Assembly (NCBI GenBank): GCA_015143295.1
Contig: CM026565.1
Span: 32,620,052 to 32,684,051 of the forward strand
Direction of reading: 5' to 3'
Source of the DNA: Tetracentron sinense
Taxonomy: Eukaryota > Streptophyta > Magnoliopsida > Trochodendrales > Trochodendraceae
Length of the DNA: 64,000 nt
In this document: piece by piece, positions 1 to 64,000 of the stretch
How the letters are laid out: each line of letters opens with the position of its first letter
How positions within the stretch are numbered: the stretch's first letter is position 1
The notes under the pieces: generated by a model
The model's database searches: none
What the model was told of the DNA's origin: nothing
What the model saw: only the letters and a program-made list of their open reading frames with translations
Position numbers and translations under genes: made by a program

Positions 1-348
1 AAAGTCAAAGCAAAACAATCTTAACAATGCTCATGGAATATATAGATTTCACGAAAAGTTCTAGGAGAAACATAAACAACTCTTGAAATGCTATAACAAA
101 TTCTTCGAAAATATACACTTGCAGCAGATATAGCATGTAGCCATAAACAAAATAAATATTAAGGATCCTTAAGTACAATAATGATTCCTTGGATTGCGAT
201 GCTCGGCTTCAATTATACAATATGATGGTAACCTGGAAAAAATCACGAGAGAACGAAAGCCCAAGCATGAAGAGCCTCAAAGAAAAACACAGGAAAATTC
301 AATTAGGAAAAATATAGGAATCTCAATGGCTTACTTAGGAGCTTCTTA
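1..348. other. 3' flank of the MFP1-type gene
   Basis: AT-rich sequence downstream of the stop codon of the minus-strand gene that ends at 349. It probably holds that gene's 3' untranslated region. I see no convincing coding sequence, RNA gene or repeat in it. Confidence 0.5.
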
Positions 349-3300
349 TTAAGGCTCACTCTTTCTCCTCCTACTTTTCTTCACAGTAACAGCAGCATTG
401 CCCTCAACTTCGCTTATTTTTTTATGTTGATCATTTACAGGACTTCTTGATGAATTTATCTTACTCCTTAGCCGCAATATTTCCCCCTTTGCAGATGCCA
501 TTTCCTCTTCTAGCTTCTTTGCTTTCTTTTCCAAACTATCCCTCTCCTTGCCGAGTCTCATAACAAGGTTATGGGCATCTTCCACATTTTCTTGAGCTTC
601 TTTCGAGGCCTTTTTTTGCTCAATGAGGGACTTGAAAAGCATATCTTTCTCATCTTCAAGACCAGAAATTCTAGAGTTAGCGATATCTAGATCTCTCGAA
701 AGCATTAGTGCATTTCGATTCATCTCGTCGAGTGACTTGGTTGCCTCTTCCAAGTCTATCTCGAGAGTCTTTCTTGCTTCTTTATCTTTCAATATTTGTT
801 TCTCCGATGCCTCTAGTTCTTTGTTCAAAGTAGCAACTATCTTCCTTTCTTCTTTCAAGTCATTGGTTGCACTTTCTGCTTTCTTGTAGATATCAAGAAG
901 TTCCTTCTTTAAGTTTTCACGAGTTTTGGCTGCTGCTGCCAGTTCATTGGACAAGCCTTGGACCTCTTCTCTGGTTTTCTTTAGAACTTCTTTGACGGAT
1001 GCAAGTTCGCCTGATAGTGACTCCGAAATTGACCTTGCATCATCCAGGCTCCTCTTTAGTGATTCCTGAACCTTGGAGGACTCTGCTTGAACCCTAGAAA
1101 CCTCAATCTCGAGATCTTTGCACAACTTTCTTGAATGTTCTAGTTGTTTCGACAGATCAGAAGCCTCGACCCTTGATGATTCAAGTGTTTCCTTTATGAT
1201 TTGGATCTCATTCCTCAGGTTGTTCATGTTGATAGTTTCTATTTCCAGCATTGTCCTCAGATCATCTCTTTCTTGAGTCAATCCAGAAATCAATGCCTGG
1301 TTGTTGCTTGCTTCATTCAAAGCAAACCCGAGCTTTTCTTCAAGTTGGTGATATTCATGCCTTTTTTTCGCTAAGAGCTCAGCATCTGATGCTGCTTTCT
1401 GTTCGGAAGATAACTTCAGATCATTGTACTCCTCCTGAATAGCATTAACTCTTCTGTTAGTGTCATCTCTTTCAGCAATTAATGAACTAATTCTTGCATT
1501 CAGATCATCCACTGCAAAGTTCTTCGATTCTAGTTCTTTGTGAGTTTTAAGGACTTCTTCTTTCAACCCTTTGATTTCTGAATTGGCTTCTGCAAGGTTG
1601 GCCTTAGCTTGCTTGTAGATGTCATTTAAATTCTTAAACTCCAACTCCTTTTTAGCAAGTGAGGAGCTGAGATTTCGAATGGTATCTTCTTTATCCTTGA
1701 TCTCTAGACTCAGCAAGTTTATCCTTTCCTGCAAGACTTCGATTGAGTTGAGCTTCTCCTTCAGTTTTTCTTCAAGCATCATCTTGTCTTCCCCAGCCTT
1801 TGTGAGGCCAGTTTGAAGTCTATCTATCTGGGATTTAAGCTCCTCGAGCAACCTTTTCTCACTTTGTAGCTCTTTTCCTAAGCCTGTTATCGTACTGTTT
1901 GCTGAAGTCAGTTGGTTCAACAAAGACTGCCGCTCTACCCTTGCTTTCCCAATTTGCTTGGCTCGTTCTTCCTGTTCGTGTAGTAGCTTTCTCTCAAAGT
2001 TCTTCTCCAGCGAAACCATGGCCGCTTCCTTTTCACTCAGTTTGGTCTTCATCTGCATCTCAAACAACTCATGAGTATAAAAACAACCAGAGGCCCCGCC
2101 TTGTGGTAATGGGAGAAAATAACAGAATTCCACATTCATAAGACTTGCAAGTTCAACAATTGAAAGAGTAAAATAAAATAACTTGGTCATGAAGGTACAA
2201 AGATGTTATACAGATTCTATTGTTGCTTCAGTAGCTGTCTTTTCCTTCTGTGTCAACATGTATAACGCACCAAGCACACCTGAGCCCAATATTCCAAGTG
2301 CATTCAAAAGAGTCAGGATTGAATTTGGTTGTGCATATCCTTGATGTACCTGCTGTGCACACAAGCTCCCAATTTCAGAAGTACGTATTTGATAGAAGTA
2401 GAACATTGAAATCTGTTTCGTTTGAGTACTTTGAAACACAAAGAGGGTAGAGGTTCACACCTTCTCATTTTGAAGATCTTCTGTTCTTGGAGAACTTCTC
2501 TCCTCCAGCATACTTCGATCTCGTTCTTCTAAGGAAAAAAAAAGGAAAAAAAAGAAAAGAAAAAGCAAAGAAAGAAACGATATGATGAGAAGGGAACTAA
2601 GAAACCATTTATTAATCACATGGAGGTCCATTTTACAGAAAAAAACCTAAAGATGCAAAACTTATTCGGGACATTTCTGGATGGTGTTGTATAAATTGTA
2701 TGAACTCGAGCATGATTGATGATTCTGATACCTTCGATTTATATTGCAAAGGCAAGGATGCCTAGAAGCAAGGGCGGAGCCGCGGGGGGCAGCTGTCCCC
2801 CTGAACTTTTGATTTTTTTAAAAATCTTTTATACATTATTTAATTATTTAACAGGGGCAGGCCATGGCGCAAGGTCGCAAGGGGAAAGCTGCCCCCAAAC
2901 TTTTGGAAAAAAAGCAACTTTATAATATATTATATTAAAAAAAAATAAACCTATCATATATGGTCCTTAAGATATTTCCCTCAGGGGCTACGCTCCCGAA
3001 CCCCCTCAGCAGTCCCCCCCCACACGAAAATCCTGGCTTTGCCTCCGCCTAGGAGTACTTTGAAGAATCTTAAATAGACTGATTACACAAGGACGGACAA
3101 GGTTGAGATCTATTGAACAAATATATTAACAATTATGTGCGCCATATGATGTATCCAACTCAAATTCACATTTTTTATTTGTTTACATGGGATGGGCTGG
3201 TATATCTTGGTTATTTTTTCAAAAGGTAATTTGAAAACTGAGATGAGACAAGCCACTTTTAAGAATATGGTTACGGAATAGTCAGTTTAGGACTTTCACA

Positions 3301-4750
3301 ACGATGGCCTTCTCATGGAAGAGCAGCAGGCAATGCAACATAATCACTTCTCCTTCTACTGAGGATTTACTGTTGCATTTCATGCATAATCTGCTTATAG
3401 ACATGTATGATGTGCAGTCTCCATATATCTCATATGACACTAGGAGCCGTCATAGATCCATGGCTTCCACGGATTTTCTTATCAAAAAATTTACCAAATT
3501 ATAGAGTAAATATATATCGATTACATAAAGCTATTAGCCTCTATTCTACTGCATCTGGCCACAATTTTAACACCATATTCCACCGCTAGTCACTGGCGGA
3601 GCCACATGGGGCCCAGGGGGGGCTTCAGCCCCCCTGAAATTTTGAATTTTTTTTTTTACTATAGCAATAATAAGGGTGTAGCTTGGGAAAGGGGCAGAGC
3701 CGGAGGACAGGGAGCTCTAGCCCCCCCTGACTTTTTGAGAAAAAAATATATTTTTTACAAAACGGACACAAACAGAGGCGATGTCCCATGAACTTGGCCC
3801 CAAAAAAAAAAAAATTTGGGGCCTACACCCCCGAACCACCATTGTTAGCCCCCCCTACAAGAGAATCCTGGCTCCGCCCCTGCCGCTAGTGACTAACGCA
3901 GGAAGTATGCGTCTACCTTATAGGAGCTTCATTAGATTTTATTTTAAGCCAATTACAATGTATTGTAGCCTGTAGAACCTAAATTAAAAAAAAAAAAAAA
4001 ACTTCAAGCTACAATTTTGTTTTTTGGTACATTCAGGTACAAGATTAATTTGACAATACCAGCTCTGATAAACAGAGTGTGTATACCCAATTTCACCTTT
4101 GAAAAACTCAATTCTAAAACCCAAATACAGTTCACTGAGCTGAATTAAGTTTAATTTCATCAAAATTGCAGAGCTAAACCCCCGACAACACCCATAAGCG
4201 ACAGAGAGAAAATTACTAAAAGCGAAAGAAATAAGCAACACACAGGTACTAATCAGCATATTTAGAACTAACCCACCAAATGTTCTTCCCCAAAAAATAA
4301 TTTCTGGGACAGAAAACACCAAACCAGTTCCACAAATTCATCAATTTCACAACCAAGTTCCTCATTGATCCAAAATCTATATCATCTTCCCTTCCCATGA
4401 AATATAAAAACAAACACAAATTTCATGAAAAGCTAGAGAAAACCCAACAGACCTTTCACGAAACCTTCAACAGCTCTTGCTTTCAACTGCAAAAATGGAA
4501 GTGCTGAGATACCCACAAACAAAATCGCTCTCCTTTTGCAGAAATTGCTCTCACTTGGATTTTCATGGGGCAAAGAGGCCATGAAAATTGCGTTCTTTCT
4601 CTTGTTCTTCTTGTTCTCTGCATTTTTAATGTTGGAATACAAGAAAATAGTAGGAAAAGAAGAAGAAGAAGAAGAAGAAGAAGAAGATGGTACGATTGAC
4701 TGATAAAGAGGAGATTGAAGAAAGCAAGAGCTCCCCATTAGAAAGCCCAT
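349..4750 (-). CDS. MFP1: MAR-binding filament-like protein 1 (MFP1), plastid thylakoid coiled-coil protein, 4 coding exons
   Basis: Coding exons on the minus strand are 4750-4465, 2528-2461, 2349-2212 and 2052-349. All junctions keep the reading frame and give 731 residues, close to the ~726 I recall for Arabidopsis MFP1. Exon 1 starts with MGFLMGSSC, has a serine-rich transit-peptide-like region (residues 21-31), then a twin-arginine motif CKRRAILF (71-78) followed by a hydrophobic stretch ending in ARA, as in a thylakoid-targeting signal. Exon 3 carries a membrane segment (about residues 128-150, LLNALGILGSGVLGALY). Exon 4 is one long coiled coil rich in Glu, Lys and Leu, ending in a basic tail KKSRRRKSEP. 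MFP1 is known from plastid nucleoids and thylakoids and from starch granule initiation, and also binds matrix-attachment DNA. Intron 1 (2529-4464) contains two MITEs. The exon 3 to 4 donor (TCT then GTATAA) is weaker than the others. Confidence 0.9.
2769..3047 (+). mobile_element. hAT-type MITE, GGGGCGGAGCC family, copy 1
   Basis: A 279-bp element in MFP1 intron 1. It starts CAAGGGCGGAGCC and ends with the diverged inverse GGCTTTGCCTCCG. The flanks are CCTAGAAG (2761-2768) and CCTAGGAG (3048-3055), an 8-bp target duplication with one mismatch, as expected of hAT transposition. The interior is AT-rich with G/C runs and has no coding capacity. Three other copies in the window share the termini. 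Confidence 0.75.
3591..3882 (+). mobile_element. hAT-type MITE, GGGGCGGAGCC family, copy 2
   Basis: A 292-bp element in MFP1 intron 1. The termini are CACTGGCGGAGCC and GGCTCCGCCCCTG. It is flanked by a perfect 8-bp direct repeat CCGCTAGT (3583-3590 and 3883-3890). It has the same orientation and interior as copy 1, about 540 bp away. It is non-autonomous and encodes nothing recognisable. Confidence 0.88.
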
Positions 4751-5095
4751 CTCTTTTGCTTTGTTTTAGAGAGCTTAATGTATCTCTTCCACGAGACTCT
4801 AGGTAGGGGAAACCTTACCAGAAGGAAGAAAAAGAAGTAGTGAAAACCCAGATGCCACTGTCTCTTTAGTTAATTACAAGAGAACCCCTTCACATGGGTG
4901 TAGCCGTGTAGGATATATTCGAGCCGAGCTTAAGCTCGGCTTGAGCTCCATTCAAGCTCAAACTTTATTCAAGCTGAGCCGAGGTCGAGTTGGCTCAAGG
5001 GGAGTGTGTGTGTGTACCAGGGTGGTTAGGCCTTAGTCCGGGGACTAAGGTTTGATTGACCGGGGTGGTCAAGTGCATGGTTTTAAGGTTTTGGG
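4751..5095. other. 5' flank of MFP1 with a GAGCTCGGCTC-type repeat
   Basis: The first ~150 bp should hold the MFP1 leader and promoter; I found no clear TATA box. From about 4918 to 4996 there is a run of GAGCT/CGGCTT words in alternating orientation, like the repeats at 25425-25900 and 62736-63389. The rest is G/T-rich and unassigned. Confidence 0.45.
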
Positions 5096-5099
5096 GTAT

Positions 5100-5242
5100 G
5101 GGCCCGGAGGCCAAATGTTTGGGCTCGGAGGCCTAGGGTTGAGCCTAGAGGCTAAGGATTGGCTTAAAGGCCAAGGTTGAGCCTGGAGACTAGGGAATTG
5201 GGCCCAAAAGCTAGGGTTTGGGCCCGGAGGCCTAAGGTGAGC
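5100..5242. repeat. Degenerate ~20-bp tandem array
   Basis: About seven units of roughly 20 bp built on the pattern GGGCYYRGAGGCYWAGGRTT follow one another, with point changes and small length changes. Examples begin at GGGCCCGGAGGCC near 5101 and recur as GGGCTCGGAGGCC, GAGCCTAGAGGCT and GGGCCCGGAGGCC. It is an old minisatellite by appearance; no function is evident. Confidence 0.65.
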
Positions 5243-5860
5243 TTAACCATGCATTAAGTTGACTAACTGTGGTTTAGAGGTGAGTTAATCATGGTTGTAG
5301 CTGCTAACCATGGTTAAAAGGTCTAACATCATATTTTTTTTTATCAATTTGGATTTTTTTTGGAATTTTCTGGATTTTTCACAAAGTTAGATAGGTTTAA
5401 CCGCGATTAGGAGATGGACTGACCATGGTTAAACTGTTTAACCATGGTTATAGATGCTCAAAGTCCGGTTTTAATCATTTCTTGCATCTTTAGATTTTTC
5501 AGGATTTTTAGAGATTTTCTCAAATTTCTCCAAAGTTAAAATTAAGTTAATCGATGTTAAGTTTAATCCCAGTTAAGGGTTTGATCAGGTCTGGGGTAGA
5601 CCCAGAGAGCATGACAGGGCCTAGACTGGCCTCCTACCTTTTCTGCACCCTGTGCAAGGCCTAAATCTCAGAAAATAGAATTGGTGGTAGATGGTGTACT
5701 GCCATTTCTAGTTTTTCTGAAAATGACTTTGCAAGCCAAAAGGGAGGTCGAGAGAGATGTTCTGATGGTTTAAGGACCCTTAGGGGTATTCGAGGGACTT
5801 TGGGACATGTCTTGGACCTGGTCTGGATTGGGCCCACAGTGGCCATTTTATCAATGAACA
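5243..5860. other. Gene-free stretch with AACCATGGTT palindromes
   Basis: No coding sequence seen. The palindromic word ACCATGGT occurs three times (about 5307, 5422 and 5441), each next to TTAA. The same word recurs in repeats elsewhere in the window. The remainder is T-rich and unassigned. Confidence 0.45.
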
Positions 5861-5870
5861 GAAATGCCTA

Positions 5871-6953
5871 GAATGTCAGTAAACTTATTACCGACATTTT
5901 GAACTTTCTCCAATTTCATACATTTTGACCATGGTTGAACTGGTCTGATGGGTGTTCCAAGGCTATGAGTGATTAGGGGAGGTCTCAAGGATCGAGTCCA
6001 GGCCCTGGAATGGACTAGTGCCGCATAATAATGATGCAAGGGCCACTGTTTTGGAAGATGCCCAGAATGGCGGTACTGTGTTTACTACCATTCTGGAAAT
6101 TAATCTTCCAAAATGGTGTATTTTCCCCCCCGATCTCCGAACTAGGGTCACTCCGGGGTCTTCCCTATTTACTTAGGGATACCCTAGGGGTTTGGGAGAG
6201 TGAACCTCCTTCTGTGGATCAAAAGGATCGTGCACAGTGGGTGTATGGTGAGCATGAAGTGATATTTCATGTGAGGGTCCCCTTTGCCTATGGGAGAAGG
6301 TAATGGGACACTCCATAACTTAGTTTGGAACCAGGACAGAACCCTGGAGGTGGACCAAAGGTATTTTACAATAGAATGAAATGGAGGTGAGGGGTATCCC
6401 TACCCTCTAGGCTTCGAGCTCTAATGGTGGTGGTGGCGATGGCTACAACTGCAAGCGAAGAGCAAGGGTCCCTTTACAGTGAGGGGGAGCCTAAAGCTGG
6501 CCCATAGGGTGACCCCTTCACTCTCAAATTGAGATTTCAGAAGGGAAGAGGTTCTAATGGTGGTTTCGTTAAGGTTTTTCTTAAACTTTTTTTTTTCAGG
6601 ACTTTTTTCAGCGGGGAAAGAAGCTTGCATGAGGCTTGGATTTATAGGAGAGAGGGCTTGGGACCCAATGGGGATTAGGACCAAGGTTGATGGAGGTTTC
6701 AGAGGCGTGGGGGGAGCTGCTGGAGGTTGCCTGTAGTGCACAGGGTACAAGCAGGCTATTTGCACCCAAACAACGAGAATGATAGTAATTCCAGTATCGT
6801 CATTCCTATATAAGAACAATTGAAGAATGACAGTAGAACTTTATTGTCATTACTGATTTTTTCCAAAAACAAGGTATGACTCGTGTTTAATGCACAGCAC
6901 GCGGTACAAATTTTCCCTAAAATGAAATGTCGGTAGATAGACTACCGACATTC
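5871..6953. repeat. Five dispersed hairpins of one consensus, GAATGNCGGTA/TACCGNCATTC
   Basis: Short inverted repeats with the same arm sequence and 6-9 nt loops lie at 5871-5898, 6049-6113 (with an extra outer arm TTTTGGAAGAT), 6777-6805, 6825-6852 and 6925-6953. The last has perfect 11-bp arms AATGTCGGTAG/CTACCGACATT. Between them are about 900 bp with no recognisable gene. Repeated short inverted motifs of this kind are typical of subterminal regions of CACTA transposons, but I could not find CACTA ends that fit. The assignment is therefore open. Confidence 0.6.
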
Positions 6954-7021
6954 TTGAAATATTCAAAATTTGGGGCTAGGGCCCCCCTCCTAGGGCTTGA
7001 CTAGGTTATGGGCCCATGCCT

Positions 7022-7345
7022 GGGCTGAGGGTTGTTTGGCTACGGTCTAGGCCCTAATGGCCTTGACTTGGGTCCTAGATGGGCCATAGGCCCATGGCTC
7101 ATGTTTTAAGGCTTAGGGTTGGACTAGGGCTAGGTTAGGGCTAGCGAGGGTTGACCTAAGGTTAGTCCTAGGATTAGACTAGTGTTTGACCTAGGGTTAT
7201 GGGCCGAGGGTTGTTTGGCTATGGGTCTAGGCCATAATGGCCTTGACTTGGGTCCTAGATGGGCCATAGGCCCATGGCTCATGTTTTAAGGCTTAGGGCT
7301 AGCTAGGGTTGACCTAGGGTTAGTCCTAGGGTTAGACTAGGGTTT
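7022..7345. repeat. 180-bp tandem duplication
   Basis: The sequence from 7022 repeats at 7202 with an offset of 180 bp and few differences; GGGCCATAGGCCCATGGCTC occurs at both 7081 and 7261. The copies degrade after about 7340 into GGGTTAGTCCTAGG-type words. No coding potential seen. Confidence 0.8.
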
Positions 7346-7439
7346 GATTGGGGTTAACCTAGGTTATAACTTAGGATTAAACTATGATTAGATTACTTAA
7401 CCATAGTTAAGAAAGTGTGTAAAAATTGGGTACTTTCAA

Positions 7440-7482
7440 TCTTAATAGAGTTCAATTGCAATTGGTTGTGATCCGATCTTGC
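7440..7482. repeat. Solo right end of the MULE-like GATCGAATCACAACC family
   Basis: The sequence TTCAATTGCAATTGGTTGTG followed by ATCCGATCTT is the reverse complement of the left terminus of the complete element at 18060-18569. No matching left end was found upstream, so this is a solo or rearranged end. Confidence 0.5.
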
Positions 7483-8358
7483 CACTACAAGTCTCATTAG
7501 AAAACACCTACCCATCTAGCTCAAGCAGGGAGTAATTTAATGATCAGTTCTCAAGAAAAGTAGTTTTCTCATAGGAGGTCACTAACCTTTATTAAACCTA
7601 AAATTTAATCGGAGATTTCACTCATTTGGAAAATTGATTTCATGTAAGAGTAATTTTGAACTTTTTTTTTACCTTCCAAATGAAAAAAATGGACTAAGCA
7701 CAAAAAATATTGGTTAGCAGTGGCATTTCCGTAATTTAGTGATGATATTTGGGGCAAATTCATGATTAGTGCAATTTTCTTCCGGTTACGCCCCATTTCA
7801 CAAGTAGCCTTGCGTTATTTCTCCACTGTTTTATCAATGGTGAGGGCACTTTTATCCACAACGTTCGAATATTGGCTTTCCACGTCATCGGTAATTTTTA
7901 ATTTTCTTTTATCTTCTATTTTTTTTTTTCAAATTAAATCTAAGTTGAGGAGGTATTTTCAAATTAAATCTAAGTTGAGGAGGATTAAAACCATTAAAGT
8001 ACAACAAACTCTCTCTAAACACACACACCCAGTCCTAAGGTAGCCGCTTAGGTGCCATAAGTCCAGGCAACCACTCCAAAAGGGTCTTGTCTGTCTGAAG
8101 GAGGGTTGATGCCCCTTATCGTTTATAATTCTACTAGACTAATTCATAACTCTAAAGAAGATAGACATTAAAGCAATAACACACGTCACTTAACAGATGA
8201 GTATAGAGACTTTTTTGAATTATGACAGTGACTATCTTTTTTCGTTAAGAGGTAATTAGAGATCTCTAAAATATACCTTAACAGGGATTTCTGAAGACTT
8301 ACATAAACATAAAATTATTTATTTGATGTATCTTTCTTTTATATTTATTTAAAACTTA
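7483..8358. other. Gene-free stretch with a short tandem repeat
   Basis: A 29-bp unit (TTTTCAAATTAAATCTAAG and following bases) is present twice at about 7927-7984. The segment around 8000-8130 (CCTAAGGTAGCC to GGGTTGATGCCCC) is similar to 14810-14905, so it belongs to an unnamed dispersed repeat. No gene seen. Confidence 0.5.
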
Positions 8359-8643
8359 GAGCATCTCCAACCTATTCTTAAAATTTTCCCAATATTTCTT
8401 TAAAATGAAGAGCAACTGATAGATAGGAGCCTAATCTTCGGTTCAACTCCAAACAAATTCCCTATCTTCTCCCTACTTCTTTCCTATCTCCCCATACACG
8501 CTGTATCCGCCAGATTTGGAGAGCGGTTTGAGTTTCCCTAAAATAAAGAGTGATAATAACAAGTGTGTTGGAATGAAGGTTTTTGCTTCCGCCTCTTCAC
8601 TTTGGCGAAAAGAGCTCCTTTAGCGAGTGTGTTGGAGATGCTC
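8359..8643. mobile_element. PIF/Harbinger-type MITE (GAGCATCTCCAAC family)
   Basis: The 285-bp element has terminal inverted repeats GAGCATCTCCAAC and GTTGGAGATGCTC and is flanked by TTA on both sides (8356-8358 and 8644-8646). The 3-bp TTA duplication is the signature of PIF/Harbinger insertion, and this terminus is common in plant genomes. No coding capacity. Confidence 0.85.
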
Positions 8644-9534
8644 TTAATGTACACGAAAGGGGAGGCTAAGGGCATGACTTGATTACTCTTATCTTCTTCA
8701 CAATTCTTATGTTCCTAAACATAGGGTGGGTTTGCTCCCTGTGATTGTGTGTTTTAACTCCCACTCCTCGACTTGGCATGGTGTCTTTAGGAAAAATTCC
8801 GAGAGGGTCGGTGTAGATACCCGAAAGGACTAGTCCTTGCCTCGAAGGATTTTAGACACCCTCCATTACAAAAGAAACTATTGACGTAAAATTAGGAATA
8901 TTGCATTAATTAGGAATATTGCATTCATATAGAGTTTTAGAAAATATTGACGTAAAATTGTTGTGTTGCTGCGCACGTAGAGGAGACTGGGCGCCTTGGA
9001 TTCCCTTTCCCTACGGCTACCTTGTTACGAACGAAAGCGCTAAAGCAAGGCTAGGTTCTTGAATGGTTTACCTGAGGTGCTGTGTAGCATCAACGATTTC
9101 CACATAAGGCGGTGGACTAGGGTTTGGGAGCTTGTTAGCATTGGACTTATTGATATTATTTACTCTTATCTATTGAACATTTATATTTTTAACTTTGAGA
9201 GTGTTGGGGTCTTTGCTGCATTGCACTTTGCTAATCTCAAACCCTTATTTCAGTTTTAGAAAAATGTAAATAGAGTATATTTACATTAAGGTTAGTGGGG
9301 GCAATTTTGATCATAACCATCAAGCATCAAGATTTTGACATGGTTATGTTAATGGAGATCAAAGACTTTATATTCACAGATCTTGACATGAAATGAAGGA
9401 AGCTCGCACAAGTTTTCCGGACTTACTTACTTGGTGTGGCGGATTGCGGGCTTCTGTCACACCCTCGGGGAATAGTCCTGACCCAAAGGGATGGGGACAC
9501 CCCGCCCCGGGTTACCCAACCAAAAAAAAAAGGG
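8644..9534. other. Gene-free stretch before the PPR relic
   Basis: No coding sequence recognised. GACGTAAAATTAGGAATATTGC-like words recur at 8883-8960. A GC-rich patch at 9455-9520 (TGTCACACCCTCGGGG to CCCGGGTTACCC) lies just before the PPR-like reading frame and looks unrelated to it. Confidence 0.4.
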
Positions 9535-11098
9535 AACATGGGCCAAGCTACTCTTGTTGGCATTCTTCCTGCTTCTGCCCTGGCAACCTCCATCCAAGAG
9601 GGGCTGTGGATTCATTCATACATAAAACCAGGCATGGAAACTGATGCCGCTCTAGGCAGCGGCCTTATCGCAATGAATTTAAATTGTGGCCGTTTGGTCA
9701 CTGCCAGAGACATTTTCGGTAGACTGTCTGAAAAAAAATATTGCGGTGTGGAAAGCAATGATAAGGTGTTATGGAATGCTCTAATTTGCATATTTGAAAA
9801 ATGACCTCTATTGCCCTGATAATAATAACTCTTAAAAATTGACAATAAAAGAGGATTTATAAAACATGCTAATAATTAATTAGAGGAAATTTTCAGAATT
9901 TTATTAACCGATCAAAAATTATTAGAGCTTATTTAATTCGATTAGAGTTTCCAAATGTCACCTTAGCCACAACCAAACAAAAATTATTAGAGCTTATTAA
10001 TTCGATTAGAGTTTCCAAATGTCACCTTAGCCATAACCAAACAGTGGTATATCATATATAGGAAGATCACTAATTGGGTGGATTCATCCACAACTTGGTT
10101 GTGAAAAATGAAATGAGTTTGGATGGATTTCTGTGAAATACGCATAGACATGTATGCAAAATGTGGACTACTGAATAGGGCGCGCATGTAGTTTTCGAAC
10201 ATTTGCCTTGTAGGAGTGTTGGTATCATGGAAATCAATGTTGGAAGCTTACTGTGAATGCAGAGATGTGGGTATAGCAAGAGAATTTTTCCATAGGATGT
10301 GGTTTCTTGAAACACTATAATCCATCGCTACGCTAAGTGTAGAGATTCGCGAGATGCAGAGTTCGAGTACAAGACCTAACAAGCTTACTATGATCAGTTT
10401 GATAGAGCATCCTGTGCTCATGTTGGAGCATTATATCATGGCATTTGGATCCATTACATCAAAAAGAATAGTATTGAGTTGGATGCTATTTTGAGGTGTT
10501 CTGGTATATAACTGAAAGGAAGTATTCTTGTGGGCTTTCTATGTGGCTATGTGCTTCTTTCAAATATATATGCAGAAGCAGATAGATGGGAGGATGTGGA
10601 ACATGTGCAAACAAAGCTGAAAGAATTTGGAACCGGAAGCAAGCGGGAGGGTATAGTAAGATGGAAGAAAATGGGGTTTCCATGAATTTACAGATGGAGA
10701 TTTTAGGTACCACCCTGATTCTGCAGAATTATTTTCCATCTTGAACAAAGATGGAAGAAAGATTGGATCCTTCAAGTAACACTTCAGACGGTTCAAACGT
10801 GTTTCTTCTTATAGATGAAGAGAACTTACAGAGGTGGTTATTTCATCATAGTGAGAAGCTGGCAGTTTCTTTTGAGCTTATCAGCAACCCCAGAAAAACT
10901 CCTATCAAGGTTGTGAATAATCTTGGCTTATTAGAATACTCTTACTACATTCTCTAATAGGAATATGCAGTAATTGTCATTCAGCTATGAAGCTCATATA
11001 TGAGGATTGAGGCATACGACACAGAAATTGTTATCAGGGATAACTACAGATTTCACTGCTTCGGAGATGGGTCCTGTTATTGTGGAGATTACTGGTGA
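9535..11098 (+). pseudogene. Broken PLS-class pentatricopeptide repeat gene with E and DYW domains
   Basis: Plus-strand pieces match a PPR-DYW RNA-editing protein in order. 9540-9804 reads as PPR repeats (LWIHSYIKPGMETDAALGSG). 10110-10320 contains MYAKCGLLNRA. 10330-10500 contains RPNKLTMISLIE. 10545-10760 is the E region (LLSNIYAEADRWEDVEHVQT). 10750-11098 is the DYW domain. The deaminase hallmarks remain visible: HHSEKLA (10844-10861), CSNCH (10966-10980) and the terminal GDYW (11084-11095) before a stop at 11096-11098. The frame is interrupted several times, there is an AT-rich insertion near 9830-10050, and the N-terminal half is missing, so it cannot make a normal protein. It is probably a decayed duplicate of a nuclear gene for organelle C-to-U editing. 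Confidence 0.85.
9914..10042. repeat. 65-bp tandem duplication inside the PPR relic
   Basis: The unit starting AAAAATTATTAGAGCTTATT is present at 9914 and again at 9979, with only small differences. It lies in the AT-rich segment that separates two PPR-like pieces, so it probably arrived with or after the insertion that broke the gene. Confidence 0.75.
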
Positions 11099-11687
11099 AC
11101 CTAGATTTTGATGCTTTTTGAGTCACAGAGGATAAATAAAGATCATTCATTGCTTCAATTATTTCCATTGCTGCAATTGACACCACAAAGTGAAGCACAC
11201 ACTGTATCAGGTTTGAAGCTTCTTACATTACCAAAATAGAACACCAATTATATCTAAATGTAGCTTATATTCAATCATGAACTTGTCGAGTTTGTAAGCT
11301 TATAATTTTAACTCTTAACAAGCAAAAGGAAAAGAAAAAAAAAAGAAAAAGTCCGATCCAGGAACATTGGCTACTACCTTTTCCAATCAAAATTATGAGA
11401 CAAGAGACGTCTAAGATGATATAAATGTCCCAACCATGGAAAGGAAAAACTAGTCAATTGCCACCCATGACCAACCAATACCATGAAAGCTGAAACACAC
11501 TAGTAAAGGAAACAATGTACAAAATGATCATCCATGGCTGCTAAACGATTCACATAGACAGCTCTTTGTAAACAGATGATCGTGAGCATTTACCTCCATA
11601 GCATTTTCATCAATCACGGACAGAGCAGCATGAAAGCAATTGCAAGGCCTTTATGTAGCAACGACCATACCCATTAGGAAGAGTTAC

Positions 11688-13019
11688 TCATGGTAGATTT
11701 ATTTTGGAGGAATTATCGATGGTTTTCTCCATTTCTTCCTCTAACAAAATCTCCTGAGAGCGGCAACTGCAACTGCAAAATGCTTTCTCACCTCTGCAAG
11801 AAAATAAAGTAAATAAGAGAGTCTCAAAATTAGAATCCATCACCTTATACCCATTTAACCTAAGCAAAAATGCAAGCCTCTAGTCAAGTGTTTGGGCTGC
11901 AGAAAGCAACATTTAGGCGAACCTGTACATGTAGATGTCTTTCCCCTCTTCCAATTTCTTCTTGCAAGAGTAACAGAAGCTCAAAAAATCACATGGAGGG
12001 TATGGAGTGGAACTGTCCGAGGAATTAAGCACCCAAGACAACTTGTTCTGCTGTTCTTCCTTCTTACTACAATTGTCCAACTCATTTATGTGACATTCCA
12101 AAATGCAGTCACCGTAAATGTGAGTTGTTCTACGGTCTGGACCATGAGATATTACACAGGTATAATCTTCAGAGAGCTCTATCTCAGTTGGAGAGAGAGG
12201 CCCCATAAACCCATGGCCAGAGCCAGTGGATATCGGGAGCGAACTCGGATTCATACCCAAAGAATTGTCTAAAATCCGGCCTCCGCCAATTGATGGGAGT
12301 GAACACATTTGGGGGGTTCGCTTTTCCGATGAAAAATTTTCGGAACTTGAAATGGGGTTACAATTTACTAAGCCTGTTGAGGGTGACTCGAACCTGCTAC
12401 AATCCAACAAAAAGGATCTGATTTTTCCTAATGACTCAGGTTCTAATGGGGTTTCTCCAGTTCCAAACACAAAATCAGAGTGGCCTAGTTGGAGATGGGG
12501 AGATTGGATTTGGGTATTAGGCAAAATCACATGGTTTTTTGGCAGGGATTTGGGTGGCACAAAAGAATCAATTGATCTGTAAAGATGGCTTAGGGGATTA
12601 GGGATGTTAATCCTCATTTGAGATCCCAATAGTATATTTCTACTCTCGGATGATAAGACAACTGTCCCGGATGGTTTGGTTTCATCATCCAGAGAATCTA
12701 CGATGCCGAGGCCTACTTTACTGCAATTCCAGATCTTATGAGGACCACCATCTTGGCATGATCTTGGAGATCCAAGAGGGTTGCCTAAATTTGAAAACCC
12801 CCTAAAATCAAGAGGAGAAGTAGGGCTCTTAGCTGAGTCAGAATCTGATAAACCCTTGGTACTAAGACCTACAAACAAACCAGGGATAGTGAAAAAGGAG
12901 TTGCTTTTATGTTTCTGCCCCAAAACATAAGATTGGAAACAGGACTCTGAACCAGAATCAGGCATTAGATGATCCTTGTATTGATCTTTCTGCTGTGATC
13001 TGCTCCTCTTCCTCAGCAT
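11688..13019 (-). CDS. FCS-like zinc finger (FLZ, DUF581) protein, SnRK1-interacting adaptor
   Basis: Exons 13019-11923 and 11793-11688 join in frame (donor at 11922, acceptor TTGCAG) to encode 400 residues. The C-terminal FLZ domain is split by the intron: FLSFCYSCKKKLEEGKDIYM in exon 1 and RGEKAFCSCSCRSQEI across the junction and in exon 2. This gives the C-x2-C and FCS-type second cysteine pair expected of a zinc finger. The long Ser/Pro-rich N-terminal part starts MLRKRSRSQQKDQ and contains SPTSPLDFRGFSNLGNP, a conserved block of the FLZ8/FLZ10 type. FLZ proteins bind the SnRK1 kinase subunits and act as scaffolds or negative regulators in energy and stress signalling. The exact FLZ number is not assigned. 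The start is the first ATG after the leader intron. Confidence 0.9.
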
Positions 13020-14000
13020 TATCTCAAGACCTCAACCCTCCTGCAAAGACCAGAAACTCTTTTCTGCATTAAAATCAAGGAACTTTATACACACACACAC
13101 ACACACACACACTTAGAAATAATTGTAGAAAAAGCAACAGAATTATAAACCAAGAGTATGACATTCATGAATCGTGAAAAGCATAGAAATGAGAAACATG
13201 ATCATAGATTTACAGGCTCAGATGAGAATCCTCTCATAAATTGAAAAAGAAAAGATGATATGGACCTTGCATGGATTGAAGAGTAAATGGAATATTGTCC
13301 AGTTATTATACATCCATATCCCAAAATACACAAAATGAGAAAACTCAACGGAGGCATTAAAAGAGCTCTGAATCCAAATGAGAAGTATTGAATCAAATAC
13401 ATAAAAGTTTCCTCAAATACAGATAAAATCTCTTTAAGGTCATGGAAACAATGCATGGAGATAAACACATACCCACTTGATTTTCCACACACAAATTCAA
13501 AAGTCCAGAGAAAAAAAATCAAGTAACAGATCAAGAAAAGCACCCAAAACGTGAAGATAAAAACAAAAATTTAATCAGATTCTTCATACCCAAATTAGAA
13601 AATCCAGATTAAAACAACCTTCAAAAACTGCATCAAAGGGTCTCTAGAATCAGTGAAACAGAGAATACCCAGATGAAAAAACCCCATAAATGTATCAAAA
13701 AAATCTCACAAAACTCTCAAACCATGCATGAGGAGGTTGAAATCAACGAAAAAACAAAAGCTTAACCTGATTTTCAGCCCAAATTCCAACTCCAACAACC
13801 CCAACTCTAAGAATGCATCATATGGGTAGCAAATTCGCTGAAATAAGGAATAGAACCAGAGAATCGTGCAAGAAATGGATAGCCCACCTGGTTTTTTCCT
13901 TCAATAAGGTTGAGGAAAAATGTATATTGACAAAGGCGTAAACTTGTTCCGTACTCCTCTCTCTCTCTCTCTCTCTCTCGCTACTGTTTTTTCTCTTTTT
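13020..14000 (-). promoter_or_regulatory. 5' leader and probable leader intron of the FLZ gene
   Basis: On the minus strand a donor CCAG/GTGGGC (intron begins 13887) and an acceptor CTTTGCAG (intron ends 13041) define a likely 847-bp intron in the 5' untranslated region. The upstream leader contains a (CT)n run at 13956-13979, and (AC)n lies at 13089-13112 inside the intron. CT-rich leaders are common in plant promoters. The transcription start is not known. Confidence 0.5.
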
Positions 14001-14489
14001 CCTTCGGTACATGCATCAAAATCAGCGAAGCAGTGTGGCTTCTGATATACTTCTCTTTCTCTCTCATGATTGAAAAATATACGTATACTATACGGAATTA
14101 CGCTGTTATTCTCCATTTTAAGGGTAAAGAAAAAGCTTTTAAAAGAAGAATTCTGTCCCTTTTCAGGAGAGTCAGCACAAAAAGACAAAGCTGACTGGTG
14201 GGATTAAACTGACCAACTTCTACGGTCAGTAACCATGGTTAGTTGTTTCTGTTAGCGAGGTTAATTGACAGGGCCGAGGTATCCAATTCCTCGCGAGTTT
14301 GAACACTTCTGACAGGGAGCTCAAAAGGTCATATATTTCTTTCCTATTATAATGTGAGGCAGATGACTTTTTTGAAATTCCTAAACTACCCATATATAAA
14401 AACAAAAAATTGATTAATGTTTTACTTTAATTCTCAAACTACCTCTTATCTTTGATTTAATGTGTTACTTTAATTCTCAAACTAACCCT

Positions 14490-14750
14490 TGCTCATCTAT
14501 CTATTTAGAATCACAACCAATCGTGATTGAATTTGGGAAGAGTTCAATCACACCCACGGGTTAACACATGTCCCTTTTAACTCTTATTAATTGTGGTTAA
14601 CTCTTTCCCCTCGCTCTCACGTGCCTTGCACGTGCCACTAGCGAGTTCAATCGCACCCGTGGGTTAACACGTGTCCCTTTTAACTCTTATTAATTGTAAT
14701 TAACTCCTTCCTCTCGCTCTCATGTGCATCGCACGGGCCACCCGCTAGAT
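14490..14750. repeat. MULE-like family relic with an internal tandem copy
   Basis: It begins AATCACAACCAATCGTGATT, matching the terminus of the complete element at 18060. The block from GAGTTCAATC through CCTCGCTCTCACGTGC is then repeated with ~110-bp spacing (14544 and 14643). No inverted right end is present, so it is a one-ended or rearranged copy. Confidence 0.6.
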
Positions 14751-15239
14751 TTTTATTAAAAAAAAATATGATATCATTTAACTAATAGACTCTAAACTCT
14801 CAAACACAACCAAACCTAAGGTAGTCATTAAAGTGCATAAGGGTAAGTCAAAGCAACCCCTCCAAAAGAGTCCGTCTTAAATAGGGTTGATGACCTCTTA
14901 TACACCTCTGCAAAGTTACTTCCCAATCAATGTGAGAATAAATCCAGGATAACACCCTAACGCACGTGGTGACGGAGAACGAAATGGTTGATTTATTTAA
15001 TACAATGTTATCATATAATTAACACACACACTCTAAACTCACACAGACAACCAAACTTAGGATATTTTGTGTGATACTTATTATTATTATTATTAAGGTG
15101 AAAGACATTATTTAATCCACTGAGTAGCTGTTAGGTTTACTAGATTGAAAACTTAGTAGACTTTAACATCATCAAACTAAAATTTCTACCATTTCATTAA
15201 GAGTTTTATTCGTTGTAATTAAAACCCAAACTTCTTATC

Positions 15240-15510
15240 GGAGATTGCTTTTTCACTATCCTAACTAATGGTGTGGGTGTTTAATTGCTGATAATTAGGT
15301 CAAACAAAAGTGAGAGATGTGCGGGACATCTTAATGAGAGACACATTTTCACCATTCTAACTAATAGGGTGGGGTATTTGATTGCAGATTATTAGGCTAA
15401 ATAATTTTAAGAGATGTACATATCTTCCTAATGAGAGGCACATTTTCACCATCCTAACTAGTGGGGCAAGTGTTTGATTGGAAATAATAGTAAGAGATGT
15501 GCATACCAGA
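15240..15510. repeat. Three ~97-bp tandem units
   Basis: The block TTTTCAC-CAT-CTAACTA with the downstream GTTTGATTG and AGAGATGTGC words occurs at about 15250, 15346 and 15443, giving three diverged direct repeats. The nearby intergenic sequence (14820-15240 and 15510-16300) shows no gene. Confidence 0.65.
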
Positions 15511-16309
15511 AAGAAAATGTTTATGTAAAACGATTATGAAAGGTGACTTTGAATCACATGCTCCCTGGTTGTTGAGGTGACTTGAAAATAGTATTTTCAT
15601 GTTGAGGATTTGCATTTTTCTAGCTATATTGTGTGGTTCAAATGAAGTGAATTTTTCTACCCCTACCTACGCAGCCAATAAAGTCTCAATATATGTCTTG
15701 TTCAATAGAGATACATCAGCTTGCATTGAGATTTAATTGATTGTGTGAGAAAAAAAAAGTCCTATATATTATTTTGGGTAGAGGATTTATCCTTTTTTAT
15801 ATCATTTACCAACTGATAACATTACACTAATTAATGATTAACCGTGAGAAGTGGAGCTCTTGCAAGTCGTCAACCAATGAGAATGGATTCTAAGACTTCT
15901 CTCATAATATAGGTCACACCCTACCATTGGAGCAAGTGGCTGTGTAAATACACTTATTCATCCAAACGTAATATCTACGCAGAGACTTGAAATCTTCTTC
16001 TGTTGGTGCTGGTGAGGAGACCACCAACCCCACTTAAAAGGTGCCACATAACTCATTACACGTCAACCGATGTGTGGATTTGCGTTCACAAGATAGCGCC
16101 TTATAAGTTGTTCTAGCAGTCTCCTCATGAACACCAACTGGAGATTATCCCAAGTCCTATGCATATAGATGTTTTGTTTTTTGGTAACTCTTTTCGTTTC
16201 GTTGGTGTGGTGTTAAGCAATCTTGTACAAGATAGTTATATGCTACAATTCAGTACAAAAGCTTTTGCGATTCAATGCAAAAGCTTCTAGGAAAAGCAGT
16301 GCTTAGCAG
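15511..16309. other. Gene-free stretch
   Basis: AT-rich intergenic sequence. I see no coding region, RNA gene or clear terminal repeats in it. Confidence 0.4.
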
Positions 16310-16530
16310 ACCCATGTGTCCATTTCATATCTTATCAAGTGTCCTCGTGGACATTAAACACCCTTTTAACCCTGATTAAGTTTAACTAAATTAAAACTAA
16401 GATTTTGGTTCTTTGTTTTTTTTTTTAAACCATGGTTGGATTGCTTAACCTTAAGGATGAGTGAATCTTAACCATGATGGGTAAGTATTTAAAATTGGAG
16501 TGTGGACCAATGAGGACCAGCCATTCTGTT
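16310..16530. repeat. Fold-back repeat with AACCATGGTT and GTGAATCTTAACC words
   Basis: The left part reads GTGTCC to AACACCCTTTTAACC and the right part GAGTGAATCTTAACCATG to GTGGACCAATGAGGACC. It closely resembles the fold-back at 40572-40785 (GGGACAATGAGGACC, GTGAGTGAATCTTAACCA). Ends and target duplication are unclear. Confidence 0.5.
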
Positions 16531-17228
16531 ATAAAATGGGAATCCCGGGTTCGTTAACAATTTTCCCTTTAGAAATGAAGGCAAGATTTTTTTTTTATGG
16601 TATCTTAATACCAAAAAAAATGTAGGAAATTATCCATACCATTATTATCGTTTCTTATAGGCAATTTGGTAAATCTATCAATTGTTCTCAAGCCCCATTC
16701 TCCAATTGCCGACTTATTCAATCCACGGTCACGAGTTCCCATCCACTAACCGACGGTTTTAACGGTAACTTAATGGTCAAAACTCTACTGTCTGTTGACC
16801 GTTAACTTAACCTAACCCGAGTGAAGCTAACTTGAGTTATCAATCCTCTCCTACCTTTATTTTCCTTTCAAGTACAGTCCTTTTGTCGTTTTGCGTGACT
16901 CAGCTTTTCATGATTTCGTGCGAAAGAAAACGACCGACACGTGTTGGCTTGTGTCACGCTTCCCAGCGTAATCTGACGGTTCATAACCAAGATTCCTTGA
17001 CGATTGGTACTCTAATCGAACGGTTTATTTACATTCTCGTATGACGAAGTAGGTACATCCTCGGGCGGGACCCACCGCACGTGTACAAATTTAGATGGCC
17101 TTCGTCAAAAGCAAAGCTGGTAATAAAAATGCTAAAAGGCTTTCAGGAATAACCCCTCCATTGAATGACACTTGGGTAATACCGCTCTTCCTCTTCGAGA
17201 GAAAGACCTTTGGACGAGGGCTCGGATT
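16531..17228. other. Gene-free stretch
   Basis: Only short, compositionally biased open frames occur here. No gene or defined repeat recognised. Confidence 0.35.
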
Positions 17229-17830
17229 GTCTCTGGCCGGAAAGGGCTCTCGGGGTTCCATACGTTGTGCGACACTTGGCGTAAAAATGGGGAGAAGTCA
17301 TTCCATTTTCTCCCCATAATTTTGACTTCTCCCCATTTGTTATCTCACACTCTTATTCTCACACACTTATCGCCACATGTCTTATTATAGGTGGAGAAGT
17401 CAAAATCATGGGTCCCATGATTTTGACTTCTCCACCACATGTCACCTATTCTATGGAATCCCGAGATAAGCCCTTTTTGGCTTCGCCAGAGACAAGCCAA
17501 GGCCGTGGACGAGGTGTGTTGGGCTTGGGCCTACTCGAGATTGGCTCTAGCCAGAAAGGACCATGGTATCAGACATCCATACATCATGCAACATGTGGTG
17601 TGAAAAAGTAGAGAAGTCCATTCATTTTCTCTCCATGATTTTGACTTATTTCCCCTTGATATCTCTCCCATTTTTCTCACCCATTTATTGCCACATGTCA
17701 TTTAATGCGCGGAAGAGGCAAAATCATGGGACCCATGATTTTGACTTCTTAACCACATGTCCCCTATTTTGTGGATACTTGAGAGGAGCCTTTCCGGCTT
17801 TGCCAAAGAGAATCCGAGGCTGTTGGGCTT
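17229..17830. repeat. ~314-bp tandem duplication, each unit with a central palindrome
   Basis: Unit 1 starts at about 17229 (GTCTCTGGCCGGAAAGG) and unit 2 at about 17543 (GGCTCTAGCCAGAAAGG), with parallel downstream order. Unit 1 contains a palindrome with perfect 23-bp arms (17390-17412 and 17414-17436) around a single T. Unit 2 has the same centre, shortened, at about 17718-17741. Both centres sit next to GACTTCTCC and CACATGTC words. It encodes nothing recognisable. Confidence 0.75.
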
Positions 17831-18059
17831 AGTCTCATAGGGTCGTGTGTGTGTTGGCCTAATCCTGTGTGTGAGTGAGTTAAGTGAATAGGATTTCAAC
17901 CAATAAAAAAAAGATAATACCGCTGTTTTTACATTTACAAATAGCCCCTTTTGCCTTTTTTGAAACTTTAGTAATACCCCCAGTCGTTTTAAAATAACTG
18001 TTTTGCCCTTAAATATCAAATCTATTATCTTTTAGAGGAATGTTTATTGTGTTTCTAGA

Positions 18060-18569
18060 GGGATCGAATCACAACCAATTGCGATTGAATTTAGGAAGAG
18101 TTTAATTGCACCCACAAGTCAACATGTGTCCCCGTTAACCCTTTAACCGTGGTTAAGATTTACTAACCCTTAGAGTTCAACAATCTAACCTTGGCTTTTA
18201 GAAAAAAAATATCCCTAAGGGTTAAAAATTCTTAACTAGAATTAAAAGTTTATTAAATATTTTTTCTTCTTCTAAAAATCAAGGTTAGATTATTGAATCC
18301 TAACCCTATGTTTGATTGTCAAGAAAATAAGTGAAAAGAAAAAAAATTGGACAAAACCCAACTAAGAATTGTATTAGAAATCCGAAATTTTCTTTTCTTT
18401 TCTACGTTTTCATCTATTTTCTCGGCAACCAAACATATTCTAAGAGTTAGTGAATCTTAACCATGATTAATAAAGATTAACAAGGACATGTATTGACTTG
18501 TGGGTGTGATTGAATTCGAGGATTGGCCTCCCCTCAAATTCAATCGCAATTTGGCTGTGACTCGATCTC
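18060..18569. mobile_element. MULE-like MITE with 9-bp target duplication
   Basis: The termini are GGGATCGAATCACAACC (left) and, read inward from the right, GAGATCGAGTCACAGCC. Both continue into AATTGCGATTGAATTT, so the inverted repeats are about 35 bp. The flanks are GTTTCTAGA (18051-18059) and GTTTCTAGG (18570-18578), a 9-bp duplication with one mismatch, typical of Mutator-like elements. The interior has fold-back arms around TTAACCGTGGTTAA-type words and no coding sequence. A second element lies within it at 18309-18435. Confidence 0.8.
18309..18435. mobile_element. Small MITE with TGTTTGGTTGCCGAG-type ends nested in the MULE-like MITE
   Basis: A 127-bp element with ends TGTTTGATTGTCAAGAAAAT and ATTTTCTCGGCAACCAAACA, flanked by TA on both sides. 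It interrupts the right arm of the host element. A TA target would suit Tc1/mariner-type insertion, but a 2-bp duplication alone is weak evidence. Confidence 0.6.
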
Positions 18570-18919
18570 GTTTCTAGGAGTGCCAAAGTGAACACTCCTT
18601 GTGTATTTTGCCTAATATGCATATTGTAATTCTTTATCATACTTTCTATCTAACATACTCTTGGATTTTATATGGATTCTAAGAAAATAATAGAGATTAA
18701 ATGAAATGGGATTCAAAATATTAACTTTATTGTGGATTCAAAAGATGTGAGAAAATAATTGTTTCCTATGAAAATATTAAAATATCCTTATATCTAATAG
18801 AATAGAATCTTTACTATTATAATGCTTTTATGAATTTCCCAAACTACCTTTTTATAAAACTAAACTTTGATTTATTATTTTACTTTAATTCTCAAACTAC
18901 CCATTGCGCATCTATCTAT

Positions 18920-19065
18920 TTAAATAATAGAATCACAGTCAATTGCGATTGAATTCAGGAAGAGTTCAATTGCATCTGCGGGTTAACACGTGTCCTTTTA
19001 ACTCAACTGTGGTTAGCTCCTTCTCCTCGCTCTCACGTGCATCACACGTGCCACCCGGTAGTGAT
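18920..19065. repeat. One-ended copy of the MULE-like family
   Basis: It starts AATCACAGTCAATTGCGATT and runs through GGGTTAACACGTGTCC to CTCGCTCTCACGTGC, matching 14511-14640. No inverted partner was seen. Confidence 0.5.
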
Positions 19066-20329
19066 ATATAATGCATAAGAGTAAAAAAAATCTTGTGAAA
19101 ATGATATCATTCGTATATAACAGGTTCTTGGTAAACCCTTGATTCCATCCATCAAATGATTTATTCCTAGTGTATTCTTTCTCTAAAATTCTCTATTAGC
19201 TTGAGCTATCAAGTTGTGCTATAAACTCCCACGAAGAACAGAAACAGATTTGCAATGGATGAAGGAAATCTTAGCTCGAAGATCACATGAGAAACAATAT
19301 ATACTGACTCCAATTGAGGTAGCTTGGCTTGTCATCGGTGCGGTATAGGTGGGAGATTGTGCCCATATAACCCACCCCCTCTCTTTTTTGTGAGGATATG
19401 TGCCATGGGTGGTTGGCGTGTGTGTTTGTGTGGTGTGTAGTGAGTATGTATTTTGCATGTTACAAAAAAACAAGACGAGATAAGAGAGCTACAAGAACTT
19501 GATGACATTCTTTATGATAACATTCTTCCATCCCTTTCTAATGGTGAGGGAGAACATTTTGAAGCACTATTGCCTCAACCATTAGGTTTCGTTCTTTTGT
19601 TGAGACTTGTAAATCTTGACATTATGCATTTTGTCACTGTAGTTATTAGAAAATTGAAGCTATTTTGACAAGGTTTCTAACAAAATTAATTATTACCATC
19701 ACGAGATTTCAAATCTTATAATTTTTTTTATAAGATTTGAAATCATTTATTTTATTGCATTTGAAATCTTATAGGAATTGCCCTAATACATCTAGTTCTG
19801 AAAAGAAAATGTATATCATCCAATAATAAAACTTATAAAGTGACCAGTATGTCTCCCACTCAATCTTCTTGGGTAGCTTCAACTTCCTTTCCAAACAGAA
19901 TAGTAGCTCTATGTTAATTTTTTGCAATAATGCCTTTTTTTGTGCATAGTACGAGGATAGGCAGGCTCCTCTTAGCAAAGAAGGTAGCAAAGAAGGTAAA
20001 AGTACACACTCATTAAGAGGTGGTTTTGATTTAGTTGTTAGAGAAAACCCAACAAATAAGCCCCATTGTACAGTGGTCAAGGATAGAAAAAAAAAAAGAA
20101 AAAAAAGTACGTGGTCATGAAATATTTAGATGCCATGCATACTCTCATAGTAGAGTGACACATCATATTGCATTAATCAGTTGCACATGAGACTAATTAG
20201 AGCAGTTGAATTGGGGCTAGCATTTCTCTTAGTTAAATTAACAACACATGTGGCTTTAATGGTGAGAGTGAAACTCTATGAGTGGGGCTAGCAATCCTAA
20301 GATACGAAATGTCTTGAGGCATATATACG
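19066..20329. other. Gene-free stretch
   Basis: Apart from the hairpin at 19703-19744, this stretch has only short open frames without recognisable domains. Confidence 0.35.
19703..19744. repeat. Perfect 17-bp-arm hairpin
   Basis: Arms GATTTCAAATCTTATAA and TTATAAGATTTGAAATC flank a short T run. A third half-copy TTTGAAATCTTATAG follows at about 19760. It may be the remains of a small fold-back element. Confidence 0.65.
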
Positions 20330-20690
20330 GCTGTTAATTGATTAAATTTATATTGAATCTGCCTAGATCCGAATCTGATCTGAATCCGATTATTTATTCA
20401 AGATTCGAATTTTATTTGAACAATATTAATATTTTTTTAAAAATAATGTTTCATTTTTTAAAACTGGTGAATAGTATTATAATATATTTATAAAATTAAA
20501 TAATAATAATAATAGTGATTATTATTATTATTAATGTAATCAAATCATATTGTTATGAATCCAAATCCAATTCAATTGTAATCAAATTCAAGATCTATCC
20601 TTATTTGATTCGATGGATCTATAATAGGATCAGGATCTCGTCTAATCAAATTCAAATCTTGATATCGATCCATTGACAGCCCTAGTCGTA
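20330..20690. mobile_element. Diverged hAT-like MITE, GGCTGTCAATGGATC family, copy 1
   Basis: The left end is GGCTGTTAATTGATT and the right end, read inward, is TAGGGCTGTCAATGGATC. The interior is full of GGATC/GAATC words and an AT-rich core. The flanks (CATATATA and CGTATATG) match only loosely, so the insertion is probably old. Confidence 0.55.
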
Positions 20691-21419
20691 TATGATATGC
20701 ATGACACTTAGACTTTGTATTTGGAATTTCGAATGAATAAACAAGTGTTGCCCATCCATTTGGCAAAAAGTAAATGATATATTTAACAAAAAAATTGTTT
20801 ATTTTGCATTGGGAGTATTGTAGCAATTGTAGGAGGCTTGCAACCCCATACATTACAAAAATATTTCAACAAATAGGACTTAAAATAAATTTATTTGGGG
20901 GCTCTTTGTTTTATTGTTACTGTGATTTTAAGGAAGTGGATGGAGTTAGGCCATAGATATTTTCCTCTCAATATACAAATAGATTCTTGAAATTTAAAAA
21001 AATGGCATAAAATAGAGAATTAACCCATCTTACACGCGCTATGAACATGTGTCTATCAATACGATATACGATACGTATTTTGAATGATCTAATCTTCAAA
21101 GACTATTAAATTGTAGCAAAATCTGAAGTAGAGTAAGTATATCATTACAAAGGGAGTGCTCCTCTTAAGGTAAAGTCAAACTTTTTTTTTTCTACATAAA
21201 ATCTAGATTATTAAGGATTAAGACAATTGACGTTAGCATTCTCCAAGCTACGAATAATTGTACACTAGGCATACATGCAGGGAAGAAATGGATCCTACAT
21301 GGTTATTTTCTCCAATCAGTATTGACTAGATCAAATGACTGTCACCGTTCGATCAAAAAGTTTTTGTGAATATCATCCTGTGAGTGTTGGTCAACATGAT
21401 TTTATATTGTCATTGGATT

Positions 21420-22096
21420 CAGAGGTGGAGTCAAGATTTTCTTGCAGGGGCTAACAATGGGGTGTGGAGGTTTGGGGCATAGCTCCCAATATTTCTAGGG
21501 TCATCTTGTATCTATTTACAATTATATATAAGGCACGCGCGCTCCACGTGTGTACAGTTCGATGCACGAGAGAGAGAGAGTGGGGGAGAGTGACTGTGGT
21601 GAACCCTAGAGATGAGTGAATTTTAACCACAGTTAAAGAGTGTCAAAAAGGACACGTGTTAACCTGTAGGTGCAATTGATGAGAAAGGGAAAGTTTGAGA
21701 TGAGTGAATTTGAACCACAGTTAAGGAGTATCAAAATGTGTAGATGAGAAAATGATAGTTTGAGAATTAAGTAAAACATTAAATCAAGGTTTTGTCTTAA
21801 GGGTAGGTTGAGAATTTATCAAAACTAGACAACGGTTTGAGAAATGGATAGTTTGTAGATGAGAAAAGGGTAGTTTGAGAATTAAGTAAACCATGAAATG
21901 AAGGATTTGTAAGGTTTGTATATAAGGATAATTTGGGAATTGAGAAAAACTAGGCTACGGTTTGTTAAGGGGGGTAGTTTGGGAATTTCCATCATTAGGA
22001 GGTTTCTAGGCTCCGGCCTATTAATACTAAATATATATTTTTCTAAGTTTAGGCGGGCATGAAGCCTCCCCTGGTCCCCATGTAGCTCCGCTCCTG
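21420..22096 (-). mobile_element. hAT-type MITE, GGGGCGGAGCC family, copy 3 (reverse orientation)
   Basis: The ends are CAGAGGTGGAGTCAAG and CTCCGCTCCTG, with a perfect 8-bp target duplication ATTGGATT (21412-21419 and 22097-22104). Its left part is the reverse complement of the right part of copy 2. At 677 bp it is longer than copies 1 and 2 because the middle holds other repeats, including two GAGTGAATTTTAACCACAGTT modules at about 21610 and 21700. Confidence 0.87.
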
Positions 22097-22399
22097 ATTG
22101 GATTGTTGGTACTGCTTTATGAGTTATTATTATTATAAGATATCATGAAAAATGCTAGCCCCAAGCCATATACCATTAACCATCCTCTATGAAGAGGAAA
22201 AGGAAAATGTCCAAAGTGGTCGAGTCCTTTTCTTTTAGTTATGGGCTATTAATAGTTGAAGATGGGACTAGCATTCCAAGACATCAACTATCTACGCGGC
22301 TACCTTAGGTCTCGCTGTGTCTGCATTTAGGGTGTATGTATGTGTTATATGATAACTTTTCAACAAAAAAAAAAAAAAACCTATCTATGCTTACCGGTA

Positions 22400-22558
22400 T
22401 GTTTGGTTGCCGATGAAATAGATGAGAACATTGAAAATGAAATAGATGAGAACATTGAAAAGAAAAAAAAATTGAATTTCTAATACAATTATTAATTGCG
22501 GTTTGTCTAATTTGTTTTTCTTTTATTTATTTTTACGTATTTTCTCGGCAACCAAATA
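22400..22558. mobile_element. MITE with TGTTTGGTTGCCGAG-type ends, second copy
   Basis: The left end is TGTTTGGTTGCCGATGAAAT and the right end TTTCTCGGCAACCAAATA, between TA dinucleotides (22398-22399 and 22559-22560). Near the left end a 24-bp unit (GAAATAGATGAGAACATTGA) is doubled. Related to the nested element at 18309. Confidence 0.62.
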
Positions 22559-22559
22559 T

Positions 22560-23860
22560 AGGGTTACGTTTAGTAAAATATATAATAAAGTTGTTAGGAG
22601 GATGGTAAATTAAATTATAATTTTTGGTACAAGACAAATTTATCTATTTTGGCAGTTAAGGTTGTCAAATAAAGAAAATAGTTTAGGATAAGCTACTGGT
22701 GGTTGGACCTGGGCTTGCCAAATCTTTGGGAGAGAGCTTCTCTTCCTACGACTTGATTCAAAGGTAACCCTCATGAAAAAGACACACTGCACCATTTTAG
22801 CTAGAGGGACAGTTAGGAGTGGCAATCAGGCTGGGCTGGGGTTAGCCCAAGCTAAGCCCAAAGTTTAAAACCTTAGACCGAGCCCCTTAGCCCAAGCTTG
22901 GCTCAAAACATAACATCGGACACAGGGCTGGCCCAAGCCATCTGGAGGCCTAAAGCGAAAATTTTAAATGAGGCTTTTTTAAAATTTGTTTAATATTATT
23001 TAAGAAATTAACTATAAATGTGACCTTTTTAATATTCTAAATGGGGCCTAATGGATGGGCTGGCCTGACCGGACATCAAGTTAAGTTCAGGTTGGATAAC
23101 TCATGGAATGAGTTGGATAATTTTAGGTTGTGATTGGAGTGACTTCAAGCTAACCCAAGATGAACTATTAAAAGTTTATTAGAAACGCTAAAATAAATTG
23201 AGAAAATACCTTATTTGATACCAATCATGAGGACCCTATAAATTTTACATAAAAAAAACTTAAACCTATCATTCTCTAGTGAGAGAGAGAGAATTTAGAG
23301 AGTTAGGAGACTGAGAGCAGTTGAGTTACAGAGTGAGAGCATGAGAGAGTGAGAGGCGATACTATACTATTTGAGAGATTCAATTAGGATTATAGGGTGA
23401 GTTTAGAGTGTGTATGTTAGTTACATGATAACATTTCCACCAAATTAAAGAAAAAGGATTAAAGTTAGGGCTAGCTATATGACTTTATATTAGAAAGATT
23501 TGGGTATAATTACCGCTATACCCACTAAATAAAACATTTTAGATGATATATATGATAATTTTAATAATAAATATATTATAATATAAACCAATAGCCATGT
23601 ATCTATTATATACCATATTTATTATATATAATAAATAAGGAGGATGGAGTCGGGAAGAGTGAGAGAGGATAGGGCCTTGGGCGGGCTCCATGGTAAGAGA
23701 ACCTTGCATTTTGGGCGCCGTGTAACCTTGGGCCTTAGGAGGGCAGGATTTTGAAGGGCCCGGGCCAGGTATCCTCATTTAAGGGCTGTTTTGATCGAGA
23801 TATGATGGTTCAGATATGATAATGCTTTAGTTTGTGATAAGAGATAGTCATATCTAGGGC
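22560..23860. other. Gene-free stretch with diffuse repeats
   Basis: The part from 22812 (GGAGTGGCAATCAGGCTGGG) to about 23110 has GGGCTGGCC/AGCCCAAGC words of the kind often seen in degenerate plant transposons, but I could not place its ends. The rest is AT-rich with no gene. Confidence 0.35.
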
Positions 23861-23861
23861 T

Positions 23862-24322
23862 ATCAATGGATCGGATCCGGATCCTTATCCGATAAGTTGG
23901 ATTCTGGACTTTATATGTGATCTGCTGGATCGGATTCAAATCACAAATGTGGAATCCGATTATAATCGGATCGGATCGAGATATAGGGTGATCTGATTCG
24001 ATTAAAATCCGATCCGATTACAATAATTTTTAAAAATAATTTAAATATATTAAATAGATTTTCTATGTATAAAGTATTAATTTAAAAAAAATTAGCATTA
24101 ATTGAAGTTAATTAAGGCCCTATTAGATTTTTGTATTATTAAAATAGTTTTTTTTTAATTAAAAAAAATTAACCTTATTAGATTAGATCAGATTCGATTC
24201 GGATCTTAAATTAATTCAAACTCGGATTGGGTAGTTCAAAATCTGACGGATATGACATCGGATTAAACGAACTCGTAATCAAATCAGATTCGGATATAGG
24301 AATATCCAATTGATAGCCCTAA
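23862..24322. mobile_element. hAT-like MITE, TAGGGCTATCAATGGATC family, copy 2
   Basis: The left end is TAGGGCTATCAATGGATC and the right end, read inward, is TAGGGCTATCAATTGGATA. Subterminal GGATCCGGATC and ATCCGATCCGATT words surround an AT-rich core. The flanks CATATC and AATATC are a partial duplication only. No coding sequence. Confidence 0.65.
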
Positions 24323-24770
24323 ATATCATGGTCTGACTAAGAATTTAAATAAGGCTATTTTAGTAGTAATTCCAACCACATAAAGGTTACATACATTTTA
24401 AGAATTAATAAATAACAACATTTACTTGTAACTCTTCTTATGAACTGAAAATCATATGACCATGGGGAACTTTAATCTCACAAATCACTATTACTATGAA
24501 TAAGGATTCGTTCCAAGAGGTGGCTGTACAGAAGGCTACAATGGGCCTAAGCCCTAACCATACCATGCCTTTTGGGTGTCACATCTATATTTTCTAAAAC
24601 TTCGAGGGGAGCATGAACCCTAGGAGGTTAATGTTGACGTGTCGTAGCTCAAAGAGTGTTGTAGGGTTATATACTTAGGGTTAGGGTTTCCATTTTTAAG
24701 GTTTGAACCTTAACCCTAACCTAAACCTATAGACATTGTTATAGTTTATAGGTTCTTTACGAATAGCAAC
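24323..24770. other. Gene-free stretch
   Basis: Intergenic sequence with telomere-like TAGGGTTAGGGTTT near 24680. No gene seen. Confidence 0.35.
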
Positions 24771-24776
24771 GTGGTA

Positions 24777-25280
24777 CACTGACCTCCCTTGAGGTTTGGT
24801 GAAATTGTAGAAACATCCCATTTTGTTTATGAAATTACATTAACCTCCCGTGAGGTTGGGTAAAATTACAGAAACGTCCTCTTTGTTTCTAAAATTACAC
24901 TACCATCCTCAGGTTTGACAAAATTGTAAAAATCTCTCTTCTTGTTTATAAAATTACACTCTCATCTCCTATTAGGCTCGCCAAGTTGACGCCGTTAACG
25001 GAGGATGCTCTTTTACAAATTTACCACCATTTATTTACTCGAGGAATATAACTAAGTTGATTGTCTTCAAGACATGCAATTCATAATAAAAAAAAAATTA
25101 TCCATGTGAGTAACAACATACTAACAAAATGGAGAATTTGTTACTAGTAGAGGAGAATATATGTAATGTTTTTAGAAATAAGAGGGAAGTTTATGTAACT
25201 TTGCCATCATCAGTGTAATTTCAAAAACAAGAAGAGAAGTTTTACAATTTAACCAAACCTCAGGAGAGGTCAATATAATC
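24777..25280. repeat. Inverted-repeat element whose arms are tandem 60-bp units
   Basis: The left arm has three consecutive 60-bp units (24781, 24841, 24901), each with CCTCCYNTGAGGTTTG, AAAATTGTARAAA and TTGTTTNTRAAATTACA. The right arm (about 25150-25276) has two units of the same sequence in reverse. The middle is ~190 bp. This looks like a fold-back element that grew by unit duplication. No coding capacity. Confidence 0.7.
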
Positions 25281-25424
25281 CACCTCAAATTAAACCCAAC
25301 CCTAACTCTAGCTCTAGGGCCTGAAATATAAGAAATGCACGGATTTTTCTTGGGCAAAGCTGTCGGGCGAGCCTGGTCCGTTGACATCCCTACTACCCTA
25401 TAAAGAGTAGGGTTGATATCGAGT

Positions 25425-25900
25425 CGAGTAGTGGTGTTTTCAAGCTTGTTCGTCTATTAAACGAACTTGGAAATCATGTTCAAGCTTGACTCGTTTATTA
25501 AATAAACGAGCTCGAGCTTTACTAGCCGAACTTGAGCCGAGCTCGAGTAGTTCACGAGCATCTTGTTTTATTGGATATAATTATTTATATTAGGTAAAAA
25601 ATTCACTTTATTATCCTAGACAAAGAAATGACGGTGTTAACTAAAATTTTAGTATAAAATTATAATTTTATAAATGATATTCTTATCATATAAAATACAT
25701 TATATACTATTAATCTTTACTTAATATATAATACATATACTTAATTTTATTATTTAAATAAAATAAGTATATTTTAAATATTTTAATAGATTAACATATA
25801 TATATAATCAAACCGAGTTTTTATCGAGTTGAACAAGGGTGTGTTCGACATCGGCTCTTTTGCTAAATAAACTAACAATATTCCAGCCCGGACTCAGAGT
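25425..25900. repeat. GAGCTCGAGC-rich repeat
   Basis: CTCGAGCTT, GAACTTGAGCCGAGCTCGAG and related words at both ends surround an AT-rich core. It is the same class as 62736-63389. Ends could not be placed exactly. Confidence 0.5.
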
Positions 25901-25939
25901 ACATGACAAACATTTTGTTCAATAACCACCCCTAAATTA

Positions 25940-26503
25940 AAGAGGGGAGAAGAAACAAGGTAGTGATGTCGCACTCCTGCGCACTTTAGTAATGGCAGTG
26001 CTTTATATCCCAATCTCAATCTGCCTCTCCTGTCGTCCCCGAATATGCTGAAATGTTATCATCTTTCATTCTCTCTCGCCAATGCCAAAACCCTACAGTC
26101 TACACAAGTAGCCGGAGACGATCCTATGCAACACAGACCAGAAAACCCTACAGAAATTAAGGTATCTCGAGAGCCAAGATTGGATTTTCCCTAATTTCTT
26201 GTTGATGTTGTCTTCAAATCTTTAGAAATCACGGTTTTGTATGCGATCGCCAAGCTCAGAATTAGGGTTCATTGAATAAAAGGTACGATTTTTTTAATGT
26301 TTGTGGCGTATTTGATTCTGCAGAAATTGAGAATAATTAGGGTTCTTTGAAACTGAAAGATTGTGTTGTTGAGAATAAAATCAAGGTGTGTTTTTAGTGT
26401 GTGATTCTGCAAAAAAATTAGACTAGGTTTTTGAAGACAAAAAATTAGGGTTCCTGAGAAAGAGTCTGGGTTTTTTTTGTTGTCGCTCTTCGATTGTGCA
26501 TAA
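25940..26503 (+). promoter_or_regulatory. Promoter and 5' leader region of the trihelix gene
   Basis: CT-rich words (CATTCTCTCTCGCC near 26068) and A/T-rich sequence precede the start codon. AAG/GTATCTCG near 26160 and similar sites could be leader-intron donors, but no matching acceptor stands out before the ATG. The transcription start was not determined. Confidence 0.4.
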
Positions 26504-27715
26504 ATGGATGACACGGAGGATGATGCGAGGTATCCTCCAAATCCGTACCCTGTAAATCACCAGCAGAGCTATGGATCTTTGCATCGTCCGAAGCTTCCTG
26601 TCCGAAACGCTTCTTATCCTCAGCCGGTTGGTAATAAATATGGCGACGAGGGTGATGATGAAGACGAAGAGGAGGAAGAAGAAGTAGAAGAAGAAGAAGA
26701 AGAGGAGGAGGAAGAGGAGGAGGAGCAGGAGGAGGAGGAAGAAGAGGAGCAGGAGGAAGAAAATGGCGTCGAGCGGGTTGTTGAAACAGTAGAGGAAGAA
26801 GATGATGAAGAAGAGGATGATGAAGATAACAATAGAGATGATTATCATCGGAGGATTGAAGTTGAGGAGTCAGAGAGGCACCGAAAGAAACGAAAACTGA
26901 AGAATTTAGCTTTAGGTTATGAGTTTGCTCCTCGTGTAACAGTGCCATCTGTTACTGCTGCTGCTGCTCCAAAGCCGTCTTTCGGTGGCCGAAATTCCCC
27001 TGTTGATTGGACCGAACATGCTACTTTTGTTCTACTAGATGCCTGGGGCAATCGGTTTCTTCAGCTTGGAAGGAAGAGTCTTCGGTCTGAGGAATGGCAG
27101 GAAGTTGCCGAGAAGGTCTCACAGGCATCAAAAGCCGAAAGGACAGATACTCAATGCCGCAATCGTTTGGATACATTGAAGAAGAAATACAAAAGGGAGA
27201 AGATGAAGTTTGCGGAGACTGGTAGTACAACTAGCAAATGGGTTTATTTTAAGAAGATGGATATGTTAATGACGTCGTCACCACCACAAGCTGGCCTTTC
27301 TTGTGGATTGGATTCAGGTGAGTATGTTTTCATGAACCCTAGGGTTTATTTGAACCGCTCCAATGGATTGGACGAGATGAGGGATAGTCCGGGGAATTCG
27401 GAATCTTCAGAGGGTGATGACGATGATTCGGATGGACTTCCACCGAAGAGGACAAGGTTTAAAGGGGATACTGATGAAGGGTCTTCCTTTAGGCTGCTGG
27501 CAGACTCTATTCAGAAATTTGGTGAGATTTATGAGAAGATTGAGAACAGCAAAAGGCAGCAGATGCTAGAATTGGAGAAGATGAGGATGGAATTCCAGAG
27601 AGATTTGGAAGTGCAGAAGAGGCAAATTCTGGAAAGGGCACAGGCTGAGATTGCAAAAATACGGCAAGGTGATGATGAGGATATCGATATTTCTGCCGAC
27701 AATGTCAGTGAGTGA
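26504..27715 (+). CDS. Trihelix (SIP1/ASIL/ENAP-type) transcription factor
   Basis: A single open frame of 403 residues. The N-terminus MDDTEDDARYPPNPYPVNHQ is followed by a very long acidic tract (about residues 47-110, mostly Glu/Asp encoded by GAA/GAG/GAT). A basic patch RHRKKRKLK then precedes the trihelix Myb/SANT-like domain at about residues 166-256 (DWTEHATFVLLDAWG, LGRKSLRSEEW, CRNRLDTLKKKYKREK, WVYFKKMDML) with the tryptophans expected of the family. The C-terminal helix (about 336-386, FGEIYEKIENSKRQQMLELE) is a predicted coiled coil. Members bind GT-type DNA elements and act as repressors or histone-acetylation partners in seed and ethylene responses. I do not assign a specific symbol. 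The last codons overlap a strong splice donor (TCA/GTGAGT at 27707/27708). Confidence 0.88.
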   Translation: MDDTEDDARYPPNPYPVNHQQSYGSLHRPKLPVRNASYPQPVGNKYGDEGDDEDEEEEEEVEEEEEEEEEEEEEQEEEEEEEQEEENGVERVVETVEEEDDEEEDDEDNNRDDYHRRIEVEESERHRKKRKLKNLALGYEFAPRVTVPSVTAAAAPKPSFGGRNSPVDWTEHATFVLLDAWGNRFLQLGRKSLRSEEWQEVAEKVSQASKAERTDTQCRNRLDTLKKKYKREKMKFAETGSTTSKWVYFKKMDMLMTSSPPQAGLSCGLDSGEYVFMNPRVYLNRSNGLDEMRDSPGNSESSEGDDDDSDGLPPKRTRFKGDTDEGSSFRLLADSIQKFGEIYEKIENSKRQQMLELEKMRMEFQRDLEVQKRQILERAQAEIAKIRQGDDEDIDISADNVSE

Positions 27716-28289
27716 TGTATGTGATTTTCCACTCCTTATTTTCTTTCTTTAAACTTTGAAGTTATTTGGCATATTCCGTTGCTTGCTGTTGCTGCATACT
27801 ATAGGAAGTATTTGTGTCTTAGTCAATAAATTATTGGACATCTCTCTTAATAAGTTGATTAAAATTTTGTGTTTGTTGGATGGTATCAAATGCAGAGGAG
27901 TTTTTCATTTGAGTTATGGTCTGGATAAGAATCCTCAGGTCTGGTTATGCCTTTAGTTAACCATTTGATAGAGCTACTAAAAATACTATTGCAAATAAGA
28001 TCCATCATCATGTACTCCAGACCCTTTTTGCCTCTTTATTTTCCTTGAAAGTGCTGTTAAAGAAACAGATATTATTTGCAGTGAACTGCCTTGAATCTTG
28101 CGTCACTGCAGTCTTCTGAGTAGTTCCAAAATGTGGTATTTGAATTAAGTTGGTGCACTTTTTACCGCCATATCGTAATTTTTTGGTGAGTGGTGCAGAA
28201 TTTTTTCAGCTAAAGTATTAGGTTGTACCATGAAAAACAAAGAACAATGGCACTAATGGTGGTAATTGCTTAAAATTGCCATCCATTTT

Positions 28290-29010
28290 TAGGTGGGCAG
28301 GGGTGATGAAGTTAGATTTGGGAGGATGTTTGGTGTGGCCACTCTTTGTTGAGAGCAGAATTTGGCAATTTCTACTCTGTGGCTTCGGATTGAAAGTGTT
28401 TTGTTGCTTCCTTCTTTGAGTCTTTGGGGAATAATTGTGACTTGATTTGTGTTCCTAGGGGTTTTAATTATTGGGAAATGGACACTTTCCCTTTGCTTTC
28501 TGTCTTGTATTTCATCAATTAAGCCTAATTTTCTTAAAAGCGATGGTAGACTGTGGTCCAAGGAGAGTAAATGATGCTTCTCAGTGAAATTGCTTTATCA
28601 GTCTGTAATTGTTACCTCTGGTACTTCTTTTTCTTATTGAGTGGTGTGAAATCCCGAGATTCCATTTAAGGCCGCTTTCTTCCTCAGGATAACTGCTTTT
28701 GCTAGATGGATCTATGACAGCTTTCTATCTTTCCCACAGTTTCTCCCTGGGTCTTGTCTGAGACTTTTTTGGACTTCATAACTAGTGGATTATGCAGGAC
28801 TTAGAGGGTTCCCAAGGCGTAGTATGGCATATGCTCTCTGGAGATGTATGTTGGCCTATTTGGGGGGAAGGAATAAGAGAGTATTTGACGATCTTTCCAG
28901 GCATAAAGAGAAGGTGTTGATGCATATCATAAAGCTTTTTGCAGCTTGGTGCTGGATTAGTGGGGATGTGGATTCTCCAGATTCGATTTCCATTCTTTCT
29001 TGTGCTTAGC
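28290..29010 (+). mobile_element. Decayed LINE (L1-type) ORF2 C-terminal remnant
   Basis: Plus-strand translation in shifting frames resembles the region downstream of the reverse transcriptase in plant L1 elements: FGVATL near 28328, GFNYWEMDTFPLLSVL near 28460, DGRLWSKES near 28540, and finally RNKRVFDDLSRHKEKVL with HIIKLFAAWCW at 28870-28960. The reverse transcriptase itself is absent. It lies between the trihelix stop codon and the possible distal exon. Confidence 0.6.
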
Positions 29011-29593
29011 ATTGGGGTTTGAAGGTTCTTTTGTGTACTTGCTCTTCTATAGATTCACTGCATAATGAACTGTGTTTGTATCTCTTTCTTTATTTTTATT
29101 GCTTTTTACACACACACACTCCTGATTTAAGAATAAAATGTGGTGACTGCTTAAACATCAGAGATAAGATCATATCTCCCTTAAACTGGTTTATGTCAAA
29201 AGGGTTCTTGTGAGAGTTCTTTCTTGGGAAATTACCCCCCAAAAAAATAAAAAATTGCTGTTAATTGACAATAAAAGCTTTCTTTTATGTATTTTTTTTC
29301 TTTATTTACAGCTTCACACTGGGTGTGAGGCCTTATTCTGTGGTTGATCTATCTATCTAAATAAAATGTTTTTGGTGTCATAGCAGTAATTTCTGGTTGA
29401 GTGTCTTTGGGTTGGGCATGAAGTAGCAGGATCCAATGGCCTTTACTAACTGCAGGTTACAATTCTATTGAGTAATTGCAGCATAAAATGACGTTGAAGC
29501 GGTCATCATGATCATTTTGCATTGCTTCAACTCATTGGCCTTTATGCATACTGGTCATTCTATGGATTTGAACTTTTTGAAGGTTGCTGACTT

Positions 29594-29753
29594 TTTTTTT
29601 TTTTGGTGATAGAAATTCTTAGTAGAGTCAGAAGGGGTTAGCTTGGGCAGTGGAGCTCTTGCTTACTCTTACCCGGGTGGGATTAGATCCCTAGACCTCC
29701 AACATGGGAAGGCCACACCCCTACCACTCACGCCAGAGGTGGGGGTGTGAAGT
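29594..29753 (-). mobile_element. tRNA-derived SINE
   Basis: On the minus strand an A-box-like GGCGTGAGTGGTAGGGG and a B-box-like GGTCTAGGGATCTAATCCC are followed by a short body ending in a poly(A) run (T run at about 29592-29604 on the plus strand). The direct repeat TTGCTGACTT flanks it at 29584-29593 and 29754-29763, as expected for target-primed insertion. The spacing fits a pol III promoter. Confidence 0.75.
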
Positions 29754-30017
29754 TTGCTGACTTAAATTTATAGCTTTTGTACATTCATATTGTTTGATTG
29801 GAGGATTGGCACTGGTGGAACCGTCTGAGAAAATTGAAAATTTTAAACTTTTGTCAATTGCCCATAGATTGCTCTAGTTTCATCATTTCGGATAACTTTC
29901 GACAAAAATAAATTTGCTCTTACTCCATGAAGATTATGATGCATTATACTTGTCTTCTTAGGATTTGGGGATATTAGAGTGGAGATGACATGATCTAACC
30001 CTCCTATAATTGTGCAG

Positions 30018-30169
30018 AAGAAACTCTTTCCAATGAGGAGCGGGGAAATGGATCAGAATCTCAATCCCAGGAGTGCAGTGGGAGTGGCTCCGGTGCTTAT
30101 GCTCTGGGGAAGCTTCAGTTTCCATGTAATGTAATGGGCGTTATTGCCTTGTTTGTACTAATAGTTTAA
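30018..30169 (+). other. Possible alternative last exon of the trihelix gene
   Basis: Acceptor ATTGTGCAG precedes 30018. Splicing from the donor at 27707 keeps the frame and replaces the last residues SE with a 50-residue tail that begins KETLSNEERGNGSESQSQEC and stops at 30167-30169, giving 451 residues. The tail ends in a hydrophobic run. It could equally be a 3' UTR exon. The intron would contain the LINE remnant and the SINE. Confidence 0.45.
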
Positions 30170-32803
30170 TAATGCGCTTTGATTGTATTTGTAGGGCAAT
30201 ACAACCGATATCTAGTTGGCTTATGTTTTGACCATTTGCATTTGTAACCTTATATTGGCCTTTGCCGACCCCAACCTGAAACGAAATGGAGGAACAAATA
30301 TATTGGCTGTACTTTTAAATTCTTTAGGTAAAGATGGTTTAATTAGACCACCCCATGTTACAGCGCAAGCATTCAGACTCGTCCCGAGTATTTTTTTTCA
30401 TTTCTTTTTCACATGATATTCTGACTTGGCATATTAACCTGTAACCACTGTAAGATGGTTTCTGCCTTATGATCCTCTACAGGTTGTTTTCGGCATTGAA
30501 CAGAGATGTGTAGGTAAATGATTCGTACAATTTGTTGAATCTCTTATTATTCGAATGGCACATAGATTGTATATGGTTCATTTAACAGTTTGAGCTAATG
30601 TGTTTAAGTGGAACCTATAGCAGGACAGATGCAAACATGTTTCAAGGCATTCAAGTAAATTCAGGAGTTGGATTTGATCCCTTGCAATTGGTGTCGGTGC
30701 GGTTCTAGGGTTAGTTCCTGCCTATCTACTCCTAATGCCCTGTGCTCATTCAGTTTCAGATCGGTTCAAGTGATTGACACTTGAAACAACTCTATACATC
30801 TCTCTTGAAAAATACAAAGATACATCATGATTAATGGCTGAAACAAGATATAGTTTCCCTACCAAGGTACTCAAAACAAGACTTGGATATAACAAGGAAA
30901 ATAATAATGAGGGGCGTCTCGGCTCGGCTCCATTTTTCTTGCCATGTGTCCTTTTTAACTCCCTTCAACTGTGGTTAAGATTCACTCACCCATATGGTTC
31001 ACCTATCTACCCTTGGTATTTAGAAAAATAAAATGAAAAAATTTAACCACGGTTAAAAAATTAACCCAAGTTTATGGCAGTTGAATGGACAGCTTTGTGA
31101 GAACGAGGTGGAGCGAACTATTGCTCATATAACTAATTCATTTACTCATAAAATTAGCACCTGTTGACTGAATGGGAGACCTACATTCGCAAACCAAAAA
31201 AACCCTCTTATATTATAGAGAAAAACTATTCCGTTGCCGGATTTGGACCTGGGTCTCCTGAGTAAGACCAGATATCCTAAAATCTAAGCTTTTTTCAAGA
31301 TCTTGTGGTTCCACCATTGGCCTGGTCAGATGACTTAACAATCTATCTGATATACACAATCTTTTTTTTCTTTGCATCTCTATAATAGTTCACTAACCAA
31401 AAGAGCAATTAAGATAATTAAATTAACGATTCCTGATGGATCAAATTGTTCTAAAACCCCATAGTTGTATCTTGTAACTGATGGTGCAACAACGTCGTTT
31501 ATTCCAAAGATAGTTCCGTAGAATTGTCGTGGCTCAAAGGCATCATTTGATGAGCCTTTCACGTGTGAAATTCCATTGTTGGATTAGGATGTAACGATGA
31601 TTAGCATCCAATACGATTTTCTGGTCGACTTGTTGACAGTGGACAGATGTTCTACTATTGAAGGGTCTAGGTCATGGGCTAGTAGGCGGCATTCCAATAG
31701 GCGGCTAGTAGGCGCCCTTCAAACTCTTATTCAGGGGGGAACAGCTCCTTAGAGTGAAGAGCTATCTACTCTTATCTGAGATGATCAAGTCATTCTTCGA
31801 TCAAAATCTCCTCCATCTGCATGATCTTGAACAACACTCCTAACCAGAGTGCCCTGAACTTGAGTCTGTAATCCATCTAATAACTGTATAGAATGAAAGG
31901 GCTCATTTTTGTACCTTCGACTAACGCTTGAGCAGATCCTGCTTGACGGAAAACCATTACAAGACCATATGAGCCAACTTAAAAGTTTTAAGAACAGTTT
32001 CAACAAGACAGATTGCTGGACCAGAGACCCAAAACAGAATGACAATCACAAACAAACATGGTAAAAACCAAATGCATCTCTCATAATACATCAACAGATG
32101 TGGAGAAAAGCTTAATTCATACTTCACCTATGTCAGATTTCAAACTTCCTTGGCGAAGCTTCAGCAGTGTTGCATGAAAACAGGCCATTAAATGAAGTTA
32201 TAGATAATCCAGTGCATTTAACTGTGCTGCTTCTACAATTAACGGCTGCAAGTTGTCTTAGAGGGCCCTGCACCCATACTACTGTACACATTGTCTGCAA
32301 ACTCATCAGTCTGGATTGTAAGGAATTCAAGATCTCATACCATATTGCCTATAAATCCAGTAAAAAAAAAAAAAACACCAACAGATAAGGGGAAATTTGA
32401 AAAGACAAGGGTCAACGGGTTTTCTATCCCGTTAACTATTATCTAAGCGTGCATAGTAATGGCGCTAAGAGCATGATTGGATTTAATGAAGGCGGGGATT
32501 TGTCAAATTTCCAATGTAATTCATTATCAGGGTGCTATTCAGCAGCTGCCACTGAAATATTGATGAAAATTCATATTAATCAATCTCCCTTTTATTTTCC
32601 CCTGCATTAACATATTTCCCAGATCACATATTTTACAAAATTGCGATTTTACAAAATTGTGATAAGCATGGTGACTGCACTGTGACCAGCTCAAAAATGA
32701 ACCCACACCGAAACCTTCTATATCATTTTTGGATCAGCCCAAATAATCATACATTGTGCTCTTTCCATAAATTGTTTCACAACAATGAAAATAATACAAC
32801 AAA
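30170..32803. other. Intergenic stretch between the trihelix and ZFYVE26-like genes
   Basis: The two genes converge here, so both 3' ends must lie in it. 30940-31070 is another copy of the GTGTCC/TTAACTCCC/GTGGTTAAGATTCACTCACCC module with TTTAACCACGGTTAAA. Minus-strand open frames at 31380-31562 and 31785-32045 have no recognised family. 31240-31300 contains a B-box-like GGTCCAAATCC on the minus strand without a full tRNA fold. Confidence 0.4.
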
Positions 32804-35800
32804 TTAAATGTACTGAGCCAACCACTGCTTGCACATATCAAGCACAGGGAGTGCGTTCGCATGTAATGCCTGCCAAAACATAGGGAAAGGAATAATTTAA
32901 AGATTTCTAACTCCACAAACCAAAAACTTAATTGTTAAATGAAAAGGGCCATCAAAACAATAAATTTTTTGGCTAGAACTTTCAAAGTAAGCGGTATGAT
33001 ACCATAAATTGTTCAAGTCTATCCATTTTTTTTAAAATATTGCATTTTAACTTAAAACAGTAGTCACAGAACCATATACATTTCTGTGAGAAGCACAATA
33101 ATACTATTAGACAGCTAATGAATGATGATAACACAGTGTAACCAACCTGGTGTAGACTACAGATGGTAAAGTTGTCGAGGAAGATCACAACAAGCAAGCT
33201 TAAGGGAGACTTTGAGAGTTCAAATTACGGACTATTTCATAACAATTTAACTTGCAGAAGATGTGTATTTCTTCCATTATATTGTCTTCAGAACTCAGGT
33301 GATTGATGGATGAAAAAGAAGGCATTATTGATGCATTTCTAGTATTAGTGCCTTCTAACATTTTTCTAGCCGTGTGATTTAAATCAATTCAGGTTCAAAC
33401 AGTCCTCTTGCTAGTGAAAACTTCAAATTAGGGCTCATCGAATCCATGTGAAGTTATCTCCTTGCTTAATAAATACCATACTTCACTTTGTAATCTGTTT
33501 CTTATATCAATAAAATGTTTCTAGTTAATACTTGCCAGCATAGTTAGTTGAATTCTATTTTTCATGAACAGTTGTTACAAGTTCTAGATACCTCATTTAA
33601 GTAAACAAACAAGAATAATAAATTTAAAAATTAGTTATTTATTTTAATATGAGACTCATATTTCAAAGTAGAGGGGTGTCAACATTCTATAACATTAAGT
33701 TCAATTCCATCGATTGCATGGACTCCTGAAAAACATTGGAGCGCATGGACACGATATGCTCTACCTGAACTATAGTCCTTGTGCTTGTGATAGATATTTT
33801 ACATGTAGACAATAACTTGTCAAAATGAATATTCCATGTTCCCACATTATAGCTCTCTAATCTGGTTCCTGCCGGGAATAAATATTTGCTTTGAAGTAAT
33901 ATTACATCTATAGTCATCGATGTGATGGGTATCATTTGTTTCTCTTTGTGATGATAACTGGTCTACTTAACTCAGTGGTTAGGATCAATGTTTTAAAACG
34001 TGAAGGCGTGAGGTGAGGCGTTAGGACCTCAAGATGCGTGAGACGTAAGCCTCATAAGAAAGTTTCATGCTCTCATTTTAACAAAAAAATAAAATATAAG
34101 AAAAATATTACAAAAATTCAAAAAGTTAATGACATTGAAGGACAGTACTGACTCCAAAATTTTGCAATGTCTACTAGGGAAAGTGTGAATTAGATTCAAA
34201 TGGTTTTAAAATCCTAATACATTAAACATAATAAATTAAGTGTTAATTATAACCAATATAACCATCATTATTTTTCAATGCCTTATTGGAAAATAATTAG
34301 TGTTATTTTTTACTAGTTGAAACAAATTTAAAAAAAACGACATTTAAGTCTCAGTTGTAGCTAGACACTTAATTTTAGTTAATGCATGAGATGTTTACTA
34401 TAGGCAAAAAGCGAGCTTCAAGGCGTTAGGCGTATGCTTCTTGGGGTTTAAGCCTCTTGATTGAGCCTCGAGGCGTAAGCCTCACACTCTTTTTAAAACA
34501 CTAGTTAGGATATGGCCTTTCATACGGCAATAGTCACTGGTTCAAATCCAATAGTAGTAGAACATATTAGATACTGGAGTCAATGGTATCTAATAAGTTT
34601 ATTGAGCTACCTTTTATTTATTGATCCTTTCCATCCCCCCACAACTCTTATTGTATTTTATTTTGATTTTTTTTCGTTGCATCAGAATCTGATTACACTT
34701 GTTTGTAATCAATCAGTTGGATCAAACTAGTGTATAAACAGAACTTTTGATTACTCAAATGCGCCCACTTAAAGATGAATTAGAGCTGTAAGAAAGTTGG
34801 CAAGACTTCTTTTGTTCTCCGAATACCATGTGTCTAGTATGGATCTCAAAGGTCTGTCCTATTAATGATTGAACAAATGAGACTTTGAGGCATCTAGACT
34901 GTAACATGCCTTTCTGAATCCAACAAGACAAGCAGTTGAGGGTTTTTTCAATAAATTGTTGGAAGTACAGACCAGGAACTGTCCAGGGAGGTGGAAATGA
35001 CTCAGGATATTAATGCAATAAACAATGTAACTTCACGTTATTCTCTATCAGAAAACATAGCCCATTAGAGGAAGCACCAGAAACACATTTGAGATTTGAT
35101 TGAAATCCCTCCTGAAGGGAAATGCTAGACAGTTGTGCTTAGAATAGCAGAAAAACACACTTAGAGCTATTTGTGGTTTCAACTTTCAAGAACACCAAGT
35201 ACTTCTATCTCAAATAAAAGATATGCACTTCCAAATGATTCATAGGAGAGTAAAAAGAATAAAAGAGATTTGAAATAAGAGTAGAAACGTCACTAAAAAC
35301 ATTTTGCCTTACCATACTACGTCTCTGATCTCTCAGAGGTAAGGAACACCATCTTCCCTAAGGGGTTGCACTACATGTGTTCCTTCCAAAGGCAAAGTAC
35401 TCTAGAAGATATTGGAGAGTATAGATTCCTATTGTAAGAATCAAAGGTAAGGAACACCAACTTATTTAAGGGGCCCGAAGAGGTTGCGCCATAGTATTAA
35501 AACTCGGCGAGTCGACTCAACTTGGCCAGGTTTTGAGTCGAGTTTGAGGTAAAACTCAGTTTTAACATTGAAAACTGAATAACTCGACCCGACTCGCCCA
35601 AGTTTTGTACTTTTTTTGTTAAAACAAAAAATTGAGTAAACTGGCCTACCCGAGTGACCAAATTATGTTTTTTTTTTTTAACACATCCCACCCACTTTTA
35701 AGTATAAATACGTAACAAAAAGGGTGTTTAGTATATATTGAAATTATATGTCATTTTAGGCATGATTTATGATTGATTTTGAATTTATACCATATCAGAA

Positions 35801-36543
35801 AATTATTATATATGTCCGAGTTTTAGGTGTCATTACTTGGACGAGTTTTGCCCAAGTTTCCGAGTTGACTCTACTCGGCAAGTTTCCGAGTCGAGTCAAG
35901 TTTTCAGGTTTTAAAACACTGGGTTGCGCTACATGTTTTCCTTCCAAAGGCAAAGTACTCTAGAATATATTGAGAGTATAGATTCCTATTGTAAGAATCT
36001 TAGTTGAGAGTGAGAGGAAACCTGATGAGCTACATATTGAACATCCGCCACACTTCCACTTCGAGAAGCAATCTGGAAGGCACTCTTTAGACGACCACAA
36101 ACCACACAGGCCAGCACCTTCCTGCACCGATCAGTCTAGATCATGAAAATTGATCGAAGATCATATGGTATCTTATGAAAATTGAACAACATATACAACA
36201 AGGAAACATCACCAATATTATATTTTGATGTATGAGTAATGCTTTTTTTTTTAATTATCGGTAAACAGTAAAATACTGTTTATACTATGAGTCATGCTGT
36301 CAAAAGTATAATCCTATATATCAACTGTAAATTTTTGAAATGAAAACAAATGTCAGATATATAACAAAACTTGCACCTTTAGAACTACAAGTACACATCA
36401 AATATTTTCTTCAAAACTATAAGTACACATCAAATATTTTCTTCAAAACTATAAGTACACATCAAATATTTTCTTCAAAATATCTTATAACCATAGCAGC
36501 ATTTCTCAATCCTTCTTTGCTAGGGTAAATCCTGCCAAATTCC

Positions 36544-36582
<39 letters not shown>

Positions 36583-39500
36583 CCTCTAAGAGTTCTTTAT
36601 TTTAGTTTCAAAAGTCAAGATAAGAACTATAGGTTTTGTGCCTTTTGCTACCAGTACGTTGGATACTTAACTCAACATACTCATTATTTCTTTATATAGT
36701 TTACTTCACTAAATTAATCTTATAATGTTTATGTAGGTAGTAAAATTTAAGTTAAAAAATATTCCATGAAAGGGTACTTTTACATCTATGGTTTTATGCC
36801 CAATTTTTCATTTTGTCTCAGCATTCAGTTAAGAAGTCTAATAGGAAAAACTAAAGCCCTATTCAAGTATCTAACTGAAGGAACTTTAATTGAAAAAAAA
36901 TATTAACAAAAAAAGGAATGCAATTGAGGATAAACACTACTACCATAGCATATAATTAATTACTAAACTTGCTAAGGAAAACAACAAAAGTCTCACTAAG
37001 TTAATCGTTAATATCATTAACTAAACATTAACAAATTCCACTAAGACTCCAAATCATACTAAAGGAATTTCAGTTAAATGGAAACCAAATTTAAAGAAAG
37101 ACTATGCAAATAATGTGTATTGAAAATTATTGGGAACCGCTATTGTCATTGCCCTTTTGCTGCAAGCACTCCTTCATCCCTTTTGACAAAAAGAATTCAC
37201 TCTTTCCTGTTACCTCTCTTCCCGTCTGAACAGCCACAACATCTCTCATAGATGCCTTTCCGATTCTCGAAAAAACCCTAGGAATATATCTTTAAAAGAC
37301 CCATTATGCTTGTTCATACTAGATCCGATCACCAAGTTCTTCAATTCCATTTTCTTTCCAAGTTCAGAAACTTCAGATTAGGATTGTAAGAGGACTCAAT
37401 TCAGTCATGGTGGGGATAGCATTGCTCTAGTGATAAAGATAATGGATAGGCTGCAAGAGGGGTTTCTGGATTGTTAAGGGCAAAGAATGCCTGAGCAGCT
37501 GAACTGCAAACCGAAGTATGTAGAGTACATGCTCAGACTGTACATCAGCAGTATAAGCCGATAGGTCAAGACTCAACGTGGTTCGGGCCATTGGTCATTA
37601 AACACATCAGAACTAGATTGGCAGTTTGAAAAGGGGAAGGAGAACATATCGTGTTTTGAGGGAAAGAAGTTCGTCATCAAAATAGAATGGGTCCAACAGA
37701 TAAACACCACAAGAGCAACCATGGGTATTTTCTTTATTTTTCCTTTGCTCTTATTTTCTTGAAAGTAACTGGTATCAAAATCAATACCAGTTTCAACATC
37801 AGAAACCTGTGGTTGGATCTCATAGTGACATTTTAAACCACCAAGGGAGGAGAAATCTTGATATCGCAGAAGTTTTCAGAACATATTTTTCATTTTTCAT
37901 ATTTTTATTGGTAAAGTTGCAAAATAGATGTTGACTAGTGACAACATCTATTTAACTATAAAATGTTTACCCGTCGTAGGATTAGTTGCATCATATTCTG
38001 CATTCACCACAAATTTAAGGGTACTTACTGACTATATGAACTGGAACCTTGCTTGAAATTTTGAATGTCAAAGGAAATCATCTCCAGAGCCTTAAACAAT
38101 CAGCAAATGGACTAGGGAAACAGGATAAATGTTATTTGCACTGATTAGGTGAGAATTCATTACGTAAGTATGAGATAAAAGAGATGCAAACCAAGGTTTG
38201 AAATTTCGTTTTCATCTCGCGAAATATAGGTATCACCCACCACACCCAAAATCAATTTACCTTTTTTCTAAAATCTCGAATGGCATCATCTCGGACGAAA
38301 TTTTGGAATTCAGAGATTTCGGAATCATCCGAAATAATGCTGATTTATTTATTTTAATAAAAGTAACTGAAGTTTACAGAATTTAACGATTTTTTCTGAT
38401 TTCTTTTGCCAAAATTTCCCAAAATTTTAGAAAACCTTATTAATACCACTTTCAAATTTAATTAATTATTTATCCATTATAGTAATAAGTTAAGATAATT
38501 AAGATCTTAAACAATTTAACTGACCTATTTAAAATAGAAAATCTAATTAATACCACTTTAGTAACCTATTTAAATTAGTAAAGCTATATAAGTAACCTAT
38601 TTAAACTAGAAAACCTAATTAGTAGGAGTTAGGACTCTTGATATATTAGAAAACCACTTCCAGTAGCCTATTTAAGGTAAAAAAAAATCTATCTAAGTAA
38701 CCTATTTAAACTAGAAAACCAAATTAGTAGGAGTTGGGATTCTTGATATATTACAAAATCACTCCTAGTAGCCTATTTAAGGTAAAACAATATATCTAAG
38801 TAACCTATTTAAACTAGATAACCTAATTATTAGGAGTTAGTACTCTTAATATATTAAAAAATATTATTTTATTTCGGTCGAAATTTCTGAAAATTTTGAG
38901 AGAATAATTTCTATCCATTCAAATGATTTAAAAAAAGGAATTTCCACAATTTTGCTGTCGGTTGGAGTTCCAAAATCACCAAAATTTTTGGGATTTTAAA
39001 CCTTGATTCAAACAACTAGCTTATCCATAACAGGTTTGTAAGGCATATTATAGTAGGTATGTCAAAAGATATGATCATAAATGTTTTTAAAGCACATCTT
39101 AGAGCAACCAAGAAAAGATGCAGGAGACTCATCCAGCTAGAAAGAGTTTGATGACAGATATCATGTGGGATTTGTTACTCCGAAACATTATCTTAGAAGG
39201 GTCAATGACTTTTAAGCTGTATCACCAATAAACAAGAAGAGATGATGAAGATGGATAAGTCTGCCCTTTATGTTGGAGAGATCAGATGAGGCTGATTTTT
39301 AATGTCAAAGAAAATTGAATTAGAGAAATGATGGTTTAGTTGAGAGATGATGATGGTTTAGCAAGAGAGAACTAAATTTGAGTTTAGCTAGAGGGAGAAG
39401 ATGTTGTACTGGGTTTGAGAAGGGAAGAGGGGTAATAGGGAAAGAGTAAAGGCCTTTTAAGAAAAAATATTTTGGTCTGACGAATATATTACAAATTACG

Positions 39501-42500
39501 AAGGAGAAAACACATCAAAAGGACTCCCTAAATTATTCTAAGCATAACCAAACAAACTATTTAAAAAAAATCTCTATAGAGATTTTAACACCATATAACT
39601 TTGAAAGTAGTAATTTTAACCAGCATTTTAAAAGGTGTGTGAGGCTTATGCCTCAAGGTTTGCCTTGAGGTGAGGCGAGGCAAGGCGAGGCTCAATCTCG
39701 AGGCCTAAATCTCATGATGTTAATGCCTCAATTTGTGGCACATACTTCACACATTTAGGATCGCTTTTTGTCGGAAGCATGGTCCTCATCCATTAATAAA
39801 AAAAATAGGGTTCTAGCCACATAACTGAGACTTGAATATGATTTTAAAGGCATGAGCCTCATACATTGATTAAAAAAATAAGGTTCTAGCCACATAACTA
39901 AGATTTAAACATTAAATTTTATGGTGTGTGCCTCATCATTTCTTTTATCGATATAAAATATTAATTTTTTTATTTTCTATTTTTTCATTAGTTTAAATTA
40001 ACATTTAATTTGTTATGTCTAATGTATTTAGGCTTTCTAAAACCTTTTTGAGTATTCCACTCTAAATTTCATAGAAAATAATGCAAAGATTTAGAGCCAT
40101 TGCCTAACATATAGGGGTGGAGCCAGGTGGGGGCACGTGTCCCCACTCAAGTTTTGAAAGATTTTTTTTTTTCGGTAGTGCTATGGGAATGGGGCGGGTA
40201 CCCATAAACTTGTGGATTTTTTTTTTAGTTGGGATCATATGCAACCACCATTGAACTCTCCCCAAGTTCAATCACACCCACAAGTCAACACATGTCCATC
40301 GTAATCTCCATTAACTATAATTAAGATTCACTAACGCTTAGGGTTTAATAATCTAACATTTTTTTTAGATAAAAAATTAACCTTAAGGGTTAAAAATTCT
40401 TAACTAGAGTTAAAAGGGGGCTATGTGAGTGTGATTGAACAGTCTTGAGTTCAATTGCAATTAGACAATATCCGAACTCGTAATTTGTATGTTAAGTTGT
40501 TTAAATATTTAATTGCGCATAATTATGAGAAAAAAGGGGCAATTATACCTTAAAAAATTATACTATATTATTTAAAGGCAGTGATTAGCCCACCACGAAT
40601 TTGACTATGTAGTCAAATGTCGTGTCCACGTGTTCCTTTTAACACCCCTTTAACTATAGTTAAGCTTTAAAAAATAAGGGTGAGTGAATCTTAACCATAG
40701 TTAAGGGGTGTTGGAAAGAAAGGCATGGGACAATGAGGACCGCACATTTGACTACATAGTTAAATGTGGCGGTAAGTTAAGCATTTTCCATTATTTAATA
40801 TGACATACCTCTGAGGCAAGAGGGCATCTGTCTCCTGAACTTTTGAAAACAAATTATATCTTTTATACCATTTCATTTAATTATTTAACTTGGCATAACC
40901 ATTAGGCAATGAGACATTTGTCTAGTAAATGACACAAGTAAAATTCGTCAAATTTTTTTTTTCCCGGGCCTCCATCCCCCTTAGAACTAGAATATTTTTG
41001 TACTCGCCTAATCTTCCTCCATAAAATCCATTAACGATTACTACTCTTTTCAATCAACCATTGGTGCCCCCACTACTAGAAAATCCTGGCTCCACCCCTG
41101 CTAACATATATAGTTGGTGACTACTTTATGATTGTTTATTGGAATCCAAAATTCACCACAAGATGATCAATCATCATCCGTCTTTCAATATGTATATGAA
41201 AAAAAACTAGATCTAAATTTAAGCTTTTCTTGCCTCTTATTTTTTTTTTAATGGCTTTACTAATTAATATGCGTGTGCGCGTGCACACACACACATGTTT
41301 TATAACCTTCAATTAATTTTGTTTGAATCATTTTGCAATGTTCTTATTTCTTATTTATTTATTTGTCAAAATGAGGACTTGTAAAGCTTAAAGCTTTTTT
41401 GTGAGGTTTAAACCTCATGCCTCGAGGCTTATGCTACATGCATCTTGAGGTCCCAATGCCAAACCTAAGGACTGTTAAAGGGCAGGGTTAGGGTAGAGAT
41501 CAGCCTTAACCTTGCCCTAGCCCTTCAAGGGCCTGGATTGACTAGGCCTAAACCCTGCCCTCAAGGGCCAAGGCAGGGCAGGGCCACAAGGCGGGAAAGA
41601 AAAACAACTTTTTTTTTTTCTCATTTAAGATAACAAAATTTTTGTCTACACCGAATGCCAACCCAACAGATAATTCAATCGAAATTATTTAAAATAAAGT
41701 AAAATAAATATAAAAGTGAAGTGAAACAAGTATAATAATAACAAAACTAAATAAAATAGAACATATCCTGACAACAATCTAAGGATGTAATCAATGTGTT
41801 AGAGATAATCACAATGTTAGGGTCAGGGAATGAACTACTCAAGGGCTTAGGGTTAGGGTTACAAGGGATTAGGATTAGGATTAGGATTAGGATTAGGATT
41901 TTAAGGGGTTGGAGTTAGGGTAAGGCTATCAAAGGGTAGGGCAGAGTTAAGGGCAAGACCCTAACCCTGCCCTACAAGGTAGGGTACCCTTTTTAAAGGT
42001 TTTGTTTAAAAGTCCTAGCCACACCTCACACCTTATGATTCTACATACATAATACTCTTATTCTCAGAAAATTATCAAGTTCAAGGAATGTGCAGCTTTT
42101 ACCACTATACAAACATTTACAGATATTTAGCTAACATTATTGAAGTTCAAAATTAAGTATAGACAATATCTCAAATTGAACCTAAAAATAGTATAGACAT
42201 GTAATTTTACTGAATTTGATTTATATGACTGGATTAAACTTGAGAGGGAGGATAAAACTTTGTTAGAAATCCGTCGAATTGAACTTTAAATACGATTCAA
42301 ATAAGTCAGATCTAAATAAGAAAAAAGGTTTTAGAAATATTAACCAAATTAAACATCGATTTATACAGTCAATTTTGGCATGGAGTTCGATATTATATCA
42401 ATTATGCATAGTAATGGCGTTATTGGGTAAATTTAGTGGGAATGAAAAGAACACGAGACTACTGGAAAATTGGTCATTGAATCAGCAAGAATTGGTACTA

Positions 42501-45500
42501 CGATTCTAAGTTGTGACATGGGATAATTCATCTAAAATTGCCATGTCAGATCTCAGAGGCATGTCAAGTTAGTAATCAGGTAAATATACAATTAATGCTT
42601 TAATGGCATTGTTACTAAATATCCACATTGCACCAGGTCCCAATTGTGTGTGTAAGATTAGGCATATGATTTCCTGACGCACATCATCTGCAATAAATCC
42701 TACAACTCGAACCAAACTCATCCTACCAACTATCGTATCATTCTGGATTGTTTGCCTGATCGCTATTTCAGGATGGGAGCATATCCAAAAAATCCGATCA
42801 ACTGCAATAAATCCTACAACCCAGTCCATGCGTATCCCACCAATTATCAATCTGGATTGTCTCACTGGTGAACCATCTTCTGGATGGGAGAATATTAACC
42901 TTCCTATCTAGAGCTAAAACTGGTACAGTTAATATACAAGCTTAACAGCTAGGGGATACATGCATTTGATGCTTACTAATGGGCAATCAGATATATTTTT
43001 GGACTACAACCAATCCAATAAGCATGGCCTACTGGTTCAATAGTCTTTATGTATGTACCGGTGAACCACATGTGCAGACTAGGAAGGTTAATTGACTGTT
43101 GATGAGGGACCTCAGGTCCATAAATATATTTTTCTACTCTAATAATTTATCCAGTAAAACATTTTAACGATTTTTACCTTTCACAACTATATGCTTTAGA
43201 ATTTAAATTGGCTCTTCCAAAATTTAATGTTATGAACAGTTATCAGAATATTAAGTGCTTTATCTCTCTAGCAAGTCTCTAGTTGAGATACACATTATAG
43301 AGCTCAAATATAGCACAACGTTTTGGCTCCAGCAGGCAAGTTACCCTTTGTAACAATGACATAATGTATTCCATGGATACGGCCCGTAGGGCATGTCCTA
43401 CGGGCATTAAAATGACAATGTAATTTGACAAGGGACCTGGTAAGGAAAGGATGCTCTCAAAGAGTTTGTCATATTGTGAAAATTTGCGGAAACAAGAAAC
43501 ATTTCCTTTTTTGTTTCTTCTTTCTTTACTCATTTTTCCCATAATGGATACACATCACTGAGAAATATAACATGAGCAATTTTCAAGGTTCACATTTGTA
43601 TGCACTTCAAATTACTGAGAAGCAAATATGGAACTAAACAGGATTATTACCTGTGGCTGCTAGTTAACATGTCTATGAGACGGTCAGGGCGTTCTTTGTG
43701 TTTATTTGCATATACGTTGATGGCTGCCCCCAACACCTACACCATTCCAGAATTGCACTTATTTATAAATTTCAATAAACAGAGACTAAAATATAAACAT
43801 CTTATGTAATTAGAAGCATGCTTACAAGTTGTAGGAGATCCTAGTCATTCTACAGAACTTGCATCATAACTGAATAAGGAAATGAGTTAAAAACAGCAGG
43901 GATCAATGTATTTCCCTATTGACTTTCACAGGAGAAACGTTTTCCATTGTTGGGAAACAATTGGCAAGTAGAACATAGGGTTACGTAAGCCTTGTTTTTG
44001 AGTTTACTATCTTGTGAACTCCTTTTGTAAGCCTTTCCCTTGCATGCTTTGCTTTGATTTAATATGATTTGCATTTACTGATCCAAAAAAAAAAAGGCTT
44101 CCGTATTGTGAAAAGACAAATTTGCTTCTGTGCAAGTATGCATTGCTACTGGGAGTGAATTGAGCCATTGAAAACAGTAATTATATTGATAGATCTTGCA
44201 ATAGGAAGAGATAATTTATATTTTCTTACGAATAATACTTGTCCCGAATTAAAAGATTTAAAAAAACAGCAATTACATGTGAACGAATATAAAAATCTAT
44301 TTTCAATTTTGAAATAATAAAACTAACCATACATTTTCATGAATAAACAATTAACCTTAAGCTTTCAACTAACTATACATTTTCACGAATAAACAATTAA
44401 CCTTAAGCTGTAATTGAAAACTTGTTAATATAATAAACTAAATGAGGAGAAATGATGAGATTCCTGATCATGCATTTTTATCCCAAAACATTTCAGAAAT
44501 ACACGAGAAACAGGTTACATACAGAACTTTCAAAAGGCAAACTCAATCCAAGTTTATCAGAGGTATAACAAAAATTCTCCAGTAAATTAAGTTGAGAGTT
44601 TAATTGGTTACATTAAGGTATAGGGATTGGATTAGCTTCCAGCACAAATGAAGTTTCATGAGTTTACCTAACATAAAATCTAGTTATTAACTTACAAGAA
44701 TTTAAACTTACAAATGAGAAAATATGTCGACTTCTTTTTACATATGTCTTCTAACTGTCTTCAATAGTTGTTAAACTTACAGATGTGAAAATATGTCGAC
44801 TTCTTTTTATGTCTGTCTTCTGTCTGCTTGGTTCAATAGTCGTCCATAATACTAGTAGAATTTCAGTAAAAATGACAAAACAATAAGTTCTTGATAAGAG
44901 AAAAAGATGTTCTCTACAGAAGGGGATCCCATTCATATTGTACATTGTCTATCTATAAGCTCTAAGCTCAGTTCTCTCGGTTTTCCATTAGGAAAGACTT
45001 CGAGGCTTTGGGGTGCATTCTTTTTTGTATGGGTAGGTTTTGTGTACGGAAAGTGATGGGATAAGATCTCTATTGAGCTCTATTGGTTTCACTACTTTGT
45101 GACCCTTGTACATATTCGCTATGTTTATATTTTTATCCTTTATCAAACAAAAAAAAATCATATGTAAATTATATGTCCTATTAATGGCAAAAAATGAATT
45201 CCAATCATTCAGTATTTCGATCAAAGGACCCAAAAGATTTCTATTTCAGGCAAATGAGTTTTCCCTTGTTTATTGATATTTCCCCTCCAACTCTAAGTGA
45301 TCCCCAATACTTGTAGAAATGAGAGATAGCATTACCTGGTCCCAATCATCATCATCAATTGTGCCCTTGATATTCCTCAAAAATTCTGTCAACTGGCCAC
45401 CCTTCTTTCTCTCTGCAAGTGATGCTGCAACGCCAGCATAGATATCAACAGCTGCAAATGTAGACTGTGAGTTGGAGACTGGGGATGATAGAACAAAATA

Positions 45501-48500
45501 TGGAAGCAGATTTCTACAAAGACACTGATTCTAAAAGTAAAATTATGATGCTAAAGAACCAGATTGAACAAGAAAGTCATGATGAAATGGATACCAGGAA
45601 GATTGAACTCGTATACAACTTGGAAAGCCAAGTCGAAATTCTTTTCAGCAAGGGTCTCTGCAATCTCACACCTTCTCCTGCAAAGCAATTGGAGATAAAC
45701 ATAATAAAGAAATCCATGACAGAAAAATAAATCTATTTCTCAACTCATATGGGGCATAGAAAAGGATAATATCGCAAAAGCAGGTTACATCAAGAACAAA
45801 TTTAATTAAAAAAGGAATACCAAAAAAAAAATATGAGGGAATTTTTAAAATATTTTTCTCAATATCTGGCCTCATAACTTTTCATCAAATTAAGTGAGGC
45901 TTTAAACTCCAAAGTGGAAATATTCTTAGGCAACTGTGTGACATTATTAACATGTCGAATGACTTGGAATTGGGAAAGGCCTTCTAATTTGCAAATATCC
46001 ATTAATGGAATGAAGAAACTGTAAAAGGAGACTTTAAAGTGAGTCAGTGAGAAATCCCTAAGATAATGACAAAAGAATAATAATTATAGAAACAAAAAGG
46101 TTGGACATGGTCACTTATGGAAACAGATGCAGATGTTCAACTAGTACATTGCTTCAGATGCTACGTGAGACCTACTAATTAAGAAAATATGAAACAAAAT
46201 GGAACAGAAGGTCGATCAAAAGAAACTTGGTTTAAGCTCTGCTAATTGTTCTTTCTTACCTCGTGGAAGCATAGCAGATTAGCAAATAGTAGTTTTAGTT
46301 CAGAATATCAACATCACTGAAGATGATACAAACCTGAAAGTTTCAGGGTCATTTGGATTTCCGAAAAGAGAATGTCTCCACTGAGGGCTATCTGTATCAT
46401 TGAAGGATTTCACCACGTCCACCTACGCAGTTTTGGACAATTTAAGAATCTATAGGGAGCATGTGAGACTTCAAAAACAAAGTTGCCATGGTCGCAAAAG
46501 AGGAAACAATGCAAAGAATAAAAGAAGGAATGCAATTTGGTTCCCTTTTATTTCATGCTTATAAAAGTGAAACAGTATATTTACAGCTATGCTACTCATC
46601 GGACTGGTATCCTATATTGAAAGCGTACACATCCAACAATGAGACATGGAAAATTCAAGAGAAAAAACCACCATGGTTTTCTTTGATTTCATAAAGAAAT
46701 TTAACCTTTCACAATGTATAAACCAAATAAATAAGGTGTCAAGAAATTTTCAAAGCTATGTAATTGGTCAACCAGTGTTGATGTTGCATGATTGCAGGAT
46801 AACTTCTAGCCAGCAGCGAACACTTGATCAGTGACGTAATTAAAGTGGATGGATGGTCTATGTAGTCCTCACTCGTCAGAATATAGTGATACATGCTCAA
46901 GGGAAAGTCAATGTTCCTTTTTTCATGTTTACAAACTTGCTATCACGATTATATGTGTTCCACAGTTCCACAGATCACTAGTACTTAAATGAGCATGCAC
47001 CTCAGATAAACATACCATATTGGAAACTAGGAAAAGAAATGCACGTAACAGTTAAACGGCTGAGAGTTATTGAAATTCTGAAATATTTATCAGAAATCAA
47101 TATGAACTTGTAAGTTAACTGGTAAAAAAAAAGGTGAAAAAAATTCAATTAGCGATTGCATAATTATTGAGCCATTTAGTGACCAATGGCCAAAAAACTC
47201 AAAAAAGAAAGTTTAAAGATGTGTGGAATGTATTTTTGTTTAGCAAGATATGCAGTTGACAGTAATAAGGTTCTTCCTGTAAAATTGACAGCCACATGAT
47301 GAAACTATGGTAGAAAGTGATGGAGCAAAGATTAAGATAAGAAAGAAGGATATCAAAGAACCAATTTGATTTTTTTTATGGGTAATAGGGATGTATATAT
47401 ATATAAGAGGAAAAGTAGTACAATAAGTGGCTACGGGTCACAAGGGGGTGAACCCAAGCCATAGCAAAGACAGTGGAGTTACAAGAAATGCAGAGTACAC
47501 GATGATAATTTACATCAAAAAGTAAAGCAAGACTGGATCAAACTTCTTCTGAATGGAGCACCAATGACTAAGATACTGGCCCGCCCTTAGGCAGGTTCTG
47601 GTAAAAGGCGAGCTAGAGTCCTCAAAGACTCTTGAGTTCCGTTCTTTCCAGATAGCCCAAGCCACTGATGCGAGTAAACATGGGCCCCCATCAAAACCCT
47701 CTTCCCCCAGTAGCACCGAGAACTTACAGGATAAGAAGTCCCGAAAGGAGTGGGGGAAGACCCAACTGGGAGAGGAAGTAGCTCCAAACCTTATGTGCAA
47801 AACGACAGTGTAGGAAGAGATAATCTACCATCTCAGCGGCCAAGCACATGAAATAACCAATAGCCATCTGCCACCCTTTGCTAATAAGGTGATTGCATGT
47901 TAATATCTTGTCCAGGGAGGTCCACTATATATTGAGACTATTTTCTTCTATACGATAAGTGAAGTTTTGTGAGAAGAGGAAGAATGTCCACATGGTCTTT
48001 ATTGACTCACATAATGCATATGCTAGAGTGTTCTTAGACAATCTGGTGGGTATTGTAAAAGAAAGGGATAAATGCAAAACTAGAAAGTCCCTTAGATATT
48101 ATTCCATATCGTTAAAGATATTCAATTTTTCTTTCTCCTTTTCCTGCCAGGAATTTCCAATAAGGAGGGTTCACTCGCGAAGGGTTGATTTGTATAGCGA
48201 GTTCACTTTTCCTTTGTAAACGGCATCAATCTTTTGTTTTTTCTCCTCTTTTGTGCTTCTCTTCACTCCTTTTTAAAACACATTTTTTGTTAAAAGGTAA
48301 TAAAAAAATCAAAAACTATGGAGTGATGCTTTAGAATCCAAGAGTTTCAAAACAAGTTGCACCAAAACATAGTACATGGAATGCGTTTAGTAAGAGATTT
48401 ATAGAGATTGGGTCTTAAGATTAATGGTTAGGAGATATCCCAAAACGTTTAGGACCATTATCTAGGTTTGATTATTCATAAGAAGGGAGAAATATAGGAA

Positions 48501-51500
48501 GATGCTGCCAATAAAAATAGAGCTGGGCAGCTGAGGTAGAGATGTGCTTCCGTAATGCTTTCCAACCAACACATACCTATGACACTGAAGGGAAAATTTT
48601 AAAAATGACAATAAGTCGAAACATGCTTTATGGAGCCAAATGCTGGCAATCAAGAAACAACATATTCATGAAATGAGCATAAACGAGATAAGGATATTGT
48701 AATGGATGAGGGTAAGACACAGGAAAGATAAGGACTAAGACTATCTTCGGAGACTACGAACAAGGTTCAAAATCTCGATGAGATCTCACATATATCGACG
48801 AGATATCTCGATCTCGAAGGGTCCCAATATATCTAGATGGGGTATTATAAATTTTACAATTTTTCGGGAAATATCGACCGAAATTTTGAAATGTCGCACG
48901 ATATTTCGAAAATTTTGGTTGATATTTCCGAAACACTGTTTATTTTTTTTTTATACAGTTTCTCTCAAGAAAACCCTTAAAATATGGGTGATGGTGTGAA
49001 CTCCATTGTTATCTAAACAATGGTTAAACCTCAAGAATCCATGAGAAAGAATAAGGAAAAAAAAATTGAGAAGGATTTAGGGAGGAGGGTACATACTTGT
49101 AGCGGAGGACCACCGTTGTCGCCATCGTCAACCATCTGTCGCCGTAGCCCTAGGTCTTCGTCTCCACTGAGTCGGTGAGTCCTCTGCCCTTTCTTCGTCT
49201 CCACTGAGTCGGTGAGTCCTCTGCCCTTTCTTCTTTCATCGAGTGTTATGAGAAAAGAAGTTTGGTTTTATTTACTTTATGTTGGGTTTTTACATAACAA
49301 CTGCTAGGTTTATCCTACTTTGCAAAAACAATGTTATCTATTACAGTTTTGCAAATTAACTCTCTGTTTGTAATTGTTAATAAAATGATTATAAAGCCCT
49401 CTTAATTGTTAATAAAATGACTATTATGCCCTTAGGATATTTTATAGCCTCACAAAGCACCCTTAACTGCTCTTGAACTATGGTTAATAAGTTTTAACCC
49501 TTATAGTTAATTTTTTTCTAAAAATCAAGATTAGATGCTTTAACCTTAAGGGTTATTGAATCTTATCCATAGTTAAAAGGAGTTAAAGGGAACACGTTAA
49601 TTTTTTTCCAAAAAACTAAGGTTTGATGCTTTAACCCTAAGGGTTAGTGAATCTTAACCACAATTAAAGGAAGGGACACGTTAATTATTTTTACTTTTTT
49701 TCTTAAAACAAAGGTTAGATGCTTTAACCCTAAGGGTTAGTGAATCTTAACCAAAGTTAAAGGGAGGGACACGTTAATTTTTTTATTTAATTTTCTAAAA
49801 ACAAATCTTAACTAAATATTACATATCTCCCACAATTGACTAAGATAATAAAATGTAGTTAATAAGTTTTTTTTTTACAATAAAGAGAAATATTAGCATA
49901 CATTGTCGTCAGCGTCAGCGCACATCTTTGGCTCCCTTCTCAATGCGTCTCTTATATACATTGTTGTTGTTTTAATTTTTTTTTATTCTCATGTGTATTA
50001 ACATCTATTTTAACATTTCCTTAAGTTTCATTGGAAAATTCCATGTTTTTCACGATTTTTTTTTTCAATTTTTTTCTCCACGTGTGATATTGTTCTCTCA
50101 ATATCGACATATCTTGTGAAATATCCTCGATATTTCTTTTTTCCACGGCTCGAAATGACATGCAAAATCGATATTCGGAACCTTGACTACCAAGGTTTGT
50201 CCTAGTTGTCTGGGGGTGCTGTAAGCCTGTAAGACATTAAGGGACAGGAGGGTGATAGAAATTTCGTCAGGAAGACACAAAATATTAAAAAACCATAATG
50301 GCGGAAAAAAAAAGGATATCATAGAAAGATTTATTGTAATCAAGGTTTTTCAGACGCTATAAGCAGGATAATTATCATCCCTAGCGGTAGGATTGGAATA
50401 TGTATAGCTGAAAATTTTTGGAGTATATTCTCATAGGAATTTTTTTCTAAAGATGGTTGGCTCCCAGAATCTTGTGGAAACACAGGAATGCAGATCGGAG
50501 GAAGGGCAAGGCAATAGAGGATCATCAAGAGAGGATTAGAGGAGTCAATGAAACAGTGGAAGACTTTTGAAAGTTAAGACTTCTTGTTGGAGGAAAGTAG
50601 TTACGGGATATGGAGAAAGCATTTGTCTGTGAAGCATCTTCTTCTCCTGGATGAGGCATCATCTCCAGTTTCACCCTTTGCAGTTGAGATGGCTTCATTC
50701 CTTGTAGAATCAGAGAAGAAGTTGATTCATAATGGGTCTTTGCCGCTAAGAAAAGGTGGCTTAGCTCTTCTTCACAGACAGTGGTGACCAACGTCAATGG
50801 CAGGTGGACGGTTTTTTTATATTTATTTTATTTATTTTGGGTGGGGTGGGGGGCTTCCTTCCATCAAACCAAACATATTCGAATCAGTTGGAAATTTGAT
50901 GAGGCCTTGGAGAAATACATAACAACACTCTAAAGTCTAAAGTGCAATGATCTGAGTCACCAGACTGCCACTAAACTAAAGTTGAAATCAGGGTGCTTAT
51001 TTATAATCCATCACTCACTCTCCATCAAACCAAGCATATTCGAATTAGTTGAAAATTTGATGAGGCCTTGGAGAAATATATAACAACACTCTAAAGTCTA
51101 AAGTGCAACGATTTGAGTCATAAAGGCATCACCTCAGGCGAGGTCACCTAGGCGACCAGGCGCTCGGCCGCCTCAAGCAGTCATTATTATAAATTTGATA
51201 AATGTAATATTATTATTGTATAAGGATATAAAAGTTATTTTATTTGAATATAGTAGTTTGGTAAGCAAAAATTTTGCTATTTTATATACTTTTCATGTCT
51301 TTTACCATATAATATGTTAGAGTTCGTATATCCAACAAAAAAAGGTTTGTAGATAGAGAAGAGGAATTGTGTCAAGTATGCTTCCCTCGGGTTAACTTAT
51401 CCTTTCTCTCGCTTAATGAGCAGACAATTGGTCTCTCCCTCTATTTGTGGGTGGACCATATGGTCCTCATCTACTTTTGCATGCTTATTACAAGTGTCGA

Positions 51501-54500
51501 CTAGGCAACCAAACATACAAGTGGGCTCAAGCGGTCCAATAATAAAAAAGGCCTTTAATTGCCTCAAATTCCTTCTAGCACCCCCAAAACTCTAATAAAC
51601 TCATATTTAAAGAGCTTGTTCATAATTTAAATAAGTGCAAACCCTATAATTATATATTTTACCAATTATATATATTTTATTACATTCTTTGAGTATAATC
51701 AAGAAAAAGGAAGAAAGAAGAAATGAGAGTAAGATGTACAGTCTCTCCCTCTCTCGTCTCTCTCATGTTCGACGTCGCATTAAATATCAAACTTTTTTTT
51801 TTGTTATTTATTCAGTCCAACACTCTCCCTCCTCTCCTATCTCCTTCCTCTCTCATGTTCGACTGTCAGCCTGTCATTGTAGACTATTGTTTCTTTCTAT
51901 TTTTTATCCTTCATAATCTCTCTCTCCCCTTTCGACAATCATTGTAGACTTCGTTTTTTAATTCCATTTTTTTATCCCCAATGCTTGAAATCCCCATTTA
52001 TTGTTCTTAGAACTATCTGCAAGGATGTTTCTATCGAAGTGTATCTTAACAGTATAGATTTTGTAATTTACATGAATTGTAGGTCCCCTTATTCAAGGAA
52101 ATACATCATACATAGATCTCATATTGGGGGAGGTCTACAGCAAAAAGTTCATCGGGTGACGTCTCAGGCGTCGGTCTCTCGCCTCTAGTTGCCTTGACAA
52201 CTATGTCACCTAGCAACCGCTAGACTAAAGTTGAAATCAGGGGGTTTATTTATAACCCATCACTTACTCTCCATTAGTTTTAAATTTCATTCTCTTGGAT
52301 TTTCTTTTGTTTTCCCCTTTTCAAGTTTTATGTTGACACATCTAGCATGCCTCATTAATCTTAAATAACCAAGATATGATTTTGTTAAGCTTGTGCTAGC
52401 TAATTATTTCTCTTTTCTTAAACTAATAAATTGGAGGATGATAAGGACCAAATGAGTAGGTAATTGTCATAAAAAAAGATGAGCAGGATGCTTAACACAT
52501 TTCCTGCTCTCATACAAAACGTTGATATTGCAGGATATATTGTATATTTGTATTGCGGGGAATATATCGCACATCGAGGGAAAAATATGGAAAATTTCAA
52601 TGAGACTTCAAGAGGTTTTTTTTTTTTTTGTATATCGGTAATCATTAGGTATATTATAAATGAGAAACAAAAGTACACAATATAGCAGATATAGAGTTAA
52701 CAAATATGTAAACTTAGAAAAAAGAAGACAAGAGGACAAAGGCCAGCAAGTAAAACAGCCAAGACCTATCCAAAAAACTAAACCACCACATGAAATCTCA
52801 ATCCAGTAAATCTCCCAGATCCATCCTAACTTGCCGAATGGAACACCATTATAATACGTGAGCATATGCGGGATGAGGTAGAGGGAGAGTCCCCAAAAAC
52901 TCTCTTGTTCCTCTAGCCAAATCGATCACAAAATGGCTCCAGGAAGGACCGAACAAATAATCTCCCGCGCACTATCCGTACTATCTAGTGACCAATAAGA
53001 TAAGATGTTGAGAAATGAAGAAGGGAAGATCCAGACCGCAACTACTCGGGATAAAAAGAACCTCCAAATTCCAAACACAATAGGAAAATGCAAGAGCAAA
53101 TGATCCGCTCTCTCTTCTGCATGAAGGCACAAAAGTCAAGTGGTCACAAGTCAAAATTTTATTCAAATTTTAAAGCAGCATTCCATAGGAAGAAAGATAC
53201 CTTAAAGGGAATGTCAGGATTCCACAAAATCCTATGAGGAAAGGGATTCGCAAATGCTGACCCGAAAGAAAGACTATAACAATGATTTCACTGAGAATCG
53301 ACCATTGTTGCCTCTGACCAAATTCTACGATCCGAACCCTAAGGACTCGGTTGAGAAGACCTAAGGCACTCTCAAAACCGACCTAGATCATCAATTTCCC
53401 AATTATTCAAATCTCGTCTTAACTTTGGCCCCACACCACATCTTTGCCCCTCATCTCCAAATAATCCTTTACTAATGCATCCCCATCAAGCGCTAACACA
53501 AATAAATTTCCGAAATCATCCTTAAGTGTTGTTGAACCACACCACATACTTCCAAAACCTGATCTTTGACCCTTTACCCATCTTAAATCTGCAGTGGAAT
53601 ATAAGGAAATGTGCAACAACCATGATTCCTTTACATAACCCCTCCTCGTACGCATAGTAACAAAGTCGAAGTTCGGGAATAATTCGGCAAAGGTCAAGTA
53701 TGGAAAAATAGGGGAAAACTTTGAGAAAAAAATAGGAAAAATAAATTATTATTTTTTAATTATAAAAATAGAAAGATGATACTAATTAATATATCTAACA
53801 TTTTGGTGAGATAATATACAAAAAAAAAGTAATTATAATCAACAATATAAGTTCATAACATCATTTTAACATTCAGTTTAATTTCATCAAGGCATCAAAA
53901 TTCATTAAGACATCAACTATCAAGACTAAAAACAAGATTGATTGTTTACATTCTCACAGTTTCATCAACAAAAAGTATTAAAAAATACAAACTACATAAT
54001 AAGATCACTTATTCTCACCGTTTCATCAACAAAAAATATTACAAAATATAAACTACATAATAAAATCACTTATTCTTATTCATCAATCGCTCAAAAGCGG
54101 CATCATCATCAAGGTCATCAATATCTGCATCATCTTCATTCCCTAAAGATTCACTAGAAGAGGGTGCTCCATCTTCAAGATCACGATTCTCTTCAACTTC
54201 AAGTACATCTAAGAATGCAAAAATTTTCTCAAGATTATTCGTTTTTTTTCGTATTATTCATTTTAAAAGCATTTTTTTTTCATCTTAAACTATAATACGC
54301 GTTTTTTTCTTCTTCAAAAAATGGGCTTTAAACATCATTTTCTACAGCAAGGTATTAATGCACGTTTTAAATGAGTTTATTTCAAAAAAAAAACGCCATT
54401 TTTTGTTACTATGCTCGTAAGAACTCTTGACCTCCTTCAAAGTGCAACAAGAAACTGCTCCATATTTTACAACTATCACGGATCTCCATAAACTCTCCCT

Positions 54501-57500
54501 CTCCACCCCAAATCTCCATTCCCATTTTCCTACAAGTGTTTTGTTTACTTGAACTAAAGACTTCAAGTTCAGCCCCCCGCGACTCTTAGGACAACATATT
54601 TGATCTGAAGCAACTAAATAATACTTAAAATCTATTTACCTTCTCATTCTAGAGAAACTCCCTCTGCATTTACTCTAGAGATGCAGCTATAGAATGCGGG
54701 ATGATAAGGATAGACATAAAAAAAAAAACTGTTGGGGACTACTCAGGGTGCTTTTGATGAGAGTTAATTTTTCCTCTTTTGATAGATAAGATGCTGTCCA
54801 ACTTGATAAATGATTTGCGAATCTTTTTATCACCTGATCCCACACCGTTTTGGCTTTAAAATCAGTCCCAAGAGGCAGCCAAGGTACACTGATGGTAATG
54901 ACCCCATTTTGCAGCCTAAGCATGCAGCTAATTATTCAACATCAGATACCTCACTTACACATACAATCTTAGATTTAGTCAAATTGACTCTCAGCCTTGA
55001 TATTGCTTCAAAACATCTAAATAGAAACCTACGATGTACCAAATTTCGACACGAGGCTCCACAGAAAATCATGATGTCATCTACAAATTGGAGATGAGAG
55101 ATACTCAAAAGCTCCTACCTATCAAGAAACCTTCGAAAAACAGGTCTACAACTTTGGACAACATTCTATTCAAAGCCTCCAATACTAGAATAAAGAGAAA
55201 CAGAGATAGAGAATCCCGTTGTCTCAACCCTATGAAGCTTATGAAATAGCCCTCTGGGCTACCATTGATTAGAATAGAAAATGACACTACATAAATGCAC
55301 ATCTTCATCCAAATCTCATTCTTCTCATCACATAGTCCAAAAACTCCCAATTGGCATTATCATAGTATTTCTCAATATTCACTTTACATAAAATTTCAGG
55401 CAAAAGGAAGAGGGTAAAAAGGTATTGTCATCTATCTCTTTGGATCTGATACGTCTATGTATTCATTAGCTATCAAGATGCCGCCTAGGATCTGCCTACC
55501 CCCCCACTAACGCTCCTAGTTAGGGAGAGATTAGTGAACCCATCACGACCTTAAGCCTCGACGCCAACATCTTTGTTGTTATTTTGTACACGTTAAAAAC
55601 CAAGCTAATTGGTCGAAAATCCACAAGGTTTATGGCTTTTTTTTTTTGGGGATCAACACAACAAACGTGTTGTTAACCAATCTGTCAAATCGACTCGTTT
55701 CAACAATTCTTTCATAACTGATAGGAAGTCACACTCCACTATGTCCCATCATGATCCAAAGAACTCTAAAGAGAACCCATCAGGCCCAGGAGCCTTATCC
55801 CAGCCACGACTTTGATTGCTCTTAATACCCAATCCACCTCAGATGAAAACTCCGAAGCATCTCTTTGTTCGGGTATCAATCCAACAAAAGGAAGGCCATT
55901 CAACTTGGTTACCAATGCTCTCTTTTCCTATACAAGTCTTTGTAATAGGATACAGCCCCTCTTTCCCACCATCCATTCACCGTTCTGTCGTTCACCCTCA
56001 ACCCGAAAATAAATTTCTTTTTCCTATGGAAGTTGGTTATTCTATGAAAGAATTTGGTGTTTTGATCGCCTTCATTTAACCATCGAGTCCTAGCCTTTTG
56101 TTTCCAACGGATCTCTTCTGATCTCAATACCTTTAAATAATCCAATTTTGTAGCGTCCTTGGCTTGAATTTCTTCCAGTGAAAGAGATATCAATTCCTCC
56201 AAAACGTCAAGCGCTTCAATTTGAAAATTAAATTAAAAAATAGGTGTTAAAAGCGCTTTAGGAAATGTTAAAATTGATGTTAATACACATTTGAAAATCA
56301 AAGAATTAAGAAAACAATGTACATAAAAGATGCAATGGGAAGGGGGGCAAAAGATGTGTACTGACGATAATGTATGATTAACTAAAATTGATATAATTTA
56401 CATAAAATATTTCATTCAACCCCCAATCAATTATAACAATAAAAATACACAATCAGAGTTCTATGCATAATACATGCATGATCCAACCCTACACCCACCT
56501 CAAGAAATACAATTAAAGCTACATGAAGTTAAGCTAAAAAATTGAAAATTGAGTTTCAATTTTCCCTCCCTAAAGTAAGAAATTTGAATTTTGAACTTAG
56601 AAACCTAGTGTAAATGTATCAACTTGATGTGTTTGCACTAGATTTATGCAAAACACCATTCTAAATTGAAGAGAATTCTTATATTTTAAGAAAATTTCGC
56701 CAAAGGTAGTGCAAGTAGTGTGTAATTCGACTCGCAAAAACAAATGTAGGTAAATGTGGGCATCAAAGTCGATAATTTCTGAAGAAAATTGAAAAATCCC
56801 TCAAACTCCTTCAAAATCTCTCAAAGCCCTCATTTTTGATTGATATTTCGCCCTTTTATAGACTAAAGGGCGAAATATCCCTAATTTATAAAAGATCTAT
56901 TGGAAATATCGAATATATCATGCGATATATGAGAAATATCGAAGACATTTAGGGATATTTTGAAGAAGAAAAATATATGTAAGGGATATTCCACACTCCT
57001 GAGATAGGGATACATCGGAACTATTGAGGCAATTTCAAACCATGCTCTCATATGAGAACATCTCAACATCCTAGCCTGCATGATCTAATGATAAATAGAT
57101 CCTGGAGTCATTTCTGTGTTAAGTTTGACTACTGTTTCCGTTTGTTTTCTTTGTAAGCCTGTGTTGAATCACATTGTAAAGTGCGTTCGTCTCAACTCCT
57201 AGAGTATTGACCTTAAGCCTCCCCTGATCACTATTAGCATTATAATATAAGACTCCTACAATAGTAAGACTCAAGTAATAGTTTGCCTACTTATATAAAC
57301 AACAAAAAAATATAGTAGACATATTCTAATGTCCTAAAGTAGTAGGACTCCCAATTAGCAGCTTGCTACAAGAGTGTCTTGTAGCATTTTCATCCCCTAA
57401 AATGAGCCTTGTCCTCGAGGAAAAATTGAAGGTAAGTCATAACCATCTACATCATTTTTTTTTTCAATACCCCTTTGTATTTACTGAGGCAAAAAATTTG

Positions 57501-60500
57501 TTGTGCCTTGCATCTGTGGCCTGGACTAAACTTCTCATCACAATTATATAAATGTTCTTTTTTCTCGCATCTCTTTCATCTTCGTGTCCGTCATTGCTTG
57601 AAGGTTGGATTCGTGCTTTTAGTGGACTTAAAGGGTTGAGCATTCCTCCCTTGTCAACTCCAGATTTAGCATGCTTACATATGGAATGCTTTTTGTCAAA
57701 CAAATGGGCAAGAGAAACCGCCTGTAGCAATTTCAGAGGCACCTGACTCTTCACATCATATGTCATATCCAATGTCTTCCTCAAACCACTCAGAAAACCA
57801 CTGACTAAATTTGTCTGCATAACACCAAAACTTTCATTTGGATGATCACTCAAATACGGATAGATAATCTTGTGACATACCTGTTTGACATAATTTAGTA
57901 AGCTCCCAAAAATAACATTCACACGCCATAGCCCGAAACGAGAGAGAAGTGCCTCTATGAATGATGCCTATGGCACATAGACCACCATAATGTGCATCCA
58001 TTCAGACAATCTAAATGCTTCTCCTTTGAGGTGAAACATGGGAAATCGAGTATAATTGATTTATGCTGGAAAAGTCCAGCATGTTGCAGCAAAGAGATTT
58101 AGACCTGAACCCTAACACCCGAGATTTCTACAGAAGCAGTACCTGACTTGGTTGAGTGTATAGGGTCACTCCTAACATCGCCATTCATTTGATCTATCTT
58201 GAGCGACAATGACTAATCATTGTTTGCTAACGTTTGGCAGCGCTCTTCATTGGCGCCAAAACGTGCATCTGCGTTTCCCCTTTTGTAGTCGCGTTTTTAC
58301 CATTGATTAAGAAGCACAAGGGTATGAGAGCCCCAAACAGGAAAATCAGTACCTTTGATACCAACTGTAACAGCTCTATTGAAATAAACAAGAAAGAAAG
58401 AGAGAGAGAGAGAGAGTCCCTTGGAATGTGTGGCAGTTGATATGTCCACTCGGCACTCGCTAACTAGTATATATACTAACCACACTAACCGGGGTTAAAA
58501 GCCTAACCGTGTGACTTGTACCCAAAAAAAAATCTATCCTCCTACAGCTCTACCAGTCTACCTTCTAAATAACAGAGCGATGCTAGATTGCTAGATTTAT
58601 ATTAATACTCCTAACATAGTAAGACTCCCAAGTCCCAACTAATAGCTTGCATACTAATAACCAAAAGAAAAGATAAAATACTAACATATTCTGAAACTCC
58701 CAACATAGTAAAGATTCTCAATTAATAGCTTGCGTAATGGCATTGGCTGTAAGTATGACTCAAACCTGGATTGCCACGCGAGCAGAGAACTTGACAAGTC
58801 CCTCTTCAGTAAGCTTTTCCGAGGCACTCTTTCCGCGACTGCCCTTGGTGACAAGCTTAGTGGTATGTCGTGCAGACAACCCTTCTTCAAAATGCATCTA
58901 CATCAACAAAAGAAATTAACAAATAGGCTGACTAGAAATGTAAATAAAGAAAGCTTGCAATTGAAATGAGCGCTAATACAAACAATCTATATAGGGCAAG
59001 ATTTTTTTTCTTCTGATCACCACTGTGTGTTTCTTCGCCCAAGAACAACATATGAACATATACCACCTGCCCACAAAAGTAACCTTTTCAAGTGGGAGCA
59101 CTAGCAGAAAGCATGCCCATCTTTTCTTTTCTCTGTTTTGGTCCCCTCAAACCGACAATATCATCAAGGTCATGGCTCATTCGTGACATATACTTACCGC
59201 ACATTTACCTTGTTTAGATGTAGGATACTTTCTCACATTAAAACAGGTTTATAAAAAAACAAGAGCTTACACATAGATAGATCAATCCTTGTGGGAAACT
59301 AAATTGTAGATGTACTAAACCATGTAATAGTTAGGCTATTTTCAGCACTAAATTAAAAGAAAGATGTGGGTGTTCCAGAGTTTTATTATTATCTTATCAA
59401 TGCCTGAGAACTTACCCTGGCATGTTCCAAATGTTTTATAGCTTCATCCTGAGAAGCAGAATTCATAAATAACTGAATACAGCAAAGTCCAGCAGCAACA
59501 TGGTCCTTCTTGATTACCTGAACCATAGGTTAGTTAAAATATGAAAGATGCTTTTTAGAATGAAGGTCATGGAATCAGAAAAAGGGGAGAAAATTGTAAC
59601 GAAACATCCAACAGAGAAAGAGTTAATTTAGTTTTATTCAAGATTGCTAGTCATGAAAATGAAACTTTTATACTTTGTAGAAAAAAGAATGCATCCTCTT
59701 GAGATTGTTGGAAAAGCAGAAAAAAAGGAAGCCACTAGAAGCTCTTGGTTGTGACAGTACTAGTCATGAAAATGATACTAACATACTCGTAAAAAAAGAG
59801 TGCATCCTCTTGAGATTGTTGGAAAAGAAGAAAAAAAGGTCACTAGAAGCTCTTGGTTGTGACTGTATGTAATCCTCACAGTCCATAAGTAACAAATAAA
59901 CAAGCATGGAATAGTAGAATGTATTGAAATGAAATGGTCAAGAAAACATCATTACCAAATGCAAAACCTAGATCTTACTTGATTTTGAAATATAATGCTT
60001 GATGTACGTAACAGATTTAGGCACAAACAGGAGATATAAGTGAGAACAATATAATGTAATAAAGTGTGACAAGGTGAGACCACAAATATTCATAATTCAC
60101 TGGCAAAGGGATTTGATAAAACCAAGCATATTCGTTATTTAGTGCCAAGCCCAAATAGGAGAGATAATTGTTAATACTGCAAATGTGAAGTGCGACAAAG
60201 TGACAATTATACCACAAATATTTAGCATTCATTGGCAATGAGATTTGATAAAACTATGCATATTTATCACTAGGTGCCAAACCAAATAGAGCAACCACTA
60301 AGTCAAAACTTTAACTGTTGGGAGAGGGCAATGAGATGTTTCCTTGACCACTGAATGGTAAATAATAACTGACACTGGACCTGTAAAAGTATTTGACTCA
60401 ATACAAACACAAGATAAAGAGGTGTATTCACTTCTCCCATGTACATTGGAAACTATATTTGAGGGAGGGAGGGAGGGAGGGATATTTGAGGCACGGAGAG

Positions 60501-62928
60501 AGGAAGGAAGAAAGGTATTATTTCCATTAAAATATATTCAAATGCCAACTCTTCTTTTCAGAACACGGAACACTTACCTTTTGTTAGGTGAATAAAGAAT
60601 GAATTTCTTTTTCCCTTTAACAACTATTAAAAAGTTAATTCTTCACAACACTTAAGAAATTCGTTTTTGGCATTATAATATATCCATCGTCAACTCCTCA
60701 TTTAGAACTTGGAACACTTACTTTTTGTTAGGTGAATAAAGAATCGGATTTTTTTTTTTGCTATTTAACAACAATTAAAAATTTAATTGTTCACAAAACC
60801 TAAGACATCTGCTTCTAGAAAGAAAATTTGAAACCCACTTTCTGAATTTTTTAGATTTTTGGTTCGAAAAGAGGCACAAATGTCAGTAGAGCAAAACAAA
60901 AGATAAAAAGGTGTATTCACTTCTTCTATGTACATTGGAAACTATATTTGGGAGAGGGAGGGAGGGAGGTATATTTGATGGAGGGAGGGAGAAAGGTATT
61001 TTTTGACATTATAAATATATTCAGATGCCAACTCTTCTTTTCAGAACCTGGAACACTTGTCTTTTGTTAGGTGAATAGAGAATGTAATTTTTTTTCCCTT
61101 TAAAAATTATTAAAAAGTTAATTCTTCACATCACCTAAGACATTTATTTCTGGCATTATAATATATCCAAATTCAACTCTACATTTAGAACTTGACTTAA
61201 TTTTTGTTAGGTGCATAGAGAACCGGAACTTTTTTTTGCCATTTAACAATAATTAAAAATTTAATTGCTCACAAAACCTAAGACATCTGCTTCTAGAAAG
61301 AAAATTTGAAACCCCTTTCTGAAATTTTTAGATTTCTGGTCTGAAAAGAGGCACTAAGGTCCTTATTTTAAAATATAGATCATTAATCATTATGATATCC
61401 CATTATCAAATGGAATCAACTGTATACTTTTATATTAGAAATTTAGAAGCCCAAGTGCTTAACTTTAGTAATACTTGATTGTCTACGGAAAGCCCACACC
61501 GGAAATCTCTCACCTCTACGAGTACCTGAGCTTCAAAAAATAATTCACCTTTCTATATGGTTATCCATTCTTGAAGCCCCACAAGTACACAAAACTTGCA
61601 AATTGAACCACTGACAAGGCTCAACACAAGCATGTATCAACCTGTTCCCTATTCATGTAGCACTGCAATACTAGAATTGGGTCCCACTTCTTTAAGAATC
61701 TAATATATGCAATAACATATCCAGCAGAAACCCAAATTTGTACACATGAACACACATGTATAGACGAATTCAGAAAGACAACTGGTACGGAAACCAAGAT
61801 TTACACATACATATGGTAAAAAAATCCATCCAAAATACTTGAAAATGAAAGGTATTTTCTGAATAGGAAACATAGACACACACACCACATCCTTGATAAC
61901 CATTTTTTCTGCACATTTTTATTAAAAGCACATGAGTGAAGGATTTTCTTGAACTAGAAAGGAGCTATTGTACCTGAAACTTGTAAAGATAATTAAAATG
62001 TCGATGAGTTTCACAATAGATGCATATACGGGCAAGGGCAGAGGCTGTATAATGATTCACTGCTACATCCTGTGATACAGCAGATGACATTCTTTTTGAT
62101 ATCATGTCCTCCAAAACAGGCATTGCACCATAACCAACACACAAGTCGCATAAATCATCAATGGTCCCATAATCAGTCGCCAAAGGATCAGGTCTTTGAG
62201 GGGATGAAGATTGAGTAACTGTCCCAAGTGAAGATGGTTGAGGAGCTGGAGGAACAACATTGGGAGGAAAGAACAGCATGCAAGCATCGTCATAGTGACC
62301 ATGCCTAAACATAAAACCAAGCATAAGCTGACGTGCATACTGCAAAAGTGAACAGAAATAAACACATGTTAGAGAACGGGCTGTCACAAAAATATTAGAG
62401 AACATAGATTTAATTATCCATTTATGAGCAGCTGAAAGATCACAATAAAAATAAAATAAACATAAATATCTGCCGAAAGATGTTAATGTCAGAAACATGT
62501 AAACTAAATCTCAACAGTAAAAACATATAACGAGTAAATGGAAAACCAAATGAAATAAAGATTGCATTACAAAATTTCAACCGTTGACATATTTCGAATA
62601 AGATTTTATTTTGCAAACCCTTTATATCAATGACTCTTTCACATTAAATCGTATTTTGATTAAAAATACAATATGTATGTACACACACACACTAGCGCAG
62701 GCACAAAGATCCGGTATCAACTAATCATACACACATAGGGCTGCACTCAAACCAAGCTAACTCGTTAGCTTGACTCGGGTCAGCTCATTTGAACCAAGCT
62801 CAGCGACATTTCAGGCTCGAATGAATTAAACCAAGCTTTTATTTTGGAGCTCGAATGCTAAACAAGCCAAGCTTGGCTCGAAGAAGATTGTCTCGTTTAG
62901 GGTTCGGTTCGGCTTGAGCTCGGCTCGA

Positions 62929-62978
<50 letters not shown>

Positions 62979-63820
62979 TTTTAGAAATGTTATTTATATT
63001 AATACTAAATAATATTTTTAACTTTTTTTTAACATAGATTGTAATAATTTTTAATTTATATAATTAATAAGTTAAGATATAATAATAACTACAAAATTTT
63101 AGTTAAAAGTAGAAACTCTGATCTAACTTTCTATTCTTGTATTATAATTTATAATAAACATTTTTATTAAAATCATAAACAATTAAACAAAAATGATTTT
63201 GTGAATCAAGATTGAGCCAACCTGAGCTCGGCTCGGCTCGGCTCAAATAAAATCTGAGCTCGAACTCAATCAAGCTTGTTCAAGCCAAGCACAAGCCAAA
63301 ACATTCAAGCTTGAATCAAGCTCAAGCCGAGTTCGAGCATGTTCAAGCCAATCTTAAATTTGACCAAGCTCGGCTAAACCTAGCTCGAATACACACACCA
63401 CCATGCTATATGTCTTATTGGAATATGCTAATGCTGAATTATAAAATGGAGAAAATTCATAGATTCAAAGTGACGACTCGTTAAACTAATGTATGAGCAT
63501 ACTGATTATTTTGTATCAAATTGAATCAATCTCCAAAGAGACAGGCATGTATAGAATTTAGTGCACAGTTGGGATATGCACAGCTTACTTCTTGTAAATA
63601 GTTAACACATTCGACGTATCGAACATTGTCTAGGTTGCTGCGAGGACCATCATCAAAATCCGAACTAGATGACATGGAATGACTATTCGCAGATTCATGA
63701 AACCGTCTGGATCTCTCAGAACGCGGAAAAGTTGATGGCATATACAGAACATTAAGGTATGAATCAGCAGAAAGAGAATCATCCAAGATTGATGGTGCAC
63801 TTTTAGCCAAATGTTCGTAC
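32804..63820 (-). CDS. ZFYVE26/spastizin-like protein, C-terminal 456 codons (gene continues past the right edge)
   Basis: Ten minus-strand exons join in frame: 63820-63589, 62339-61974, 59517-59416, 58897-58766, 46422-46334, 45677-45595, 45451-45336, 43736-43651, 36121-36022, 32869-32804 (stop TAA). Key stretches are RYVECVNYLQE, YARQLMLGFMFRHGHYDDAC, DYGTIDDLCDLCVGYGAMPV, VIKKDHVAAGLCCIQLF, TKLVTKGSRGKSASEKLTEE, FGNPNDPETFR, AVDIYAGVAASLAERKKG, KVLACVVCGRLKSAFQIASR and ALPVLDMCKQWLAQY. They match what I recall of the plant protein annotated as zinc finger FYVE domain protein (Arabidopsis At2g25730 type, ~2,400 residues), the homologue of animal spastizin/SPG15. In animals spastizin works with spatacsin and AP-5 on late endosomes and lysosomes. 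The first exon begins with one base completing a codon from an exon outside the window. Introns are very uneven, from 143 bp to 12.3 kb. Confidence 0.87.
33961..34560 (+). pseudogene. trnM-CAU: Organelle-type trnM(CAU) copy in nuclear DNA, split by a MITE
   Basis: 33961-33985 (CTACTTAACTCAGTGGTTAG) and 34504-34560 (CTTTCATACGGC with anticodon CAT at 34521-34523, then CACTGGTTCAAATCCAATAG) match the plastid elongator trnM-CAU nearly base for base. The two halves are separated by a 518-bp hAT-type MITE inserted in the D-arm region. Just downstream TTAGATAC and GTATCTAA (about 34570-34595) form a hairpin like organelle 3' ends. The source may be plastid DNA or mitochondrial DNA carrying the plastid gene. 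It is no longer a functional tRNA gene. Confidence 0.82.
33986..34503. mobile_element. hAT-type MITE, TGTTTTAAAA family, inside trnM
   Basis: A 518-bp element with ends CAATGTTTTAAAACG and TTTTTAAAACACTA and a perfect 8-bp target duplication GTTAGGAT (33978-33985 and 34504-34511). The subterminal GAGGCGTTAGG and AAGCCTCTTGA words are typical of the GGCG/GCCTC repeats also seen at 39618. No coding sequence. Confidence 0.88.
35337..36000. repeat. 108-bp tandem duplication, second unit interrupted by a MITE
   Basis: Unit 1 (35337-35444) starts AGGTAAGGAACACCA. Unit 2 starts at 35445, is cut at 35489, and resumes at 35922 (GGTTGCGCTACATG) to about 36000. The duplication abuts the exon at 36022-36121 of the ZFYVE26-like gene. 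Confidence 0.85.
35490..35921. mobile_element. hAT-type MITE, GAGTCGACTCG-rich
   Basis: A 432-bp element with ends CATAGTATTAAAACTCGG and TTTTAAAACACTG, flanked by the 8-bp direct repeat GGTTGCGC (35482-35489 and 35922-35929). Subterminal CGAGTCGACTC and GAGTCGAGTC words surround an AT-rich core. Confidence 0.82.
36385..36580. repeat. Three 32-bp units, then a (GA)n microsatellite
   Basis: The unit AAGTACACATCAAATATTTT plus TCTTCAAAACT is repeated three times in 36385-36480. A GA dinucleotide run occupies 36545-36580. Both are intronic. Confidence 0.85.
36581..38191. other. Intronic stretch
   Basis: AT-rich intron sequence. The part at 37380-37720 is less AT-rich and may be an inserted fragment, but no protein or repeat end was recognised. 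Confidence 0.35.
38192..39005. mobile_element. hAT-like MITE, CAAGGTTTGAAAT family, copy 1, with internal tandem units
   Basis: An 814-bp element with ends CAAGGTTTGAAATTTCG and, read inward from the right, CAAGGTTTAAAATCCC. The flanks are ATGCAAAC (38184-38191) and ATTCAAAC (39006-39013), 8 bp with one mismatch. Inside, a ~104-bp unit starting TAACCTATTTAAACTAGA is repeated at 38593, 38698 and 38801. No coding sequence. Confidence 0.78.
40231..40475. mobile_element. MULE-like family copy nested in the hAT-type MITE
   Basis: The left end GGGATCATATGCAACCACCA and the right part GAGTTCAATTGCAATTAGAC mirror the termini at 18060-18569, with the internal GTCAACACATGTCC and AAGGGTTAAAAATTCTTAAC words in the same order. 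Target duplication not resolved. Confidence 0.6.
40572..40785. repeat. Fold-back element with TTTGACTATGTAGTCAAA arms
   Basis: Left arm CGAATTTGACTATGTAGTC and right arm ACATTTGACTACATAGTT form long inverted repeats. Inside are CACCCCTTTAACTATAGTTA and GTGAGTGAATCTTAACCAT. Resembles 16310-16530. Confidence 0.6.
41470..41996. repeat. GGGCAGGGTTAGGG fold-back with a GGATTA microsatellite
   Basis: The left part has AAAGGGCAGGGTTAGGG and the right part CCCTAACCCTGCCCT, giving inverted ends. TTAGGGTTAGGGTT and then about five copies of GGATTA occur at 41850-41900. The telomere-like words are short and interstitial. Confidence 0.55.
42686..42900. repeat. ~112-bp diverged tandem duplication
   Basis: GCAATAAATCCTACAAC followed by CCAACTATC/CCAATTATC, TCTGGATTGT and GGATGGGAG occurs twice (about 42690 and 42803). 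The minus strand stays open through both (42569-42865), but the open frame has no recognised family. Confidence 0.65.
43383..43406. repeat. Short perfect hairpin GCCCGTAGG/CCTACGGGC
   Basis: 9-bp perfect arms with a 6-nt loop in the intron next to the exon at 43651-43736. It may be a remnant of a MITE end. Confidence 0.5.
44326..44845. repeat. Two local tandem duplications in an intron
   Basis: A ~60-bp unit with TACATTTTCATGAATAAACA and TTAACCTTAAGCT is doubled at 44328-44410. A ~68-bp unit with AAATATGTCGACTTCTTTTT is doubled at 44703-44845. Confidence 0.75.
47370..47935 (-). mobile_element. 5'-truncated LINE (L1-type) 3' end
   Basis: Minus-strand reading gives DYLFLHC-like sequence, SQLGLPTPFGTSYPVSS, then AIWKERNSRVFEDSSSPFTR, the conserved end of plant L1 ORF2, in more than one frame. 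It ends in a short poly(A) (T run 47370-47377 on the plus strand). The reverse transcriptase is missing. Confidence 0.72.
48761..50185. mobile_element. hAT-like element, CAAGGTT family, copy 2 (1.4 kb)
   Basis: Ends CAAGGTTCAAAATCTCG and, inward from the right, CAAGGTTCCGAATATCG. The flanks are ACTACGAA (48753-48760) and ACTACCAA (50186-50193), 8 bp with one mismatch. Subterminal GATATCTCG/ATATTTCG words. The interior contains a doubled ~43-bp segment with CACTGAGTCGGTGAGTCC (49155-49240) in a GC-richer stretch that may be captured sequence, and three tandem units at 49538-49800. Confidence 0.78.
49538..49800. repeat. Three ~90-bp units with GGGTTAGTGAATCTTAACC
   Basis: The units run TTTAACCCTAAGGGTTAGTG, AATCTTAACCA, AGTTAAAGG and GGACACGTTAATT, then a T-rich spacer. 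They share the module found in the MULE-like family and in the fold-back at 40572. Confidence 0.75.
50861..52272. repeat. 161-bp tandem duplication, second unit interrupted by an element
   Basis: Unit 1 is 50861-51021 (CCATCAAACCAAACATATTC). Unit 2 starts at 51022, is cut after GAGTCA at 51120, and resumes at about 52205 (GTCACCTAGCAACC) to 52272. Confidence 0.82.
51121..52204. mobile_element. hAT-like MITE with AAGGC/AGGCG ends
   Basis: The left end TAAAGGCATCACCTCAGGCG and the right end, read inward, TTGTCAAGGCAACTAGAGGCG bound a ~1.08-kb segment. The flanking 8-mers TTGAGTCA and CTATGTCA match at 5 of 8 positions. The surrounding duplication fixes the boundaries better than the ends do. 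No recognised coding sequence. Confidence 0.65.
52616..56215 (-). mobile_element. LINE (L1-type) ORF2 copy, 5'-truncated, decayed
   Basis: On the minus strand: the region before the reverse transcriptase (RWKQKARTRWLNEGDQNTKF, 56100), fingers/palm (GPDGF-like near 55780; LINGSPEGYFISF and GLRQRDSLS near 55230), the catalytic box LQFVDDIMIF (55061-55092), thumb (PLGTDFKAKTVWDQVIKRF, 54800), the connection WKWRFG-like region (54490), WCGSTTLKDDFGNLF (53510), and a C-terminal zinc-knuckle-type region (CLHAEERADHLLLHF, 53100). The poly(A) end is the T run at 52616-52629. The endonuclease is absent. Several frame changes and an AT-rich interruption (about 53700-54250, with a doubled ~60-bp unit) show that it is inactive. 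Confidence 0.85.
56215..57044. mobile_element. CAAGGTT-family hAT-like element, inverted partial copy
   Basis: Its right end, read inward, is CATGGTTTGAAATTGCC, matching the family terminus. 56255-56380 is the reverse complement of 49885-50015 in copy 2 (TGTGTATTAACATC, AACATTTCC). The left side stops at the LINE boundary. A perfect hairpin with 15-bp arms GATATTTCGCCCTTT lies at 56844-56881. Confidence 0.65.
57200..58740 (-). mobile_element. Ty3/gypsy LTR retrotransposon fossil
   Basis: A broken minus-strand LTR element. A gag-like region (57464-57922) lies between two diverged LTR-like stretches that resemble each other (about 57200-57390 and 58376-58740). A primer-binding-site-like TTGGTATCAAAGG sits next to the inner edge of the upstream LTR (about 58362-58376). 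Most of pol is missing. LTR divergence suggests an old insertion. Outer limits are approximate. Confidence 0.65.
59648..59863. repeat. ~110-bp tandem duplication in an intron
   Basis: CTAGTCATGAAAATGA through GCATCCTCTTGAGATTGTTG to AGCTCTTGGTTGTGAC occurs twice in direct orientation (59648 and 59760). Confidence 0.85.
60412..61353. repeat. 489-bp direct duplication with internal sub-repeats
   Basis: AGATAAAGAGGTGTATTCAC at 60412 recurs as AGATAAAAAGGTGTATTCAC at 60901, and both units run to AAAAGAGGCAC. Each carries a GGGA-type microsatellite and two copies of a GGAACACTTACTTTTTGTTA block. It lies inside one intron of the ZFYVE26-like gene. Confidence 0.87.
62736..63389. mobile_element. GAGCTCGGCTCG-rich MITE-like element with an (AT)n core
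   Basis: It begins TAGGGCTGCACTC and ends near CTAGCTCGAA, with GCTCGGCTCG words in inverse orientation at both sides and an (AT)n run at 62934-62972. ACACACA flanks both ends, but this word is simple, so the target duplication may be chance. It lies in an intron. Confidence 0.55.
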
Positions 63821-64000
63821 CTACAATATCAGTTAATTTTGTCAGATTTTGCGCAATGTCTGAGATCAGAGGGGAAAAAAAGATAAAAATATATCACCAG
63901 TCAGCTTAATTTTTCCCTAGCAACTTATAAAATAAAAAAGAAAGAGTGGCAACCATCTTAGATAATGAAATCCTAAGACTTTTAACAATCATATAAAAAC

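What the first reader, a model, noticed from the sequence alone, without database searches (positions are those of the whole stretch)
33961..34560. Plastid-type trnM(CAU) in nuclear DNA, split by a MITE
Both halves of an elongator trnM are almost identical to the plastid gene, including the CAT anticodon and the T-arm. They are separated by a 518-bp hAT-type element flanked by GTTAGGAT, which is itself D-arm sequence. This gives a clear order: organelle DNA transfer first, MITE insertion second. The low divergence of the tRNA suggests a fairly recent transfer. Plastid origin follows from recalled tRNA sequence; mitochondrial DNA carrying the plastid gene is an equal alternative.
Basis: partly seen in the sequence, partly recalled or inferred. 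Interest (0 to 1): 0.75.

Follow-up and report, generated by a model that had tools for sequence, protein, structure and literature searches.

The report
Old chloroplast fragment split by transposon
A roughly 550-base piece of chloroplast DNA, including a methionine tRNA gene, moved long ago into this plant's nuclear chromosome and was later cut in two by a small jumping element, which is an ordinary kind of plant genome scar.

Summary
Removing 33986-34503 (518 bp) and one copy of the 8-bp duplication GTTAGGAT rejoins a plastid elongator trnM(CAU). The match goes beyond the tRNA: about 550 bp, from 33693 to about 34760-34780, follows the plastid order trnV - trnM - hairpin - (toward atpE), as in two real plastid contigs (L009, L010) and in other plastid insertions of the same genome. 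The insert belongs to a high-copy MITE family (1640 matches to its first 28 bases, 0 in the control) with 8-bp target-site duplications, as in hAT elements. Of 13 nuclear relatives aligned, 8 cover both sides of the site and all 8 lack the insert. The transfer does not look recent: 73 of 548 sites (13.3%) differ from the majority of those relatives, and the tRNA (10 of 70) is no better conserved than the flanks. The mitochondrion is not an equal alternative: the putative mitochondrial contigs match the tRNA only. The order of events is supported by nesting and by divergence (fragment 13.3%, MITE 4.1% from its family majority). A new example of a described process; interest low.

The parts
33693..33961 (+). 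5' part of the nuclear plastid fragment: plastid trnV-UAC 3' region and trnV-trnM spacer
   Evidence: Collinear with plastid contigs L009 and L010 and with nuclear plastid copies on C11, C21, C13 (82-84% over 301 aligned columns each, all three starting at 33693). The trnV name is recalled from plastid gene order; ARAGORN did not report it.
33962..33985 (+). 5' part of trnM(CAU) pseudogene (acceptor strand and D-arm), ending in the target site GTTAGGAT 33978-33985
   Evidence: 20-base exact run CTACTTAACTCAGTGGTTAG to plastid trnM.
33986..34503 (+). 518-bp hAT-type MITE, ends CAATGTTTTAAAAC ... TTTTTAAAACACTA, shorter than the 592-bp family majority sequence
   Evidence: High-copy family; ends and 8-bp duplications compared in 38 other copies.
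34504..34511 (+). second copy of the 8-bp target-site duplication GTTAGGAT
   Evidence: Identical to 33978-33985; the relatives without the insert have one copy of GTTAGAGT or a close variant here.
34512..34559 (+). 3' part of trnM(CAU) pseudogene with CAT anticodon, T-arm and damaged acceptor end
34560..34782 (+). 3' part of the plastid fragment: trnM downstream hairpin (arms 34561-34574 / 34586-34599) and trnM-atpE spacer; the end lies between 34759 and 34782 by different alignments to the C11 and C21 copies
   Evidence: Hairpin: and the same hairpin 3' of trnM in plastid contig L010. Extent: (the C13 copy stops matching earlier, near 34602).

Best explanation
This is an old, non-functional nuclear plastid DNA fragment (NUPT) of about 550 bp that carried trnM(CAU) and its neighbours into chromosome-scale contig C15. 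A non-autonomous hAT-type MITE later inserted into the D-arm of the decaying tRNA gene and duplicated its 8-bp target GTTAGGAT. Shown: plastid collinearity on both sides, MITE family membership, exact 8-bp duplication, relatives without the insert, and greater divergence of the fragment than of the MITE. Inferred: integration by double-strand-break repair (general knowledge), mobilisation by a hAT transposase made elsewhere in the genome, and lack of any present function.
For: Flank searches find the same fragment at other nuclear places: 41 matches on the 3' side (38 of 38 candidates scored) and 28 on the 5' side (27 of 27), the window itself included. With the insert removed the locus aligns across the site to the C11 and C21 copies at 81% over 584 and 576 columns. 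Two plastid contigs show the same order. MITE: 1640 genome matches to its first 28 bases with up to 3 mismatches, 0 in the reversed control; of 38 other copies examined 23 have a perfect 8-bp duplication and 7 one mismatch, against 0.07% and 1.4% by chance. Of 13 nuclear relatives aligned, 8 cover both sides of the site and all 8 lack the insert. Divergence 73/548 for the fragment against 21/517 for the MITE, Fisher p = 7e-8. C-to-T type changes hit 25 of 197 G/C sites and the reverse 17 of 351 A/T sites, p = 0.001, as expected of methylated nuclear DNA (general knowledge).
Against: The plastome of this species was not at hand: L009 and L010 are plastid contigs of other, unnamed plants inside bacterial MAGs, so divergence was measured against the majority of other nuclear copies, themselves 1 to 13% off that majority. 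No reads were available for the junctions. No hAT transposase was linked to the MITE family. The terminal repeats of this copy match at only 12 of 16 bases, and 8 of the 38 other copies have 2 or 3 mismatches in the duplication, which chance also gives.
Confidence: 0.96

Rival explanations
1. The plastid piece reached the nucleus through mitochondrial DNA that carried a plastid insert (MTPT), not directly from the plastid.
For: C359 and C1478, the contigs with the two best COX1 matches, carry a plastid-type trnM. At one of five sites that separate their trnM from both plastid tRNAs the window has their base. A plastid trnV-region fragment next to a broken COX1 match exists at C3:55.97 Mb and C955, so mixed organelle inserts occur here.
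Against: Those two contigs match the tRNA only: the 3' query hits them over its first 54 bases and the 5' query not at all, all candidates scored; the L010 query hits them over the tRNA only (40 of 92 candidates scored). At 3 of the 5 sites the window has the plastid base, at 1 neither.
Confidence: 0.06
2. The tRNA-like sequence is the head of a tRNA-derived SINE rather than organelle DNA.
For: Plant SINEs begin with tRNA-like A and B boxes (general knowledge); the piece has relatives of up to several hundred bases elsewhere.
Against: Homology extends about 270 bp upstream of the tRNA into plastid sequence and downstream into the plastid hairpin; the copies have different ends rather than a common start and tail.
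Confidence: 0.01
3. Assembly artefact: the MITE or the plastid piece was joined in wrongly.
For: No reads were available.
Against: Both junctions fall exactly at family-typical element ends with an intact 8-bp duplication; the plastid piece is 13% diverged, which stray plastid reads would not be; 31700-33690 hits only its own place.
Confidence: 0.01
4. A nuclear tRNA-Met gene still in use, interrupted by an intron-like insert.
For: Anticodon and T-arm are intact.
Against: Sequence is plastid type; ARAGORN and Rfam find no tRNA in the window, and ARAGORN none in the rejoined site; the tRNA part is not conserved above its flanks (10 of 70 against 63 of 479 changed, p = 0.85).
Confidence: 0.01

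Closest known systems
NUPTs (nuclear integrants of plastid DNA)
   Same: Short plastid segment in plastid gene order inside a nuclear chromosome, decayed, with an excess of C-to-T type changes; others in the same genome.
   Different: Nothing in kind; this one is the most decayed of the 14 copies compared, with one other nearly equal.
TE insertion as a cause of NUPT fragmentation (review PMC7037861, section 3.3, read)
   Same: A transposon lands in a plastid insert and splits it; that section says TE insertion plays a significant role in fragmentation.
   Different: Here the target is the D-arm of a tRNA pseudogene. The other 38 MITE copies showed no plastid surroundings when held against the 11 kb of plastid DNA in L009 and L010; a preference for tRNA genes was not tested.
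Plant hAT MITE families
   Same: 518-592 bp non-coding element, short terminal repeats, 8-bp duplications with T at position 2 (20 of 29) and A at position 7 (23 of 29) (that this is the hAT pattern is recalled), many copies.
   Different: No transposase identified and no family name found: the three terminal strings searched do not occur in the ten papers listed of 172 that hold any two of the five terms (listing only).

Membership tests
NUPT | Plastid sequence in plastid order, beyond a single gene | tested here: met
NUPT | Located in nuclear chromosome with unique nuclear flank | tested here: met
   Contig C15 of 40.1 Mb; 31700-33690 hits only itself
NUPT | Match to the species' own plastome | not testable with these tools
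   No plastome seen in the assembly: 24 partial Photo_RC matches, all on C1-C24, none covering more than 139 of 260 positions; no full-length match to L010
NUMT carrying plastid trnM | Mitochondrial sequence next to the tRNA | tested here: not met
   C359 and C1478 share only the tRNA with the window
hAT-type MITE | 8-bp target-site duplication | tested here: met
   8 of 8 bases here; of 38 other copies 23 perfect, 7 with one mismatch, 8 with two or three
hAT-type MITE | Short terminal inverted repeats | tested here: met
   CAATGTTTTAAAA against TAGTGTTTTAAAA; 12 of the first 16 bases match; 38 of 38 other copies have both ends with at most three errors each
hAT-type MITE | High copy, short, non-coding | tested here: met
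   no frame of 120 aa or more overlaps it
hAT-type MITE | Mobilised by a hAT transposase | not tested
   No autonomous partner sought

The most novel reading that the evidence does not exclude
The fragment left the plastid before the last changes in this lineage's plastome and so preserves an older plastid state: at 2 of 13 sites where both outside plastids agree against the other nuclear copies, the window has the outside state (the other 11 follow the nuclear copies), and the tree places it outside the other nuclear copies, though that order has only 34% support. Both sites could equally be C-to-T decay.
Probability: 0.2. Interest if true: 0.2.

Novelty: new member of a known kind. Interest (0 to 1): 0.12.

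Why it matters
It is a clean example of nested insertion in which both layers can be dated relative to each other: organelle DNA first, transposon later. It also warns against dating organelle transfers from a tRNA alone: tRNA changes so little between plastids that an old copy can look young, while the flanks and the comparison with other nuclear copies show that the transfer is old. Beyond that it is routine plant genome history.

Tried and rejected
Rejected: recent transfer; mitochondrial source as an equal option; SINE head; living tRNA gene. A preference of the MITE for plastid DNA: none of the 38 other copies fetched has surroundings that match L009, L010 or the window's fragment, apart from one 29-base match in L050 (E 2e-4), which I take as chance; this tests only the 11 kb of plastid DNA in those two contigs and the 100 to 1500 bases held beside each copy, and nuclear tRNA genes were not looked for. 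A homeologous copy of the locus: none found; 31700-33690 hits only itself and 34772-36800 hits itself and a separate high-copy repeat (40 of 1518 candidates scored, so a weaker homeologous match could be missed there).

Led nowhere: the plastid pattern in viral contigs (0 hits); paper search for trnM strings (0 papers); a paper search for a MITE inside a NUPT (8 papers hold 3 of 6 terms; titles and abstract starts only, none appears to be about this). In one search the tree part printed nothing; it was rerun. In one search the first way of finding MITE ends failed (1 of 38 perfect duplications) because most copies are longer near the 3' end than the window copy; one search anchored on the terminal repeats instead.

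Rows dropped: of the 39 other MITE copies scored, 38 were read (the C72 copy was not fetched). L058/L067 and L069/L070 are near-identical pairs, and each member was counted; for the 29 duplications (those with at most one mismatch) L067 was left out. Not every nuclear plastid match was aligned: 13 nuclear relatives, 2 plastid contigs and the window make the 16 rows. Four short rows (C3_47, C1_12.13, C955, C3_55.97) were left out of the tree (12 rows), where unalignable ends of five rows were masked; these ends were not masked and inflate the values of some relatives there.

Full report
What was checked. The window lies at 32620052-32684051 of contig C15 (40.1 Mb) in an unnamed assembly of 1.16 Gb in 1479 contigs, a plant nuclear genome by its content. 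The real plastid tRNAs fetched later confirm the match (62 of 70 sites for each of L009 and L010).

Plastid identity beyond the tRNA. A pattern search in genome contigs returned two contigs placed in bacterial MAGs that are plainly plastid DNA: tRNA-Phe and tRNA-Met in both and, in L010, reading frames that I recognise by recall as ndhJ, ndhK, ndhC and atpE in plastid order. In both, the sequence upstream of trnM matches the window's upstream flank, and L010 carries the same hairpin downstream of trnM that the window has at 34561-34599. Searches of the own genome with each flank found other copies: 3' side 41 matches, 38 of 38 candidates scored; 5' side 28 matches, 27 of 27 scored, the window itself included. 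The window's homology to three longer nuclear copies starts at 33693 in all three. It ends between 34759 and 34782 against C11 and C21, by two sets of alignments, and near 34602 against C13. So the plastid fragment is about 540-565 bp without the insert.

Source organelle. C359 and C1478 (907,582 and 856,059 bp) hold the two best COX1 matches, partial and without stop codons, and the 4,001-base stretches read from them have 47% GC and are identical over 3,980 bases; I take them as mitochondrial. They carry an ARAGORN-intact trnM(CAU) of plastid type, but the 3' flank query matches them only over its first 54 bases, which are tRNA, and the 5' query does not match them. Of five sites that separate their tRNA from both plastid tRNAs, the window has the plastid base at three, their base at one and neither at one. 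Direct plastid origin is therefore much the better reading; a detour through an older mitochondrial copy is not excluded. No plastome was seen in the assembly: 24 matches to the PsbA/PsbD family, the longest over 139 of 260 positions, all on C1-C24.

Age of the transfer. Three of the 13 other nuclear copies lie within 2% of the majority of the rest (C11 1.2%, C21 1.6%, C6_14.06 2.0%), the others at 4.2 to 13.1%, some of them inflated by unalignable ends; C13 agrees at 347 of 348 sites in the tRNA and 5' flank. I use the majority as a stand-in for the lineage's plastome. The window differs at 73 of 548 sites, 13.3%, the highest of the 14, with C13_15.28 at 13.1%. In a tree of 12 rows with masked ends its branch is 0.136; C13_15.28 has 0.124. 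The tRNA is no exception: 10 of 70 sites changed, against 37 of 267 and 26 of 212 in the flanks (p = 0.85). The low divergence that suggested a recent transfer reflects slow tRNA evolution in plastids: the outside plastids agree with the nuclear majority at 68 of 70 sites in the tRNA but only at 69-82% in the spacers. With nuclear rates of roughly 2.5 to 7 per billion sites and years (recalled), 13.6% would mean about 20-55 million years; this is only an order of magnitude.

The insert. It belongs to a large family: 782 forward and 858 reverse matches to its first 28 bases with up to three mismatches, none for the reversed control. In 38 other copies read (of 39 others scored, from 2815 candidates), both ends were found; 23 have a perfect 8-bp duplication, 7 have one mismatch and 8 have two or three, against 0.07%, 1.4%, 8% and 31% by chance for none, one, two and three. 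Position 2 of the duplication is T in 20 of 29 and position 7 A in 23 of 29, the pattern I recall for hAT elements; GTTAGGAT fits it. The window copy is 518 bp against a family majority sequence of 592 and differs from it at 21 of 517 sites; its end branch in the MITE tree is 0.028. Raw identities to the nearest copies, gaps included, are 88 to 92%. No transposase was linked to it.

Order of events. Of the 13 nuclear relatives aligned, 8 cover both sides of the site (C427 and C9 are near-identical to each other) and all 8 lack the insert. The MITE is nested in the fragment and is less diverged from its family majority than the fragment is from its own (4.1% against 13.3%, p = 7e-8). Both GTTAGGAT copies are still identical, including two changes from plastid GTTAGAGT that must therefore predate the insertion. 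Plastid transfer first, decay, then MITE, is well supported.

Function and novelty. ARAGORN and Rfam see no tRNA in the window and ARAGORN none in the rejoined site. The excess of C-to-T type changes (25 of 197 against 17 of 351, p = 0.001; 7 of 24 at CG sites) is typical of methylated, decaying plastid inserts (general knowledge). Splitting of plastid inserts by transposons is described in the literature: the review PMC7037861, section 3.3 (that section read; passages), and decay and fragmentation in PMC3989485 (passages); PMC12572781 (passages) reports overlap of plastid inserts with tRNA genes and species-specific closeness to transposons in a comparison of 30 species. This locus is a tidy new example of a known kind.

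Noticed in passing
window 35482-35929: A second hAT-type MITE, 432 bp (35490-35921), with a perfect 8-bp duplication GGTTGCGC and end TTTTAAAACACTG like the first family, but a different interior; high copy, 40 of 1518 candidates scored.
   Followed up: partly
window 35330-36000: A locally repeated stretch (parts such as CCTTCCAAAGGCAAAGTAC and ATAGATTCCTATTGTAAGAATC) appears twice around the second MITE (read by eye).
   Followed up: no
G000:C3:55967895-55968530 and C955:40106-40741: A plastid trnV-region fragment lies next to a broken COX1 match, a mixed organelle insertion present twice.
   Followed up: no
G000:C11:5645133-5648746: Six linked minus-strand matches to the trnM 3' region within 3.7 kb, probably a local multiplication of a plastid insert.
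   Followed up: no
L027, L028, L029 (C21:26.59, C13:34.79, C11:25.19 Mb): All three nuclear plastid copies given to ARAGORN keep a predicted tRNA-Met(CAU), unlike the window's.
   Followed up: partly
window 26504-27715 (+) and 11913-13031 (-): Nuclear gene frames near by: a Myb/SANT-like (trihelix-type) protein with a long acidic stretch, and an FLZ zinc-finger protein.
   Followed up: partly
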